Positions 1-64,000 of a stretch of DNA of 64,000 nt are shown one piece after another. Source of the stretch: Verrucomicrobia bacterium LP2A (GTDB taxonomy: Bacteria > Verrucomicrobiota > Verrucomicrobiia > Methylacidiphilales > Methylacidiphilaceae); assembly GCA_000526255.1 (NCBI GenBank), contig JAFS01000002.1, positions 682,001 to 746,000 of the forward strand, written 5' to 3'. The first letter of the stretch is position 1. Each line of letters starts with the position of its first letter. Below the pieces are notes generated by a model. It searched no databases, was not told the origin of the DNA, and worked only from the letters and a program-made list of their open reading frames with translations. The translations under genes were made by a program, and so were the position numbers.

Positions 1-2
1 CG

Positions 3-50
3 ATCGTCTTTACGGGGACTCTTTGCTCCCATGAGGAGTCTCACAAGTGA
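3..50 (+). CDS. atpB: F0F1 ATP synthase subunit a, C-terminal end (partial)
   Basis: Only the last 15 codons would be inside the window. The frame starting at base 3 reads IVFTGTLCSHEESHK and stops with TGA at 48-50. A hydrophobic stretch followed by a His/Glu-rich tail is common at the C-terminus of subunit a, and atpB normally lies directly before atpE. The match is too short to prove. Another frame stays open until TAA at 94-96 and is the alternative. The remaining 81 bases to atpE hold only the atpE ribosome binding site. Confidence 0.4.
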   Translation: MVFTGTLCSHEESHK

Positions 51-131
51 GATGCTTTCAGGCCGCGGCATCGGCCCGAAACAGAAACCAGAGTAAGCCA
101 GCTACTACAATCATCTAGGAGAGTGACAAGT

Positions 132-341
132 ATGATGTTCCTTGCGGAAATGAGTGGAAATATTGCGGTGGGTCTTGCGGCTACCGGCGGCGCCATCGGC
201 GTCGGTCTCGCCGCCTTGGGGGCCGCCGGAGCCATCGGCCGGAATCCGGGCTCCTTCGGGCTCGTCTTTACTACGGCGCTTTTGGGCATGGCGCTTTCCG
301 AAGGCCTCGCCATTCTCGTCTTCTTTGTCGTCGGGAGGTAA
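132..341 (+). CDS. atpE: F0F1 ATP synthase subunit c
   Basis: Rotor-ring subunit of the membrane F0 sector, 69 residues forming a two-helix hairpin. Helix 1 is Gly/Ala rich (GLAATGGAIGVGLAALG), followed by the polar RNP loop near residues 37-39. Helix 2 carries the ion-carrying carboxylate Glu57 in ALSEGLAIL. The glutamine and serine/threonine ligands typical of sodium-binding rings are not seen, so a proton ring is inferred. ATG at 132 is preferred over the in-frame GTG at 123 because AGGAG at 117-121 sits about ten bases upstream. First complete gene of the atpEFHAGDC run. Confidence 0.95.
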   Translation: MMFLAEMSGNIAVGLAATGGAIGVGLAALGAAGAIGRNPGSFGLVFTTALLGMALSEGLAILVFFVVGR

Positions 342-347
342 TGCCCC

Positions 348-893
348 ATGGGCGACGCACTTGTTCAGCTCGGAATCGACTGGCCCAGGTTCATCGCGCA
401 GACGATCAACTTTGCCATCGTTCTCTGGGTGTTGAATCGGTTCGCCTATCGGCCGGTCCTGCGGCTCCTCGAGGAGCGCCGAACCCGCATTGCGGAGAGC
501 CTGCAGAACGCCGAACGCATTCAGAAGGAGCTTGCGGCCGCGGAGGAAGCGCGGCGCGAAATCCTCCACCAGGCGAACGAGCGTGCTTCTCAACTCATCG
601 CCGAAGCCGAACAAACGGCGAAGCTGCAAGGCGAGAAGCTCCTCAAGGAGGCGGCGGAAGAATCGGAACGGATCCTGGCGAAGACGCGGGCTCGGGCGGA
701 GCAGGAGCAGCAGGAGAGTCGTGCCGTCGTTCGGCGGGAGGTGGGGGAGCTCGTGCTCGCGCTCACGGCCAAGGTTTCCGGAAAGGTATTGTCCGTGGAC
801 GATCAAGAGCGCCTGCGAGCGGAGACCATGGCCCAGCTACCCGTCGCGGCACGGACCGATCTCCATTCCGCGTCCGATTCCCAGAGAAATTAA
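348..893 (+). CDS. atpF: F0F1 ATP synthase subunit b
   Basis: Peripheral-stalk subunit that holds F1 to F0. The 181 residues begin with one membrane helix (about residues 15-33). A long, highly charged Glu/Arg/Ala-rich helix follows and would form the dimeric coiled coil of the stator, with YRPVLRLLEERR just after the membrane as in many b subunits. It starts 6 bases after atpE and is followed 13 bases later by atpH, consistent with the operon. Length is a little above the usual 156-170 residues. Confidence 0.93.
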   Translation: MGDALVQLGIDWPRFIAQTINFAIVLWVLNRFAYRPVLRLLEERRTRIAESLQNAERIQKELAAAEEARREILHQANERASQLIAEAEQTAKLQGEKLLKEAAEESERILAKTRARAEQEQQESRAVVRREVGELVLALTAKVSGKVLSVDDQERLRAETMAQLPVAARTDLHSASDSQRN

Positions 894-906
894 GGACCTG
901 TCCAAC

Positions 907-1299
907 GTGAAGCTCCCTCGACAAGCCCGGCGCAAGGCAAAAGCCCTCTTCCGACTCTGCCTCGATGGGGAAGTTCTCGATCCGAACAGAGTTCGTCAGG
1001 TCGTGACGGTGCTCTTTGAGCAAAAGCCGCGCGGCTACCTCCCGATCGTACAGCGGCTGCGTCAGCTGGTGGCCTACCGGATCGCCGAAAACACGCTCTC
1101 CATCGAGAGCGCTGCCCCGCTGCCCGATCAGGGCAGCTCCCTGTTCGCGGAGCTCGAAGCCCGATACGGCAGCGCGCTGGAGAAGCGCTACTTGGTGCGA
1201 CCGGAGCTGATCGGAGGCATGCGCATCCAAAAAGGGAGCACGGTCTGGGATGGCTCGATCTCCCAGAGGTTGCAAACGCTGGAAGCTACGCTAGGCTGA
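907..1299 (+). CDS. atpH: F0F1 ATP synthase subunit delta (short form)
   Basis: The position between atpF and atpA and the end of the protein ([20 protein letters not shown]) identify delta/OSCP; this C-terminal segment is the conserved part that contacts subunit b. The GTG at 907 gives only 130 residues against about 175-180 in most bacteria, so much of the usual N-terminal helical bundle that caps F1 appears reduced. The reading frame is open further upstream, but that region is occupied by atpF. Short delta subunits are known in some lineages; whether this one is lineage-typical cannot be judged here. Confidence 0.85.
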
Positions 1300-1342
1300 T
1301 GGTTGCCGCTTTTTCTTACTCAACCCACTTTACTTCACTACG

Positions 1343-2893
<1,551 letters not shown>

Positions 2894-2923
2894 AGCCGCT
2901 ACCCGCCTCATCGCTCTTCTGCT

Positions 2924-3790
2924 ATGGCCAGCACCCGCGAAATTCGCCGAAGAATCCGGTCGGTCAAGAACACCGCTCAGATCACCAAGGCGATGCAGAT
3001 GGTAGCCGCCTCCAAGATGCGCCGCGCCCAGCTTCGCGCGCTGGAGGGAAGGCCGTATCAGAAGCTCCTTGATGAGGTCACCCAGAGCCTCGTTCCTCAA
3101 GTGGGACAGCTGCGGCACCCGCTGCTCAATCCGCGGCCAGTGCGGCGCCGAGCGGTGCTGGTCATCTCGACCGACAAAGGTCTTTGCGGCTCCCTGAATA
3201 CGAACCTCTTCCGCGAGCTGTTCCGTCGTCACGGCCCCGACCGGGCCTATGTGAGCGTCGGGCGAAGGGGAAGGAGCTTCCTCGCCAGCCTCCCGAACTC
3301 GACCGGGGAAACGCTGCTGGCCGATTTCGAGTTGCGGGATAACCTCACCTTTCGCGACGGCAAGAGGATCAGCCGATTCCTTCTGGACAAGTTCTCGTCC
3401 GGCGCGATCGACGCGATCGACGTCGCTCATACCCATTTCGTCAACGCGCTCGTGCAGGCGACGGTGATTCGCCCGCTCGTGCCGATCGCTCCGCAAAACC
3501 TCGCGCCGAGCGAAGCGCCCGCAACTCCGGTGGTGCCGGACAACTTCGAGCCCTCTCCCGAGGAGCTGCTTGATGCCCTGTTGCCCTTCTTCGTCGATTG
3601 GAACATCTACCAGGCCCTGCTCGACAGCCTGGCATCGGAGCACAGCGCCCGCATGATCGCGATGAAGAATGCGACCGAAAACGCCAAGGAGCTCGTCGGC
3701 GACCTGACACTCGAATACAACAAGGCGCGGCAAGAGGGCATCACCCGCGAAATTCTGGAAATCGCCACGGCGCAGATCGCGCTGGAGTGA
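2924..3790 (+). CDS. atpG: F0F1 ATP synthase subunit gamma
   Basis: Central rotor shaft of F1, 288 residues. Both conserved ends that form the coiled coil inside the alpha/beta hexamer are present: the N-terminal REIRRRIRSVKNTAQITKAM and, near the C-terminus, SARMIAMKNATENA followed by TREILEI. The middle Rossmann-like domain is more divergent, with a Pro-rich insertion around residues 190-205. It ends 27 bases before the atpD start. Confidence 0.96.
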   Translation: MASTREIRRRIRSVKNTAQITKAMQMVAASKMRRAQLRALEGRPYQKLLDEVTQSLVPQVGQLRHPLLNPRPVRRRAVLVISTDKGLCGSLNTNLFRELFRRHGPDRAYVSVGRRGRSFLASLPNSTGETLLADFELRDNLTFRDGKRISRFLLDKFSSGAIDAIDVAHTHFVNALVQATVIRPLVPIAPQNLAPSEAPATPVVPDNFEPSPEELLDALLPFFVDWNIYQALLDSLASEHSARMIAMKNATENAKELVGDLTLEYNKARQEGITREILEIATAQIALE

Positions 3791-5640
<1,850 letters not shown>

Positions 5641-5645
5641 TTCCC

Positions 5646-5969
5646 GTGTCCGCTCCTTTGGCTCTCGCCGATGTGCAAGCCATCGGTACCGAATTAGCGA
5701 TCCGATGGCGGGACGGAAGGGAAAGCTTCCTTCCACTGGAGGCTCTCCGTCGCAACTGTCCTTGCGCTCTCTGTCAAGGCGAGAGCACGGCGACGACCAC
5801 CTATTCTCCCAAGCGGAAGGACTACTCTCCGGAGAGCTTTGTGGTGCGGTCCATTCAACCAGTCGGAGGCTATGCGCTCCAGATCATCTGGGCCGACGGG
5901 CACGCAACGGGCCTCTATCCCTACTCGTATCTTCTCTCCCTCGGCGAGGAGTCGCCTCCACCGCGCTGA
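5646..5969 (+). CDS. DUF971 domain protein
   Basis: A 107-residue protein that is almost entirely a DUF971 domain (also called the gamma-butyrobetaine hydroxylase N-terminal-like domain). The cysteine cluster CPCALCQGE (Cys38, Cys40, Cys43) and the closing pattern IIWADGHATGLYPYSYL are typical and suggest metal binding. Stand-alone members are often linked to iron-sulfur or cofactor metabolism, but no specific reaction can be assigned. The start is GTG. It sits five bases behind atpC and is probably co-transcribed with it. Confidence 0.8.
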   Translation: MSAPLALADVQAIGTELAIRWRDGRESFLPLEALRRNCPCALCQGESTATTTYSPKRKDYSPESFVVRSIQPVGGYALQIIWADGHATGLYPYSYLLSLGEESPPPR

Positions 5970-6028
5970 TCGGCTTCCTGTGGGGATGGCGGGCCCCCGA
6001 GCCCTTGCATCGCTGCGTGAGACTCCTT

Positions 6029-7009
6029 ATGCTTCTCCCTGCCACCGTGAATGCGGCTCTCCTTTTCTCCCCAGCTCTCGACGCGACATGCTCGGCTGTG
6101 GCAAACCTTCCTGTCCGGCTCCTGGCTGCGGTCTCGGGGGGGCTCGATTCGTGCGTTCTGCTCGATGCTCTGGTTCTCTCCGGCAAGCGTCCGACGGTTG
6201 TTCATTTTGATCATGGTTGGCGTCCCGACAGCGGGGAGGATGCCGCCTTCGTTGGGCAGCTTGCGGCATCGTACGGGCTCACATTTTTGGAAGAGAAGGG
6301 CTGCTCGGCTGGCAACGAATCGGAAGGGACGGCGCGGAAGCGGCGGTACGAGTTTTTTGCGTGCGCCGCCCGCACGGCGGGCTGTTGCGATCTGGCCTTG
6401 GGACATCACGCGGAGGATCAAGTGGAAACTCTTCTCTTGCAGCTTCTGCGGGGCACCGGCTCCCACGCGCGGGGCATGCGGGAGAGCGAATCGCGCGACG
6501 GACTGCGTCTTCACCGTCCGTTTCTCTGGCTTGATCGGAGCCGGATGCGGGAGCATGCGCGAGTTCGCGGCCTGTGCTGGCGGGAAGATCGTTCGAACGA
6601 CGACCGGCGCTATCTCCGGAACCGGATTCGGCACGAGCTGCTGCCCTTTTTGGAGGAGCGCTTTTCGCCCCATGTCCGACGATCTCTGCTCCGCTTCTGC
6701 CGCGTGCGCATCGCGGAAGAGGAGTGGATGACGGAGCTGGTTCGCAAAGAGGCTGAAGGAAACAGCCTTTCCATCGCGGACCTCGGGCATTCTCCCCTCG
6801 GCCGACAGCGGCGAGTGGTCCACCTTTGGCTGCGTCGGCGAGGCGTTCCGGACATTTCCCTGGCGGATGTCGAGTCGGTCCGTGGGCTAGCTTGCGGCGA
6901 GCAGAAGGGAAGGGAATATCCCCTTGCTGGCGGGTGGCATGCGGTCCGAAAGGACGGCGAAATCTCCCTCAAGCATCTGGCACTCCCGTGCGCCTCAATC
7001 AATACCTAG
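6029..7009 (+). CDS. tilS: tRNA(Ile)-lysidine synthetase TilS
   Basis: Converts cytidine 34 of tRNA-Ile(CAT) to lysidine with ATP, so that the tRNA reads AUA as isoleucine. The PP-loop SGGLDS is at residues 36-41, and the family segments VHFDHGWR and LALGHHAEDQVETLLLQLLRG follow. The C-terminal part is shorter than in E. coli TilS (326 against about 430 residues), as in many bacteria. ATG at 6029 is used; GTG at 6017 is an alternative. The apparent substrate tRNA gene lies at 41561. Its end overlaps the next gene by 22 bases. Confidence 0.9.
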   Translation: MLLPATVNAALLFSPALDATCSAVANLPVRLLAAVSGGLDSCVLLDALVLSGKRPTVVHFDHGWRPDSGEDAAFVGQLAASYGLTFLEEKGCSAGNESEGTARKRRYEFFACAARTAGCCDLALGHHAEDQVETLLLQLLRGTGSHARGMRESESRDGLRLHRPFLWLDRSRMREHARVRGLCWREDRSNDDRRYLRNRIRHELLPFLEERFSPHVRRSLLRFCRVRIAEEEWMTELVRKEAEGNSLSIADLGHSPLGRQRRVVHLWLRRRGVPDISLADVESVRGLACGEQKGREYPLAGGWHAVRKDGEISLKHLALPCASINT

Positions 7010-7728
7010 CCCGCTGCGGTCTCGGATCACGGCGGGGAGTAGAACGGCTCATCCTCGACGGCAGGGTGACCGTCAACGGCCTCGTCCAAGATCGCCTCGC
7101 CATTCAAGTCTCCACGGGGGATGCTGTCGCCCTCGATGGTCGACCGGTACGCCCATCCTCCACCCTGACGGTGCTCCTTCATAAGCCGAGGGCATTTCTG
7201 TGCACCTCCCTCGATCCTCGAGGACGTAAAACCGTTTATGACCTCCTGCCTCCCCGCTGGAGAAATCTCCGTTACATCGGTCGTCTCGATCGGGACAGCG
7301 AAGGGCTTCTGCTCTTTACGAGTGATGGCCTCCTCATTGAGCGGTTGGCGCATCCGCGCCATAAGGTTCCTAAGGTTTATGAGGTGGAATGCGACCGTCC
7401 TCTCGAGAGCGCCCGGATCGCTACCCTCCTTCACGGATGCCGCATCGAAGCTCGGACCGCCACCATCGACTCCTTCCAGCTTCTTGGCTCCCGGCGTGTC
7501 CGCGTCGTGCTCCATCAAGGGATCAAGCGTCAAATCCGGCTGATGTTCCGTTCTCTGGGATATTCGGTGACTCGGCTGGTGCGGGTCGCCTACGGCCCGC
7601 TCGTCCTCGGCTCGCTCCCTGTCGGCCAATACCGGCTCCTTTCCGGCGCAGAGGCGGAAGAGCTCCGCAGCGCCGCGGCTTCCGCTCCGCCGGCAGCCCG
7701 GGGAAGAACCCGCGCCCGTCCTTTATGA
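6988..7728 (+). CDS. RsuA/RluB-family 16S/23S rRNA pseudouridine synthase
   Basis: An N-terminal S4 RNA-binding domain (RLNQYLARCGLGSRR, residues 2-16) is followed by the pseudouridine synthase domain. The catalytic motif GRLDRDSEGLLLFT places the nucleophilic Asp at residue 101, and HQGIKRQIRLMF is the second conserved block. Enzymes of this group isomerise a specific uridine in the small (RsuA) or large (RluB/E/F) subunit rRNA; which one cannot be settled by eye. The GTG start lies inside tilS, and the stop overlaps argH by four bases (ATGA). Confidence 0.88.
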   Translation: MRLNQYLARCGLGSRRGVERLILDGRVTVNGLVQDRLAIQVSTGDAVALDGRPVRPSSTLTVLLHKPRAFLCTSLDPRGRKTVYDLLPPRWRNLRYIGRLDRDSEGLLLFTSDGLLIERLAHPRHKVPKVYEVECDRPLESARIATLLHGCRIEARTATIDSFQLLGSRRVRVVLHQGIKRQIRLMFRSLGYSVTRLVRVAYGPLVLGSLPVGQYRLLSGAEAEELRSAAASAPPAARGRTRARPL

Positions 7729-9116
7729 ATCCCTCGACTCCACCTTGGGGAGGGCGCTTCCAAGAGAAGCCCGACGCCCTTCTCAAGCGCTTTTCTGAAT
7801 CGGTGAGCTTCGATCGGCGTCTCTATCGGCACGATATTCTTGGGAGCATCGCCCACGCGACCATGCTGTGCGAAGCCGGGCTGCTCAGCGCCCAAGAGCG
7901 GGAGGAGATCGTGCGCGGGCTGCGGGAGATCGAGGAGGAGATCGCGCGGGGCACGTTCCCTTGGTCGACCGACTGGGAAGATCTCCACATGAATATCGAA
8001 CGGGCACTGACCGCCCGCACTCCCGCCGGAGCAAAGCTGCACACGGGCCGGAGTCGAAACGACCAGGTCGTTACGGGCTTGCGACTCTGGCTAAAGGAAG
8101 AGATCGATTCAGACCGCAAGGCGATCCTCGCCGTCCAGCAGGTTCTCATCGATTGGGCGGAGCGAGATTTCGACGTCCTTATCCCCGGCTACACCCACCT
8201 CCAGCGCGCGCAGCCCGTTCTCCTTGCCCACCATCTGATCGCTTATGTCGAGATGCTCTCCCGCGACTCGGATCGCCTGCGCGACGCTCGCCGAAGGGTG
8301 GACATCCTTCCCCTCGGGAGCGGCGCCCTTGCCGGGAGCACTCTGCCTCTCCATCGTCAGCGGGTGGCGGAGCTCCTCCACTTTTCCCAAGTGGCCCGTA
8401 ACTCGATGGACGCGGTGAGCGATCGCGATTTTGTCGTCGAGTATCTCGCCGCTCTCGCCCTGTTGGGAACCCATCTTTCTCGGTTCGCGGAAGACTTGAT
8501 TCTCTGGTCGACCAGTGAGTTCGGATTCGTGTCGCTTCCGGAAGCGTTCACTACTGGATCGAGCTTGATGCCCCAAAAACGGAATCCAGACTCTCTGGAG
8601 CTGATCCGCGGGAAGGCCGCCCGGCTCTCCGGAAATCTTCTCTCACTGCTGATCCTGCTCAAGGGGCTCCCGCTCACTTACAATCGCGACCTGCAGGAGG
8701 ATAAGGAGCCTCTTTTCGACAGCGCCGACACCGTTCTGGGCTGCCTGCAGATTCTGGCGGCATTCATTCCCGGGATCGTCGTCCATCGCAACCGATGCGA
8801 GCAGGCTTCTTCCGATCCCGCGCTGCTCGCCACCGATCTGGTCGATTGGCTCGTCAACCACGGGATCGCTTTTCGCGAGGCCCACCATGCGGTCGGCCGC
8901 TTAGTCGCGCTTGCCGAAGCCCAAGGGGTCGCCCTCTCGGAGCTTTCGTCCGAGGACGTCGCCCCACTCCACCCTGATCTTCCCGGGGAATGGTCCCGGC
9001 TTTGGAACCCCCGAGAGGCGATGACAAGGAGGCAGACCGAGGGCTCATCCCGCCCGAGCTTCGTTCGGGCCGAAATCGAGCGATGGCGACGGACATGGAG
9101 CGAAGAGCCGTCGTAG
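7725..9116 (+). CDS. argH: Argininosuccinate lyase
   Basis: Last step of arginine synthesis: argininosuccinate to arginine and fumarate. 463 residues, the usual length. The N-terminus PPWGGRF and the motif HTGRSRNDQV are characteristic of ArgH. The fumarase/aspartase superfamily signature GSSLMPQKRNPD, carrying the mobile catalytic loop, lies near residue 279. It is the last gene of the co-directional block that begins with the ATPase genes and converges on ccsA. Confidence 0.96.
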   Translation: MNPSTPPWGGRFQEKPDALLKRFSESVSFDRRLYRHDILGSIAHATMLCEAGLLSAQEREEIVRGLREIEEEIARGTFPWSTDWEDLHMNIERALTARTPAGAKLHTGRSRNDQVVTGLRLWLKEEIDSDRKAILAVQQVLIDWAERDFDVLIPGYTHLQRAQPVLLAHHLIAYVEMLSRDSDRLRDARRRVDILPLGSGALAGSTLPLHRQRVAELLHFSQVARNSMDAVSDRDFVVEYLAALALLGTHLSRFAEDLILWSTSEFGFVSLPEAFTTGSSLMPQKRNPDSLELIRGKAARLSGNLLSLLILLKGLPLTYNRDLQEDKEPLFDSADTVLGCLQILAAFIPGIVVHRNRCEQASSDPALLATDLVDWLVNHGIAFREAHHAVGRLVALAEAQGVALSELSSEDVAPLHPDLPGEWSRLWNPREAMTRRQTEGSSRPSFVRAEIERWRRTWSEEPS

Positions 9117-9124
9117 GGGTCGGT

Positions 9125-9146
9125 CGGCTCCAGTGAGGGAGAGCCG
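9125..9146. terminator. Hairpin between convergent argH and ccsA
   Basis: CGGCTC (9125-9130) and GAGCCG (9141-9146) form a perfect six-pair stem with a ten-base loop, in the 32-base gap between two convergent genes. There is no run of T on either side, so if it terminates transcription it is not a classical intrinsic terminator. Confidence 0.35.
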
Positions 9147-9148
9147 GA

Positions 9149-10870
9149 TCAGGAGCGGCCGAGGTCCTCTACCGAGAGAGGAGTAGCCGGACCTCTTCTC
9201 TCCCCTGCCCGTCGCTTCCACCAAGCCCATCCGCACCAGAAGACGAAGAGCAGTTCCGCGAGCGCGAAGGCCGCCACGGGACCGACTGCTCCGCTGCCAA
9301 AGCCATAACTGTGCAGTCCCTTCCCCAGCACGAAGTTGACCCCATACCAAGCCATGAGGACGCTCAGAAAGCAGAGCACCGCTCCGATCGCGAGCCCAAG
9401 CTCACTCCACCAGCCGGCGATCCGGCCATGAAGCAGGGCCAAATAGCAGAGAAGAGCCACCAGAGCCCAGGTTTCCTTCGGATCCCAATCCCAGAACCGC
9501 CCCCAGGAATAATTGGCCCAGACCGCTCCGAGCATGACCCCCGCAGCAAGGAAGAAGACCCCGATCTGCAGGCAACGGTAGATATATTGCGCAAGAAGCG
9601 GCTCGCCTCCCCGGCCGCCGACACCCCGCCGCAACCATCTCCAGAGATAGAGATCCCCCATCCCGAGCGCCAGGCCGAAGGCGGCGTAGCTCAACGTCAC
9701 GCTCAGGACATGCACAGTCAGCCAAAAGTTATTGCGGAGAACTGGCATCAAGGGCTGGAGAGAGGGATCAAAAATCAATGGTTGGGTCTGGACGAACAGA
9801 AGACAGAGAACCGCAATCGGCATCGCAGCCAGGAGAAGATACCGGGAGCGGTAGACCGCCTCGAGCAGGAGCGCAAAGAGGACGACCCCGAAGGCGACCC
9901 AGATGACGGACTCGTACATGTTCGTCACCGGGGGCCTGCCGGCCAAGGCGATCCGGCAGTAGAAGCCGTAGACCTGGAAGAGAAAGCCTGTCAAAGCCAA
10001 GCCCCATCCGATGCCGTAGCCGACCCGGCGACGCCATGCGCTGGTTAGGGCGAGGCAGATCGCCGACGCGGCGTAGCAGATCCACGCCCATCGCCATGGC
10101 TTGAGCTCGTGGTAGGCTTGCTCGAAGCGCAGCATCGCGGCGTCCGGATAGCGGGCGGGGTCCACGCTCCGAATCGCCTCTCCAAGACGGGATGCGGCGG
10201 CGCCGGCCTCCCCGTTCTTGCCCGCAAGGAAGGCGGCCCGCATCGCTTCCCAAGCCTCGTCGAGCTTCGCCGTCACCTCGGCGGGATAGACCGCTCTCGC
10301 TTCGGGGAGAGAGAGCCACCTCCCCTCCTCTGCCCCCGGCGTCCCCGGAATGATCCGCAACGCGCGACCAGATACGATGCGGGAAAAAAGATCCATGCGT
10401 TCCGTCAGGCCACGCACGGCCCGCTCCAACTGAGCCTTGGACGGGTCCTCCCCCTCTGCCGCCCCCCCGGCTCCAAGGCGGAGGGCGAGCGCCCGCAACG
10501 CTTGGTTGCTTTGCAATTCCTCGTAGGAGACGTGCGTCCGAGAAGGCGAAAGACCGAGGGCATCTCGCAGCATCGGCTCGCCAACCAGGAGGATGGGCTC
10601 CTTTCCCCATCCATCGGGAGAAAGCCAGAGCGCGAGCAACAAGGGAACTGCACCGATCTTTCCGCCCCGGTCCGGCAAAACGATGCTCTGCTTGCCGGAG
10701 AGGAGGAGACAGCTTTCCTCAGCGAAGCTCGTCAGAGGCTTCTTCCTTCCATGATCCTGCACGGCGATCTGCGCGAACCCGCGCTCCCAGCCGGTTTGAG
10801 CTTCCCCTAGGCTAGGGAACGCTACCCAGAGCGAGAAAAAACAGGCGAAACGAAGGAAAAGCGCACGCAT
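9149..10870 (-). CDS. ccsA: Cytochrome c biogenesis protein CcsA/ResC family
   Basis: Haem-handling membrane protein of the System II cytochrome c maturation pathway. The C-terminal half is a multi-helix membrane region with the haem-binding WWD motif (SWGRFWDWDPKETWAL), and histidines such as that in TVHVLSVTLSYA can act as haem ligands. The first 290 residues are unusual: a signal sequence and then a large, mostly soluble domain. No separate CcsB/ResB gene is adjacent. The start at 10870 is chosen because it begins directly at a signal sequence (MRALFLRFACFFSL). The gene is divergent from ribBA. Confidence 0.85.
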   Translation of the reverse strand: MRALFLRFACFFSLWVAFPSLGEAQTGWERGFAQIAVQDHGRKKPLTSFAEESCLLLSGKQSIVLPDRGGKIGAVPLLLALWLSPDGWGKEPILLVGEPMLRDALGLSPSRTHVSYEELQSNQALRALALRLGAGGAAEGEDPSKAQLERAVRGLTERMDLFSRIVSGRALRIIPGTPGAEEGRWLSLPEARAVYPAEVTAKLDEAWEAMRAAFLAGKNGEAGAAASRLGEAIRSVDPARYPDAAMLRFEQAYHELKPWRWAWICYAASAICLALTSAWRRRVGYGIGWGLALTGFLFQVYGFYCRIALAGRPPVTNMYESVIWVAFGVVLFALLLEAVYRSRYLLLAAMPIAVLCLLFVQTQPLIFDPSLQPLMPVLRNNFWLTVHVLSVTLSYAAFGLALGMGDLYLWRWLRRGVGGRGGEPLLAQYIYRCLQIGVFFLAAGVMLGAVWANYSWGRFWDWDPKETWALVALLCYLALLHGRIAGWWSELGLAIGAVLCFLSVLMAWYGVNFVLGKGLHSYGFGSGAVGPVAAFALAELLFVFWCGWAWWKRRAGERRGPATPLSVEDLGRS

Positions 10871-10873
10871 CAA

Positions 10874-10904
10874 TTGCCCCGAGAATAATCTTCCGCTATA
10901 TAAT
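10874..10904 (+). promoter_or_regulatory. Candidate promoter for ribBA
   Basis: TTGCCC (10874-10879) and a perfect TATAAT (10899-10904), separated by 19 bases, lie in the divergent ccsA-ribBA interval. The spacing is one or two bases longer than ideal. A small hairpin TCTCTC-AAAAAA-GAGAG follows at 10911-10927. The leader would be about 140 nt long. No FMN-riboswitch consensus was recognised in it. Confidence 0.4.
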
Positions 10905-11050
10905 AGACAATCTCTCAAAAAAGAGAGGCTTCTTGCAATGGGCTTCGCTTCCGCCGTCCGTTCCGGGTGTTTCGTCTTTCGTCTCTTTCGGCCGGCTACG
11001 GGGTTGCGTGCCTCCGGATCGTCGGCGCAACGCGGACGGCTCCCGTTCCT

Positions 11051-12310
11051 ATGATCCATTCGTCATTCTCCTCGATTGAAGAAGCGCTCGGCGATCTTCG
11101 CCAAGGAAAACTTGTGATCGTCGTCGATAACGAGGATCGGGAGAACGAGGGGGACTTCATCGCCTCGGCGGATCTTTGCACGCCCGAGACGATCAACTTC
11201 ATGGCGCAATACGGCCGAGGGCTGATTTGCGTGCCCATCACTCCTGAACGAGCGGATGATCTCAAGCTTCCTTGGATGGTTTCTCCACAGCAGAATACGG
11301 CCCTCCAGGGAACTCCTTTTACGGTTTCGGTCGATTATACGATCGGGACCAGCACCGGGATTTCGGCGGCGGATCGCGCCAAGACGGTTCGGGCTCTGGC
11401 GGATTCCCATGCGGCTCCGGCGCATTTTTGCCGCCCCGGCCATATCTTTCCGCTCCGTGCGGCCGAGGGAGGGGTGCTTCGGCGCGCCGGCCACACGGAG
11501 GCGGCGGTCGATCTCATGCGCTTGGCCGGGCTCTTCCCGGCGGGAGTCCTCGTGGAAATTTTGAATGCCGACGGGACGATGGCGCGAGTGCCGGATCTTC
11601 TGCGTGTCGCTTGCAAGCTTCAGCTCAAGATCGTGACGATCAAGGACTTGATCGCCTATCGGCTGCGGACCGAATCCCTGGTGGAAAAGGTCGTTACCGT
11701 CTCTCTGCCGACCGTCTTCGGCGAGTTTTCTCTGACGGCCTTTCGCGACGTCTTGACGGGGGACGAGCAGTTGGCTCTCACGAAGGGAAGCTGGTCTCCG
11801 GATGAAGCCGTGCTGACCCGTGTCCATTCGCAATGCCTTACGGGAGATGTCTTTCATTCATTGCGCTGCGATTGCGGAGAACAGCTTGCCCTGGCCTTGT
11901 CGCGGATCGAGCGGGAGGGGAAAGGCGTCCTTCTCTATTTGCGGCAAGAAGGTAGGGGCATCGGTCTGCTGAACAAGCTGAAGACCTACAAGCTGCAGGA
12001 AGCGGGGCTCGATACCGTCGAAGCAAACGCAGCCCTCGCTTTCGCTCCGGACAATCGGGATTACGGGATTGGCTGCCAGATTCTCCGCGCCTTGGATGTT
12101 TATCGCCTGCGGCTCTTGACGAATAATCCGGTGAAGCGGATCGGGATCGAAGGCTATGGCTTGGAAATCGTGGAGCGCATTCCTCTCCATGGGGAGCCGA
12201 ATCATTACAACCGACGCTACCTACAAGCGAAAGTGGACAAGCTTGGTCATCTCATCCCGGCCGAGCTTTTCCAGGCTGCCTCCCCTGAGGCGAAGCCCAG
12301 CGATGGTTGA
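11051..12310 (+). CDS. ribBA: Bifunctional DHBP synthase / GTP cyclohydrolase II
   Basis: Makes both riboflavin precursors. The RibB half (about residues 1-205) converts ribulose 5-phosphate to dihydroxybutanone phosphate and contains [11 protein letters not shown] (26-36). The RibA half opens GTP and contains the zinc-site cysteines of [15 protein letters not shown] (Cys261, 272, 274) and RQEGRGIGL, so both active sites appear intact. 419 residues. ATG at 11051 is used rather than an upstream in-frame start because the family begins at about this point ([16 protein letters not shown]). The next gene starts eight bases before its stop. Confidence 0.95.
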
Positions 12311-13067
12311 CTCTTTCCCTACGGTCCCTCTCCGTCGGCGGCGGAGCCGTGGACCCCTCCGGCTGGGTCTGACGCTTTTGTCGGCTCTCGTGTGGATGAG
12401 CGGGTATCTGCCGCTCTCGGCGCGCGATTTTGCACAGCAGGAGTGGATCGTGATCAGCGGCGGACCGGCGCTCCGATTTTTCGAGCACGGCAAAGCCGAT
12501 TCTCATGACAAGTACTGGGGCAACTTCATCCGAGCGGCTGTTGCCCGACTCGAACAGCTCGAACTGCAGGCGCAGGGGAAGCCCGGCATCACCCTTACCT
12601 GGCTCGTCTATCGACCCGCCTATGCCTCTCGCGGTCGGGAGGAGAAGCTCGACATCCTTTCCAATATCGTGAGCCAGGCAAACGCGCTCAAGATCCCTCT
12701 ACTCTGGTTCGACACCACCGAACAGCTGATCAACTATCTCAATGGCGGGCATGATCGGAAGGTGATGCCGATCGGCGGCTTCGATTACTTTGGTCATTCG
12801 AATCGAGCCTGCTTGATGTTCGATTACAGCAACGGCTTTGACAACATGTCTAAGGAATGCCTCCATGAAAAAGACTTGCGTCAGATCGAGCGAAAGGCGT
12901 TTCTCCGGCAGGCTGCGGTGAAGAGCTGGGGCTGCCATTCCGGGGAGGATTTTGCTCAATGGTGGAAGCGCCGGTTTGGGGTTCCCATGGTCGGTGCTGT
13001 CGGACGAACGGATTACGCCACGGCCAGCCTCCCCTATCTCTCCAAAGGGGCGAAGTGGACGCAATAG
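12303..13067 (+). CDS. Secreted protein with caspase-like His/Cys motif pair, function unknown
   Basis: 254 residues with an Arg-rich N-terminus and hydrophobic stretch ending near residue 40 (signal peptide or anchor). No family is recognised with certainty. Two segments resemble the catalytic dyad of clan CD (caspase/gingipain-like) cysteine peptidases: [10 protein letters not shown] with His165 and [11 protein letters not shown] with Cys211, each after a hydrophobic strand, in the usual His-then-Cys order. That it is a protease is inference. It overlaps ribBA by eight bases, and its 3' end overlaps the next secreted-protein gene, so the three may form one transcript. Confidence 0.6.
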
Positions 13068-13708
13068 CCAGCATCTCTTCCAAGCTTTCTCCGGCGGCGA
13101 GCTTGGCCTGCTGCCTCTTTTTGCTTGTCTGCGTCCATATCTGCGCCCGCGGCGAGGAGCTGGCCCCGCAAGAGGGCGCGCCGCTTCCCGCAGCGAGTGC
13201 GAACGGGGCTCCGGCCGCTGCGGCGGGGGAGGCCGTCGCTCCCGTGCAGCCCGCGCTGGCACCCCCGCAGGAAGCCCCGGAGCCGTTAACTCCACCGCCG
13301 GGCATCCAGGTCGAGGAGTTTATCGGACACCGGTCAGTCGACAAGGATGGGAGCGGATGGGGTTGGGTGAGGCGCGCGAACGAGAGCTGGTCCGCAGCCA
13401 AGTGGGTTGTGTTTGAGGAGACCCCCGGGGGGATAGTGGCTCCCTGGCGGTTGCTCAACAGGAAGCGGACGGCCGACAACGACATCGAGTATCGTCTCCG
13501 CGGCTACCTGGCTCCCTTCTCCGCCTATGATCCCCATACCGACGAGTTTCTCGCCGTCTTCGTTCCCGAACGCGTAGAACCGATTGGTCCGGCCGCAGCG
13601 CCGCCGGAGCATCCCGGAGCTCCTCCCCATCGAGTGCGGGTCCGGGACTCTACCTCCCCGGTGAACGTGGAGGATCCGAACATTCAAGCTCCCTCGGCCT
13701 TGCGGTGA
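13055..13708 (+). CDS. Secreted Pro/Ala-rich protein of unknown function
   Basis: 217 residues from a GTG start that overlaps the previous gene by 13 bases. The N-terminus is a convincing signal peptide (SLACCLFLLVCVHICARG). An Ala/Pro-rich low-complexity linker (residues about 35-85) follows, then a compact domain with many Trp and Tyr (DGSGWGWVRRANESW, RLRGYLAPFSAYDPHTDEF). No family is recognised. The overlap with the putative caspase-like protein suggests the two exported proteins are made together and may act together in the envelope. Confidence 0.6.
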   Translation: MDAIASISSKLSPAASLACCLFLLVCVHICARGEELAPQEGAPLPAASANGAPAAAAGEAVAPVQPALAPPQEAPEPLTPPPGIQVEEFIGHRSVDKDGSGWGWVRRANESWSAAKWVVFEETPGGIVAPWRLLNRKRTADNDIEYRLRGYLAPFSAYDPHTDEFLAVFVPERVEPIGPAAAPPEHPGAPPHRVRVRDSTSPVNVEDPNIQAPSALR

Positions 13709-13725
13709 TCCCCCGGCCGGCCGAG

Positions 13726-14238
13726 CTACCGGCTCGACCCCTCTCCCGGCTCTTCTTTCTCCCTCCAGCTTCCATCCGACTTCTGGACGAGCTCTCCGGG
13801 AAAAGCGTCGTCTCGCCACCGTTTCCCATAGAGCGTCTCCACTCCAGAAAGGCTTTCTCCGAGCTTCTTGGACTCGCTCGCGTAGAGGAGATAGCGAGCT
13901 CGATTCTCTGCCTCGACGATCCGATGGACATAGGAAAGATAGCCGGCCTCCTTCGGTTCGGTGACGATTTGGAGGTAGCCGTTTCTCGTCTCGCCGATGA
14001 CGCGGTCATTCTTCAAGGCTTGCACCTCGCCCATGCGTGCCCGCCTCTTCTGTTGCAGGTCGCCTGCGGACGACCCCGTTCGGGATTGCAGCGGCGGACT
14101 TCGGATCTCGGTATCGAGGTCGACGTCGAAGAGAAGGGGCTCGGGGGATTGAAGACGGAGCGGGGCACAAGCGCTCAATCCGGCAAAAAGGGAAAGCGCC
14201 GAGAGGAGGTTGCAGAGCTGCGTCAGGCTGTTCTGCAT
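13726..14238 (-). CDS. YdbL-like DUF1318 lipoprotein
   Basis: 170 residues. The N-terminus ends in LFAGLSAC, a lipobox with the modified cysteine at about residue 24, so it is probably an outer-membrane lipoprotein. The central part (MGEVQALKNDRVIGETRNGYLQIV, broken here as MGEVQALKNDR and VIGETRNGYLQIV) matches the DUF1318/YdbL pattern, whose role is not known. The start at 14238 is selected because it opens the signal sequence. It follows the Nudix gene by 20 bases on the same strand. Confidence 0.65.
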   Translation of the reverse strand: MQNSLTQLCNLLSALSLFAGLSACAPLRLQSPEPLLFDVDLDTEIRSPPLQSRTGSSAGDLQQKRRARMGEVQALKNDRVIGETRNGYLQIVTEPKEAGYLSYVHRIVEAENRARYLLYASESKKLGESLSGVETLYGKRWRDDAFPGELVQKSDGSWREKEEPGEGSSR

Positions 14239-14258
14239 TCGATGCGGCCGAAAAGGTC

Positions 14259-14786
14259 CTACTTCGCTTCGCGAAGGAGAAATCGGTGTCGTAGTCGGCT
14301 CCACAGGTGGACGAATGCCGGAGAGAAATGACCCGGAACTGCCCGCAGCTCCTCTTCCAGAGCGGATATCTCGAGGAAGCGGCCCTCGGAGATCTCTTCC
14401 GGATCCAGAACAAACGGTCCATCGCATTCCCCCTGGTAGACCCAGATGAACTCGTTTCCGGTCTCCTGTCCGGCGGCGAGCTTGCCGACCGGTCGAAGGG
14501 GAATCGGCTCGGCAAGGCCGAGCTCCTCGGTCAGCTCTCTCCAGGCGCCCTCTTCGTAGGTTTCTCCCGCGTGGAGATGCCCGCTGCAGGACGAATCCCA
14601 AAGCCCGGGGTTCAGATCCTTCGAAAGTGAACGCTTTTGCAAAAAGAGTTCTCCACGCGCGTTGAGCAGGAGGATGTGAACGGCGCGATGGCGCAGGCCG
14701 AGACGATGCACCCAGGAACGCGGCTTCTGATCCACGACGCGATCGTTGAGATCCACGACGTCGAAGATCTCGGGAAGATTATTCAT
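14259..14786 (-). CDS. Nudix hydrolase
   Basis: 175 residues with a full Nudix box: G-HLHAG-E-TYEEGAW-RELTEELGL, i.e. the GX5EX7REUXEEXGU pattern that binds the metal and cleaves a nucleoside-diphosphate-linked substrate. The surrounding segments RAVHILLLNARGELFLQKRS and PGLWDSSCSGHL resemble the IPP-isomerase-like/YfcD branch of the superfamily, so the substrate could be an isoprenoid or a nucleotide derivative; this cannot be resolved by sequence alone. It is followed closely by the YdbL-like lipoprotein gene. Confidence 0.85.
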   Translation of the reverse strand: MNNLPEIFDVVDLNDRVVDQKPRSWVHRLGLRHRAVHILLLNARGELFLQKRSLSKDLNPGLWDSSCSGHLHAGETYEEGAWRELTEELGLAEPIPLRPVGKLAAGQETGNEFIWVYQGECDGPFVLDPEEISEGRFLEISALEEELRAVPGHFSPAFVHLWSRLRHRFLLREAK

Positions 14787-14919
14787 CCGATTTCCATTGC
14801 TCCCGTCGCTTTCCTGCCATGCTCTCGCCCCGGCCGCAAGGCAAGAGCCCGGCCGTCAGCTCATGGAGGCCTTTTGACCTGCCGCCGCCGCTTCCCGACA
14901 GAGGGCAGGGAGCGCTCGC

Positions 14920-16443
14920 TCATCTCTCCCCATGGAGGCCATTTCTCTCGGCGGGACCCTCCCGTCGCCGCCGCTCTTCGAGGCGCCGTAAGGCGCCTTG
15001 CAGGCGCGCCAGGGAGGAAGAGGGAGGGATGGGTTCCACAGAAGCGCCGGAGGGGGACCAGATCGGGTTGACCTCGATCGGGTTAGATGCGTCGACGGGG
15101 GGCTCCGTGGAAGAAGCGACCTCCACGACGGTTGCCGGCTGCTCGAATGCCTGCTTCTGCCGGAGCGGGGAAAAATTCCAGAGGCGAACGGCCGTGCCGC
15201 AGATGAGGGAGCCAACGGCCGAAAGGAAAAGAGTAACCAGAGGAAGGGCCAAGCCGACGAAGAAGAAGGTTACGACGGAAACGACGACCACGCCGGCGAA
15301 GAGGACTCCAATGATCGGCACCGCGCCGAACGCGGGCAGCCTAACGAGAAGCTGCGCACCCCAAAGGCAGAAGATAAAGGCCATCGCTGCCGTGAGAAGC
15401 CAGGGCAGTGGACGGATAAACTCTGCGTCGACGATCTGCCGGGCAATTTGCATCTGGAGCTCTACCGGCGTCATCTTGCCGACCGGGGTAGGGAGCTTCG
15501 GGACGATCTCACCATCCGTCACTCCGATCCAGACCTGCCGGCCGCGAAGGGGGGGGAGCTCGTCGCCGCTCAAGACCCCTTGAATTGCCTGGTTGGCGGA
15601 GACCAGGTAGCTGTCGTAGTCGACACGGGGGATGGTTTTGGGAGAGCGACGATAGCGTACGGAGATCCGCCCGTCGGCATCGATCGGAATCGTGCGGATT
15701 CGCTTCCCCCGCCGGTCGCGAAGGATGATGGCGTGGCCCAAACGGACGGTTGCCTGGCGCAAATCCGCATCGAGGAAAACGGCGGCCGCCTGGAGGGCGA
15801 GGGAGGGGACCAGAGCGTCCTTGACCCGGAAAACCAGGGGCAGAGAGCGGACTTCCCCGGAGCCGATTTCGAGGTTGGCCAATCCGACAGGGCAGTCTCT
15901 GGCGAACGTCGCTCCCGGCCAGATGACGGATCGATACTCCGTCAGGTTGTCGAGCCTCGGCAAGCCCGGCAGTTGCGTCGCTCCGGAGGGGAGTGAGTCT
16001 CCCTGGTGCTCGGCCAGCAGGGCATCCGCCGCGAAACAGACATGATCCATGCGCCGGACCAGAGAGGCGAAGGTCTGGTCGAAGGAGCTCATCTTCGCCC
16101 CCTTCTCGCTGAGGAGGACTTCGAAGACGATGCTCTGGGGCAGCTGCGCAAGCAGCCCGCGAAGGCAGAGGGCATACTCGAGACGGGGCCAGGGCCAGGG
16201 CCGGTCAGACGGAATGTGGTCGATCGCGATGAGGGCGAAATGGCTGCTCTTCGATTCAGAAGGAACGAAGTCTTCCCAGCGGGCGATTCTTTCCTCCCAG
16301 TCCGACAAGAATCCTTCGTAGACAAAGATTGCCAAGAGAATCGACCAGAGGGAAGCAAGCAGTGCGGCAATCCGAAGACGCTTTTTCTCGTTCTGCCGCG
16401 ACTGAGCCGCGGCAGGAGAGGGAGGTTGCTTGTCAGCGGACAT
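14920..16443 (-). CDS. CHASE2-domain membrane protein without a recognisable output domain
   Basis: 507 residues. One N-terminal membrane helix (about 23-45) is followed by a large extracytoplasmic region that matches the CHASE2 sensor pattern (HFALIAIDHIPSDRPWPWPR near the start; IPRVDYDSY and LRGRQVWIGVTD near its end). Then come three clustered helices typical of CHASE2 proteins. Instead of the usual kinase or cyclase, only about 90 cytoplasmic, Pro/Ser/Arg-rich residues follow. The start at 16443 overlaps the upstream J-domain gene by 11 bases, so the two are co-translated. What it senses and how it signals are unknown. Confidence 0.7.
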   Translation of the reverse strand: MSADKQPPSPAAAQSRQNEKKRLRIAALLASLWSILLAIFVYEGFLSDWEERIARWEDFVPSESKSSHFALIAIDHIPSDRPWPWPRLEYALCLRGLLAQLPQSIVFEVLLSEKGAKMSSFDQTFASLVRRMDHVCFAADALLAEHQGDSLPSGATQLPGLPRLDNLTEYRSVIWPGATFARDCPVGLANLEIGSGEVRSLPLVFRVKDALVPSLALQAAAVFLDADLRQATVRLGHAIILRDRRGKRIRTIPIDADGRISVRYRRSPKTIPRVDYDSYLVSANQAIQGVLSGDELPPLRGRQVWIGVTDGEIVPKLPTPVGKMTPVELQMQIARQIVDAEFIRPLPWLLTAAMAFIFCLWGAQLLVRLPAFGAVPIIGVLFAGVVVVSVVTFFFVGLALPLVTLFLSAVGSLICGTAVRLWNFSPLRQKQAFEQPATVVEVASSTEPPVDASNPIEVNPIWSPSGASVEPIPPSSSLARLQGALRRLEERRRREGPAERNGLHGER

Positions 16444-17371
16444 CCGAAGCCCTTGGTCGTTCACGATCTTGCTCCGCGCGAAACATCCGCTCCGACTCCC
16501 GCTGCCATTGCCGGGTTCGACTCTTGAGCTCGCGCATCTCCTTCCTTAAATCGGCTAGCCTCGCCCGAAGCCAAGCCTCGACCTTTGGTCCTGCCGTCGA
16601 TTCCCAGCCACTTCGTCCACAGCCCCACGCCGGATCCCTTCGGTAGCACCGGAGTTCGCGAAGCGCGCGTGCCAGCGTTTTCTCCGCCTGGGATACCCTT
16701 CCCGTCAGCCAGGAAAGCGATTCTCCTTGGCCGAGGGCGCCGTCGTCCTGCAGGCAAAAGGATTCCAAGAGATCCAAATCCCCTGCCTGATAGGCGAGTT
16801 GGACGGCCCTCCACCGCTCCATTCGCTTCCCGTCTCCGCCTCCGTTCACGTCGGGATGGAGCCTTCTGGCCAGGATTCGGTAAGCCTTTTTCAGGCGCCG
16901 CCTCGTTTCCCCGATCTCCGCGCTCTCCCGGAGTCTCGAATCGAGAGGCTCCTCTCGTGGGTCTCTCTTGGGATCGAGCCTCCCTGCCGCTCGGCAAGAG
17001 GAGCGTTTCTCCAAGACCTTGCGATAGGCCAGGGCGAGTCCCTGTCCTTTGAGCCAGCTCATCGACTCGACTTCGAAGACGAGCCGCCTGAGCTCGTGCA
17101 GGGATCCTTCCGCCTGTTCCAGTTCACGCGATAATTCAGGGAAGTGCTTTTCGGTCCAGGAACGGAACTGTCCCCGTTCATGGGAAAGAAACGTGCGGAT
17201 GCGCTCGCTCACCCGCGCAAGACGTTGCAGAAGAACCTGATATCGTTTCTCCCAACTTTTGCGGATCGCTCCCTCTTCGACGAGGAGAAGGGAACGGCAG
17301 GGCGGAGAGAGGGACGGCGAAGAGTAAATTCGGAAGCGAGACCGCCGCAAACAGGAACCGCCGTTTTGCAA
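16433..17371 (-). CDS. J-domain (DnaJ-like) protein with coiled coils
   Basis: 312 residues, rich in Arg, Lys, Glu and Leu. Internally, LKKAYRILARRLHPDVN carries the HPD tripeptide (172-174) and helix II of a J domain, the part that stimulates Hsp70 ATPase; the N-terminal J helix is hard to see. Long charged helices on both sides (residues 40-125 and 210-300) suggest coiled coils. The start is uncertain: TTG at 17371 is the furthest upstream. It overlaps the CHASE2 gene, hinting at an Hsp70-related role tied to that membrane protein. Confidence 0.6.
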   Translation of the reverse strand: MQNGGSCLRRSRFRIYSSPSLSPPCRSLLLVEEGAIRKSWEKRYQVLLQRLARVSERIRTFLSHERGQFRSWTEKHFPELSRELEQAEGSLHELRRLVFEVESMSWLKGQGLALAYRKVLEKRSSCRAAGRLDPKRDPREEPLDSRLRESAEIGETRRRLKKAYRILARRLHPDVNGGGDGKRMERWRAVQLAYQAGDLDLLESFCLQDDGALGQGESLSWLTGRVSQAEKTLARALRELRCYRRDPAWGCGRSGWESTAGPKVEAWLRARLADLRKEMRELKSRTRQWQRESERMFRAEQDRERPRASDVR

Positions 17372-17606
17372 GTTAACTGGCTCCTCCCTGGTATCGGCCT
17401 AAGGCGCCGTGCCGCCCTCCCCATAATAGAGGATGGGCTCGGCCGAGCGTTCGGCGCTCGGATGAGAGCCTCCTTCGCATGGGGCCGACGGGTGAGCGTA
17501 GACTAGGCGACCTTTTCGGAAATTGCCGTCCTGCCATGAGTGACGCGGTCCGCATGCTCGGTCCGTTTGACGACAAAGCCCCAAACGCGCATGCTCCTTC
17601 CAGATT

Positions 17607-18347
17607 ATGGAAAGGCTTGGCTTGGTCAACTATTTTGCCGCCGGTGGCCTCGTCTACGCCTTTGAGAAGGCGACGCTGGCGAGCAAGTTGATCCTCTTCC
17701 TGCTCCTCTTGGCGTCTTCGCTGAGCTGGACGGTGATCTTCGTGAAGCTCGGCCAGCTCCGTTATGCGCGTCGGCAGACCCGGCGCTTCCTCCAAAGGCT
17801 ACGCGCCGATGCGTGGCATCTTCCGTATGTCAACGGGGAGAGGTTCCCCGGTTCTCCGGAGCACGCTGTCTATTTGGCCGCCTTTCGCGAGCTCCTTCAC
17901 CAGGCCCGCCCCCTCGCTGCCACTAGGGAATCTTCCCTGGAAATGCTGCTTCCCGAAATTGTGGTGAAGCCGTCGGCAATGAAGGCGGTCGAGGGGGCCA
18001 TGGAACGCGAGCTGGGTACGCAGGGTCTCTGCCTGGAGGAGCAGATGGTGCTTTTGGCGACCGCCGCTTCCGGAGCGCCTTTTCTCGGTCTCTTGGGAAC
18101 GGTGTGGGGGGTCATGGACGCATTCAGCGATATTGCGATTGTGGGCAAGGCGTCCCTCGCCGCGATGGCGCCGGGAGTTTCCGGCTCTCTCATCTGTACG
18201 GTCACCGGCCTTCTGGTGGCGATTCCGGCTCTTTTTGCCTACAATTTCCTGGTTGCAACCATCCGTTCGCGGATCGTTCGGATGGAAAATTTCGCGGCGG
18301 AGCTCCAAAGCGAGATCGAGAGCATATTCCTGGAGCCGGAACGATGA
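17607..18347 (+). CDS. tolQ: TolQ/ExbB-type proton channel protein
   Basis: Inner-membrane motor protein of the Tol-Pal system, 246 residues with three membrane helices: about 22-45, then a pair in the C-terminal half (SGAPFLGLLGTVWGVMDAF and GSLICTVTGLLVAIPALFAYN). Those two segments are the MotA/TolQ/ExbB signature. The first gene of the tolQ-R-A-B-pal run, it overlaps tolR by four bases. The 235 bases upstream, up to the divergent J-domain gene, should hold the promoter, but no convincing consensus was found there. Confidence 0.92.
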   Translation: MERLGLVNYFAAGGLVYAFEKATLASKLILFLLLLASSLSWTVIFVKLGQLRYARRQTRRFLQRLRADAWHLPYVNGERFPGSPEHAVYLAAFRELLHQARPLAATRESSLEMLLPEIVVKPSAMKAVEGAMERELGTQGLCLEEQMVLLATAASGAPFLGLLGTVWGVMDAFSDIAIVGKASLAAMAPGVSGSLICTVTGLLVAIPALFAYNFLVATIRSRIVRMENFAAELQSEIESIFLEPER

Positions 18348-18781
18348 AGCGCTTTTCCGAACGGCCTTCGACACGCGGGTTTGCGGAACTGAACGTGACT
18401 CCGATGCTCGATTTCGCCTTTACCCTTCTGGTAATTTTTTTGATCACGACTCCACTCCTGGAAAGCGGCATTGATGTCTCCCTGCCGCAGGCAGCCGCCA
18501 ATCGCCACCCTCCCGATCCCCGTTTTGTGCAGACGATCACGATCGCCCGAACCGGAGCCCTCTATTGGAATCGGGAGCCGCTCACGAGGGCGCAGCTCCC
18601 CGCTAAGATTGCAGAAGCTCTTCGTGCCCATCCGGATCTGGCGGTCGCTGTCCGCGCCGACCGCGATCTTCGGTACCAGGAGCTGGTGACGGTCTTCGAT
18701 GCGCTGCAAGCCGGCGGAGTTCCTCAAGTGGCTCTGGTGCATGCGGATGAGCAGCTGGGACGCTCGCCTTCTGCCCCTTGA
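18344..18781 (+). CDS. tolR: TolR/ExbD-type protein
   Basis: Partner of TolQ in the proton-driven motor, 145 residues: a short cytoplasmic start, one membrane helix (about 20-42) and a periplasmic domain. The family motif LNVTPMLDFAFTLLVIFLI contains the membrane Asp that carries protons. The ATG overlaps the tolQ stop (ATGA). Confidence 0.92.
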   Translation: MKRFSERPSTRGFAELNVTPMLDFAFTLLVIFLITTPLLESGIDVSLPQAAANRHPPDPRFVQTITIARTGALYWNREPLTRAQLPAKIAEALRAHPDLAVAVRADRDLRYQELVTVFDALQAGGVPQVALVHADEQLGRSPSAP

Positions 18782-18815
18782 CGCGACTCCCCCTCCCTGG
18801 TCAGAATAGCGAACC

Positions 18816-19637
18816 GTGCCGCGCGACTCGATCTCCCGTGAGCCATCCGTTCCGCAGGGCGAATCATTTCCGATCCGCTCCTTCCGGCGAACCTATCCGC
18901 TGGTTGCCGCTGGCCACCTCCTGGCGCTGCTGCTTTTCCTTCTGCTCGCCAAATTCGCGTCGAAGCACCCGCCCGCACTGGCCTTCTTTTCCCCCATCTC
19001 CGCGGGAAGGACGGGGGAGGCCTCGGGTCCGCCGACGCAGAGCCACCCGGCCCCGGGAAAGCCGCCACTCCCTTCGACTTCCGGAGCGGAGCTCACACCG
19101 AGAGCGATTTCCCCGGGGGAAAAGCTTCCCGTTACCGATGGGAAGCCGCCGCTCGCTCCGACGGCAAAAAAACATGGCGAGCCGCCCCGGAAACCACCCA
19201 TTCGGCCCAACCTGCAGGAAGTCACGCGCACTCTTCCCGCGGCCGAGCCGCCTGCGGCTGCACCTCGCCGTGCCGAGCCTTCGACAAAACCAGCCTCTTC
19301 GCGGACGAGCCCGCCCGGCAACGGAGAGGGAGCCGGGCCCTCAACCTCGAATCCTTCCTCGCTCGGGCCTGGCTGGTACTACTCCCTCATCCGGGATCGT
19401 CTTTACGCGGCCTGGGATCAGCCTCTGCGCCTCTCGAATCAAAACCTTGTGGCAAAGGTCCAGATTTTCGTTGCCAAGGATGGCCGCATCTCTAAACCTG
19501 TCCTCCTCGTCTCATCCGTCAATGAGGAGTTCGACCGCACCGTCCTGGAAGCGGCCCATCAAGTGGATACGGTGGGGGAGCCTCGTCCATCCGATGTGCC
19601 AGAAATCGTCACGGTCACCTTCCGCATGGTGCATTGA
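18816..19637 (+). CDS. tolA: TolA/TonB-like energy-transducing protein
   Basis: 273 residues: a short cytoplasmic N-terminus, one membrane helix (about 30-48), a long Pro/Lys/Ser-rich periplasmic spacer (50-180) and a C-terminal domain with GWYYSLIRDRLYAAWDQP and ILVVAKDG-like strands. TolA and TonB share this build; position between tolR and tolB favours TolA, whereas the spacer is more TonB-like (Pro/Lys rich rather than a long Ala/Lys helix). Starts with GTG. Its TGA at 19635-19637 directly abuts the disputed start of tolB. Confidence 0.8.
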   Translation: MPRDSISREPSVPQGESFPIRSFRRTYPLVAAGHLLALLLFLLLAKFASKHPPALAFFSPISAGRTGEASGPPTQSHPAPGKPPLPSTSGAELTPRAISPGEKLPVTDGKPPLAPTAKKHGEPPRKPPIRPNLQEVTRTLPAAEPPAAAPRRAEPSTKPASSRTSPPGNGEGAGPSTSNPSSLGPGWYYSLIRDRLYAAWDQPLRLSNQNLVAKVQIFVAKDGRISKPVLLVSSVNEEFDRTVLEAAHQVDTVGEPRPSDVPEIVTVTFRMVH

Positions 19638-19677
19638 TTGGATTGGCTCCGGAAGATCGCGAGCCGCGCTTGGGGTC

Positions 19678-20805
19678 TTGTTCGTGCTCCTGTGGGCCTT
19701 GCCTCTCCCTCCGTCCTGGAGCCAAGTGGAGGTGACTGGCGGCAAGGTGGGCGTTGCGCTCCTGCCATTCACCGGACCGGAAGCGGCCAAGGCTCATGCC
19801 ATCGTGAGCGCCGATCTAGCCCGGACCCTTCTCATTCAGGTGGCTTCTGGCGGGCGGGAACACTTCGAAGCCACCGCCGCGGTGGGCAGTGGGTCGCTGA
19901 CCGGCCGGATCGTCGACCGACTCCAGAAAGGGCCACCGATGGAACGGACCTTCGACGGCGATCTGCGCACGATCGCCCATCAGTTTGCCGACATGATTAC
20001 CCAGCAGGCGACGGGCGTCTCCGGCTTTGCGACCAGCCGCATCGCGTTCATTTCGCAGGACACGGGTTTCAAGGAGCTCTATATCATGGACATCGATGGA
20101 GCAAACGTTCAGCGCCTTACCGCCGATCGATCGATCAGCGCCCATCCTCGTTGGAGCCGCGACGGCGCTCTTTTGGCCTATACCTCCTACCGAAGCGGCT
20201 ACCCGGATGTGTTCATCGTGAAGCTCGGCAAACGGACGCGCAGCCGAGTGGCCTTTTTCCCCGGCATCAATTCGGGCGCCGCTTTTTCGCCCGACGATCT
20301 CACCCTGGCGCTCACGCTCAGCAAGGACGGGAATCCGGAAATCTACCTCATGCCGGTCGAAGGGGGGATTCCCCGTCGGCTGACTCATAACCGGGCGACC
20401 AATACCTCTCCGAGTTGGTCTCCAGACGGAAAGGAGATCGTCTACACCTCGGACGAACGAGGGAGCGTCCAGCTATTCGTGATTTCGGCTCAAGGGGGAT
20501 CGGCTCGCCGCCTGCTGACCGGGACTGCCTACAGCTCGGAACCGGATTGGTCTTCGGATGGAAAGAGAATCGCCTATGTCGCCCGGATCTCCGGGGAATT
20601 CCAAGTCGGCATGTATGAGCTTTCTTCCGCAACGGCGACGCTGCTGAGCAGCGGCGGGGGGGAAGACCCGTCCTGGACGAGAAACTCTCGCCACCTGGTG
20701 TTTGCGCACGGCGGTTCCCTCTATCTCATGGATTCGGTCACCAAGCAGATCGTGGCTCTTCCGAACGGTCTTTCTCGTTGCTCCGAACCGTCTGTCTCAC
20801 CCTGA
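19678..20805 (+). CDS. tolB: Tol-Pal system protein TolB (start or frame uncertain)
   Basis: Periplasmic beta-propeller that binds Pal. A short N-terminal domain (GVALLPFTGPEAAKAHAIV) is followed by WD40-like PD40 repeats, e.g. HPRWSRDGALLAYTSYRSG, SPSWSPDGKEIVYTSDERG and EPDWSSDGKRIAYVARISG. The start is a problem: the first ordinary start codon in frame that is not deep in tolA is TTG at 19678, which leaves a signal peptide without its positive end. An ATT at 19633, or a one-base frameshift in GGGG (19672-19675) linking to TTG 19638, would restore a normal signal sequence. It lies six bases before pal. Confidence 0.88.
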   Translation: MFVLLWALPLPPSWSQVEVTGGKVGVALLPFTGPEAAKAHAIVSADLARTLLIQVASGGREHFEATAAVGSGSLTGRIVDRLQKGPPMERTFDGDLRTIAHQFADMITQQATGVSGFATSRIAFISQDTGFKELYIMDIDGANVQRLTADRSISAHPRWSRDGALLAYTSYRSGYPDVFIVKLGKRTRSRVAFFPGINSGAAFSPDDLTLALTLSKDGNPEIYLMPVEGGIPRRLTHNRATNTSPSWSPDGKEIVYTSDERGSVQLFVISAQGGSARRLLTGTAYSSEPDWSSDGKRIAYVARISGEFQVGMYELSSATATLLSSGGGEDPSWTRNSRHLVFAHGGSLYLMDSVTKQIVALPNGLSRCSEPSVSP

Positions 20806-20811
20806 ACCAAG

Positions 20812-21357
20812 ATGAAATCATATCTCCTGCTTCGCCGTTTTCTCCCGACGATCGACTCTCGCCAGCTCTTCCTTTTCCTGACGCTCCTCGTGGGCATCTC
20901 TGGCTGCGCCGGCCCAAAGAAAAGTGGGGGAGTCCCGGCTCCGGAAGAGGAATCGCTCACCACTTCTCCCCTGCCAAGCCGTGGAGATTTCAATCCGGAG
21001 ACCGATGTCAACTATGCGCCACTTCACGCCGAGACCATCTATTTTGCTTTCGACAGCTCGGCGATCCCGAGCGGAGAACGGGGCAAGCTGGAAAAGGCGG
21101 CGCAATGGATGACCGACAATCCCGACAGCTCTCTCCTTTTGGCGGGCCATTGCGACGAGCGGGGCACGGAGGAGTATAATCGCGGACTCGGAGAGCGCAG
21201 GGCGCTCGCGGTCCGCGAATATCTCATTGGCCTTGGCATCTCGCCCCAGCGGCTTCATACGATCAGTTACGGAAAAGATCGACCAGCTTCCTCCGGCCAC
21301 GGCGAGGCGGACTATCTCCGGAATCGCCGAGTCGAGCTGGGAGTCATTGCACGATAG
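20812..21357 (+). CDS. pal: Peptidoglycan-associated lipoprotein Pal (OmpA C-terminal domain)
   Basis: Outer-membrane lipoprotein that ties the Tol motor to the cell wall. 181 residues: signal sequence with lipobox GISGC (Cys near residue 32), a spacer, then an OmpA/Pal domain. The peptidoglycan-binding pattern is clear: IYFAFDSSAI, then LLAGHCDERGTEEYNRGLGERRA and YGKDRPA. It is the last gene of the tol-pal cluster. Confidence 0.94.
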   Translation: MKSYLLLRRFLPTIDSRQLFLFLTLLVGISGCAGPKKSGGVPAPEEESLTTSPLPSRGDFNPETDVNYAPLHAETIYFAFDSSAIPSGERGKLEKAAQWMTDNPDSSLLLAGHCDERGTEEYNRGLGERRALAVREYLIGLGISPQRLHTISYGKDRPASSGHGEADYLRNRRVELGVIAR

Positions 21358-21493
21358 CGGCTCCCTAGAGTCGCTTTCGCGCGGACGGTAGGAAGGCTCA
21401 CTCTTTGTCGCACGCACCGACTTGGGGTATCATGGAAGAGTGGACGAACTCTTCCCGACCGAGAGCGATTCCTTCGCACGTGATTCGACAACC

Positions 21494-22813
21494 ATGCCCT
21501 TGGCGACCCGGCTTCGTCCGCGCAGCTTGGAAGAAATCGTGGGGCAGGAGACCCTGCTCGCTCCCGGGGAGCCGCTGCGCCGGCTCGTCGATGCCGACCG
21601 GCTCGGTTCGGTGATCCTGTTTGGACCGCCGGGTAGCGGCAAGACGTCTTTTGCCGAGGCTGTCGCGTCCGCAACGAAGCGGCCTTTCGCGCGACTCAAC
21701 GCGGCCGATTCCGGCGTCCCGGAGCTTCGCAAGATCCTGGAACGCGCCTCCCTCCATTCTTCCCGACGGGGAGAGCCGACCGTAGTATTTCTGGATGAAA
21801 TCCATCGGTTCAATCGGGCGCAGCAGGACGCGCTGCTTTCCGGGGTAGAGGAGGGGGTGATCCGGCTGATCGGCGCGACGACGCACAACCCATGCTTTGC
21901 GCTGACGGCACCCCTTCTTTCCCGATCCCAGGTCTTTGAGTTTGCTCCCCTTTCGCCAGCCCATTTGGATCGCATCCTCTCCCGAGCCCTGGAAGATCCA
22001 GAGCGCGGCCTCGGCCGGTTTCGCTGCCGATTGGATCCCACGGCTCGCAAGCACCTTCTTGCGACCGCCGAAGGGGATGCCCGGCGGCTCCTCAATGCTG
22101 TAGAGGTGGCCGTTCTCACGACCCCGCCTTCCCCCGACGGGATGATCGAGATCGACTTAGCGGCCGCCGAGGCTTCGTGTCGGCGGAAGATGCCTCGCTA
22201 CGATCGGGACGAGGACGAGCACTACGATACGATTTCGGCGTTCATCAAGGCGGTCCGGGGGGGAGATCCCGACTCGAGCCTCTACTGGCTGGCGAAGATG
22301 CTGGTCGCCGGCGAGGATCCGCGATTCCTTGCCCGGCGGCTCGTCATTCTCGCGTCGGAGGACATCGGACTTGCCGATCCCTCGGCCCTCCCCCTCGCCG
22401 TTGCCGCCTCGCAGGCGGTCGAGCAGATCGGGATGCCCGAAGGCCGGATCCCGTTGGCCGAGGCGACGGTCTACCTGGCCACTTCCCCGAAGAGCAACGC
22501 TGCCTATGCGGCCATCAATCGGGCGATCGAGGCGGTGGAACACGGAGAGACCGTTCCTGTCCCCGCCGCCCTCCGCGATGCCCACTACGCAGGCGCGGCC
22601 CGGATGGGACGTGGGGTCGGTTATCAGTACAGCCACGACTATGCCGAGGCGATCTCTCCGCAAGGCTACGGCGTTGCTCCCGGGACCTTTTATCAACCCA
22701 CGGATCACGGTGCGGAAAAGGAAATCGCCGACCGTCTGAAGCGATGGCAGCTCCTGCGCTCGCAGGCGAGCCGACGGTCCGTGGGAAACACCTCGCCTTC
22801 CGAAGAGCGTTAG
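21494..22813 (+). CDS. rarA: RarA/MgsA replication-associated AAA ATPase
   Basis: A clamp-loader-like ATPase that works at stalled replication forks. 439 residues: Walker A GPPGSGKT at 44-51, Walker B VVFLDEIHRFNRAQQD around 96-110, sensor 1 LIGATTHNPCF, then the tetramerisation region typical of RarA (ASEDIGLADP, YLATSPKSNAAY, and the C-terminal QGYGVAPGTFYQPTDHGAE). The ATG at 21494 fits the conserved N-terminus (PLATRLRPRSLEEIVGQ); a longer in-frame GTG start at 21422 is possible but would add 24 residues without family support. Confidence 0.9.
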   Translation: MPLATRLRPRSLEEIVGQETLLAPGEPLRRLVDADRLGSVILFGPPGSGKTSFAEAVASATKRPFARLNAADSGVPELRKILERASLHSSRRGEPTVVFLDEIHRFNRAQQDALLSGVEEGVIRLIGATTHNPCFALTAPLLSRSQVFEFAPLSPAHLDRILSRALEDPERGLGRFRCRLDPTARKHLLATAEGDARRLLNAVEVAVLTTPPSPDGMIEIDLAAAEASCRRKMPRYDRDEDEHYDTISAFIKAVRGGDPDSSLYWLAKMLVAGEDPRFLARRLVILASEDIGLADPSALPLAVAASQAVEQIGMPEGRIPLAEATVYLATSPKSNAAYAAINRAIEAVEHGETVPVPAALRDAHYAGAARMGRGVGYQYSHDYAEAISPQGYGVAPGTFYQPTDHGAEKEIADRLKRWQLLRSQASRRSVGNTSPSEER

Positions 22814-22829
22814 TGCCTTTTTTTCGGCT

Positions 22830-24575
22830 ATGACCTGGCGTTCTCCTTCTTGGCTCATTCTGGGAGTTCCGCTCGTGGCCACGGCTGCATTTCTTTTCTG
22901 GCGGTCGAAGGCGGCCGCCCCGAAGGGGAGATCTTTCCTCCGTCTGGTTCCCGCAGAAGGGCACTGGGCCATTCGGAGCGGCCCGCGCGTTTTCCGGCGG
23001 CGCCCTTGGCTCCTGATCCTCTCCGGCCTCTTGTCGATCCTTGCGCTCGCCGGGCCGCAGTGGGGCAAAAGCCCTCGGCAACTCCTTCGGCCATCGAGCG
23101 ACGTGATCCTCGCCTTGGACCTCTCCCGGAGCATGACCGCTACGGATCTGGCCCCCTCTCGCCTCGATCGCGCCAAGCTCTTGATTCGAACCTTTCTTCA
23201 GGAAGCTGCGGGACAGCGGATCGGCCTCTTGGTCTTTTCCAGCTCAGCGCAACTCGCCGTGCCTCTGACCACAGACTATAGGGCCCTCGAGGAGCTGCTG
23301 GACGAACTCAGTCCCGCCAGCCTTCCGGAAGCGGGGACCGATTTCACGGCTTTCTTGGAGGAGGCTTGCGATGCGTTTTCCCAGAGCGATGCTGCCCGCC
23401 GGATTCTTCTCGTCCTGAGCGACGGCGAAGACCACGGAAGCGGTTGGAAGGAGCGGCTCCCGCGGCTGATCGGTGAAGGAGTGCGCGTTTATGCCATCGG
23501 CCTGGGCACGGAACGGGGCGGGTTGATTCCCGATCCCAGAGGGGGGTTCCTCAAGGACGACGGGGGCCATACGGTTCTCTCGCGCCTGCAACCGGAGAGT
23601 TTGCGCGCCTTGGCTTCCGCCACCGGCGGGCGGTATTTTCGAGGGGACAGGTGGGTAAGCTTGTCGGAAATCTTCGGCTTTGACGCGAGTGCGGACGCTT
23701 CCCGACTGGAGAGGACTCTCGGCCGGACGGAACGGTTCGGCTATTTCCTTCTTCCCGCTGTTCTCTGCTGGTCGGCCAGCCTGCTCTGGGAGCTGCCCGC
23801 TTTTCGTTCCTCTCCTCGCGTGCGCTCGCCGGTCCGCCCTGCTGCTTTCGGATCGAAGGTTCCCCTTGCTCTGCTTCTCGGGCTGGCGGGACTTCTTACC
23901 CTTCTCGGTTTCACCCCGGCTCATTGCGGTCAAGCCCCGGCGTCCGGCCGCGAAGCGGAGGAGCCGCTTGTCCGATACGTCCAGGCCCTTGCTGGGAAGG
24001 ATCGGCTTTCCGCGTCCGATTGCGGCTCTCTCGCCCGGGAAACGATCTCCTGGTGCCGGAGCCGGCGGGCGCAAGGGCTGCCCGCCGGAGTGATTTTGGA
24101 CGGATTGGCTGCGGTCAACCAAGGAGAACAACTGGATCCGCGTCTTTTCCCTTGGGAGCAGATGCGCAAAGAGCTCCGAGCTTTGCTCGAGTCGGCTCAT
24201 CCTCCCGACGCAGCACCAGCGGGTTCTTCCCCTTCTTCCCAGAGCCAGGGAGCGCCTTCTCGGAAACCGATCCCGTTTCGCCCCTCGTCGGCCGTCCGGC
24301 CTGTGCGACCCGACGGCATCGGCCGTCCAAGCCCATCGCCTGGAGCTTCCGACGGAAAGGAGCAGACTTTGCCTCCGTCCTCGGCGTCGGTCTCTTCGGT
24401 TCCCAAGGATGGGGAGGAGCCGCAGGCCCGTCCGTCGCCTTCGGAGCCCCGGAACGGAGCCAGAGCGCGCCTGCGCCAAGTGGAGCGTCTCGACCGCCCG
24501 GCGCTCCTCTTTGAGCGAATGCGGCAAAAGGAGGCGGAACAGGGGGATGCCCCGCCGGAGCCGATGGATTGGTGA
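22830..24575 (+). CDS. VWA-domain membrane protein, BatA/BatB type
   Basis: 581 residues: two N-terminal membrane helices (about 7-24 and 60-76), a von Willebrand factor A domain with the metal-ion site DLSRS (97-101) and later VLSDGEDHG, then two more helices around 305-325 and 350-368. The last 200 residues are cytoplasmic or periplasmic and Pro/Ser/Arg-rich. Bat proteins (Bacteroides aerotolerance) are usually found with MoxR and a DUF58 protein; neither is in the window. The stop overlaps the BatD-like gene by four bases (GTGA). Confidence 0.82.
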   Translation: MTWRSPSWLILGVPLVATAAFLFWRSKAAAPKGRSFLRLVPAEGHWAIRSGPRVFRRRPWLLILSGLLSILALAGPQWGKSPRQLLRPSSDVILALDLSRSMTATDLAPSRLDRAKLLIRTFLQEAAGQRIGLLVFSSSAQLAVPLTTDYRALEELLDELSPASLPEAGTDFTAFLEEACDAFSQSDAARRILLVLSDGEDHGSGWKERLPRLIGEGVRVYAIGLGTERGGLIPDPRGGFLKDDGGHTVLSRLQPESLRALASATGGRYFRGDRWVSLSEIFGFDASADASRLERTLGRTERFGYFLLPAVLCWSASLLWELPAFRSSPRVRSPVRPAAFGSKVPLALLLGLAGLLTLLGFTPAHCGQAPASGREAEEPLVRYVQALAGKDRLSASDCGSLARETISWCRSRRAQGLPAGVILDGLAAVNQGEQLDPRLFPWEQMRKELRALLESAHPPDAAPAGSSPSSQSQGAPSRKPIPFRPSSAVRPVRPDGIGRPSPSPGASDGKEQTLPPSSASVSSVPKDGEEPQARPSPSEPRNGARARLRQVERLDRPALLFERMRQKEAEQGDAPPEPMDW

Positions 24576-27124
24576 AGGTGAAGCGGCTTCTGGCTCTTCT
24601 TTTTCTCGGTGCGATTTTCCCGGGCACTCCGCTCCATGCCCAAAGCGCTCACTGGAGTCCTCCCGAGAGCAGGGCCGCCCTCGATTCGCCCTGCCGGTTG
24701 CAGCTCTTCGTGGAGGGCGGGGTTCCTCCGATCGATCCCGAGCTTCCGGTGGTCCCCTATCTGGAGGTGAGCGCCCCAAAGAGGGAGCCTCCCGTCGCGC
24801 GAGGGCAGGCTGTCGCGTCCTCGGTCGCCTATACCTACACGCTGCACCCGCTTCGCGCTGGTCCCTATACGGTCCCCGCGTTTCCCCTGGTGACCGATCG
24901 AGGGGTCGTTTCCGTCCCGGCCCTGACGTTCTGGGTGGGCGAACCATCCTTCGCTCCTGCCTTTACCTCATCGTCCGAGGCGTCGCTCACCCTCTTCCGA
25001 AACGAGGTCTGGCAGGGAGAGCCGTTCCCTGTCGAGTATCGACTTCTCGCTCATGCGGGTGCCTTTCTCGAGATCACCGGCCAGCCGGAGTGGACGCCAG
25101 CCGATCTTCTCGTCGACCGTTGGAGCCGCCCGGAAAGGGTGAGCGGCGAATCGCGCGGGGCTTTCTTCAGCGGCCTCCGCTATTCGGCGCTCGCAATCGC
25201 CCTCAATCCCGGAAAGATCTCCCTTCCCCCGGTCAGCCAACATGTGACCATGGAAACGGGAAAGTTCGGCCAAGGGCTTTTCTCCCAAGCGATCATTCGG
25301 CCGCTCATTCTCCGCTCCTCCCCCTTCTACCTCCGGGTCAGGTCGTTGCCCTCGCCGCCCGACGAAGGGTTTAGCCAAGCTGTGGGAACCTTTCGGTTAA
25401 CCAGCCAGATTTCGCCCTCCGACGTCCAGGTCGGAGAGCCGGCCACCTGGACGCTTCGGATCGAGGGCATGGGCAACTGGACATCTCCTTGGAAACTCTC
25501 ACCCCCGGCGGTTCCCTCCGGGCTGCGCGTGATCGCGCCGGCTCCGCGGCGTCAAAACGACCCCGACTCCCTCTTCTGCGCCTCCCTGGTCATGGAGCGG
25601 ATTCTCGTGGCTAACCGCCCCGGCCGGTATACGATCCTTCCCTATCGGTTTATCTACTTTGATCCTCTGGCCGGTATCTATCGGACGGCTCTGGCACCGT
25701 CCGCCGTCTTGACGGTCACACCCGGTTCCTCGGCCTCAGCGGGCTCTCCACCGGACCGTTCGTCCATCAGCCGAGAGGAGCTCTCCGCTACCGAAGTGCC
25801 CGGAAAAGATCGAAGCCCGAGAGAACCCCATTCGGGGTCAGCGCACGGCCTCGCTCCGATAGAGAACGGCTGGCTTTTTGTTGAAGCGGGTGGACTCGGC
25901 GCGGCGCTTCTTGTTCTTTGGTTCTCCCTGGCGCGACGGCACGCTCGGCTTGCCGATCCTCTGCAACGCCGCCGCGCCGGATTGCGCCGCCTCCGGCGGA
26001 TTCATCGAGAGATTCGTCGATCGGTCTCGCCGGGGGAACGGCAGAAGCAACTGTTTCGCTGGCAATCAGCGATTCGGGATGCCTGGCTCGTCGTTCCTGC
26101 CGCCCCCGAGCTGGCGGAGCTGCAAGCGGCTTTGGAACGCGCTCAGGCCGATCCTGTCGTCCGTCCGGCTTGGACGACGCTCTGGCAGGAAGCAGAGGTT
26201 CATCTTTACGCGAGAGAGGCGAGTCTTCCTCCCGATTGGATCGAGCGATCCGAAGAGCGGGCTCGGGAGCTCCGCATTCCTCGATCATCCTGGAGAACGA
26301 CTTTTGCCCTACGCCATTTTTTTCCCCTCTTGACGATCTCGGGCCTCTTCCTTTTCTCGGCTTGGGGGATCAGCGGCCCAACGCCCGAGCGCTCCGGGCG
26401 TTGGGCGCATTCGGGAGAGCTCCGGGAGAGGCTGCCCCGCCCGACCGACTGGATCGCACGGAGCAACGTTGGCGCTGCGCTCGCCCGGGAGGGACGCTGG
26501 CCGGAAGCTCTCGCCCAGTGGTCTGCCGCTTTTCTGCTGGCGCCCCGGGACTCCGCCGTCCGTTGGAACTTTGCCCTGGCGCTCTCCCGCTGCCCCGGGG
26601 TGGATGAGAGACTCTCGGCCTTGGTAAATGGACCTCTTTGGATTCGCTGGATCAGCGTCGGATCTCCCGCGGAATGGCAGATTCTTCTCGCGGTCGCTCT
26701 TGCGGTTCTCTGCCTCGGCGGGGTCCTGCTGCTCCTGACGCGCTACCGCTTGATTCCACCGGCGCTTCCGCTCCAGAGGGCATCGCTTGCCTGCGGAGCG
26801 AGCCTCTCGGGGATCGCGGCCATCGCCGTGGCCCTCTACGGACCGATGTCCGATCCTCGGGTGGGTCTTGTGACCGAAGAGGCTCTTCTCCGTGCGGTGC
26901 CGACGGATGCCCATCCGCAGAGCAGTGCCGTGGTCGCTCCGGCACTCGTCGTGATCGGAAAGCCGTTCCTTCAGTGGGTCCAGGTACGCCTTGGGAACGG
27001 CCGCTCGGGATGGCTGCGCACGGAGGCCGTCGTCCCTTTCTTCCGTCCCCCGCTCCAGGCTCCGATCTCCCTTGGCGCAAGGGGCAAAGAGGCGATTCTG
27101 CCATCTTCTTCCCGTCCTCAGTAG
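24572..27124 (+). CDS. BatD-like protein with TPR-like and SH3-like C-terminal parts
   Basis: 850 residues. Signal peptide (LLALLFLGAIFPGTPLHAQ), then a BatD-type extracytoplasmic region of beta domains up to about residue 400 (SPSDVQVGEPATWTLRIEGMGN). A membrane helix near 440 leads to a soluble Arg-rich segment and another helix near 580. A TPR-like repeat (SNVGAALAREGRWPEALAQW), two further helices and an SH3-like tail (WVQVRLGNGRSGWLRTEAVV) complete it. This architecture merges what are separate batD and batE genes elsewhere. The GTG start overlaps the previous stop, so the two Bat proteins are co-translated. Confidence 0.75.
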   Translation: MKVKRLLALLFLGAIFPGTPLHAQSAHWSPPESRAALDSPCRLQLFVEGGVPPIDPELPVVPYLEVSAPKREPPVARGQAVASSVAYTYTLHPLRAGPYTVPAFPLVTDRGVVSVPALTFWVGEPSFAPAFTSSSEASLTLFRNEVWQGEPFPVEYRLLAHAGAFLEITGQPEWTPADLLVDRWSRPERVSGESRGAFFSGLRYSALAIALNPGKISLPPVSQHVTMETGKFGQGLFSQAIIRPLILRSSPFYLRVRSLPSPPDEGFSQAVGTFRLTSQISPSDVQVGEPATWTLRIEGMGNWTSPWKLSPPAVPSGLRVIAPAPRRQNDPDSLFCASLVMERILVANRPGRYTILPYRFIYFDPLAGIYRTALAPSAVLTVTPGSSASAGSPPDRSSISREELSATEVPGKDRSPREPHSGSAHGLAPIENGWLFVEAGGLGAALLVLWFSLARRHARLADPLQRRRAGLRRLRRIHREIRRSVSPGERQKQLFRWQSAIRDAWLVVPAAPELAELQAALERAQADPVVRPAWTTLWQEAEVHLYAREASLPPDWIERSEERARELRIPRSSWRTTFALRHFFPLLTISGLFLFSAWGISGPTPERSGRWAHSGELRERLPRPTDWIARSNVGAALAREGRWPEALAQWSAAFLLAPRDSAVRWNFALALSRCPGVDERLSALVNGPLWIRWISVGSPAEWQILLAVALAVLCLGGVLLLLTRYRLIPPALPLQRASLACGASLSGIAAIAVALYGPMSDPRVGLVTEEALLRAVPTDAHPQSSAVVAPALVVIGKPFLQWVQVRLGNGRSGWLRTEAVVPFFRPPLQAPISLGARGKEAILPSSSRPQ

Positions 27125-27146
27125 AGACGCTCGAGGAAACGGTGAG

Positions 27147-28280
27147 TCAGAGCTGCTCCAGCAGGCGGCCGATGACCTTTCTGGCATCGAGCTCCTCTTT
27201 CGCAAAAGAACGTGCTCCCTCTGCTTCGTCGGAGTAGTGGGCTTCGGCCGTCTCGATGGCCCGAGCCGCCTCGTCGATCGTGGAAAAGGAATGGAGCCCG
27301 CGCGCGGGTAAGAGCAGCGAGCTCCAGCCGGTGTCCTGGAGCACCACCGGCTTGCCCAGCGCAAGGTAGCAGGCGCTCCGATCGCTGAACCAGCCGCAAC
27401 GGGAGATCCGGTATCCGCCTTTGACGACGGAAAATTCCCCGCGGCTCCCGCTCAAGAATTCGCGGTACTGCTTCCAATCGTTCGCAATCCCGCGACTAGG
27501 CACCAGCCCCCATCCTGCGGCACGGAGTCTTTCGGAGACATCGTCCTCCTCCAGGTCGGAGGCGATGCGAAGGGGGACGCCGACGAGTCGGGGCAGGTCG
27601 ATGAACCTTTCCCATTCCGGAGCTTTGTTCGTAAAGTTCGAACGGCCCCAGCGGACTTCCGGGTAGGCGCGCCAATGGGTAACGGTGGTCCAACTCTCTC
27701 CGCCGCCCGGGGCCTCCGTCCAGTAGTCAAGAGCCACGGGTGGCAAGGTGGGAAGCCAGCGCACGCCCAGGTCCGGAGCGCGAACTCCGGGTGCATTCAT
27801 GCACAGCCCGACGGTCAAAAAGAGGTCGTGGCCGCCGAGGCCGACATCGCATCCGTACTCTCGCACCCAGATCGATGTGAATGCCGGATCGAGATCGAGG
27901 TAGATGCGCCGTCTGGGCAGCTCCAAGAGATCTCGACGGCGACAGACGCCCGATATGTTCAAGATTAGATCGGCCCCTCGGGCGAAGTCGCGCAGCTCAT
28001 CCCACTCCGCTTTCCCTCCCTCTCGAAAAAGCGTCGCTTTCCCGCTCCACCCGAATTCTTGGACCGCCTCTTGCCAACGGGTCACATTGATGGAACGGTC
28101 GGCGGCGGTGGGGTTCCCTTCGGCATCGACGCAAGCCGAGGCGGGAAGCTCTTCGACGAGCCAAGTATCCCAACCGAGCGCACGGAAGCCGAGCGCCCAT
28201 TGGAGGAATGCCCAGGTTACGCCCGCGGCATTTTGGGGATAGCGGGCGAAGGCCGTCGTGAGGATCGCCTTACCGCTCAA
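27147..28280 (-). CDS. Glycosyltransferase-like protein
   Basis: 377 residues with the two-domain look of GT-B enzymes: a Gly/aromatic-rich N-terminal part (GVTWAFLQWALGFRALGWDTW) and a C-terminal half ending with RISRCGWFSDRSACYLALGKPVVLQDTGW. The latter resembles the nucleotide-sugar-binding region of GT4/GT1 transferases, including the acidic turn replaced here by D-S-A-C. Donor and acceptor are unknown. It stands alone between the convergent BatD gene and the divergent L,D-transpeptidase gene. Family assignment is tentative. Confidence 0.55.
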   Translation of the reverse strand: MSGKAILTTAFARYPQNAAGVTWAFLQWALGFRALGWDTWLVEELPASACVDAEGNPTAADRSINVTRWQEAVQEFGWSGKATLFREGGKAEWDELRDFARGADLILNISGVCRRRDLLELPRRRIYLDLDPAFTSIWVREYGCDVGLGGHDLFLTVGLCMNAPGVRAPDLGVRWLPTLPPVALDYWTEAPGGGESWTTVTHWRAYPEVRWGRSNFTNKAPEWERFIDLPRLVGVPLRIASDLEEDDVSERLRAAGWGLVPSRGIANDWKQYREFLSGSRGEFSVVKGGYRISRCGWFSDRSACYLALGKPVVLQDTGWSSLLLPARGLHSFSTIDEAARAIETAEAHYSDEAEGARSFAKEELDARKVIGRLLEQL

Positions 28281-28366
28281 GGTGCCTCCCCGGCGACGGA
28301 TCGCCTAGCATCCTCGAAAAAAGGCTTTTCGGAGGACCCCTCCTCTCGCTAGAGTTCCTTGATTTC

Positions 28367-29236
28367 ATGCGACGTGTAGGCCTGGGTGGTAAGCTTTGCG
28401 TTTGCGCCCTCGCGGCCCTGCTCTCGAGTTGCGTCACTACCACGACCTACAAGCCGACTACCGTCGTGAGGGTGAGCGTGCACGATCAAGCCCTCGAAGT
28501 GGTCAAGGACGGGACTCCGACGCACCGGTTCCCGGTATCCACCTCTCGATTCGGCCTGGGAGATCAACCAAACAGCTTCCGTACGCCGCTTGGCCGCTTC
28601 GTTGTCCAGAACAAGATTGGCGACGGAGTGCCATTGGGAGGAAAGTTCTATCATCGGCACTATACGGGGGAACGGGTCGACTTGGAACGGGGAAGTGCGC
28701 TCAGCCACGACAGCCTGCTCACTCGGATCCTCTGGCTTCGCGGTCTGGAAGGGCAGAACCGCAATGCCTATGGCCGAGGAATCTACATTCATGGAACGAA
28801 CCAGGAGGCCTTGATCGGGCAGCGCGCGAGCTATGGCTGCATTCGCATGCGGAATCGGGATGTCCTTTCTCTTTACGAGAGCGTGCCCCTCGGAAGCTTG
28901 GTCGTGATTCAGCTCGACCCCCTTCCTCCCCCTCCTCGCCCTCTGATCGCGTCCGCCGCGGCGCGACCGGCCGCCGCGTTACTATCGCCAGCCGGCGCGA
29001 CCCAGCCTTCGGCTGCGGCCAATCTTTCACCGGTTCCTCCCAAGGCTCTCCCGGTTCAGTCTAGCGCTCCGTCGCACCCCGCCGCCGCTCCCAACCAGCG
29101 GCCGCACTCCACTTCCTCTCGGGCGGCGGACCGGCATGCCGTGGTCCACCATGCTCGGAGCCAGGGGCATCCTCGCGGCGATCGCTCCCTCCGAGGCAAG
29201 CATCTGGCCAAGGCAGCCACCCGCAAGGACGTCTGA
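28367..29236 (+). CDS. L,D-transpeptidase lipoprotein (YkuD family)
   Basis: 289 residues. Signal sequence with lipobox LLSSC (Cys22), then the YkuD domain that makes 3-3 cross-links in peptidoglycan or attaches proteins to it. The catalytic block is complete: HGTNQ near 142 and ASYGCIRMRN with the nucleophilic cysteine near 158. The C-terminal 100 residues are Pro/Ala/Ser-rich low complexity ending in a His/Arg/Lys-rich tail, which may bind wall or envelope polymers. Confidence 0.9.
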   Translation: MRRVGLGGKLCVCALAALLSSCVTTTTYKPTTVVRVSVHDQALEVVKDGTPTHRFPVSTSRFGLGDQPNSFRTPLGRFVVQNKIGDGVPLGGKFYHRHYTGERVDLERGSALSHDSLLTRILWLRGLEGQNRNAYGRGIYIHGTNQEALIGQRASYGCIRMRNRDVLSLYESVPLGSLVVIQLDPLPPPPRPLIASAAARPAAALLSPAGATQPSAAANLSPVPPKALPVQSSAPSHPAAAPNQRPHSTSSRAADRHAVVHHARSQGHPRGDRSLRGKHLAKAATRKDV

Positions 29237-29368
29237 CCCCCGCCCGCGAACGTGCTCCCTCCGGGTATAGGCAAGGCGGAAAAGTTTCCATCGGCAGGTT
29301 TTTCGTGACAGATGCTCGCTGCTTTGCGATAAGCGGCTCTCTCAGCCTTTTTTTGGGGGGCAATCGAC

Positions 29369-29521
29369 ATGTCGCAACATCGGAGTCTTCGCAGAGGTTC
29401 GGAACTCGCCACCAAGCGGAACGTGCTGAAACGCTTTGAGCGGATCGCCCTTCTGAAGAAACGGGGTCGCTGGAAAGAGGGCATGCGCTTTTTCGGGCTG
29501 CCCAAGACTCGTCCGCTATAA
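29369..29521 (+). CDS. Small basic protein of the Verrucomicrobia/Chlamydiae family
   Basis: A 50-residue protein starting MSQHRSLRRGSELATKRNVL and continuing with KRFERIALLKKRGRWKEG, ending LPKTRPL. This pattern matches the short lysine/arginine-rich family known only from Verrucomicrobia and Chlamydiae (annotated as small basic protein); I recall it as TIGR04137. Its size and charge suggest RNA or ribosome binding, but its function is not established. A G-run (29355-29360) serves as ribosome binding site, and a terminator-like hairpin follows at once. It is the best taxonomic marker in the window. Confidence 0.8.
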   Translation: MSQHRSLRRGSELATKRNVLKRFERIALLKKRGRWKEGMRFFGLPKTRPL

Positions 29522-29555
29522 GCGCTCCCGCAGGAGCAGCGCCCTATTTTTCGGA
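29522..29555 (+). terminator. Probable rho-independent terminator after the small basic protein
   Basis: GCGCTCC and GGAGCAGCGC can pair around a CGCA loop (core GCTCC/GGAGC, outer part with a small asymmetry), followed by CCCTATTTTTC. Stem plus T-run directly after the stop codon fits an intrinsic terminator. Confidence 0.6.
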
Positions 29556-29564
29556 AGCATATAC

Positions 29565-29593
29565 TTGACAAACCCATATCGGCAGCCAACAAT
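29565..29593 (+). promoter_or_regulatory. Candidate promoter of the decayed transposase
   Basis: A perfect TTGACA (29565-29570), 17 bases, then AACAAT (29588-29593), 25 bases before the transposase ATG. The minus-10 element is weak, the rest is consensus. It probably entered with the insertion sequence. Confidence 0.4.
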
Positions 29594-29617
29594 TGGCCTG
29601 TCTGAAAAGGGAATGTC

Positions 29618-30550
29618 ATGGCCGAAGCGATCCTGAACCAGCCGCAGTTCCAAGAGGTCGACAAGGCGCGTGAGTATATGGAGGCGCTTCGCTGGCCGAA
29701 CGGCCCGGTCTGCCCCCACTGCGGCAGCGCCGGGCAGCATTACAAGCTGGAAGGCAAGGCCCATCGCCCTGGGCTCTGGAAGTGCAAGGACTGCCGCGAA
29801 CAATTCACGGTCACGGTCGGCACTTTGTTCGCCGACAGCAAGGTTCCCCTGAACAAGTGGCTGCAAGCCTGCTACCTGATGTCGGTCAGCAAGAACGGCG
29901 TCAGCGCCAAGCAGTTGGAGCGCATGCTCGGCGTCACCTACAAGACCGCTTGGTTCATGGGCCACTGCATCCGCGAAGCGATGACCGGTAGCCATGACGC
30001 GCTGGTCGGCGGTGACGGTGGGTCGGTGGAAGTGGATGAAACCTACCGGCGCAACACGGGCAAGCAGGCCAAAGGCGCTCGCGGCTACGCTCACAAGATG
30101 AAAGTCGTATCGGTCGTCGAACGCAACGGCCACAAACGATCCTTCCATGTCGCCAACGTGGCGGCGGCCACGGTAAGGCCGATCCTCAAGGCGCAGATTT
30201 CTGAGAAGGCCCGTTTAATGACCGATGCAACGGCCGTTTATAAGAAGATCGGCCGGAAATGTTCGGAGTACAGTGTGGTCACCCTAGTGCCGGCGAGTGC
30301 GCCCACGGGGACGTGACGACGAAGACTGTGGAGTCGAGCTTTGCGATCCGGAAAGAGGGTCTCTATGGCACATTCTACCACGTCAGCGAGAAGCACCTGC
30401 AACGCTACGCGACGGAGTTCGACTTTGAACCACCGAGCGTCGTTGGGATGCACTGATGTTCAACGCGCCGATGTGATGCTGGAGGGTATCGCCGGCAAGA
30501 GGTTGATGTACAGGCACACATCGTGGCTGGAACACTGCCGAGGCAACTGA
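29618..30550 (+). pseudogene. IS1595-family (ISXO2-like) transposase, frameshifted remnant
   Basis: The first 232 codons read as an ISXO2-like transposase: a zinc-ribbon N-terminus (CPHCG ... CKDC), then VEVDETYRRNTG with the first catalytic Asp and LMTDATAVYKK with the second. The protein stops at 30316 after a frameshift near 30280. The missing part is in another frame (GDVTTKTVESSF, then SEKHLQRYATEFDF), and a second break near 30430 moves the last part (RASLGCTDVQRADVMLEGIAGKRLMYRHT, split here as RASLGCTDVQRADV and GIAGKRLMYRHT) to a third frame. Two breaks make activity unlikely. Its terminal repeats were not identified. Confidence 0.8.
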
Positions 30551-30552
30551 GA

Positions 30553-31302
30553 ATGGCCATTGAAACGAAGCAGATCGACACTGAAATTACTCTTGAGCTA
30601 GACGAAGAGGAAATTTCAGTGTCGGATTTTGCCAAAGCCTTCGAGAACTTCTCCGGTCTTGTGCGGGAGATGTCGAAGCAATTCGCTCCTCATAAGGATG
30701 CTTCCGCCTGGCTGGTAAAGGTCTATCCGGGTAGTGTCGGCATCGGGCTTTCCGGGAAACCTGGCGTATATACGGCCAACGAGATCCACCAGATTCGCAC
30801 TAATTTAGTTAGCGGCTTGCGGCAGTTGGAATCTGGCGTCCGCCCCTCGTTCTTCAGCGACAAGTCCGTGGAATGCAGCAAGGCCCTGGGAACGCTGTTC
30901 AAGAGCAAGAAATCGCCTGGCAACGTGCGCATATGGTCCAGGCAGGACGAGGCCGTGAGCATCGGTAGGACGATTGCATCCAGGGCGGAAAATCTTCTGG
31001 AGATTGCCTACGAGGATGACGGTTCCGTTGACGGGTTTTTGCAGAGGCTCTCCGCTCACGGTCAACTGGAGTTCGTCGTCTACGACGTACTTGATGACCG
31101 TGCCATAAAATGCGAAGTAGAAGAAAGTACGCTGCAAATCGCTTGGGAGTCGTTCCGCAAGCGCGTCGAGGTTCTTGGTAAGGTTCGCTACCGGAAGGAT
31201 GGTATGCCGGTGAGCGTGAGAGCGAAGGAGATTATTCCATTCCCGCCTAAAGAGGAGGTTCCCTCTCCCGCCGAAATGCGGCGCTTGCTAGCCGGAACCT
31301 GA
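30553..31302 (+). CDS. Protein of unknown function, possible partner (antitoxin) of a PIN nuclease
   Basis: 249 residues, acidic N-terminus (TEITLELDEEEISVSDF), apparently a soluble alpha/beta protein with a segment PGSVGIGLSGKPGVYTANEI and a Pro-rich C-terminal tail (IIPFPPKEEVPSPAEMRRLL). No family and no DNA-binding motif recognised. Its TGA overlaps the ATG of the PIN-domain gene, a layout typical of antitoxin-toxin pairs with the antitoxin first, but the protein is much larger than ordinary VapB antitoxins. Base composition is more AT-rich than the neighbouring chromosomal genes, and it lies between two IS1595-type transposase genes, so it is probably acquired. Confidence 0.6.
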   Translation: MAIETKQIDTEITLELDEEEISVSDFAKAFENFSGLVREMSKQFAPHKDASAWLVKVYPGSVGIGLSGKPGVYTANEIHQIRTNLVSGLRQLESGVRPSFFSDKSVECSKALGTLFKSKKSPGNVRIWSRQDEAVSIGRTIASRAENLLEIAYEDDGSVDGFLQRLSAHGQLEFVVYDVLDDRAIKCEVEESTLQIAWESFRKRVEVLGKVRYRKDGMPVSVRAKEIIPFPPKEEVPSPAEMRRLLAGT

Positions 31303-31778
31303 TGACGCTGCAGATCGTCTATTGGGACAGCAACGCATTCCTCGGCCTCCTAAACGGTGAGGAAGATAAAGTCCAATCGTGCGAGGACGTGTGGGCGGCT
31401 GGGGAGCGAGGACTCCTTGCCATCGTGACTTCGACATTGACCGTCGCCGAAGTCATCTACGCCAAGGGAGCGTCAAAACTCGATCCGGCAAAGAGACCGA
31501 TGGTGAACAACTTCTTCCGGGCAGCGCATATCGTCCAGAAACCGCTGACACGCACCATCGCGGAACTGGCGAGAGACGTTGTATGGGATTCCAACGTGCG
31601 CCCGAAGGACGCGGTGCACATCGCCACGGCCGCTTACTTCAAGATCAAGGAATTTCACACGTTCGACAAGCCGCTGCTAGATTCCAAGCTCATTACGGTC
31701 AAGGGTTTTGGGGTGTCAATTCAGATGCCATACGTGCCGCGACAGTTAGAGATTTTCGATGGCAGCGAAGGCGAGTAA
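31302..31778 (+). CDS. PIN-domain nuclease (VapC-like toxin candidate)
   Basis: 158 residues with all the acidic positions of a PIN nuclease: VYWDSNAFLG (Asp9), the Glu of LTVAEVIYAKG, the Asp of RPKDAVHIATA and the Asp of FHTFDKPLLD. PIN proteins of this form cleave RNA (tRNA, rRNA or mRNA) and usually act as toxins. Its start overlaps the stop of the upstream unknown gene (TGATG), so the two are translated together. A third very short reading frame overlaps its end. VapC-like function is inferred from fold and layout. Confidence 0.8.
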   Translation: MTLQIVYWDSNAFLGLLNGEEDKVQSCEDVWAAGERGLLAIVTSTLTVAEVIYAKGASKLDPAKRPMVNNFFRAAHIVQKPLTRTIAELARDVVWDSNVRPKDAVHIATAAYFKIKEFHTFDKPLLDSKLITVKGFGVSIQMPYVPRQLEIFDGSEGE

Positions 31779-31890
31779 GAGGAAGGAGCCCATGAAATCA
31801 CCAGCCCCCGGCTTCAACGACTTGTTGCAGCGGATGCTGTCGACGCCGCCTAAGCCGCATCCAAAGGCATCGAAGAAGAAAACCGGGTAG
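31759..31890 (+). CDS. Possible 43-residue basic protein overlapping the PIN gene end
   Basis: ATG at 31759 overlaps the PIN gene by 20 bases. The product begins MAAKASKRKEPMKSPAPGFN, continues DLLQRMLSTPPKPHPKASK and ends KKTG: a short amphipathic stretch between two Lys/Pro-rich ends. The amino-acid pattern looks like a real small protein and there is a GAGGAAGGAG-like stretch before an internal ATG at 31792. Unrecognised; may be a third member of the cassette. Confidence 0.35.
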   Translation: MAAKASKRKEPMKSPAPGFNDLLQRMLSTPPKPHPKASKKKTG

Positions 31891-31901
31891 ACAGCCGAAT
31901 A

Positions 31902-31910
31902 ATTGGTCGC
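31902..31910. repeat. Left copy of 9-bp direct repeat (target-site duplication)
   Basis: ATTGGTCGC lies immediately outside the left inverted repeat and recurs in the same orientation at 34501-34509, immediately outside the right one. IS1595-family elements usually duplicate 8 bp; the ninth base may be chance. Confidence 0.75.
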
Positions 31911-31937
31911 GGGCCTATCGGCTTGACGCAGACCGCC
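31911..31937 (+). repeat. Left terminal inverted repeat
   Basis: 27 bases starting GGGCC. The blocks GGG, TATCG, TTGAC, CAG and GCC recur in the same order in the reverse complement of 34473-34500. The interval from here to the transposase start is only 20 bases, so the promoter must lie in or before this repeat. Confidence 0.75.
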
Positions 31938-31957
31938 ACAATCCCTAGATTTTGATC

Positions 31958-32920
31958 ATGATCGGCACCGCCCTCACGCTCCGCGCCTTCCACGATCTCT
32001 TCCCGGACGAGAACGCCGCGCGGGCGTGGTTTGAGCGCGCCCGCTGGCCGGACGGCCCGATCTGCCCGGTGTGCGGATGCGTCAACCACGCCTGCTGGCT
32101 GCGGACGATCCGCCGCTGGCAATGCACCGCCTGCCACCGGCAGTTCTCGGTCACCGCTGGCACGCCGATGCACCGCACCCACCTGCCGATGCTCACCTGG
32201 GCGCAGGCCATCTACCAGATCGTCGCGTCGAGCAAGGGCCTCTCCGCCGTGAAGCTCTCGGAGATGCTGGGCGTATCCTACCAGACGGCGTGGCACCTCG
32301 GCCACCGCATCCGCGCCATGATGGCCGAGGATAGCCCATTGCTGTCCAACCTCGTCGAGATCGACAAGACCCATGCCGGAGCGCTGCCGCGCAAGAGCGC
32401 CAAGCCGGAACGCGCGGACGACGACTGCGACCCGCCTCCGCCCAACCCCGAGGGGCGCGGCCCCAAACGTCCGCTGCTGCTGGTCGCCGCAGAGCGTGGC
32501 GGCAAGTTGGCAACCAAGGTCATTCCAACCCACGGCAAGGCCGCCGTCGCCCGGGCTCTGGACGGCGTGCTCTCCGCCGATGCGCTGGCGATGACCGATG
32601 GTCTCCCGGCCGACAGGCACCTGGGCGCGGAACGCACCCACTTGTCCGTCAACCAGAGCCAGCGGGAGTACGCCCGCACCGACTCCGCGACCGGCCACCG
32701 CGTCCACGTCAACCGCGTTGAATCCTTCAACGGGTTCCTGGGACGCGCCGTGGTCGGCCTCTTCCATTTCGTCTCGCCAAAGCATCTCGGACGCTACGCC
32801 GGCGAAGCCGCCTTCCGCTGGAACCGCAAGGCCGACGCCTGCCGGGAGCGCATGGCCCTGCTCGTCCGGGGCGGCGTCGGGCGCACGCTGCCTTACCGCT
32901 TTCTCACGGGAACCGCCTGA
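31958..32920 (+). CDS. IS1595-family transposase
   Basis: 320 residues. An N-terminal zinc ribbon (CPVCGCVNHACWLR ... CTACHRQFSVTAGT) is followed by a helix-turn-helix-like region (KLSEMLGVSYQTAWHLGHRIR) and a DDE-type core. The first catalytic Asp is in LVEIDKTHAGA (most relatives have DET rather than DKT), the second in LAMTDGLPAD, and the C-terminal VNRVESFNGFLGRAVVG and FHFVSPKHLGRYAGE complete the ISXO2-like domain. ATG at 31958 is used. Its TGA overlaps the ATG of the nuclease gene. It differs clearly from the decayed copy at 29618, so the two are not one duplicated element. Confidence 0.88.
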   Translation: MIGTALTLRAFHDLFPDENAARAWFERARWPDGPICPVCGCVNHACWLRTIRRWQCTACHRQFSVTAGTPMHRTHLPMLTWAQAIYQIVASSKGLSAVKLSEMLGVSYQTAWHLGHRIRAMMAEDSPLLSNLVEIDKTHAGALPRKSAKPERADDDCDPPPPNPEGRGPKRPLLLVAAERGGKLATKVIPTHGKAAVARALDGVLSADALAMTDGLPADRHLGAERTHLSVNQSQREYARTDSATGHRVHVNRVESFNGFLGRAVVGLFHFVSPKHLGRYAGEAAFRWNRKADACRERMALLVRGGVGRTLPYRFLTGTA

Positions 32921-34482
32921 TGGCCCGCACGAAGCCCGAGCATCCGCCCGTCCATCGGACCGACCTGCTGCCGTCGAACCTGACGGCCAGCAAAGAGGCG
33001 GCGGTGCGCGCGCTGCTCAGAGCCTACCGCCGGGGCGCGGTGCTGCTGGGCCGGGAAGAGTGGCGGCTCTTCTTCGAGACGGGCCGCTTTGACAAGAACC
33101 ACGACGCGGACAAGGTCACCTTTGCCGCCGTCATCGGCGCGGCCAACCGCGTCCAGATGGCCCGCTGGCAGATCGTCGGGCAGCTCCAGGGCTGGATCCG
33201 TAACCGGGCCAACGAGTTCCGCGATACGGTCAACCACAGCACGCTGGCACCCGCCACCAAGCAGATGCTCCACGCCATCAACGGCCTGGGCGCGTGGTTC
33301 TGGCGCGGCGAGGTGGCGAGGAGAGAGACGGGCGAGGTGATTCCGGTTTCCGTGCGACGGCTGGCGCGCGCCATGATGCGCCACTGCATGGCGCGGCATC
33401 GCCGCCCGGACCTCTCGCGCATCTCCATGCGCCTCGACCACCGCGCGGGGAGCATCGCCCGCCCCATCCAGGCGACGCAGGGCGGCAGGGTCGGCTGGTG
33501 GGTGAGCCTCTCCACGCTCGAGAAGGGGCGCAAGATCGCCATCCCGCTGCTCACCTACGACTACCATGCCAAGCGTCCTGGCCGCGTGACCAACGGCATC
33601 CAGGTGAACGAGCGCGAGGGTCGCCTGAGCTTCGGCGTGGTGACCGACATGGGCGAGGTCTGCGCCAAAAGCCGCGCCGCCTACGACGGCCACGGCGCGC
33701 TGGCGCTTGATTTTGGGCTGTCCACGCTCTTGGCCACATCCGACGGCCGGCTGCTCGGCCAGGGCTGGCTCAAGCGGCTCAAGCGGTACGACGCGCTGCT
33801 TGCCTTGATCGCGGCCAGCCAGCAGCGTGCCGGACGCAGGCCACGCGAGAGCAAGCGGTATCGGGCGCTGGTGGAGGACGTGCGCGGCTTCCTTCGCACC
33901 GAGGTCGGCCGCGTGCTCAACCGCCTTGTCGAGCAGGGCAAGCCCAAGGAGTTGGTGCTGGAGCGGCTCGACTTCCGCCACTCCGACCTCTCAAGGCGGC
34001 TCAACGCGATCCTGCGCAACTGCGGACGCTCGATCGTCCAGGAGAAGTTGCGCGACCTGGAGGAGCGGTTCGGAATCCCCTCCGCCGAGGTCAACGCCGC
34101 ATACACCTCTCAGGCATGTTCCGGTTGCGGCTATGTGGACAAGCGGAACCGCCGCGACCAGAAGACCTTCGTCTGCCTTTGGTGCGGTCACCAAATGCAC
34201 GCCGACCTCAATGCGGCGGCCAACATCGAAGCGCGCCGTGCGCGCCCCAATGGTTGGCTCTTCCAGGGGAAGGCTGCGGTCCTTGCCGAGCTCGTGCGCG
34301 AGTTCGGGGAGCGACCTGTCCGGGCGCTGAGCCTGGGCAGAACCGGGAGCCGGGGTGCCCCCGCCGACCCACGATCAACCAATCCCTACTTCGGTGGAGT
34401 GCCGTTGCCCGTGGTGAGGTCATCCGAACGCCGCGAGGCGTCCATGAAATCGCCCGATCCTCCAGCCCTTGCGGCTGCCTGA
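32920..34482 (+). CDS. tnpB: TnpB-type RNA-guided RuvC nuclease
   Basis: 520 residues. The RuvC triad is intact: Asp264 in ALDFGLSTLLAT, Glu348 in ELVLERLDF and Asp429 in HADLNAAANI. Between the last two is the zinc finger CSGCG ... CLWCG (Cys400, 403, 419, 422). Before the triad lies about 260 residues of helical and beta-rich N-terminal domain. After Asp429 come another 91 residues, long for TnpB, whose DNA also contains RNA-like hairpins and the right inverted repeat. TnpB enzymes cut double-stranded DNA guided by a transposon-encoded RNA. It is translationally coupled to an IS1595 transposase, an uncommon partner. Confidence 0.87.
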   Translation: MARTKPEHPPVHRTDLLPSNLTASKEAAVRALLRAYRRGAVLLGREEWRLFFETGRFDKNHDADKVTFAAVIGAANRVQMARWQIVGQLQGWIRNRANEFRDTVNHSTLAPATKQMLHAINGLGAWFWRGEVARRETGEVIPVSVRRLARAMMRHCMARHRRPDLSRISMRLDHRAGSIARPIQATQGGRVGWWVSLSTLEKGRKIAIPLLTYDYHAKRPGRVTNGIQVNEREGRLSFGVVTDMGEVCAKSRAAYDGHGALALDFGLSTLLATSDGRLLGQGWLKRLKRYDALLALIAASQQRAGRRPRESKRYRALVEDVRGFLRTEVGRVLNRLVEQGKPKELVLERLDFRHSDLSRRLNAILRNCGRSIVQEKLRDLEERFGIPSAEVNAAYTSQACSGCGYVDKRNRRDQKTFVCLWCGHQMHADLNAAANIEARRARPNGWLFQGKAAVLAELVREFGERPVRALSLGRTGSRGAPADPRSTNPYFGGVPLPVVRSSERREASMKSPDPPALAAA

Positions 34483-34500
34483 GTCAACGCGATAGTACCC
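34376..34500 (+). ncRNA. Candidate guide-RNA scaffold (omega/reRNA) in the 3' end of tnpB
   Basis: TnpB guide RNAs are normally made from the 3' end of the gene to the right end of the transposon. Here three compact stem-loops follow each other: 34384-34399 with a CTTCGG (UUCG) tetraloop, 34428-34441 ACGCC-GCGA-GGCGT with a GNRA tetraloop, and 34463-34477 CAGCC/GGCTG. UUCG and GNRA loops are typical of selected RNA structure rather than coding sequence. Limits are estimates; the true 5' end could lie well upstream and the 3' guide would be taken from DNA beyond 34500 if the usual rule holds. Confidence 0.4.
34473..34500 (-). repeat. Right terminal inverted repeat
   Basis: 28 bases; reverse complement starts GGGTACTATCGCG and mirrors the left end. 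The tnpB stop codon (34480-34482) is inside this repeat, so coding sequence and transposon end overlap. Confidence 0.75.
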
Positions 34501-34509
34501 ATTGGTCGC
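34501..34509. repeat. Right copy of 9-bp direct repeat
   Basis: ATTGGTCGC, same orientation as 31902-31910, directly after the right inverted repeat. Interpreted as the second copy of the target-site duplication. Confidence 0.75.
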
Positions 34510-34648
34510 TTGGGTCATACGCGACGCCGCCGAGAAGTACATCGTGGAACAGTGGCCCTTGCTGGAAGGGCGTCGATTCTCGAGAAAGGCATGGCAAGAA
34601 CAAAAAAATCTGCTCCCCTTACCCACTCAATTCAGCGGGGAGCCTTGA
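34510..34648 (+). other. Possible gene remnant right of the island
   Basis: Between the element and the ChaN-like gene, one frame reads RDAAEKYIVEQWPLLEGRR then FSRKAWQEQKNLLPLPTQF and stops at 34646-34648, inside the 3' end of the oppositely oriented ChaN gene. No start codon or ribosome binding site is visible. It may be the 3' end of a gene cut off by the island, or chance. Confidence 0.2.
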
Positions 34649-35618
34649 CCGGAAACGTCCGGGGAGGAAGCCAGAGGTAGTCGGCAAGCGGGCGGTCGAC
34701 GAACCCGAGTGCAGCATGGGAAAGAAGGAGAGCGGGTGCCGGTCTCCGAGCGAGGGGGAGAGCCGAAGCTCTCGCACGCTCCGGAGGGGGCGCGAGCAGA
34801 AGAATCCGCTGTGGAATCGATAGGCGGGAGGCGACATGCTCGGGCAAACCCAAGCCGAAGCGCAGATGGCCCGCCCCGCAAACGACCAGCGCGCGTTCCT
34901 TGCGTCCGCGGGTCTTGCGCAGAGCCTCGGCGATGCGCTCCGCCATCCAGTCGTCACGAACCTCCTGCGCCTTGGCGGCGTGGACTTGCCACGATCGCCC
35001 CATCCCGGGATGAATGGGAAGGAAAAGCTGAAGAAGGCGCTGATAGAGCGGATCGAAACGGACCTGATTCAAGCCCAGGCGCTCTCGTTCGGCGGGAGGC
35101 ACCGACCGCCACCCTTGCCGAGCGATCCGGTGGAAGAGGAGAGCGGGTCCGTCGAGACCGAAGACCCGAACGTGCTTTTCTCGGGCCGAAAGACAGAGGA
35201 CGCGGTAGTCCTGATAGTTGCTCCACCGTCTTGGCCAGTCGATCTTTCGCGCGAACTCCTCGAAGGAAAGCTCCCCAGCCAGAAAGCGGGAGAGGATCGG
35301 TGCATCCTTCGCATCGAGTGCCTCCAGAAAGAGGGAGAGCGGAGCATTTCCGGCGGCAAGCGCGCGGAGCAGTCGCTCTTCGATCCGGTGGTGAGAGGGA
35401 GCGGTGTGCATTTCCCCCAGGTAGATGATTCGCGCATTCTGCAGGTCGGAGAGAAGGTCTGCGTCCGAAACGGGATCACCGGCCAGGAGATCAACCCAGC
35501 CTTGGCCGGATGCTTTTCCGGCAGAGCAGAGAAAGATCAGGGCGAGCGCAGCGAGCGTCTCTCGAAGCGAAACCAACCGGCCGATCCTCCTATCCTCCTG
35601 AGGGCGCGTTCGGGTCAA
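34632..35618 (-). CDS. ChaN-like (haem-binding/TIKI superfamily) protein
   Basis: 328 residues with an N-terminal hydrophobic signal (LAALALIFLCSAG). The core shows the ChaN/DUF399 pattern: ARIIYLGEMHTAPSHHRIEERLL near residue 65, then LFLEALD and, near the end, ALVVCGAGHLRFGLGLPEHV. The Glu, His and Gly-His positions are those used for metal or haem binding in this superfamily. Role in iron uptake is inferred from relatives. Its start overlaps the stop of the upstream unknown gene by four bases, so the two are likely a functional unit. Confidence 0.75.
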   Translation of the reverse strand: MTRTRPQEDRRIGRLVSLRETLAALALIFLCSAGKASGQGWVDLLAGDPVSDADLLSDLQNARIIYLGEMHTAPSHHRIEERLLRALAAGNAPLSLFLEALDAKDAPILSRFLAGELSFEEFARKIDWPRRWSNYQDYRVLCLSAREKHVRVFGLDGPALLFHRIARQGWRSVPPAERERLGLNQVRFDPLYQRLLQLFLPIHPGMGRSWQVHAAKAQEVRDDWMAERIAEALRKTRGRKERALVVCGAGHLRFGLGLPEHVASRLSIPQRILLLAPPPERARASALPLARRPAPALLLSHAALGFVDRPLADYLWLPPRTFPVKAPR

Positions 35619-36787
35619 GCGGTCGCGCGCGACGGCTCCTCTGGCGCAGAAAGCCGGAGCGTCCGAATCGCAGCGATCCGCTCCATGGTCCGAAAAGGAT
35701 CCCCGAGCTGACAGACGAAGCGTTCGACGTCATCGAGGAGGCTATCGGAAAACGAGCGCCACTCCCACTTCAGCAAAAGGACTAGAAGGCGGCGGATTCC
35801 GAAAAGAGCCAGGGAATCTCCCGAGAGTCCGGATTGGGCGGCGGTCAGTCCTTCGGAAAGGGCACCCATGCGAAAGAGAACCAATAGGATCAGGTAGGCG
35901 ACGGCGCCGTAGCCTCGCTGCCCCTGGAGCCGCTCGCAGAGGGCCGTCCGGAGGCGCGTGCGCTCCTCCTCGGAGGGGAGCCGCGAAAAAAGGCGGAGCA
36001 GGGCCTCCACGTTCGGAGAGGAAACCTGCCGTTGGGCGGAGCCTGCGGGCTGGTTTTGCTCCAAGACTAAGCCATCGGTTCCATTCTCCTGGGGGGCCGA
36101 CAGGCTGCCGAGCTGCGCTGGGCCGCGAGAGCGAAGCTCGACGAGCTCGAATTGGAGCACCGAGGTCGCATTTTTCTCGATGGGATCGGAAATTTGAAAG
36201 CCGGGCTCCTGTGGCAGCTCGACGCCGCTCAGAATTGCCGCAAGGGGGCGGAGGACCAGGTGGATCGGCACGTGGAGCTTGCCCTCGCTTCGGAGAGAGA
36301 AAGCGACCCAGAAATCGGTCGTTCCGGCCGGCGGCGCTCCGCGCAAGCCCATTTCCAAGGAGAGATCGAGGGCTCCTTGCGGCGGAACCTCGACCTCCCG
36401 ATTGGCCGGCGCATGGGAGGAGAGAATCGAACGGTAGCAGAGATCGGCGCCGACGCGAGACGAGACGAGGCGAACGTCGAGCAGGCGAAAGGGCTTTCGG
36501 GTGTGGTTGAGAAGGGAGCCTCCCGCGCACAAATAGGATATTTTGCTCTTTCGAGGAAAGAGATCTACCCACCAGCAGCGATCCCTTTTCCATTCCACCT
36601 CTATGCCGGGACGGCCCGTCAGTGGATAGAGCCGGTGGACCCAATCGAGCGCCGAATCCGCGGCTACGCCCAGGGATTCTGGGGAAATCCACTTGTCCAG
36701 CCAGGCGAAGGCTTCGGATTTCGCCTGCTTGTCCTCCGGCGGTGCTGCTTGGGGATCTGCCACGAAGGCTAGTACTAGCCGATTCAT
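35615..36787 (-). CDS. Protein of unknown function upstream of the ChaN-like gene
   Basis: 390 residues, no signal peptide or membrane helix evident. An N-terminal part with several Trp and Arg (DWVHRLYPLTGRPGIEVEWKR, split as DWVHRLYPL and GIEVEWKRDRCWWVD) is followed by a beta-rich middle (SLEMGLRGAPPAGTTDFWVAF) and a helical C-terminal third. I recognise no family. The start at 36787 is chosen from several; the frame is open to 36991. Four-base overlap with the ChaN-like gene indicates co-translation. Confidence 0.55.
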   Translation of the reverse strand: MNRLVLAFVADPQAAPPEDKQAKSEAFAWLDKWISPESLGVAADSALDWVHRLYPLTGRPGIEVEWKRDRCWWVDLFPRKSKISYLCAGGSLLNHTRKPFRLLDVRLVSSRVGADLCYRSILSSHAPANREVEVPPQGALDLSLEMGLRGAPPAGTTDFWVAFSLRSEGKLHVPIHLVLRPLAAILSGVELPQEPGFQISDPIEKNATSVLQFELVELRSRGPAQLGSLSAPQENGTDGLVLEQNQPAGSAQRQVSSPNVEALLRLFSRLPSEEERTRLRTALCERLQGQRGYGAVAYLILLVLFRMGALSEGLTAAQSGLSGDSLALFGIRRLLVLLLKWEWRSFSDSLLDDVERFVCQLGDPFRTMERIAAIRTLRLSAPEEPSRATA

Positions 36788-36977
36788 GACAGACTGTCGA
36801 GCGGCGCATGGCGCCGGAGCGCCGAAGGGGGGCTCGCTTACCGTTGATGCGCGCGCCATCGGTGCCCGGGAGCTTTGCGAGGCTCGCTGCGAGGAGGTAA
36901 AGTCAAGCGCGACGAGGCGGGCAACCCCGGATCCTTTGCTGGAGAACCCTTGCCAGAGATGCCGACCAGATATCGCG

Positions 36978-37007
36978 GTTGTCGCTGACAACGGCTTCGC
37001 CTATCAT
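36978..37007 (+). promoter_or_regulatory. Promoter with overlapping palindrome upstream of the RND pump
   Basis: TTGTCG (36979-36984), 17 bases and TATCAT (37002-37007) form a good promoter 45 bases before the pump gene. The perfect inverted repeat GTTGTC-GCT-GACAAC (36978-36992) covers the minus-35 element, where a repressor would block RNA polymerase. No regulator gene lies next to it. The 190 bases before this site, back to the divergent gene, show nothing else I can name. Confidence 0.5.
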
Positions 37008-37051
37008 CTCTTGACGAGAAGAGCCTTCGCAAGGCAGCAAGGGAGTCGGAA

Positions 37052-40000
37052 ATGTGGCTCGTTCGTACCGCCCTCAAGAAACCCTATACGATTGGGGTGC
37101 TTGCGATCCTGATCCTCTTTCTCGGGTTTTTCGCCATCCGAAAAACGCCCACCGACATCTTCCCGGAGATCGACATTCCGGTCGTGATCATCGCTTGGCA
37201 GTACCTGGGCCTGGTGCCGACCGACATGACCAACTACATCACGACCTTCAGCGACTACCAGATCGCCAACTTTGTCGATGGGGTAAAGCGGGTCGAGTCG
37301 AACGTCTTCTTCGGCTTTTCGGTCACGAAGGTCTATTTCCAGCCGAACGTCAACATTTCCATGGCCGTCGCCGAGATCACGGCGGTTCTCCAACCGCTCA
37401 TCAAGCGGATGCCGCCGGGGACTACGCCTCCGTTGATCTTTCGCTTCAATGCCTCCTCGGTTCCGGTCGTCCAGATCGCCGTCTCCAGTCCCGTCCTCTC
37501 AGAATCGAAGCTCTATGATTACACGGTCTGGCAGCTCCGCCGGGACCTCCTGGCGGTGCGTGGAACTCTTCTCATTCCCCCGTGGGGCGGCATCGTGCGG
37601 TGGATGACCGTGGACTGTGATCCCAACCAGCTCTTAGCCCGGGGCTTGACGGCCCAGGATCTGCTGAACGTCGTCAACGGGCAGGTGATCGACTACCCGT
37701 CGGGAGACGTGAAGATTGGGGAGCGCGACTATTTTGTCACCCTCAACAACGTTCCGAAAGACATCTTCGAGGTGAACAACTTCCCGGTGAAGCTCGTCCC
37801 GGATCCGAACACCTCGGTCGTCCGGAAGAACATCAACGACCGCGTCGTCTACGTGCGCGACATTGCCAATGTCCACGACGGCGGAGTGCCGCAATGGAAC
37901 CTGGTCCGGCTCAACGGACGGCACGGGGTTCTGATGACGGCGCTCAAGATCGCCGGGGGCTCCACCATCCAGATCATCGACCAGATCAAGGCGCTTCTGC
38001 CCGAGATCCGCCGGGCCAATCCGCAGATCGAGATCCGGGAGCTCTTCGACCAGTCGGTTTACGTGGAGGCGGCGATCAAGGGGGTGGTCAGCGAGGCGGG
38101 GAGCGCAGCGTTCCTGACAGGGGTCATGATCTTTCTCTTCCTGGGGAGCTTCCGGACGACTTTGATCGTCGTGACCTCGATTCCGCTCTGCATCCTTCTG
38201 GCGCTCTTCGTGCTCAGCAGCCTGGGGCATACCCTCAATCTGATGACCCTCGGGGGGCTTGCGCTCGCGGTCGGAATCCTGGTGGACGATGCAACGGTAG
38301 CGATCGAGAACATTCACAGAAATCTCCAGTTGGGAAAGCCCTTCCGGCAAGCGATCCTCGATGGGAGCCAGGAGATTGCTGCACCCGCGTTCATGGCGAC
38401 TCTTTCCATTTCCGTCGTTTTCACTTCGGTCATCTTCCTCGAAGGCCCGCCCCGCTTTTTGTTCATCCCGATGGCGCTGGCCGTCGTCTTCGCGATGCTC
38501 TTCTCGTATTTTCTCTCCCGGACCCTCGTTCCCGCGATGGCGGTGCTCTTGCTGCGCGAGGAATCCGAAGGCGCTGAAGAGGCACGGGGCTCGGCCATGC
38601 AGCGATTCAACGCAGCATTCAACCGAGCGTTCGATGCGCTCCGCGAACGGTACGCACGAATCCTCGCCTTCCTTCTCGCTCATCGCCAGCGCGTCTTCGA
38701 GACCGCGGCCATGCTCGTGCTCGTGAGCCTGGCGGTGGCGTTCTGGGTGGGTCGTGACTTCTTCCCGGTCGCCGACGCGGGGCTCTTGCGACTCCATGTC
38801 TATGCGCCTACCGGGACTCGGATCGAGGTCACGGAAGGAATTTTCGCCGATGTGGAAAAGACCATTCGGGAAGTCATTCCTCCCGAAGAGTTGCAGACGG
38901 TCGTCGATAACATGGGAATCCCGATCTACTTCATGTCGACGCTCGCACTTTCCGATTCGATGAACGAAGGGGTCTTCGACGGCGAGATCTTCATTCAGCT
39001 CCAGGAGCGACACCGTCCGACCGCTCAGTATGCCAAGCGCCTGCGGGATCTCCTTCCGAAGCGATTTCCCAGCTGCGAATTCTTTTTCCAGCCGGCGGAT
39101 ATGGTCAACGAGGTGCTGAATTTCGGGATCGCCGCTCCCATCGACATCCACGTCAGCGGCCTGGATCTCGACCTCGCCTATAAGTTCGCCGCCGAGATCC
39201 GCGATCGGGTCCGAGCGGTGCCTGGGGCGGTCGACGTCCATATCCACCAGCGAATCGATTATCCCACCTTACATCTCGAAATCGATCGAGTTCGCGCGGT
39301 CGAAATGGGGCTCAAGCAGGTGGACATCACCAACAACGTCCTCAACAATCTCTCCAGCAGCTTCATGGTCAGCCCGACCTACTGGGTCGATCCGCGAACG
39401 ACCATCAACTATCCATTCCTGGTCTTCACCCAGCAGAGAAAGATCTCCTCGATCAACGATCTTCTGAACATGACGCTGGCTCCCACGACGACGGAGACGG
39501 TTCCTCCGGCCGCGTCGACGCAGACCCTCCTCGGAAACGTTCAGAATGCGGAGCTGCTGGCGAACGTGGCCCAGTTAACGGAAACGCTCCAACCGGCCAT
39601 GATGAGCCGCTCTACCATGAAACCGGTCTTCGACGTCTTGGCGAACGTCCAAGGCCGGGATTTGGCGGGGGTGGCGGCGGAGATTGAAAAGATTCTGCGA
39701 GACGTGCGGCACAGGCTGCCTCCCCTCTATCGGGCCGAGGTCATGGGCCAGGTGGTCAGCATGCACGATGCGTTCGCCCAGCTCGGGTTCGGCGTCCTGT
39801 TCGCCGTCGTGCTCGTCTACCTGCTGCTGGTCACGAATTTTCAATCCTGGAGGGAGCCCTTCATCATCCTCTCGGTCCTGCCGATCGGAGCTTGCGGGAT
39901 CATCTGGATGCTCTTCTTGACGGGAACTACCTTCAGCGTGCCCGCCTTGATGGGCACGCTCATGACGGTCGGGGTGGCCAGCTCCAACAGCATCCTGTTG

Positions 40001-40279
40001 ATCACCTTTGCCAATCAGCGCATGGCGCAGGGATTGACGGCGGTCGACGCGGCCGTGGAAGCTGGCAGAATCCGGCTCCGCCCCGTCTTGATGACGGCCG
40101 GAGCGATGATCGTGGGAATGCTTCCAATGGCTTTGGGAGTGGCGGAAGGAGGTGAGCAGTATGCTCCTCTGGGACGCGCCGTTATTGGAGGATTGGTCTT
40201 CGCAACCGTCGGCACGTTGATCTTCGTCCCTACCGTCTTCGCCTCGATTCGGAGCCGGGAGGCTGGGAACCGGCGGTAA
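37052..40279 (+). CDS. RND-family efflux transporter, inner-membrane pump
   Basis: 1075 residues, full length, with the twelve-helix, two-periplasmic-loop plan of AcrB/CzcA pumps. Helix 4 carries the proton-relay pair in GILVDDATVAIENIHRN (Asp-Asp near 412). In helix 10 the lysine of AcrB is absent (GVASSNSILLITFANQR), as in other non-HAE1 branches, so it is not a classical multidrug pump. Conserved PTDIFPEIDIPVV follows helix 1. Substrate unknown. It is followed 17 bases later by its periplasmic adaptor; no outer-membrane channel gene is adjacent. Confidence 0.88.
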   Translation: MWLVRTALKKPYTIGVLAILILFLGFFAIRKTPTDIFPEIDIPVVIIAWQYLGLVPTDMTNYITTFSDYQIANFVDGVKRVESNVFFGFSVTKVYFQPNVNISMAVAEITAVLQPLIKRMPPGTTPPLIFRFNASSVPVVQIAVSSPVLSESKLYDYTVWQLRRDLLAVRGTLLIPPWGGIVRWMTVDCDPNQLLARGLTAQDLLNVVNGQVIDYPSGDVKIGERDYFVTLNNVPKDIFEVNNFPVKLVPDPNTSVVRKNINDRVVYVRDIANVHDGGVPQWNLVRLNGRHGVLMTALKIAGGSTIQIIDQIKALLPEIRRANPQIEIRELFDQSVYVEAAIKGVVSEAGSAAFLTGVMIFLFLGSFRTTLIVVTSIPLCILLALFVLSSLGHTLNLMTLGGLALAVGILVDDATVAIENIHRNLQLGKPFRQAILDGSQEIAAPAFMATLSISVVFTSVIFLEGPPRFLFIPMALAVVFAMLFSYFLSRTLVPAMAVLLLREESEGAEEARGSAMQRFNAAFNRAFDALRERYARILAFLLAHRQRVFETAAMLVLVSLAVAFWVGRDFFPVADAGLLRLHVYAPTGTRIEVTEGIFADVEKTIREVIPPEELQTVVDNMGIPIYFMSTLALSDSMNEGVFDGEIFIQLQERHRPTAQYAKRLRDLLPKRFPSCEFFFQPADMVNEVLNFGIAAPIDIHVSGLDLDLAYKFAAEIRDRVRAVPGAVDVHIHQRIDYPTLHLEIDRVRAVEMGLKQVDITNNVLNNLSSSFMVSPTYWVDPRTTINYPFLVFTQQRKISSINDLLNMTLAPTTTETVPPAASTQTLLGNVQNAELLANVAQLTETLQPAMMSRSTMKPVFDVLANVQGRDLAGVAAEIEKILRDVRHRLPPLYRAEVMGQVVSMHDAFAQLGFGVLFAVVLVYLLLVTNFQSWREPFIILSVLPIGACGIIWMLFLTGTTFSVPALMGTLMTVGVASSNSILLITFANQRMAQGLTAVDAAVEAGRIRLRPVLMTAGAMIVGMLPMALGVAEGGEQYAPLGRAVIGGLVFATVGTLIFVPTVFASIRSREAGNRR

Positions 40280-40296
40280 CCCAAAAAGGAGAGAAG

Positions 40297-41532
40297 TTGC
40301 GGAAAGAACCGGCATCGCATCAGCGTATTCTCCTGCGGTTTGTGCCCGCTTTGCGGCCGGGAGGCCTACCGGCATTCTGGGGGCGGTTCCTCAGGTCCGT
40401 GGCCGGGATTGCGCGGAGGCGGCATCCCGGCTGGATCGTGGGCGCCATACTGGTCTTCTTGTTCGCGGTCGGGCTGGTGAAGCGGGCCATCGATTGGACG
40501 GCCCTGCAGCGGGTCGTTGCGGAGAGCAAGAGGATCTACGTGGAGCTGGTCACCCCGGAACCGACGCCCGCTTCTCTCCCTCTGGCCTTGCCGGGCACAA
40601 CACAGGGCTTCTATGAGACGCCGATCTGGGCTCGGGTCAGCGGATATGTTAAGAGGTGGTATCATGATATCGGAGAGCGAGTGAACGAAGGGGATCTGCT
40701 CTGCGAGATCGACGCGCCGGAAGTCGACCACACCGTGTCGAACTTGAGAGCAAAGGCCGACATCGCCCGAATCAACTACGATCGCTGGAAGGCGCTGGTG
40801 CGAACCAGGGCCGTCTCGCAGGAGGAATACGATGTCCAGCGAACCGGGTACGACGCGGCCCTTGCGGAGCTCAACCGGTGGATCGAATGGCAGAAGTTCG
40901 AAAGGGTGACCGCTCCCTTTGCGGGCGTAATTACGGCTCGAAACATCGACATCGGAACCCTCGTCGCGGGCCAGGGCGAATTTCCCTTCGGGGCGCTGCG
41001 ACAGCTCTATCGGATGGCGCAAATCTCGCTTTTGCGCATCTACGTCGCGGTGCCCCAGTCCTACTCCTTCGCTGTCAAAGAGGGGATGGCGGCGAAGGTG
41101 ATGATCCCGGAGATGCCAAACGAGAGCCGGAATGCTCTCGTCGTCCGTACCGCGATGGGGCTCGAGTCGGCCTCGCGCACCCTTCTCACCGAAGTCGACC
41201 TGCCCAATCCCGATCAGAAGCTCTTGCCGGGTCTCTACGTGCTGGTCACTTTCCAAGTCCCAAGCCGGGCTCCCTTCACCCTGCCGGTCAACACGGTCTT
41301 CGATCGGCCCGATGGCCATTATATTGTCGTCGTCGATGCGTCTGATCGGTGTCATCTCCGGAAGGTTGATCTCGGGAATAACGACGGATACAAGGTTGAG
41401 ATTCAATCCGGCATCCAGGCGGGGGAGCGAGTGGTCTTGAGCCCCCCGGACCGCGGGAAAACGGAGGGGGCCACCGTCACGGTTGTCTCGGTGCGGGAAA
41501 GCCCTCGGCCAAAGGCCGAAGGGAAGAAGTAG
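40297..41532 (+). CDS. RND efflux periplasmic adaptor (membrane fusion protein)
   Basis: 411 residues: membrane anchor at about 47-64, a split lipoyl-like domain (ARVSGYVKRWYHDIGERVNEGDLLCEID and later VTAPFAGVITARNIDIG), an alpha-hairpin between them and beta-barrel/membrane-proximal domains after. It links the pump to an outer-membrane channel. The start is TTG at 40297, supported by AAAGGAGAG ending four bases upstream. The pump precedes it by 17 bases. Confidence 0.87.
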   Translation: MRKEPASHQRILLRFVPALRPGGLPAFWGRFLRSVAGIARRRHPGWIVGAILVFLFAVGLVKRAIDWTALQRVVAESKRIYVELVTPEPTPASLPLALPGTTQGFYETPIWARVSGYVKRWYHDIGERVNEGDLLCEIDAPEVDHTVSNLRAKADIARINYDRWKALVRTRAVSQEEYDVQRTGYDAALAELNRWIEWQKFERVTAPFAGVITARNIDIGTLVAGQGEFPFGALRQLYRMAQISLLRIYVAVPQSYSFAVKEGMAAKVMIPEMPNESRNALVVRTAMGLESASRTLLTEVDLPNPDQKLLPGLYVLVTFQVPSRAPFTLPVNTVFDRPDGHYIVVVDASDRCHLRKVDLGNNDGYKVEIQSGIQAGERVVLSPPDRGKTEGATVTVVSVRESPRPKAEGKK

Positions 41533-41560
41533 GGACCCGAGCTTGCGCTGTCCGAGAAGG

Positions 41561-41634
41561 GGGTCTGTAGCTCAATCGGTAAGAGCAGGGGACTCATAAT
41601 CCCTTGGATGCGGGTTCGACTCCCGCCGGACCCA
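41561..41634 (+). tRNA. tRNA-Ile2 (anticodon CAT, lysidine-modified) or tRNA-Met
   Basis: A complete 74-nt cloverleaf: acceptor GGGTCTG/CGGACCC, D arm GCTC/GAGC, anticodon stem GGGGA/TCCCT with loop CTCATAA, T arm GCGGG-TTCGACT-CCCGC, discriminator A; no CCA is encoded. The anticodon is CAT. The bases around it (GACTCATAATC, then CTTGG in the variable region) are like those of minor isoleucine tRNA rather than elongator or initiator methionine tRNA, so it is probably the TilS substrate that reads AUA. Confidence 0.88.
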
Positions 41635-41674
41635 CATTAGAGGGAGCGCGGAAGCAGGGCGCTCTTGCGGCAGG

Positions 41675-42253
41675 CTACGGCACCACAGTCAAGGAGGTAG
41701 CCGCGGTGACCTCGGGATACCCGGCCAGGGTCATCTCGACGCGGTAGGTCCCCGGAGAGAGCGGACGGTCGAGGTCCTGGACGGGCAATACATCCGTAAA
41801 CGTCAGGGAATCGCCCGGGTCGAGCATCGACATCCCCTCGACGGAGAGAAACTCCTTATCCTCTGACCAGACGTAGATCGGCTGGTTCGCTGCGTCGCGC
41901 AGCACAAAATTGTAGCGCTGAGCATTGGGAAAGTTAAACAAGTAGGTTCGCTTCCCCTTGTTCAAGACCTGAAAGGTGAGCCGTATCGTAGCCGAGTCGA
42001 GCCGATCGTGGAGCAAAGCTAGGGAAAACGGATTCCGCTCGACCTGCAGGCGCGCTTCTACGTTGCGAAAATTGACCTGGTTTGCCTTTTCGATTCGCTT
42101 CGGGTCTCCAAAGCGAAACGAAAAAGGGCTCCAATGCTTCCTCGGCGTATCGTCGATGATGTTGGGATGGGTGTTCTTGCTCGGGCTTACGTCGATGCTC
42201 CATGCCGGAAGCACGGCGAGCAACGAGGTGAGCAGCACGATCGCGCGTTTCAA
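41675..42253 (-). CDS. Secreted BsuPI-domain protein
   Basis: 192 residues: signal peptide (IVLLTSLLAVLPAWS), a short linker and an immunoglobulin-like BsuPI domain (intracellular proteinase inhibitor family). Typical positions are TIRLTFQVLNKGKRTYLFNF, QRYNFVLRDAANQPIYVWS and LDPGDSLTFTDVLP. BsuPI of Bacillus inhibits a protease; most homologues are exported and of unknown role. It stands alone between the tRNA and pgsA. Confidence 0.7.
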   Translation of the reverse strand: MKRAIVLLTSLLAVLPAWSIDVSPSKNTHPNIIDDTPRKHWSPFSFRFGDPKRIEKANQVNFRNVEARLQVERNPFSLALLHDRLDSATIRLTFQVLNKGKRTYLFNFPNAQRYNFVLRDAANQPIYVWSEDKEFLSVEGMSMLDPGDSLTFTDVLPVQDLDRPLSPGTYRVEMTLAGYPEVTAATSLTVVP

Positions 42254-42362
42254 CAGGATAAAGTTTACTTCGTCCGAAGCCGGCGTCGAATGGTTTCTTT
42301 AGCGCCCCACCGCAGGTTTCTCTTGCTCGTGGGGGTAGATCGGAGGCTTACTGCGATGAGCG

Positions 42363-43028
42363 GTGGCGACTGCCAAACAGTGGAACCTCCCGAACCAGAT
42401 CAGTCTGGCAAGGCTCTGCATCTGCGGGCTCTTCGTCGCGGATGTCAGCGTGCCTTGGCACTATTCCACTACGACGGCGCTGGTGCTTTTCGCTGTGGGG
42501 AGCCTCACGGATTGGGTGGACGGTTGGATCGCGCGGAGGAATAACCTCGTCAGCGATTTGGGGAAGCTTCTCGATCCCCTCGCCGACAAGATTTTGATCT
42601 GCGCCGCCTTCCTGGTTTTGCTCGAGCGTGGAGCCGTTCCTCTTTGGGTTGTGGTCGTCATCATGGCTCGGGAGTTTCTCGTCACGGGGTTGCGTGCATT
42701 GATGGCCGCGCGAGGCGCGGTCCTTGCGGCCGCATCGTCAGGGAAGTGGAAGACCTTGGCGCAAATGCTCTACGTTCTCCTGGTGCTGACGCAGATGACC
42801 CTAGCGGAGCTGGGGGGTGGAAAGCAGACGGCGATCCCGCCGCTGCAAGCTCTCGCGAGCGTACTCCTCTGGCTGGCCGTAGCGATCACCTTTGCCTCAG
42901 GCGTGCTCTACTTTTATCGTTGCCGCGCCCTGGTTTTTTCGGGAGAAAGCGTGACAGAAGGAGGGGAAGAAGGCCTTGGTTGCCGACGATATTCGTCCAG
43001 CTCGGGGAGGCGGATGGCCCGCTCTTAA
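42363..43028 (+). CDS. pgsA: CDP-diacylglycerol-glycerol-3-phosphate 3-phosphatidyltransferase
   Basis: Makes phosphatidylglycerol phosphate, the committed step to PG and cardiolipin, in the inner membrane. The CDP-alcohol phosphotransferase motif is complete: Asp53-Gly54-x2-Ala57-Arg58-x8-Gly67-x3-Asp71-x3-Asp75. Several membrane helices follow. 221 residues; the last 25 are probably beyond the core. The GTG start gives the family N-terminus (WNLPNQISLARL). Its end overlaps the next gene by about 50 bases. Confidence 0.9.
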   Translation: MATAKQWNLPNQISLARLCICGLFVADVSVPWHYSTTTALVLFAVGSLTDWVDGWIARRNNLVSDLGKLLDPLADKILICAAFLVLLERGAVPLWVVVVIMAREFLVTGLRALMAARGAVLAAASSGKWKTLAQMLYVLLVLTQMTLAELGGGKQTAIPPLQALASVLLWLAVAITFASGVLYFYRCRALVFSGESVTEGGEEGLGCRRYSSSSGRRMARS

Positions 43029-43611
43029 GGAGGCGGAGCCGATCGTCCGGGCTTTAGGAAAGGGATGGCAGACGCTGATTCTTCGAAAAGGGGGAATTGC
43101 CGAAGGGCGCGGCGGCTTCACGGCAAACCATTCCGATTTCTGGCTCTTGCCCACTCGTTTTCATGCCCAGTCCGACAAGATCCGTCCGGAATTCCGCTTC
43201 CTGGCGGAAGAGCGAGAACGAGGGGGGCCAGAGGAAGTGGAGCTGCAATTCGTGGCCAAGCTTCTCTGGTCGCGGTTTCTCGCGGATTGGGAGAGCGTCC
43301 GCCGGCTCGTCGTTTTTCAGCTCTGGGAGGAAGAGCTGCTTCGGGAGAGATTTGCCTACGGAGCAAAAGAGGGGTTACATCTCTTGCTGGTGCGCATCTA
43401 CCAGAGCCGGAAAGCGGCCTGTCCTTGGGAGCGTAGCCTGGCGGGATGCCGCTCTTGGGTGACGTTGGGGCATCCGTGGAGCGACCGGTTGGTTCCGGTG
43501 GTTTCCGATGAGGAATTCGTCTCGCGGGAACGGGAGGTGCTGATCGCGATTGAGGGCGGGATGAGGGAAGAGACGGAACGCACCGGAGGAAAAGAGGGAG
43601 AAGAGAAATGA
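42976..43611 (+). CDS. DUF1802 family protein
   Basis: 211 residues. The N-terminal segment KEAEPIVRALGKGWQTLILRKGGIAEGRGGF and later FWLLPTRFHAQSDKIRPEF (given in parts) are the DUF1802 pattern; function is not known. The TTG at 42976 is the furthest start and overlaps pgsA; a start closer to 43030 would also keep the whole domain. A four-base overlap couples it to the LAB_N gene. Confidence 0.7.
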   Translation: MVADDIRPARGGGWPALKEAEPIVRALGKGWQTLILRKGGIAEGRGGFTANHSDFWLLPTRFHAQSDKIRPEFRFLAEERERGGPEEVELQFVAKLLWSRFLADWESVRRLVVFQLWEEELLRERFAYGAKEGLHLLLVRIYQSRKAACPWERSLAGCRSWVTLGHPWSDRLVPVVSDEEFVSREREVLIAIEGGMREETERTGGKEGEEK

Positions 43612-43970
43612 GCACGCTTTTCTTGGCCGACATCTCCTGGTTGGGAGTGCACTGGAGCCTCATGAAGGTGATCGGGTGGGCCGGCAACCTGCTTTTCTTC
43701 TCGCGCTTCGTCATTCAGTGGCTGGCCACCGAGCGAAAGAGGACCGTGGTCATCCCGGTGGCCTTCTGGTACTGCAGTCTGGGAGGTTCGCTGCTGCTCT
43801 TGATCTACGCGCTTTCGCGGCGGGACTCGGTGTTCGTCTTCGCCTACCTCTTCACCTGGATTCCCTATATCCGGAACCTCTACTTTGCTCATCGGGAGCG
43901 ACGGTTGAACATCGCCCCCGTCTCGGCTTCATCGGAGGCCGAAACGGTCGCGCCTCCCGCAGGGCAATAG
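43608..43970 (+). CDS. Lipid A biosynthesis N-terminal (LAB_N) domain membrane protein
   Basis: 120 residues, about three membrane helices. The pattern MKVIGWAGNLLFFSRFVIQW and TYLFTWIPYIRNLYFAHR-like end (here YLFTWIPYIRNLYFAH) is the LAB_N domain, found at the start of some lipid-A glycosyltransferase-associated proteins or alone. It may help move or modify lipid-linked sugars; exact role unknown. Overlaps the DUF1802 gene by four bases and converges on the aldo/keto reductase. Confidence 0.75.
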   Translation: MSTLFLADISWLGVHWSLMKVIGWAGNLLFFSRFVIQWLATERKRTVVIPVAFWYCSLGGSLLLLIYALSRRDSVFVFAYLFTWIPYIRNLYFAHRERRLNIAPVSASSEAETVAPPAGQ

Positions 43971-44009
43971 CGGAGAGCCGCCCTGGGCTCCTCGCTAGTC
44001 CGGAGGCTG

Positions 44010-45029
44010 CTACTCCGACAGAGCCGGAGTCATGGTGCCTTTGTAGGCTTCCCGGGGCTCTTCGATTCCGAAGTTCCCGGCGAGGAGCGCGTCAATTCGG
44101 TCGAGCTCGTTCCGGGAAAGGGGAGGGGCATCGGGGGCTGCGGCGAACTCCTCGAGCTGCTCCATCGTGTAGATGTTGGGGAGGCAGGAGAGAATGCGCG
44201 GCTCGCAGAGAATCCACTGCAGGGCGGCTTGCCCCAAGGTTCTCCCGGGCGCTTCTAGAAAGCGGAGCTGCTCGACCTTCTTGAGGCCGTTCGGGAGCCA
44301 ATGGGCCGGCCGATGATTGCGATGGTCTCCCTTCGGAAAGATTGTGTCGGTGGTGTATCTTCCTTCGAGCAGGCCGCTCGAGTGAGGCACGCGGACGAGA
44401 AAGCGCGGGCTCAGGTCCGGAGCCGCGTCCATGAGCGGCCGCCCGGGGAAAGGCTCGAGGAGATTGTAGATGTGTTGGACCACGTGAGGCCTGCGGCGCC
44501 GGAGTGCTTCGATCCCTTCATAGAGCCAGCCGATCGCCGGTCCGAGAGCGATGCCGTAGGAGCGAATCTTGCCTTCCTGGCGGAGCGTTTCGAGCAGTGC
44601 CCAGATCCGGTCGTCCTGGATGTGCTCCATCCGGATATTGTGGAGCTGAATGTTGTCGATTGTCTCCCGACGGAGGCGGCGCAGGGAGCTTTCGACAGCC
44701 TCCCGGAGGAAGCCCTCGGAAAAGTTATGGGGGAGTTCGCGCTGGCCGCGACTGCGGGCAGGACCCGAAAAATCATACCCGACCTTGGTAGCGATCACCA
44801 CCTCGCGGGGATCGTGGTCGAAGGCCTTGCCGAGCAATTCCTCTCCGTATCCATGTCCGTAGACATCGGCCGTGTCGAAAAAGTTGACTCCTAGATCGAG
44901 CGCTCGGTGCAGAAAGGCGAGCGCCTGCTTTTCCGTATATTCCCCCCACCAACCGGTCGAAAGCGTCCAGACGCCAAAGCCGACCTCGGAAACGTTTTGT
45001 CCCGTCTCGGGCAGCAACCGATACTTCAT
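44010..45029 (-). CDS. Aldo/keto reductase
   Basis: 339 residues forming a TIM barrel with an NADPH site. The catalytic tetrad is visible: Asp52 and Tyr57 in FFDTADVYGHG, Lys82 in VVIATKVGYD and His130 in NIQLHN. The substrate is unknown; relatives reduce sugars, aldehydes or oxidise L-glyceraldehyde 3-phosphate. ATG at 45029 gives the usual N-terminus (MKYRLLPETGQNVSEVGFG). It is divergent from nuoI and separates it from the rest of the nuo genes. Confidence 0.88.
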   Translation of the reverse strand: MKYRLLPETGQNVSEVGFGVWTLSTGWWGEYTEKQALAFLHRALDLGVNFFDTADVYGHGYGEELLGKAFDHDPREVVIATKVGYDFSGPARSRGQRELPHNFSEGFLREAVESSLRRLRRETIDNIQLHNIRMEHIQDDRIWALLETLRQEGKIRSYGIALGPAIGWLYEGIEALRRRRPHVVQHIYNLLEPFPGRPLMDAAPDLSPRFLVRVPHSSGLLEGRYTTDTIFPKGDHRNHRPAHWLPNGLKKVEQLRFLEAPGRTLGQAALQWILCEPRILSCLPNIYTMEQLEEFAAAPDAPPLSRNELDRIDALLAGNFGIEEPREAYKGTMTPALSE

Positions 45030-45108
45030 GTCTTTATCCTGAAGCAGCCTAGGGTGGGAGGAAAAGAAAAAAGGCTGACAGCAGATCCATTGCCGGTAGA
45101 GTAGCGTC

Positions 45109-45630
45109 ATGATCGTCGTTCGCAGGCCCGATCTCTCTTGGGTCGAGAAGCTCTATCTGCCTGGTTTCTGGGAGGGGTTGAGAATCACTTGGCGCCATTT
45201 CGTGGCTCGGCTCGCGGGGAAGACGCACGTCACTCTTCAATATCCGGAGGAGCGCCCACCGATCCCTCCCGGATACCGGGGCGCGCCCGTCCTGGTGAAG
45301 GATGAGGATGGCCGGGAAAAATGCGTGAGCTGTCAGCTCTGCGAGTTCATCTGCCCGCCGCGGGCGATCCGGATCGCACCGGGGGAGATTCCGGAAGATT
45401 CGCCCTACGCCAAGGTCGAGAAGGCGCCAAGGGAGTTTTGGATCGATATGACGCGCTGTATCTTTTGCGGCTACTGCGAGGAGGTCTGTCCGGAGGAGGC
45501 GATCTTCCTTCTGCCGCAAAACTACTCCTTGAACGGCCGGAGCCGCAGGGAGCTTCTTCACGACAAGGCCAAGCTCTACGAAATGGGGGGGGTCTTGCCG
45601 CTGCCGATTCGGAAGTGGGCGAACAAATAG
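45109..45630 (+). CDS. nuoI: NADH-quinone oxidoreductase subunit I
   Basis: Peripheral-arm subunit with two 4Fe-4S clusters that pass electrons to the quinone site. 173 residues with two complete ferredoxin motifs: Cys72, 75, 78, 82 (CVSCQLCEFICP) and Cys117, 120, 123, 127 (CIFCGYCEEVCP). First gene of nuoIJKLMN; nuoA-H are not upstream. A gap of 107 bases follows before nuoJ. Confidence 0.95.
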   Translation: MIVVRRPDLSWVEKLYLPGFWEGLRITWRHFVARLAGKTHVTLQYPEERPPIPPGYRGAPVLVKDEDGREKCVSCQLCEFICPPRAIRIAPGEIPEDSPYAKVEKAPREFWIDMTRCIFCGYCEEVCPEEAIFLLPQNYSLNGRSRRELLHDKAKLYEMGGVLPLPIRKWANK

Positions 45631-45737
45631 GCCCAACGCATCGGCGGGCACATGTCTCTGGAAAGCGGAGAGTTTTTCAGAATCGCTCTTGATTTTCTGT
45701 GGGGAGTCGCTAACCACGGAACAGTCAGAAAGAAAAG

Positions 45738-46229
45738 ATGGAAGGATTTTTGTTTTGGTTTGCGGCCCTGGTGCTCTTGGGGAGTGCTGTGGCAGTCATC
45801 GTCAATCGGAGCCCCGTCGCTTCGGCGTTGAGCTTGGTTACCATGATTCTCGCGCTGGCCGGACTCTTCGGTCTCCTGGGGGCCTACTTTCTGGCCGCCG
45901 TCCAAGTCTGGGTCTATGCTGGGGCGGTCATGGTCCTTTTCCTCTTCATCATCATGCTGCTCGATCTGAAGGCCGAAGAGGGGACCCCGCTCCGCCCGCT
46001 TGGCGTCGGAGCGGGACTGCTCATATTGGTCCTCCTCGGGGCCGGGTTCTGGAGGGCCATTCCGTCCTCCGCTTGGGAGGCGAACAGCGCCCGCGTCGCG
46101 GAAGCGAATGATGCGACGAGCATTGGGCACCTGCTCTTCGGTGCCTACGTGCTCCCGTTCGAGGCGGTGGGGCTGCTCCTCCTCGTCGCGATGGTTGGGG
46201 TGATCGTCTTGAGCAAGAAAGACGTGTAG
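45738..46229 (+). CDS. nuoJ: NADH-quinone oxidoreductase subunit J
   Basis: Membrane-arm subunit of Complex I, 163 residues with five hydrophobic helices. The central helix region VQVWVYAGAVMVLFLFIIMLL is the part of NuoJ that changes shape to couple quinone chemistry to proton pumping. It lies 20 bases before nuoK. Confidence 0.93.
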   Translation: MEGFLFWFAALVLLGSAVAVIVNRSPVASALSLVTMILALAGLFGLLGAYFLAAVQVWVYAGAVMVLFLFIIMLLDLKAEEGTPLRPLGVGAGLLILVLLGAGFWRAIPSSAWEANSARVAEANDATSIGHLLFGAYVLPFEAVGLLLLVAMVGVIVLSKKDV

Positions 46230-46249
46230 GAAAAACGGACGCATTGGGA

Positions 46250-46558
46250 ATGGGAACGCCTACTCTCGGTCATTATTTGGTTTTAAGCGGGCTGCTCTTC
46301 GCCATCGGCTTGGCGGGGGTCATTGTCCGGCGGGACTTGCTGATCATGTACATGTGCCTGGAGATCATGCTTAACGCCGCAAACCTCTCCTTGGTCGCCT
46401 TCAGTCGGTTTTCGCATCAGGTGCGAGGACAAGTGCTCGTCTTCTTTGTCATCACCGTAGCCGCAGTGGAAGTGGCCGTGGGCCTGGCGCTCCTCGTCTC
46501 TCTCTATCGGATGAAGCGGACGACGAAGGCGGAAGAGATTACCGCTCTCAAATTCTAA
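46250..46558 (+). CDS. nuoK: NADH-quinone oxidoreductase subunit K
   Basis: Small MrpC-like membrane-arm subunit, 102 residues with three helices. The conserved membrane glutamates are present in MYMCLEIMLNAANL and VEVAVGLALLVSLYR. ATG at 46250 is used; a TTG two codons upstream is also in frame. nuoL starts six bases after the stop. Confidence 0.94.
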   Translation: MGTPTLGHYLVLSGLLFAIGLAGVIVRRDLLIMYMCLEIMLNAANLSLVAFSRFSHQVRGQVLVFFVITVAAVEVAVGLALLVSLYRMKRTTKAEEITALKF

Positions 46559-46564
46559 GCGCTT

Positions 46565-48340
46565 ATGGCCTGGCTTCTTCTTCTGGCTCCTCTGACTTCC
46601 GCCTTTCTCGTCTGGGTCGCCCTCCGGCCCTATCCCCGGCTCAGCCAAGCGGTTTCGATTGCAGCGAGCGGGCTTGCCTTCTTGACCGCCCTGGGGATCG
46701 CCCTAGGTAAGGTCGGGGCGCCCGCAGCACTTTCCTGGGTCGACCTGCCCGGACTCCGAATCGAGATCGGAATGACCCTCGATTCCCTGGCTCGCCTGAT
46801 GCTGCTCATGGTGACCGGGGTCGCCTTTCTCATCCACGTCTATTCGCTCGGCTACATGGCCGAAGATCCCGGCCGAGCCCGGTTCTTCGGCGAGCTCTCG
46901 CTCTTCCTCGCCTCCATGATCGGGATCATCGTCTCGACGAATTTCGTCATGATGTACATCTTCTGGGAGCTCGTTGGGGTAAGCTCCTACCTGCTCATAG
47001 GCTTCTGGTTCGAGAAAAACTCGGCGGCGGATGCTGCCCGGAAGGCGTTCCTGGCGAACCGAGTCGGCGACTTCGGTTTCCTCCTGGGAATTCTGACGTT
47101 CTGGGCGACCTGCGGAACGGTTGCCTTCGATCCCGGAGCCGCGAGGGGGCTTGCCGGGAACTGGCTTGCTCCGGTGGCCGCACTCCTTCTCTTTTGCGGT
47201 TGCGTCGGTAAGTCGGCGCAAATTCCACTTCACGTTTGGCTGCCGGATGCGATGGAGGGACCGACTCCTGTCTCCGCTCTCATCCATGCGGCCACAATGG
47301 TGGCGGCAGGCGTGTACATGCTCTGCCGCATCTTCTTTGTCCTCGAGCTTTCCCCGGAGGCCCTTTCGGTCATTGCGTGGACCGGCGGGATCACGGCACT
47401 CGTGGCGGCTCTGATCGCCACGCAGCAGAACGACATCAAGCGGGTTCTTGCCTATTCGACGATGTCGCAGCTCGGCTACATGGTTCTTGCCGTTGGCTGC
47501 GCCAGCACGACCGCGGCGATGTTCCACTTGACGACCCACGGCTTCTTCAAGGCTCTCCTCTTCATGGGTGCGGGCTCCGTCCTCCACGCGCTCCATCACG
47601 AGCAGGACATCTGGAGAATGGGCGGGGTCGGACGAAAGATGCCGCTGACGTTTGTCACCTTCGGGATCGGCGCGGCGGCGCTTGCGGGAATACCGGGCCT
47701 ATCGGGATTCTTTAGCAAGGAAGAGATTCTGCAGGCGGCGGCACGCAACGAGCCCGTCCTGTTCTGGATGGCGGCCTTTACCGCAGCCCTGACGGCTTTC
47801 TACATGACCCGCATCACCTTGGTGGCTTTCCTCGGGAAGCCCCGGACGAAGGCCGCTGAGCATGCCAAGGAGTCGCCGTTTGTCATGGGGTTTCCCTTGA
47901 TCGTCCTATCGGTGCTGGCGGTCATTGCTGGATACTCGTTCTTCGGGATCGAGCATCTGCTCGGAGGTCACGAGGCGGAAGGGAAAAACCCGCTGGTCCC
48001 GATGGCGTCCTTGACCGCCGTCCTCCTGGGCCTGACAGCGGGCGCAATCACCTACGGGCGGGCCAACCAGGAGCGAATTGCCATTCCTCTCTTTGAAAGG
48101 AAATTTTACTTTGACGAGATCTACGACTGGACCGTTCTCAAGTTGCAGGAGGAGTCAGCTCGGCTTCTGGCTTGGGCCGATCAATGGATCGTGGGGTTCG
48201 TCCTGGTGCGCGGCGGAGCTTTTGTGGTCAGCTTGGGAGGAGAAATGCTGCGGCTGCTCCAGGCAGGAAACTTGCGGGAATATGCCTTTCTCTTCGCTTT
48301 AGGGGCTGGGGGAATCCTCCTGTTGCTGTTCGGCCGCTGA
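46565..48340 (+). CDS. nuoL: NADH-quinone oxidoreductase subunit L
   Basis: Large antiporter-like proton-pumping subunit at the far end of the membrane arm, 591 residues. Typical NuoL segments: FFWELVGVSSYLLIGFWF-like (IFWELVGVSSYLLIGFW), SAQIPLHVWLPDAMEGPTPV, and HATTHAFFKALLFLGAGS-like (LTTHGFFKALLFMGAGSV), with the pumping Glu and Lys positions kept. The C-terminus has the lateral-helix region and a final membrane segment. Confidence 0.96.
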   Translation: MAWLLLLAPLTSAFLVWVALRPYPRLSQAVSIAASGLAFLTALGIALGKVGAPAALSWVDLPGLRIEIGMTLDSLARLMLLMVTGVAFLIHVYSLGYMAEDPGRARFFGELSLFLASMIGIIVSTNFVMMYIFWELVGVSSYLLIGFWFEKNSAADAARKAFLANRVGDFGFLLGILTFWATCGTVAFDPGAARGLAGNWLAPVAALLLFCGCVGKSAQIPLHVWLPDAMEGPTPVSALIHAATMVAAGVYMLCRIFFVLELSPEALSVIAWTGGITALVAALIATQQNDIKRVLAYSTMSQLGYMVLAVGCASTTAAMFHLTTHGFFKALLFMGAGSVLHALHHEQDIWRMGGVGRKMPLTFVTFGIGAAALAGIPGLSGFFSKEEILQAAARNEPVLFWMAAFTAALTAFYMTRITLVAFLGKPRTKAAEHAKESPFVMGFPLIVLSVLAVIAGYSFFGIEHLLGGHEAEGKNPLVPMASLTAVLLGLTAGAITYGRANQERIAIPLFERKFYFDEIYDWTVLKLQEESARLLAWADQWIVGFVLVRGGAFVVSLGGEMLRLLQAGNLREYAFLFALGAGGILLLLFGR

Positions 48341-48391
48341 GGAGGCGACCGGGCTAAACGGAGGTTCGAAGGACCACGCGCTGAATTGCTT

Positions 48392-49855
48392 ATGTCACCT
48401 CTAACTATCTTGCTCCTTGTCGAGGCCGCAGCCATCGGACTGATCCTCTTGGGCGCTTCCCCTAAAAAGGTCTCCCTGGTCGCTGCGGGCACGAACTTCC
48501 TCCTGAGCCTCTGGATCTACGCCCAATTTCCCGCCGGCGTCGGCGGGTATCATTTCGTGGAGAATCACAGCTGGATCGCGCTGGGCGGGCTTCCGGAAAT
48601 TCGATACCACGTGGGCGTCGACGGGATCAGCCTCCCTCTGGTCCTTCTCACGACGCTCGTCACCCTCGCCGCGATTTGGGTGGCACCCGCCAAAATTAAG
48701 CGCGCCAGCGAGTTCTACAGCTATCTCCTGCTCCTCTCGCTCGGGGCGTTGGGAGCGTTCGTCTCCCTCGACCTCTTTTTCTTCTACGCCTTCCACGAGT
48801 TTGCCCTGATCCCGACGTTTCTCCTGATCGGGATCTGGGGGGCGGAAAATCGCCAATTCGTGAGCCTGCAGCTCACTCTCTATCTTGGCCTGGGGAGTCT
48901 GGTCCTCCTCGCCGGAATCATTGCGCTTCTGGGCGTGGTGCCTGCGGAGGAGCGAACCTTCGACATTCCCCGGCTGACGGACTACCTGCGGGAGAATCCG
49001 CTAGCGACAAGCCAGCAGATGTTGCCCTTCCTGCTTCTGGCGATCGGCTTCGGGACTCTGGTTTCGCTGTTCCCGTTCCATTCCTGGGCCCCCTTTGGAT
49101 ATGCGTCGGCTCCCGCCTCGGCTGCCATGTTGCACGCCGGAGTGCTCAAGAAATTCGGTCTCTACGGCCTCCTGCGTGTGGCCATGCCGCTGCTTCCTGG
49201 TGGGGCGGAGGCATGGAAGCCTTGGATCCTCGCCCTGCTTTTGGGCAACATCCTCTTCATCGGGCTCACGACGATCGCGCAGAAGGAGCTTCCCGCCATG
49301 CTGGGGTTCTCGAGCGTGATGCACATGGGCTATCTCTTTCTCGGGCTGGCCTGCTGGAATGCCCTGGGGGTCAGTGGGGTGGTCCTCTTGATGGTTGCCC
49401 ATGGCTTGAGCGCCGCTCTCCTTTTCGCGGTTGCCGGAGAAGTGCGGGAGCGAGCGGGAGAGATTCGCTTTGCCGAGCTGGGTGGACTCGCCCGCCGGAT
49501 GCCTTTCGTCGCGGTCGCCTTTTTGGTCGGCTCGTTTGCGTCGGTAGGCGTTCCGGGCCTCGCGAATTTCCCGGGGGAGCTCCTGATCTTCTTCGGATCA
49601 TGGAAGAGCCAGCCGCTGCTCACCGCTGTGGTGGTCTGGGGGATCGTGATTTCAGCGGTCTACCAACTGCGGGCCGTTCGGGCGGTATTTTATGGCGACC
49701 TGCCGCAACATCTGGCGGAGACGGGCGATGTGGAAGGGGTGGCGCGGATACCCTATGTCCTGTTGATGGCCGCACTATTGATTCTGGGAATCTGGCCCGG
49801 GACACTCCTTGGAGTCGTCGGATCCGGAGTCAAGGGTTTTCTCTCGCTAAATTAG
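48392..49855 (+). CDS. nuoM: NADH-quinone oxidoreductase subunit M
   Basis: Second antiporter-like subunit, 487 residues. [19 protein letters not shown] and [20 protein letters not shown] (with the pumping glutamate) are diagnostic of NuoM, followed by [19 protein letters not shown] and [21 protein letters not shown] at 48392 is preferred to TTG at 48386. It follows nuoL by 51 bases. Confidence 0.96.
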
Positions 49856-49890
49856 GGAGAACACGGAAAAGGAGCGGGAGGGGCAACGGC

Positions 49891-51327
49891 ATGCACGAAG
49901 GACTATGGATCATTGCGGCGCCGGAAGTCATCTTGGCGGCGGGTGGGGTATTGCTCTTGCTGGTGGAGTCGGTAGTGAAGCTCCAATCCAGAGCCGTCGG
50001 CGTCCTGGTCCTCGGTGTTCACCTGATCGCCGGGCTCTGCCTCCTGCCGTTTGCTCGGACCGGAGCGGTGCTCTGGGACGGGATCTACACCTGGGATCGG
50101 TTCGCGGTTTCGGGGAAGGCCTTCTTCCTGCTGGTGGGCATGCTCGTCACCTATCTGAGCCTGGAAGGGGAGCAAAAGATCCCGACGGCGCGGGCTGAAT
50201 TCTACATTCTCCCACTCTTTTGCACCGCAGGCATGGCCCTGCTCTGCTCCGTGCGCGACTTTGTGCTGCTCTTCGTCGCCCTGGAGCTCGTGACCGTCAC
50301 TCTCTTCGTTCTTGTCGCCTATCGCCGAACGGACGCCTCTTCTCTGGAAGCTGGCGCTAAGTACCTCATTGTCGGCGGCCTGGCGACCGCCTTCCTCGTG
50401 ATGGGGATTGCCTACCTCTTTGGTGCCACCGGCTCGACCCAGTTCGATGGGGTTGCTCGTTCGGCGGAGAGCGAAGGAGTCGGACCCGTCCTGCTCCTGG
50501 GTTTGGCTTTCCTCTTGGTCGGACTGGGCTTCAAAGCGGCGGCGGTCCCCTTTCATATCTGGGCACCCGATGTTTACCAAGGCGCGCCCACACCCATCAC
50601 CGCCTACCTTTCGGTTGGCTCCAAGGCGGCTGGCTTCGTCGTGCTGCTCCGGGTCCTTCTTTTACCCTTTTGGAACTCCGCCTTCCAAAGCCATTGGGTG
50701 CCTTTGATCGGATTGCTCGGCGCCCTTTCCGTTCTCCTGGGGAACCTCGCTGCTCTGCCGCAACGGAATTTGAAGCGGCTGCTGGGGTACTCGAGCATCA
50801 GCCATGCCGGCTTCCTCCTCCTGGGGCTGGCGTCCCACAGCTTCCTCGGCTTCGCTTCCATGCTCTACTATCTATTGGCTTACCTGGTGGCGACCTTCAC
50901 CGCGTTCCTGGTTTTGGTGCTCCTGGAGCAGGAAAAAGCGGGAGAGACGATCAGCGACCTTTCCGGCCTCGCCCAAAGGAGCCCGCTCCTCGCTTGGTCG
51001 ATGGCGCTGGCGATGGTCTCGTTGGCTGGGATCCCGCCGCTCATGGGGTTTTTCGGTAAGCTTCTCGTCTTTTTTGCAGCTTGGCAGAGCGGGCTGCACC
51101 TTTTGGTCATGATCGGAGTCGCTGCAGCGGCTGCGGGAATCTACTATTATATTGCGGTCGTGCGGGCGATGTTTTGGAGCGAGCCCGTGCAGCATGGGCC
51201 GATCGCCCTCCATCCGGCTACACGGACGCTACTCGTCGCGCTGAACGTGGGGAGCATCCTCTTCGGCTTCTACGCCAAGCCGATCCTGGCCCTGGCCGCA
51301 GGAGCGGTGGCAGGAATCGGAGGGTAG
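49891..51327 (+). CDS. nuoN: NADH-quinone oxidoreductase subunit N
   Basis: Third antiporter-like subunit, 478 residues. [21 protein letters not shown] holds the pumping Glu, and [20 protein letters not shown] is the family signature before the discontinuous helix. Last gene of the membrane-arm set; tRNA-Val follows 30 bases after its stop. A longer frame runs upstream of the ATG through nuoM but is a shadow. Confidence 0.96.
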
Positions 51328-51357
51328 GGCCTTCCGGTTTTACTTCGAAGAAGCATC

Positions 51358-51429
51358 GGGCAGTTAGCTCAGAGGCAGAGCGTCTCGCTTACACCGAGAG
51401 GGCCGGGGGTTCGAATCCCTCACTGCCCA
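51358..51429 (+). tRNA. tRNA-Val (anticodon TAC)
   Basis: 72-nt cloverleaf: acceptor GGGCAGT/ACTGCCC, D arm GCTC/GAGC, anticodon stem TCTCG/CGAGA with loop CTTACAC, T arm GGGGG-TTCGAAT-CCCTC (one G-T pair), discriminator A. CCA is not encoded. Confidence 0.95.
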
Positions 51430-51507
51430 TTGTGATAAAAAACGGGGGAAGAAGAAAAAAAAGGGGGATTGCTCCCTCTCGCGGGCGCATGATTGCCGCC
51501 GCGCCCC

Positions 51508-53559
51508 ATGCAACAGTATCTGATCGATCACGCGCTCGGGCTCTCTATCGGCTTTGCTCTCGTAGGGATTGCTGCAGCCATCGCTTTGGCTTGGCAAGTA
51601 CGCGGAATGGACGCCGGCAATGAGCAGATGCGCTCGATTGCCAGTGCCATTCAAGAGGGAGCCGCGGCGTACTTGGGCCGACAGATGCGAGCCGTGGCGG
51701 GAATCGCCGTCGTCCTCTTCCTTCTCATTGGTTTCTTCAAGAGCTGGTGGGCCGGCGGAGGCTTCCTTCTGGGTGCGGGCTGCTCCTTCCTGGCGGGATT
51801 TATTGGGATGCGCGTAGCCGTGCTGGCGAACGTGCGAACGGCGCAGGCGGCCACGGTGGGGCCGGAGCCGGCGATGCACGTCGCCTTTCGTGGGGGGGCG
51901 GTGACCGGGTTGCTCGTCGTGGGGCTCGCCCTCTTTTCCGTGGGGACCTTCTATTTCCTGTCGCTCTCCCGCCAAGGTCTGAGGGAGACCGTTTCCGCGC
52001 TCGTCGGGTTGGCGCTAGGAGCTAGCCTAATCAGCGTCTTTGCGCGCCTGGGAGGCGGCATCTACACCAAGGCAGCCGACGTGGGAGCCGACCTGACCGG
52101 CAAGATCGAACAGCGACTGGAGGAGGATGATCCACGCAATCCGGCCACAATCGCGGACAATGTCGGCGACAATGTCGGCGACTGCGCGGGAATGGCGGCG
52201 GATGTCTTCGAGACCTATGTCGTCAGCCTGATCGGAGCGGTTCTCGTCGCGGCGATCAGCCTGGACGGCAATCCCGCCGCGATGATGTATCCCTTTCTGG
52301 TCGGCTGCGTTACCATCCTGGGTGCCCTTTGCGGGATCGGCTATGTGAGCTTCTCGAAGGCACCGGCGGAGAAGGCTCTGGTTCAAGGAGTCATTGCCAA
52401 TGGAGTCGTGGCCTCTGTCCTTTTTCTGCCCCTCTGCTTCTGGCTCTTCCCGGACCGGTGGGCGCAAGAGTATGGCTGTTCGGTGATCGGGGTGCTGATG
52501 ACCGCCGCCATGGTCATCATCACCGATCACTATACGAAGACCTCGGCGAAGCCGGTGCAGAAGATCGCGCGCGCCTCTCAAACGGGCCACGCGACGAACA
52601 TTATCGCGGGATTGGCCTTGGGGATGGAGGCGACCGCTTTTCCCGTCCTCTTCATCGCCATCGCCCTGCTCGCCACCTTCTGGCTCGACCATCTCTACGG
52701 CGTGGCCATCGCCGTTCGGTGCATGTTGAGCATGGCGGGGGTCGTCATCTCCCTGGACAGCTTCGGACCCATCACGGATAACGCTGGGGGAATCGCCGTC
52801 ATGAGCGGACTGCCGAAGGAGACGCGCCAAGTGACCGACGAGCTCGACGCGGTGGGCAACACGATGAAAGCCGTCACGAAGGGCTATGCCATCGGGTCGG
52901 CGGGGTTGGCAGCCCTGGTCCTCTTCGGCTCTTATGTCGAAGAGCTTCGCCACTACAGCTCGCAGCCCACGGCCGAAGGATTGCAGTTCCGGCTCCAGGA
53001 TCCCAAGGTGATCGTGGGCCTCTTCCTAGGCGCGCTCCTCCCCTACCTCTTCGCCGCCCGGAGCATGGCTGCGGTGGGAAACGCGGCGGGCGCCGTCGTC
53101 GAAGAAGTCCGGAAGCAAATTGCGGAGATCCCGGGCCTCCTCCAGGGGACGGCCCGCCCTCTCTACGGCCGGTGCGTCGATATCGTGACCAAGGCCGCGT
53201 TGCATGAAATGATCTTCCCGGCCCTTCTGCCGCTGATTCTGGTGGTCGCCATTGCGGCGATTCCCGGACTCGGTCCCACTGTTCTCGGAGGCGCTCTCAT
53301 CGGCACCATCGTCACCGGTCTCTTCGTCGCAATCTCCATGACCTCTAGCGGCGGCGCATGGGATAACGCCAAGAAATATATCGAGGAAGGTCATTACGGG
53401 GGCAAGGGATCGGAGGCGCACGCCGCCTCGGTCACGGGCGACACCGTGGGCGACCCTTACAAGGATACTGCCGGGCCCGCCATCAACCCGATGATCAAGG
53501 TCGTGAACGTCCTGGCGATTCTGGTCATCGGGATCTTTGCCCACTACTGGAAGCTCTAG
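51508..53559 (+). CDS. hppA: Membrane-bound proton-translocating pyrophosphatase
   Basis: Couples pyrophosphate hydrolysis to proton export; 683 residues with about sixteen helices. The substrate site is complete: [20 protein letters not shown], then [20 protein letters not shown]. The selectivity segment reads [20 protein letters not shown], with Lys where K+-dependent enzymes have Ala, so it is predicted K+-independent like the Rhodospirillum enzyme. ATG at 51508 is used; an in-frame TTG lies five codons upstream. It would save energy by recovering the pyrophosphate released in biosynthesis. Confidence 0.95.
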
Positions 53560-53564
53560 GGCAG

Positions 53565-53580
53565 TCTCGCTCGGGCGAGA
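53565..53580 (+). terminator. Hairpin after hppA
   Basis: TCTCGC-TCGG-GCGAGA, a perfect six-pair stem five bases after the stop codon. No T-run follows, so termination is only suggested. The rest of the 180 bases before tal shows no gene. Confidence 0.35.
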
Positions 53581-53739
53581 TGCAAACCACGGGCGGGTCC
53601 GGAGAGGTGGACGAAGACGTGGTTGACTCGCCGGCGGGAAGCGGTAGAGTGTTCCCCAGCGAGGACCCTCGTATCGCACGTGCGAAAGAAGGTCTAGCCT
53701 ACGGGCAGACAGCCCGAAGGCACCGAACGGCAAATCCCC

Positions 53740-54825
53740 ATGAAAGCGACGCAAAAACTACACGACCTTGGACAAAGTCTTTGGGTAGACAACATCTCTC
53801 GGCAGATGCTCGATGATGGGGTGCTCGATCGATACATCCGGGAATATTCCGTCACCGGATTGACCTCGAATCCGACCATCTTCGACCATGCGATCGCGAA
53901 AAGCCATTGGTACGACGAGGCAATTCAGGAGCACGCTTCGCGCGGGCTGGAGGGTGAATCGCTCTTCTTCGCTCTTGCCATGGAGGATCTTCGAAGAGCG
54001 GCGGACTTATTTCGCCCGACCTACGAGGCGACCGAAGGGGGCGACGGTTGGGTCTCCCTCGAGGTTTCGCCGCTGTTGGCCTACGACGCGAATCGCACCC
54101 TGGAGGAAGCCAAGCAGCTTCACGAAGCCATGGGGCGCCCCAACCTGCTCGTGAAGATCCCAGGCACGCGGGAGGGGCTGCCTGCAATTGCGGAGTCGAT
54201 CGCCGAAGGCGTTTCCGTAAACGTGACTCTCCTTTTCTCCGTCGATCATTACGTGGCGTCGGCCGACGCTTATATGACCGGCCTCGAGCGGCGAAAGGCG
54301 GCAGGGCTCCCCTTGGGGGCTGTTTCTTCCGTTGCCTCCATCTTCATCAGCCGCTGGGATAAGGCGGTCATGGGCAAGGTGCCGGAGCGGCTTCGAAACC
54401 GGCTGGGAATCGCCGTCGCCGGGCAGACCTATCGTGCCTATTGCGAAGTGCTGGCTTCGGATCGCTGGCGCTCGCTCGAGGCTGCGGGTGCGCGACCTCA
54501 GCGGGTTCTCTGGGCCAGCACCGGCACGAAAGACCCAGACGCTTCGGACATTCTCTACGTTCGCGCCCTTGCTTCCCCGAAGACGATCAACACGATGCCG
54601 GAGGAGACTCTGCTGGCCTTTGCGGATCATGGCGAGATTGGAGAGCTCCTTCCGGCCGACGGGGGGGAGGCAAGCGCTCTCCTTGCCGAATTCCATGAGG
54701 CGGGAATCGATGTTCCGGCCCTGGCGGCGCAGTTGCAGCACGAGGGGGCACAATCCTTCGTCTCCTCTTGGAAAGATCTCCTGCGATCGCTTTCGGAACG
54801 AAGCGCGCTTCTGCAGAACGCCTAA
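53740..54825 (+). CDS. tal: Transaldolase
   Basis: Moves a dihydroxyacetone unit between sugar phosphates in the non-oxidative pentose phosphate pathway (also used by ribulose-monophosphate or Calvin-type cycles). 361 residues. VTGLTSNPTIF near residue 38, the Schiff-base lysine Lys139 in NLLVKIPGTREG, and ISRWDKAV further on match the longer transaldolase type (TalA/Tal-PGI-like). Ends 49 bases before the convergent suhB-like gene. Confidence 0.94.
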   Translation: MKATQKLHDLGQSLWVDNISRQMLDDGVLDRYIREYSVTGLTSNPTIFDHAIAKSHWYDEAIQEHASRGLEGESLFFALAMEDLRRAADLFRPTYEATEGGDGWVSLEVSPLLAYDANRTLEEAKQLHEAMGRPNLLVKIPGTREGLPAIAESIAEGVSVNVTLLFSVDHYVASADAYMTGLERRKAAGLPLGAVSSVASIFISRWDKAVMGKVPERLRNRLGIAVAGQTYRAYCEVLASDRWRSLEAAGARPQRVLWASTGTKDPDASDILYVRALASPKTINTMPEETLLAFADHGEIGELLPADGGEASALLAEFHEAGIDVPALAAQLQHEGAQSFVSSWKDLLRSLSERSALLQNA

Positions 54826-54833
54826 GGGAAGGG

Positions 54834-54852
54834 GATCGCCTTTCGGGCGATC
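54834..54852. terminator. Bidirectional hairpin between tal and suhB-like gene
   Basis: GATCGCC (54834-54840), loop TTTCG, GGCGATC (54846-54852): a perfect seven-pair stem in the short gap between two convergent genes, well placed to end both transcripts, though without T-runs. Confidence 0.45.
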
Positions 54853-54873
54853 TCGTCCCAGCAAGCGAATGGG

Positions 54874-55674
54874 CTATTTAGGGTATTGGCAAACCGGCAG
54901 CCCGCTGAGGTCGAGCTGTCCGTTGGTCGCCGTTACGCGAAACGTGTCCGCACCCGGATTCCGAAATTGGTGAATTCGGCCTCCCGCTTGCTGGAGGAGC
55001 AGGACTCCTGCCGCAATATCCCAGAGGTGGATTTCCTGCTCCAAGTAGGCGTCGATTCGTCCGGCGGATAGGTAGGCTAGATCGAGGGCCGCCGAACCAG
55101 TGAGCCGAACCTTCCTGACGCGGGGGACGAGGTATTGAACGAGCCGTAGCCCCTGTTCGATTCCCGGTCGGCTTCGGGAAAAGCCGACGACGCAGACCGC
55201 TTCGGAAAGGCGAGCTCGCTTGCTTGCGGCGATCGGCTTCCCGTTGAGTCGGGGAGAGCGATCCCGTTCGGCGGTGAAAAGCTCCTGGCGGATCGGATCG
55301 TAGATCACTCCCGCGAGCAACTCTCCTTCCAGCCGGACGGCGATCGAGGTGCAAAAGTGGGGAATTCCGTAGGTAAAGTTCACCGTCCCGTCGAGGGGAT
55401 CGACGATCCATTCGACCGCTCCGGTCGGTGACCCCGCGTTGCCCTCTTCACCCAAGATGCGATGATCGGGGAAGTCGTGGAGGATCATCTGGGAGATCAA
55501 CGCCTGGCACTGCCGATCCGTTTCGATCTTGATGTCGTAGGCCTTCTCCTCGCAGACGACGACGGGCCCTCCGAAGCTCCGCCGGAGGAGATCTCCGGCA
55601 ACGAGGGCGGCGTCGATCGCCGTACGTGCGCATCGCGCGGAGAGGGAGGAAAGTTCAGCAGGACGGTGACTCAT
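54874..55674 (-). CDS. suhB: Inositol monophosphatase family protein
   Basis: 266 residues, lithium-sensitive phosphatase superfamily. Metal-binding motifs: GEEG near 75-78, WIVDPLDGTVNF at about 89-100, and LWDIAAGVLLLQQAGG in the C-terminal third. It probably dephosphorylates inositol phosphate or a related sugar or nucleotide phosphate; SuhB of E. coli also binds the transcription machinery, which cannot be assumed here. Converges on tal. Confidence 0.88.
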   Translation of the reverse strand: MSHRPAELSSLSARCARTAIDAALVAGDLLRRSFGGPVVVCEEKAYDIKIETDRQCQALISQMILHDFPDHRILGEEGNAGSPTGAVEWIVDPLDGTVNFTYGIPHFCTSIAVRLEGELLAGVIYDPIRQELFTAERDRSPRLNGKPIAASKRARLSEAVCVVGFSRSRPGIEQGLRLVQYLVPRVRKVRLTGSAALDLAYLSAGRIDAYLEQEIHLWDIAAGVLLLQQAGGRIHQFRNPGADTFRVTATNGQLDLSGLPVCQYPK

Positions 55675-55765
55675 AGGCTTACTCCACAGGGCGGGTGTGA
55701 GGAAGGCGGGCGCAACGCGGCTTGGTCCAGCGCCTTCGGGCTCTGCTTGTCCTCATTATGGAAGC

Positions 55766-55812
55766 CCGGAGGGGTGGTGGAGCGAGTAGATCCGGGACGC
55801 ACCCCGCTCCGG
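55766..55812. repeat. Strong stem-loop in the 290-base gene-free gap after suhB
   Basis: CCGGAGGGGTG (55766-55776) pairs with CACCCC and TCCGG (55800-55805, 55808-55812): eleven pairs with a two-base bulge and a 23-base loop. It lies between the suhB-like gene (start at 55674) and the small frame at 55966. No open frame of convincing protein quality covers it on either strand. It could be a small RNA, an operator or a remnant. Confidence 0.4.
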
Positions 55813-55965
55813 CATCCTCCCTCCGTAAGCCCGATCGGCTGTCGCTACGGTAGGGAGATTCTCTCGGAGGATCAAGAACTCAAAAAGAAGCTTCGAAAAG
55901 GAAGGATCAGGCCAGCCGGGGCGAGCAGCAGGATTCCCATCGTTGTTGTCTCCTAGGGGAAAGGA

Positions 55966-56079
55966 TTGCGTTTCCTTTGGCCTGAATTCGTCAAGCCGAT
56001 TCTCATGCCCGATGAGGCGATCCAGTGGGCTATTGCCGCTTCCCACCAGCGGGCGTATTGTCGAAACCGAGGGAAGTAG
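55966..56079 (+). CDS. Possible 37-residue protein or gene remnant before the Uma2 gene
   Basis: TTG at 55966, preceded by AGGGGAAAGGA, opens a frame reading LRFLWPEFVKPILMPDEAIQ followed by WAIAASHQRAYCRNRGK and stops six bases before the Uma2 ATG. The residue choice (aromatic, then amphipathic helix, basic end) is protein-like. It may be a small leader protein or the end of a decayed gene. Confidence 0.3.
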   Translation: MRFLWPEFVKPILMPDEAIQWAIAASHQRAYCRNRGK

Positions 56080-56085
56080 CTTTCC

Positions 56086-56691
56086 ATGGCAACAGCGGCT
56101 CTTGGACCGTACACGGTGAAGGATTGGCTCTCGACTCCCGAGGGAGAACATTGGGAGCTCATCCACGGGAATCTCGTCATGACGGAGGAGACGGCAGGCA
56201 ATAGCAAGCTGGCGCGGAAAATCCTGGTTGCTCTGGACAACTATCTTGAGCGGCATCCTCTAGGCGAAGCGGCGCACAACACGGCCTTCGGCTTCCCCGA
56301 GATCATCGATCTGGACCGTGAGGGCGTCGTTCCCGACCTCTGCTACATCCCAAACGACCAGCTCTCGAAATGGGATGATGAGGCCAACGTCCAAAAAGGC
56401 GTGATCCCGGCTCTCGTGGTCGAAATCCTTTCCCCTTCGACTAGGGAGATCGACCTTGTGGACAAGGTCGAGATCTACCGCGAGGCGGGCGTCTTGGAGT
56501 ATTGGATCCTCGACCGCTCCCAGGAGGCGATGCGGATTTGGAGATTCTCGGAGAATCCAAATGCGCCGATCGCGGTCCAAAGCTTCGCCGAGACCATCAC
56601 GACTCCACTCCTGCCTGGCTTCGTCCTGGATCTGCCGAAGATCCGGAAGGCGCTGGTGGTGGGAAGAAAGTGCCCGGACCAGTCGCGCTAG
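56086..56691 (+). CDS. Uma2 family (DUF820) putative restriction endonuclease-like protein
   Basis: 201 residues with the PD-(D/E)XK-type Uma2 core: a conserved start (YTVKDWLSTPEGEHWELIHGN, shown as YTVKDWLSTPEGE and WELIHGN), VVPDLCYIPNDQL, ALVVEILSPSTREIDLVDK and YREAGVLEYWILD. The acidic residues and the Asp/Lys of the active site (DLVDKVEIY) are in place. Uma2 proteins are often found in multiple copies in bacteria with unknown targets. It is not next to a methylase or other defence gene. Confidence 0.85.
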   Translation: MATAALGPYTVKDWLSTPEGEHWELIHGNLVMTEETAGNSKLARKILVALDNYLERHPLGEAAHNTAFGFPEIIDLDREGVVPDLCYIPNDQLSKWDDEANVQKGVIPALVVEILSPSTREIDLVDKVEIYREAGVLEYWILDRSQEAMRIWRFSENPNAPIAVQSFAETITTPLLPGFVLDLPKIRKALVVGRKCPDQSR

Positions 56692-56728
56692 GCGTTGGGC
56701 GTGTTGCCGCCGCGATCAGCGGCCTTCT

Positions 56729-57304
56729 CTATGGACAGGTGATTCCCAGCAAGCGATAGGCGGTCCTCTGGAGAGGCGCCGAATGAAATTGGCGGTTGGC
56801 AACCATGGCCTGGAGAGCGTTCCGCCCCTCGCTGTTCAGTTCGTGCTGAGCCCAAAGGAGAGCCACGCAGATCGCCTCTTCCTGAGAAAGGCCGATCTTC
56901 GGAAGCTCAGCGTAAGGGCTGGAGAATGAGAAGTAGTGGAGGAAGCGGAACTCGTTTCCGCTGCTGGCGAAGAGAAGGTTGCCTCGCCGCTCGTTTCCTC
57001 TCTCGATCACGAAAAAGAAGCCCCGCTTTTCGCACATCGAGGGTCCCACGAGGGAGTGAGTGCAGTCGAAGGCGAGGTAACTGCGAATCAACAGCTGATT
57101 GCCCTCGGGTAACGTATCCAGAAAACGGGCGAGCCGCTCCGTCAGAAAGGGGGTCATCGCTGCCCGGCGAGCCTCCAGGGGAGCCGGATGGATGAGAATC
57201 AGGAACACCAGGGAAGCTACGAGCCAGACTGCGCCACGTAGCCCACGAAGCTGCGGCCGGGAGGGTTTCCGACCAAAGCCGGATACGATGGGGAGGGTGT
57301 TCAT
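56729..57304 (-). CDS. Secreted or membrane-anchored protein of unknown function
   Basis: 191 residues. A basic N-terminus is followed by one hydrophobic helix (LRGAVWLVASLVFLILIHPAP), i.e. a signal sequence or anchor. The remaining part has two cysteines (FDCTHSL and SMCEKRG) and the pattern RGNLLFASSGNEFRFLHYFSF. No family is recognised. It is transcribed with the following genes on the minus strand. Confidence 0.55.
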   Translation of the reverse strand: MNTLPIVSGFGRKPSRPQLRGLRGAVWLVASLVFLILIHPAPLEARRAAMTPFLTERLARFLDTLPEGNQLLIRSYLAFDCTHSLVGPSMCEKRGFFFVIERGNERRGNLLFASSGNEFRFLHYFSFSSPYAELPKIGLSQEEAICVALLWAQHELNSEGRNALQAMVANRQFHSAPLQRTAYRLLGITCP

Positions 57305-57340
57305 GGGGAACCTGAGTCTTTCCTCAACGGGCGACGGTGT

Positions 57341-58147
57341 TCATGGGCCGGGCGAATTCCCGGTCGGCTTGGCCAGACGGTAATCGACGAGCTCGATCTT
57401 CTGTCGCTCATGCCGGGAAGCGAACGGAATCCGAACTCGATAATGAAACACGACCGTCCTGGGAACATAGCCGAGAGGGATGCGCTGAGCGACATAGGAA
57501 AAAGCGAGGCGTTCGAAGCGGACGAGAAACCAGGCGACGCTGACCGGTTGGGCCAGGAACGCGTGCGTTTCCAAAATCGAATAGTCGCTCGCGCTTACGT
57601 GCATCTCTCCATGCACTTGGTTGAGAATCTTCTCCAAGGGAGTTCGATAGGGCTCGTCCGGCTTGCCGGAAAAGCCGAGGTGATAGGCTGGCTCTCCATG
57701 CCAATCGCCGTGGCCGAGGAGCACCACGCGGAACCGGGGAACCGCCCTTCGCAAGGAATAGACCGTTTCGATCCCCCGGCGAGCTCGTTTGACCTCTGCC
57801 TCCGACATCTCCCTTCTGGCCTTCTCGTCACCGCGCACATCCGTGAGGATCAGAGCATGGCTGTTCGGGAGAACCCGGATCACGAAGTGAGAGCGCTTTC
57901 GGGGGAGATTGTCGAATCCGAGCGAATCGACCTCAATCTGCTCGAGAAACTGATAGGCATTCAGCTCATGAGCCAGCGACTCTTGCCTCTTGACCATCCG
58001 ATCGACAATCGAAGAGAGGGGCGGAATCGGAGTGGAAGAAGAGGCGGGCTCAGTCTCCGCTAGCAAGCCCGTTTGCAGGGCGAAGCCCCATAGGCAAAGG
58101 GAAAGGGCCACGCAACCCGGAAACGGCTTCAAGGGAGGAAGCCGCAT
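57341..58147 (-). CDS. Secreted protein, possibly LolA/RseB-like, function unknown
   Basis: 268 residues: signal peptide to about residue 30, then a region that would fold as a beta-sheet with a helix (IVDRMVKRQESLAHELNAYQ, FVIRVLPNSHALILTDVRG, LGHGDWHGEPAYHLGFSGKP). The order of segments resembles proteins of the outer-membrane lipoprotein-sorting/RseB fold, but the match is by impression only. It follows the ymdB-like gene by eight bases on the minus strand, so co-transcription is likely. Confidence 0.55.
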   Translation of the reverse strand: MRLPPLKPFPGCVALSLCLWGFALQTGLLAETEPASSSTPIPPLSSIVDRMVKRQESLAHELNAYQFLEQIEVDSLGFDNLPRKRSHFVIRVLPNSHALILTDVRGDEKARREMSEAEVKRARRGIETVYSLRRAVPRFRVVLLGHGDWHGEPAYHLGFSGKPDEPYRTPLEKILNQVHGEMHVSASDYSILETHAFLAQPVSVAWFLVRFERLAFSYVAQRIPLGYVPRTVVFHYRVRIPFASRHERQKIELVDYRLAKPTGNSPGP

Positions 58148-58155
58148 AGACTTTC

Positions 58156-58935
58156 CTAAATAGCAAGTTGGATTGGCTCGATCGCGATCGTTCGTCCGGA
58201 GGGATCATCCAAGGTGAGCAAGACTCCGTCGGCCTGAAGGCCCTTCGTAGCCAAGCCAAAGCGTTGGGGAAGAAGGGTGACATACCTCTGAATCACGGGC
58301 CCGACCTCTCGCCCGATGACCGAATCGTGCGCACCGCAGAAGCCGACGTCGGTCAGGTAGGCTGTGCCTCCCGGAAGAATCTTGCCGTCAGCCGTTTGCA
58401 CATGCGTGTGCGTACCGACGACCGCCGACACCTGCCCGTCAAGGTAGCGGCCGAACGCGATCTTTTCCGAAGTCGCCTCCGAATGGAAATCCACGAGAAT
58501 GCAAGAGGTTTCCCTTCGAATCGCTTCCAAGGCGGGACGGACGGTCAGAAATGGATTATCCGTTTGCGGCGTCATGAACGTGCGCCCAAGTGCACATAGG
58601 ACTCCCAGCTTCCTTCCGTTGCCCTGGACGACGATCGACCCGCTCCCAGGAGTATTTAAAGGGTAGTTGAGTGGGCGGAGCAGGCGAGGCTCGTCGGCGA
58701 GAAACGGAACGATTTCTCGCTGATCCCAGGCGTGATCACCCAAGGTGATCACGTCTACGCCATAGCGGAGAAGCTCGTAGGCGATCTTTGAAGTAATTCC
58801 ATTGCCGCCGGCAGAGTTCTCTCCGTTTACGACGACAAAATCGATCGTCCTCTCCTGGCGCAGCCGGACGACGGCGCACCGCACTACCTCTCGTCCGGCT
58901 TCACCGACGACATCGCCTAAAAAGAGAACCTTCAC
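58156..58935 (-). CDS. ymdB: YmdB-type metallophosphoesterase
   Basis: 259 residues of the TIGR00282 family; Bacillus YmdB cleaves 2',3'-cyclic nucleotides. Metal-site motifs: KVLFLGDVVGEAGRE (Asp8), VVNGENSAGG (Asn38, Glu39), ITLGDHAWDQ, and VGTHTHVQTADGKILP near 180. All ligands of the binuclear centre appear present. It is the first of two or three genes on the minus strand, followed by secreted unknowns. Confidence 0.88.
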   Translation of the reverse strand: MKVLFLGDVVGEAGREVVRCAVVRLRQERTIDFVVVNGENSAGGNGITSKIAYELLRYGVDVITLGDHAWDQREIVPFLADEPRLLRPLNYPLNTPGSGSIVVQGNGRKLGVLCALGRTFMTPQTDNPFLTVRPALEAIRRETSCILVDFHSEATSEKIAFGRYLDGQVSAVVGTHTHVQTADGKILPGGTAYLTDVGFCGAHDSVIGREVGPVIQRYVTLLPQRFGLATKGLQADGVLLTLDDPSGRTIAIEPIQLAI

Positions 58936-59016
58936 CGAGTCAGCGTCGTCTCTCGCGGACTCCGCCGACAGGAGAAGTACGAGAAGAGCGAGTGTTCTCC
59001 AAATTGCGAGACTCGG

Positions 59017-59331
59017 CTAGCGCCGATCCCGCTTACGGAAACCTCCCGAGCCGGAGCCGGAGCCGGAGGGTGCGAAACGTTCCTCCTTCGGTTTGGCCTC
59101 GTTGACGACGAGACTTCTTCCTTCGACTTTCGTGCCGTGCAGCTTGTCGATCGCCGCCTTGGCCTCTTCCGAGGTTTCCATCGTGACGAAGGCGAAGCCA
59201 CGGGACTGGCCGGTCATACGGTCGATGATCAAATTTACCTCAGTGACTTTTCCGTGCTGGCCAAAGAGCGCGCGAACGTCTTCCTCTCGGTGAGTGAACG
59301 GGAGATTCCCGACATACAATCTTGTATTCAT
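59017..59331 (-). CDS. Small RNA-binding protein (single RRM)
   Basis: 104 residues: one RNA-recognition motif with RNP2 LYVGNL (5-10) and RNP1 RGFAFVTM (44-51), then a Gly/Ser-rich, Arg-ending tail like that of bacterial glycine-rich RNA-binding proteins. Such proteins are often cold-induced and bind mRNA. AAGGAAAG just upstream of the ATG is a good ribosome binding site. The 215 bases upstream, to glcE, contain no gene and should hold its promoter. Confidence 0.92.
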   Translation of the reverse strand: MNTRLYVGNLPFTHREEDVRALFGQHGKVTEVNLIIDRMTGQSRGFAFVTMETSEEAKAAIDKLHGTKVEGRSLVVNEAKPKEERFAPSGSGSGSGGFRKRDRR

Positions 59332-59546
59332 GCAATCTTTCCTTAGTACAAACTACATCCAATCTGCCGGGTCTCCCCGATCGCAGCGGCCACGATAAGG
59401 AGCACGTTCAACCCTTGATGCCCGGCCCTCTCTCGCAGACCTCGTTCAGCATCCCATATCGCGGAAAAGAGTCAAGCGGAAAGCGGGGGAGCCCGGTGCG
59501 ATTCGTTACAGGCTTTGCCGAACCGATGGCCGACGTCCCAGCTCGG

Positions 59547-60611
59547 TCACAGTTGGTCGTAGAGGCGTCCGGGATTGAGGATTCCTTTCGGGTCGAAAGA
59601 GGCCTTGAGTCTCCTGTGAAGGGAGAGCAGAGCCGGCTCGAGGGGTTGGAGGCAGGATCGGCCCGCGTCGAGGAGAGTCGCATGCCCGCCCCTGGATCGA
59701 GCCCACTCCCAGAGTGCGGCGGGCTCGATTGACCCTTTCCACCAGCGCTGCGCACCGGCCCAGTCGATGAAGGGGGTGCCCGCGCCCGGCACCGGAGGCT
59801 GGGTCGCTGGAGGCACGGAAAGCCGCCAGAGCGGGCCGGGGCGGGCGAAAAAAGGATGGGTGCGCTCGCGGACCGACTGCCAAAAGAGCTCTGGTTCGGC
59901 CAGGCGCTCCCCTCCGATGCGGTTGGCTGCGGCTTGTACTCCTGCTTTCGAGCCGCTCAGGCGCAGGAAGAGCCGTTCCCCATCGTGGCAGGCCGCGCTG
60001 AGCGGGAAGGGCTCTGCGGCGAGCCGGCAGAGCCGGCGGACGGCCGTCTCCGGTGCCTCTTCCCACACGAGCGTTGCCGAGGTCGGCGGCCTCGGACTCA
60101 CCTTGAGACTGATCTCCAGGAAGATGCCGAGAGTTCCTTGCGCACCCGTCACGAAGCGCGAAACATCGTATCCGGCCACGTTCTTAATGACTTCCCCCCC
60201 GAAGCGGAGAACCTCTCCCCTCCCGTCGAGCAGGCGCACGCCGAGTACGAAGTCCCGAGCGGCTCCGGTGAAGGGGCGTGCGGGTCCGGAAAGGCCGCAG
60301 GCGATCGTGCCGCCGAGCGTCGCGGAAGCACCGAAGGAGGGCGGTTCGAAGGGGAGCCACTGGTCCTGCGAGGCGAGCAGGCCATGGATCTGGCTCAAGG
60401 GTGTGCCGGCTCGGGCGGTCAAGACGAGCTCGGTCGGCTCGTAGCGGAGGATGCCGCGATGCTCTCCCAGAGGAAGGCGTCGGCCTGTCACGGAGCGCCC
60501 CAGGAAAGGCTTGGTCTCGCCACCGACGAGGGAGAGCGGAGTTCCGGAGTCATAAGCTCGCCTTACCTCCCCCGCCAAGGCATCCGTAAGATCCTGGTCC
60601 TGGAGGCTCAC
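59547..60611 (-). CDS. glcE: Glycolate oxidase FAD-binding subunit GlcE
   Basis: 354 residues. FAD-binding type 4 pattern: PFEPPSFGASATLGGTIACG, then GVRLLDGRGEVLRFGGEVIKN and VAGYDVSRFVTGAQGTLGI. The C-terminus FDPKGILNPGRL is common to GlcD and GlcE. With GlcD and GlcF it oxidises glycolate to glyoxylate in the membrane-associated complex, feeding electrons to quinone. Gene order on the minus strand is glcF-glcD-glcE; 55 bases separate it from glcD. Confidence 0.9.
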   Translation of the reverse strand: MSLQDQDLTDALAGEVRRAYDSGTPLSLVGGETKPFLGRSVTGRRLPLGEHRGILRYEPTELVLTARAGTPLSQIHGLLASQDQWLPFEPPSFGASATLGGTIACGLSGPARPFTGAARDFVLGVRLLDGRGEVLRFGGEVIKNVAGYDVSRFVTGAQGTLGIFLEISLKVSPRPPTSATLVWEEAPETAVRRLCRLAAEPFPLSAACHDGERLFLRLSGSKAGVQAAANRIGGERLAEPELFWQSVRERTHPFFARPGPLWRLSVPPATQPPVPGAGTPFIDWAGAQRWWKGSIEPAALWEWARSRGGHATLLDAGRSCLQPLEPALLSLHRRLKASFDPKGILNPGRLYDQL

Positions 60612-60666
60612 GAGCTTCTCCTATCGTGTAATCGGTCAACGGCTCTCGTCGATCCCCTCTTCGACA

Positions 60667-62220
60667 TCAGTACCGTTCAATCTCGGGAAAGGGTAGAGCG
60701 CCCTGATGGACGTGCATCGCGCCAAGCTCGGCGCAACGATGGAGCAGCGGAACCGCCTTCCCCGGATTGAGAATGCCGTCCGGATCAAACGCCTCCTTGA
60801 TGCGGTGAAATTGCGCCAACTCCGGCGCACGAAACTGGAGGCACATGGACCCAAGCTTTTCGACTCCGACGCCATGTTCTCCTGTGATGACCCCTCCCAG
60901 CTCCACGCAGAGCTCCAGGATCCGGCGGCCGAGGCGCTCGGCTTGCTGAAGCTCGTGAGGGTGGCTCGCATCGTAGAGGATCAGCGGGTGCAAGTTGCCA
61001 TCTCCCGCATGAAAGACGTTAGCAACCGGCAGCCGGAATTCCTCCGAAAGCCGGGCGATGCGGAGCAGAGCTTCCGGAAGGCTCCGTCGGGGAATGGTGC
61101 CGTCCATGCAATAGTAATCGGGGGCCATCCGGCCCGCGGCAGGAAACGCCGATTTCCTCCCTTTCCAGAGTAAGAGTCTCTCCTCTTCAGAGGAAGAGGA
61201 ACGCAAGAAGTCAGCGCCGCTCTCCCGCAATCGCTTTTCGGCAAGCTCGATCTGGTCGTCCACCTCCTCGGGTCCTCCGTCGAATTCGCAGAGCAGGAGG
61301 GCAGCCGCCTCCACCGGATAGCCAGCATGGACGAACGCCTCGGCCGCCCGAATGGCCAAGTTGTCCATCATTTCCAAGCCTGCCGGAGCGAATCCCTCTC
61401 CGATCAGCTTCCCCACCGCTGTGGAGGCGGATTCGACCGAAGGGAACGCTGCGACGATCAAACGGGCCAAGGGAGGGCGCGGCAGGAGCCGAACCGTCGC
61501 TTCTACGACTACCCCAAGCAGTCCTTCGGACCCGATGAGGAGGGCGAGAAGATCGAAGCCGGCGGCGTCGTATGCTTCCGATCCAAGGACGAGCCACTCT
61601 CCCTCAGCGGTCAGGATCTTTACGGAAAGGACGTTGTGAACGGTCAGCCCATATTTGAGGCAGTGGAGTCCGCCCGCGTTCTCCGCAATGTTGCCTCCAA
61701 TGGTACAGGCGACTTCCGACGAAGGGTCAGGAGCGTAGAAGAGGCCGAAAGGCGATGTGGCTTCCGAGATCGCGCGATTGGTCACCCCGGGTTCGACCCG
61801 GGCCGTCCGGTTGAGCGGATCGACCGCAAGGATCTTTCGAAAGCGCGTCATGCTCAGGACCAGCCCGGATCGATTCGGGAGAGCACCCCCCGACAAGCCC
61901 GTACCCGCCCCGCGGGGAATCACCGGCACGCGGAGAGTACGGCAGACGCGGAGGATCTCTTGGACCTGGGCGACCGATTCCGGAATGGCTACCGCCAAGG
62001 GGATCTGGCGGTAGGCGGTCAAACCGTCGCATTCGTATGGTCGTAGCTCCTCGGGGTGGGAAAGCAAGGGGCAGCCGGGCACGGCACCGCGCAATCGGCG
62101 CAAGATCTCCCGAGGGGAGCAGGAAGGGCCTCCCGTTCCCGGCGTCCCGTACGGGCGATCCCCTTGCTCCCCCCGCGCAGCGAGGACGCGGCGGAACGAG
62201 CCAAGAGACGGATGAGTCAC
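60667..62220 (-). CDS. glcD: Glycolate oxidase catalytic subunit GlcD
   Basis: FAD enzyme of the VAO/PCMH family. 517 residues from GTG 62220, slightly longer than E. coli GlcD because of about 30 extra N-terminal residues. Matches are very clear: LRPYECDGLTAYR, VIPRGAGTGLSGGALP, YAPDPSSEVACTIGGNIAEN, HCLKYGLTVHNVLSV and GEHGVGVEKLG, with the C-terminal FDPDGILNPGK. The true start may be downstream. It lies 41 bases after glcF. Confidence 0.92.
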   Translation of the reverse strand: MTHPSLGSFRRVLAARGEQGDRPYGTPGTGGPSCSPREILRRLRGAVPGCPLLSHPEELRPYECDGLTAYRQIPLAVAIPESVAQVQEILRVCRTLRVPVIPRGAGTGLSGGALPNRSGLVLSMTRFRKILAVDPLNRTARVEPGVTNRAISEATSPFGLFYAPDPSSEVACTIGGNIAENAGGLHCLKYGLTVHNVLSVKILTAEGEWLVLGSEAYDAAGFDLLALLIGSEGLLGVVVEATVRLLPRPPLARLIVAAFPSVESASTAVGKLIGEGFAPAGLEMMDNLAIRAAEAFVHAGYPVEAAALLLCEFDGGPEEVDDQIELAEKRLRESGADFLRSSSSEEERLLLWKGRKSAFPAAGRMAPDYYCMDGTIPRRSLPEALLRIARLSEEFRLPVANVFHAGDGNLHPLILYDASHPHELQQAERLGRRILELCVELGGVITGEHGVGVEKLGSMCLQFRAPELAQFHRIKEAFDPDGILNPGKAVPLLHRCAELGAMHVHQGALPFPEIERY

Positions 62221-62261
62221 AAGAGACGATTGCCTAAAAAGGGAGGCTTTGACAGTTCTTC

Positions 62262-63542
62262 CTACGTCTGAACGGCGGGGCAAGCCTCGCGCCCATGCCC
62301 ATTTGCCTCGCCTCGGGTGGGAACTCCATGAGAAGCGCCGGCTTGCGTCTGGCATTCGTCGATCAACTCGATCCAGTGGCGCACCCGGAGCTGGCTCCCG
62401 CTCGCAAGATGGATCTGGCAGCCGATATTCGCCGTGAGAATCTCTGCGGGTGCCCCCGCTTCCAAGGCGGATGCCTTCCGTGCCCGAAGCTGGTTGGAGA
62501 GCCTCGGCTGCAGGAGCGCATACGCTCCGGCGGCGCCGCAGCAGGCGGGGGAGTCGGGCTGCGGCACTAGGGGAATTCCCAGCTTCCGAAACAGTGCTTC
62601 GACGGCACCCGGTTGCTGCGTGCATGGGCAGTGGATCGCGATCGCTCTCCCCGGGGGAGCGATGGGAAGGCGCAGTCCCTCGGAAAGGAGCAGATCGGCT
62701 GGGTCCTTTACGGCGTCCGCGATCCGGCGGGCGCGGTCGGCGTAAGCCGGATCCCTTGCGAGAAGGTCCGGGTATTCGCGAACCATGAGGGCACAGGCGC
62801 TTGCGGGAATGAGGAGCGCTTCGGCCCCCGCCTGCAGCTCTGGCCACCAGAGGTCGATGTTTCGCCGGATTTGGCGAAGGGCCGCTTCTTCGGAGCCGAG
62901 GTGGTGGAAGAGGGCGCCGCAGCAGCCCGATCCCGGGGAGAAGATGGGTTCGATCCCCAGCCGGTCACAGACGCGGGCCAGAGAGAGATGGGTGGCGGGA
63001 GAGAGAACCGATTGGGCGCAGCCGGGAACGAGCAGCATGCGGCGGCGGTGAGGATGGAGAACGGGGGGAAGTGCGGCCGGAGGAGGTGTCGGAAGCTTGG
63101 CCGCCAGGGAAGCCGGAAGGACTGGGCGGATCCAGCGGGCGACGGCGACGACGCGGGAGAAGCGGGCGGGATAGGGGACGATGGTGCGGATCAACCAGCG
63201 GAGCAGTCGATCCCTTGGGCCCCGAGGGCTCTGGGCGGCAAGCAGGCCCCGGGTCGTTGCCACAAGCCGTCCATACTCGACCCCGGAGGGGCAGGCCCGC
63301 TCGCAGGCCCGGCAGAGGAGACAGCGATCGAGATGCGCCCGGGCGATGACTCCCCCCCGGCCCTCCAGCACTTCCTTGATCAGGTAGATCCGGCCTCGAG
63401 GGCTATCCAGCTCGTCTCCCAAGAGCTGATAGGTCGGACAGGCCGGCAGGCAGAAGCCGCAATGCACGCAGGCGCGAATCAGCCGTTCCCCTTCCCGAGC
63501 GGCAGCCTCCCCTTGCAGGGAATGGGAGAGGTGGACTTCCAT
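62262..63542 (-). CDS. glcF: Glycolate oxidase iron-sulfur subunit GlcF
   Basis: 426 residues with two 4Fe-4S motifs, Cys25, 28, 31, 35 (CVHCGFCLPACP) and Cys74, 77, 80, 84 (CLLCRACERACP), and two CCG domains (e.g. SGCCGALFHHLG and SPACCGAAGAY) that bind a further cofactor and link to quinone. First gene of glcFDE. In carbon-fixing or methanotrophic bacteria the complex salvages the glycolate formed by RuBisCO oxygenation; that use is inferred. Confidence 0.93.
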   Translation of the reverse strand: MEVHLSHSLQGEAAAREGERLIRACVHCGFCLPACPTYQLLGDELDSPRGRIYLIKEVLEGRGGVIARAHLDRCLLCRACERACPSGVEYGRLVATTRGLLAAQSPRGPRDRLLRWLIRTIVPYPARFSRVVAVARWIRPVLPASLAAKLPTPPPAALPPVLHPHRRRMLLVPGCAQSVLSPATHLSLARVCDRLGIEPIFSPGSGCCGALFHHLGSEEAALRQIRRNIDLWWPELQAGAEALLIPASACALMVREYPDLLARDPAYADRARRIADAVKDPADLLLSEGLRLPIAPPGRAIAIHCPCTQQPGAVEALFRKLGIPLVPQPDSPACCGAAGAYALLQPRLSNQLRARKASALEAGAPAEILTANIGCQIHLASGSQLRVRHWIELIDECQTQAGASHGVPTRGEANGHGREACPAVQT

Positions 63543-63676
63543 GGGGGCTCTTGGCGGAGGAAGCTACCCACTCCGGCTCTTTCTTGCAAAACCGATCGTA
63601 GCGCTCGCGTTCGCCGATGGGACGGAGAGAATGGATCGAGCGCGCAATCGGCTCGGAATCGGCGGACAAGAGAGGC

Positions 63677-64000
63677 TCACATCCGAGGACCCGCGTCGGC
63701 AAGGTCGGCAGGAACATCGGTGCCGAAGCGCGCGAAGTTCTCCCGGAAGAGAGCGGCGAGCTTTCGGGCCTGGCCCCGATAACGCTCCGGATCGTTCCAG
63801 GTCGTTGCGGGAAACAGCATGGCGGTGTCGACATTCGGGCAGGCCCGAGGGATTCGGAGCCCGAAAAAGGGCTCTTCGACGCAGTCGGCCTTGGCAAGCG
63901 AGCCGTCGCAAATGGCGTGGACGATGGCGCGGGTCGTTGACAGGGGGATTCGACGGCCTTCTCCATAGGGTCCCGCCGTCCAACCCGTATTCACGAGCCA
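63677..64000 (-). CDS. pckA: Phosphoenolpyruvate carboxykinase (ATP), C-terminal part
   Basis: Only the last 107 residues are inside the window; the gene continues beyond 64000. WLVNTGWTAGPYGEGRRIPL, then STTRAIVHAICDGSL, CPNVDTAMLFPATTW and the ending LAALFRENFARFG match the ATP-dependent (pckA) type closely. The enzyme links oxaloacetate and PEP. The 134 bases between its stop and glcF carry no gene I can support. Confidence 0.9.
   Translation of the reverse strand, partial: WLVNTGWTAGPYGEGRRIPLSTTRAIVHAICDGSLAKADCVEEPFFGLRIPRACPNVDTAMLFPATTWNDPERYRGQARKLAALFRENFARFGTDVPADLADAGPRM

What the first reader, a model, noticed from the sequence alone, without database searches (positions are those of the whole stretch)
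34501..34530. Predicted guide and TAM for the nuclease
If the scaffold ends at the element's right end, the guide starts ATTGGTCGCTTGGGTCATAC, i.e. it begins with the target duplication itself. In the empty site this sequence would be preceded by CCGAATA, a possible T/A-rich TAM. The guide would thus match exactly the pre-insertion site. An alternative is that the repeat-like hairpin at 34428-34441 ends the scaffold and the guide is internal (starting near 34450), which would aim at other sequences.
Basis: inference. Interest (0 to 1): 0.55.

Follow-up and report, generated by a model that had tools for sequence, protein, structure and literature searches.

The report
Cut-and-paste transposon with RNA-guided nuclease
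A bacterial jumping gene of the ordinary cut-and-paste type carries an RNA-guided DNA-cutting enzyme whose guide appears to be copied from the DNA just beyond the element's right end, so that it could cut chromosome copies still lacking the insertion and help the element stay and spread.

Summary
The element (31910-34500) is an IS1595-family DDE transposon with an 8-bp target duplication (ATTGGTCG) and a TnpB-type nuclease whose catalytic triad is intact. The proposed check, a constant motif left of independent insertions, was run. RTA lies directly left of the 8-nt duplication in 20 of 22 insertions, against a background of 86 of 8712 flank positions; 0 of 22 show the mirrored motif on the right. 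tnpB-less IS1595 controls show RTA in 1 of 13. The guide scaffold ends at the element end: the last four bases (34497-34500) pair with the loop of a hairpin at 34344-34363, and these bases co-vary in diverged relatives. The internal-guide alternative is therefore disfavoured. TnpBs in IS1595 elements form one group beside IS607-type TnpBs. [quoted passage not shown] I found no report of IS1595-TnpB in the papers searched. RNA ends, cleavage and the TAM itself are untested. The strict left-sided motif is hard to explain by a symmetric transposase alone.

The parts
31899..31901 (+). ATA: putative TAM (consensus RTA) directly left of the target duplication
   Evidence: RTA in 20 of 22 insertions, TA in 21 of 22, mirrored TA on the right in 0 of 22
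31902..31909 (+). left copy of the 8-bp target duplication ATTGGTCG
31910..34500 (+). IS1595-family element, 2591 bp, CGGGCC...GTACCC, with terminal inverted repeats CGGGCCTATCG / GGGTACTATCG
   Evidence: boundaries shared with 11 near-identical copies at other sites
31952..32920 (+). IS1595 DDE transposase gene, 322 aa
   Evidence: PF12762 E 7e-21, PF12760 E 1e-11; NF033547 125 bits, cut-off 75
32920..34482 (+). tnpB-type RNA-guided nuclease gene, 520 aa; D264, E348, D429 and four zinc-ribbon cysteines intact
   Evidence: PF07282 58.5 bits, cut-off 26.3; NF040570 82 bits, below its cut-off of 100; D264, E348, D429 invariant in 37 homologues; model of pLDDT 81 matches Cas12f and TnpB structures
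34190..34500 (+). guide-RNA scaffold region overlapping the 3' end of tnpB (5' limit approximate)
   Evidence: synonymous-codon identity rises at ~34180; covarying structure
34344..34363 (+). hairpin CGGGAGC[CGGGGU]GCCCCCG whose loop bases 34353-34356 (GGGU) pair with the element end
   Evidence: found in 14 of 14 right ends; pseudoknot pairs 100% formed in 12 sequences
   Evidence: two pairs with changes on both sides (helix 3)
34449..34454 (+). 5' strand of the 3'-terminal helix, pairs with 34488-34493
   Evidence: three pairs with changes on both sides (helix 4)
34464..34476 (+). small hairpin AGCC/GGCU inside the terminal helix
   Evidence: 93.8% of cells paired, no change on both sides (helix 5)
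34488..34493 (+). 3' strand of the terminal helix
34497..34500 (+). last four element bases ACCC, pseudoknot strand directly before the guide
   Evidence: pairs with loop in 14 of 14; ends ACCC, GCCC, CACC, CTCC match loops GGGU/GGGC/GGUG/GGAG
34501..34508 (+). right copy of the target duplication = first 8 nt of the guide
34501..34520 (+). predicted guide ATTGGTCGCTTGGGTCATAC
   Evidence: follows from scaffold end and TAM position; not shown by RNA data

Best explanation
The window holds a DDE cut-and-paste element (IS1595 family) that has taken up a TnpB nuclease and its guide-RNA scaffold. The transposase inserts the element with an 8-bp duplication. The scaffold RNA begins inside the 3' end of tnpB (about 34190) and runs to the element's very last base, where ACCC locks into an upstream hairpin loop. 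Transcription continues into the host DNA, so the guide is the 8-bp duplication plus the next host bases. The target is therefore the same site without the insertion, with the TAM RTA directly upstream. TnpB would cut empty alleles (sister chromosome after excision, or incoming DNA), and repair from the occupied copy would restore or spread the element. Shown: element, genes, duplication, motif, RNA base pairing by covariation. Inferred: transcript ends, cleavage, TAM function, retention effect.
For: Motif: RTA left of the site in 20 of 22 insertions, 14 of 16 with a duplication of at most one mismatch; A/T as the first duplicated base in 16 of 16; nothing mirrored on the right, 0 of 22. Controls without tnpB: 1 of 13. 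Empty alleles exist for 9 of 12 sites and 16 of 22 aligned alleles carry RTA there; two guides (G2_058, G2_060) match the sister species' empty allele over all 20 nt. C2_209 has lost its left side, yet the sister's empty allele reads GTA directly before its guide. Pseudoknot of terminal bases in 14 of 14 right ends with covariation; 28-pair structure 89.6% formed, 20 cells changed on both sides against 7.8 shuffled, 0 of 500 shuffles. tnpB intact in 12 of 12 near-identical copies while the transposase is broken in 7 of 12. Catalytic triad invariant.
Against: No RNA or activity data. G1094 has CCA and G776 CTA left of the site. Empty alleles of C2_942 lack RTA in both relatives, and 6 of 22 alleles in all lack it. 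Six of 22 insertions have no good duplication (two or more mismatches). The element copies in the two sister genomes are near-identical, so they are independent as sites, not as elements. Control transposases are only about 30-42% identical where measured. The structure's folding energy alone is not unusual (z -1.16). The occupied site keeps the TAM plus the first 8-9 guide-matching bases at the left junction, a possible self-targeting risk.
Confidence: 0.77

Rival explanations
1. RTA is simply the insertion preference of this transposase clade and says nothing about a TAM; TnpB may be a passenger with an unrelated TAM.
For: The motif flanks the phosphate that the right end attacks; background RTA is only 1%, so blind insertion followed by loss of non-RTA copies would need an enrichment of about a thousandfold (numbers). 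No tnpB-less copy with a close transposase was found to test it.
Against: Two like subunits acting on nearly identical ends should give a mirrored or randomly oriented motif; 0 of 22 show it on the right. More distant IS1595 insertions show RTA in 1 of 13. The motif sits exactly where a TAM must be if the scaffold ends at the element end, which the pseudoknot shows independently.
Confidence: 0.2
2. The guide is internal: scaffold ends at the hairpin near 34428-34441 and the guide starts near 34450.
For: The stretch up to AAATC is more conserved than the 50 nt after it.
Against: 34449-34454 pairs with 34488-34493 with changes on both sides; terminal bases 34497-34500 form a pseudoknot; such an internal guide would be nearly the same in every copy and its 5' neighbour in the element is ATC, not RTA.
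Confidence: 0.05
3. The scaffold swallows the duplication, as reported for Fanzor1 elements, and the guide starts after 34508.
For: Reported for eukaryotic Fanzor1 and Fanzor2* elements (PMC10711439, section 27).
Against: The duplication is different at every site, and RTA lies before it; a TAM inside the duplication is not seen beyond the A/T at position 1 and a weak T at position 2.
Confidence: 0.06
4. The TnpB is catalytically silent or domesticated and the system is a relic.
For: Seven of 12 near-identical copies have a broken transposase.
Against: tnpB is full length without stops in 12 of 12 of those copies and the triad is invariant; copies with the same internal deletion sit at different sites with perfect duplications (G2_057, G2_060).
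Confidence: 0.1

Closest known systems
IS607-family TnpB (Thermus thermophilus plasmid L107, Bifidobacterium longum plasmid L108; ISXfa1 in PMC10711439)
   Same: Nearest TnpBs outside the IS1595 group (37% and 35% identity; IS1595 group and IS607 group separate at 93/94 support); pseudoknot before the guide reported for ISXfa1.
   Different: The neighbouring transposase is a serine recombinase there (PF00239 in L107) and a DDE enzyme here; no fixed right-flanking dinucleotide; 8-bp variable duplication starts the guide; TAM RTA predicted here, GGG depleted for ISXfa1.
IS200/IS605 TnpB (ISDra2)
   Same: Scaffold overlaps the 3' end of tnpB and ends at the right end; pseudoknot of the bases just before the guide; TAM left of the insertion.
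   Different: Y1 single-strand transposase without duplication there; in those elements the TAM is the transposase's own target motif (passage).
Fanzor1/Fanzor2* in eukaryotic DDE and other transposons
   Same: RNA-guided nuclease of TnpB descent inside elements with inverted repeats and duplications.
   Different: Bacterial; D-F-G motif and glutamate in the canonical place; duplication is guide, not scaffold.
IS1595-family elements without tnpB (ISPepr2 and others)
   Same: DDE transposase, inverted repeats, 8-bp duplication.
   Different: No nuclease, no RTA bias (1 of 13).
Cas12f
   Same: Best structural matches are Cas12f.
   Different: NF049972 scores 47 bits against a cut-off of 450; sits in a transposon and carries its guide at the element end.

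Membership tests
TnpB (RNA-guided nuclease) | Cas12f1-like TNB / zinc-ribbon domain | tested here: met
   PF07282 58.5 bits against 26.3
TnpB (RNA-guided nuclease) | RuvC D-E-D triad | tested here: met
   D264, E348, D429 invariant in 37 homologues
TnpB (RNA-guided nuclease) | NCBIfam guided_TnpB cut-off | tested here: not met
   NF040570 82 bits, cut-off 100: a divergent member by this model; the cut-off is a naming threshold, not a biological feature
TnpB (RNA-guided nuclease) | TnpB/Cas12 fold | tested here: met
   pLDDT 81, 67 PDB matches at E <= 0.001, among the best Cas12f, ISFba1 TnpB and ISDra2 TnpB
TnpB (RNA-guided nuclease) | guide-RNA scaffold over the 3' end of the gene with pseudoknot before the guide | tested here: met
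   (by covariation, no RNA data)
TnpB (RNA-guided nuclease) | TAM directly upstream of the target | tested here: inconclusive
   RTA in 20 of 22; function not assayed
TnpB (RNA-guided nuclease) | RNA-guided DNA cleavage | not testable with these tools
   needs an assay
IS200/IS605 or IS607 element | Y1 or serine-recombinase TnpA next to tnpB | tested here: not met
   upstream gene is an IS1595 DDE transposase
IS1595 family | ISXO2-like DDE domain and zinc ribbon | tested here: met
   PF12762, PF12760, NF033547 above cut-offs
IS1595 family | inverted repeats and 8-bp duplication | tested here: met
   16 of 22 insertions with a duplication of at most one mismatch
Fanzor / pro-Fanzor | DPG motif and glutamate six residues before the zinc finger | tested here: not met
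   D264-F-G266; E348 lies 52 residues before C400; criteria
Cas12f | NCBIfam Cas12f2 cut-off | tested here: not met
   NF049972 47 against 450 bits
Cas12f | CRISPR array beside the gene | not tested
   arrays were not searched for

The most novel reading that the evidence does not exclude
Insertion itself is channelled to the TAM in one fixed orientation: either TnpB with its RNA helps choose the target of a DDE transposase, or the transposase has evolved a one-sided target reading that matches the TAM. Random insertion plus later loss would need about a thousandfold enrichment (20:2 against a background of 1%), which makes directed insertion a serious possibility. It would be a bacterial DDE transposon coupled to an RNA-guided nuclease at the targeting step.
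Probability: 0.3. Interest if true: 0.88.

Novelty: new variant of a known kind. Interest (0 to 1): 0.7.

Why it matters
TnpB was described in print as tied to IS200/605 and IS607 only, and why this should be so was posed as an open question (PMC10711439, Discussion). A single IS1595-associated TnpB group in several bacterial lineages gives a bacterial case of TnpB capture by a DDE transposon, parallel to Fanzors in eukaryotes, and shows how the guide boundary was solved: the variable duplication simply becomes the first eight guide bases, and the terminal bases of the inverted repeat double as the pseudoknot strand. It also offers a compact nuclease with a predicted short RTA motif, and a test of whether a nuclease can shape the target choice of a cut-and-paste transposase.

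Tried and rejected
First AlphaFold model from three sequences was useless (pLDDT 34); replaced by one from 37 sequences. Single-sequence folding energy of the scaffold is not unusual (z -1.16), so the case rests on covariation. A permissive null for the pseudoknot showed that 102-132 of 256 random 4-mers would fit some hairpin in the region, so mere existence of a match is weak; the argument is that the homologous hairpin fits each relative's own end (W, L166, Salipiger, G776: 4 of 4 own, 1 of 12 swapped, read off by eye). That null did not reach the G1094 hairpin at -216. Internal guide, duplication-in-scaffold and transposase-only explanations were weighed and ranked lower. L112 (G039) was left out of the motif count because its left end is missing; L062-L065 (G003 fragments) have only right ends; the partial copy at the end of contig C1 was not used. 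The left end of the G6 element is diverged and its boundary is a judgement (it counts among the 20 of 22; it is not among the 16 with a good duplication). Methylocalor L126 has a related transposase, but the gene after it is another transposase and no ends were found. Control loci L128, L248, L251, L253, L254, L255 and L259 gave no usable ends; L129 was kept although its duplication has one mismatch in an A run. Searches of viral contigs with the Salipiger protein gave nothing.

Full report
1. What is there. The window lies in contig C2 of an unnamed 2.47-Mb bacterial genome. At 31910-34500 is a 2591-bp element beginning CGGGCCTATCG and ending CGATAGTACCC, flanked by the perfect 8-bp duplication ATTGGTCG. 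It carries two genes in one direction: an IS1595-family DDE transposase (31952-32920; PF12762, PF12760, NF033547) and a TnpB-type protein (32920-34482; PF07282 58.5 bits; NF040570 82 bits, under its cut-off of 100). The coordinates and the guide sequence quoted in the finding are exact.

2. Copies. Six copies lie in the own genome and six in a sister species (G002), all with a full-length, stop-free tnpB. The transposase is intact in 5 of the 12 and broken in 7: two frames in C2_942 and internal deletions in six. Two deleted copies (G2_057, G2_060) share the same deletion and both have perfect duplications at different sites, so the deleted form itself moved. More distant IS1595+TnpB elements were found in Azospirillum sp. 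B21 and a second genome of its order (L054, L111), Indioceanicola profundi (L101, L102), Salipiger profundus (L103), another genome of the window's genus (L061), two viral-collection contigs (L163, L166) and two further genomes (G776, G1094). In the wide searches hits are rare: 4 of 82 genomes of the Azospirillum order, 2 of 398 in the phylum sample, 2 of 390 in the order of G776.

3. For 22 insertions I read the three bases left of the 8-nt site. RTA is present in 20 (ATA or GTA), TA in 21. The exceptions are G776 (CTA) and G1094 (CCA). Among the 16 insertions whose duplication has at most one mismatch, RTA is present in 14, and the first duplicated base is A or T in 16 of 16. The information is confined to positions -3 to +2 (bits 0.45, 1.53, 1.86, 0.86, 0.45); positions around the other end of the duplication carry none, and the mirrored TA occurs in 0 of 22. 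RTA makes up 86 of 8712 flank positions, so chance is excluded (binomial).

4. Controls. tnpB-less IS1595 insertions with recognisable ends and duplication have RTA in 1 of 13: the one is Ponticoccus L130 (Fisher against the 16 good cases p = 2e-5). Their transposases are distant (about 30-42% identical where measured), so a clade-specific transposase preference is not excluded.

5. Empty sites. Joining the flanks of the twelve copies and searching the genus gave empty alleles for 9 of 12 sites; none was found for the window copy, C1_1040 and G2_057. Of 22 aligned empty alleles, 16 carry RTA at the expected place. Against: both alleles of C2_942 lack it, three of five of G2_056 lack it (ATG, ATG, ACA) and the own-genome allele of G2_059 reads CTA. 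The 20-nt guides of G2_058 and G2_060 match the own genome's empty alleles completely, with GTA before them. C2_209 is instructive: its left side has lost about 21 nt, so the ATA now found there is not informative, but the sister's empty allele reads GTA directly before the C2_209 guide.

6. The RNA. In five tnpB genes the identity of synonymous codons is 0.48-0.75 in all 20-codon blocks up to codon 420 and 0.84, 0.90, 0.78, 0.69, 0.85 in the blocks from window 34180 to the stop: the mark of an overlapping RNA. In L111 the reading frame is broken in this part, yet the sequence is kept. The structural model is disordered over the last ~50 residues. A 28-pair structure (two hairpins, a terminal helix with an inner hairpin, and a pseudoknot), drawn by me from the same sequences, is formed in 89.6% of cells in 12 sequences, with 8 pairs changed on both sides and 20 such cells against 7.8 in shuffles (0 of 500), and falls to 33-49% when slid. 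The helix 34449-34454 / 34488-34493 has three pairs changed on both sides, and one of its outer pairs is unpaired in 7 of 12.

7. Where the scaffold ends. The last four bases of the element pair with the loop of the hairpin at 34344-34363 in 14 of 14 right ends. In the whole 300-nt region GGGTGC is the only stretch complementary to the terminal GTACCC in all 19 distinct sequences. Diverged relatives change both partners: GGGU/ACCC (window), GGGC/GCCC (L166), GGUG/CACC (Salipiger and G1094), GGAG/CUCC (G776), with GGGU/GCCC as wobble forms. In ISDra2 the pseudoknot is made by scaffold bases -6 to -2 before the guide (PMC10097598, passages seen), and a pseudoknot is required for ISXfa1 activity (PMC10711439, section 26). 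Hence the guide most likely starts at 34501. The left end of the element is not bound by this (CGGG in most), which suggests that the right inverted repeat is shaped by the RNA.

8. The protein. D264, E348, D429 and the cysteines 400, 403, 419, 422 are invariant in 37 homologues. The model (pLDDT 81) matches Cas12f and TnpB structures; the closest sequence in the PDB is a Cas12f at E 1e-12. The glutamate is in the canonical place and the motif is DFG, unlike Fanzors (criteria). In a tree of 20 TnpBs the eight IS1595-associated proteins group together (93/94) beside four IS607-associated ones, so one capture from an IS607-type source is the simplest reading; the root is not fixed by an outgroup and some branches are long.

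9. How it most likely works. Shown: the element, its genes, the duplication, the one-sided motif, the RNA pairing. Inferred: transcription through the right end gives an RNA whose guide is the duplication plus the next host bases; TnpB with this RNA recognises RTA followed by the uninterrupted site and cuts it; repair from an occupied copy keeps or spreads the element, as reported for IS200/605 (PMC11870625, passages seen). The intact tnpB in all 12 copies beside frequent transposase loss agrees with selection on the nuclease.

10. What remains odd. A DDE transposase acting with two like ends should not place an asymmetric motif always on the same side. Later selection alone must be about a thousandfold (20:2 against 1%) for this. 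Either TnpB takes part in target choice, or the transposase has become one-sided. This is the most novel reading and is directly testable.

11. Literature. [quoted passage not shown] PMC10097598 and PMC11870625 were seen in passages only. Searches for TnpB with IS1595, ISXO2, DDE transposase, IS630, target site duplication, associated transposases and a genus name that I guessed found no report of IS1595-TnpB (listings only). The library lacks most subscription journals, so absence from print is not shown.

Noticed in passing
window 29618-31778: A second, truncated IS1595-type transposase (41% identical over part) followed by an unknown gene and a PIN-domain gene; no inverted repeats with duplication were found around it.
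   Followed up: partly
L101:6485-8425 (Indioceanicola profundi): A four-copy IS1595 element with a transposase and two small passenger genes, 8-bp duplications and no RTA bias: IS1595 elements seem to take up passengers readily.
   Followed up: partly
L166 (viral-collection contig): A derivative in which most of transposase and tnpB is deleted but both ends and the RNA scaffold remain, still with GTA left of the site.
   Followed up: partly
G000 and G002 copies: Copies with a broken transposase but intact tnpB and scaffold outnumber complete ones (7 of 12 broken).
   Followed up: partly
G000, whole genome: Twenty TNB-domain matches, fourteen of them outside this family, so several other TnpB elements share the genome.
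   Followed up: no
L109 (Mycobacterium intracellulare plasmid): A related TnpB-like gene without a recognisable transposase next to it.
   Followed up: no
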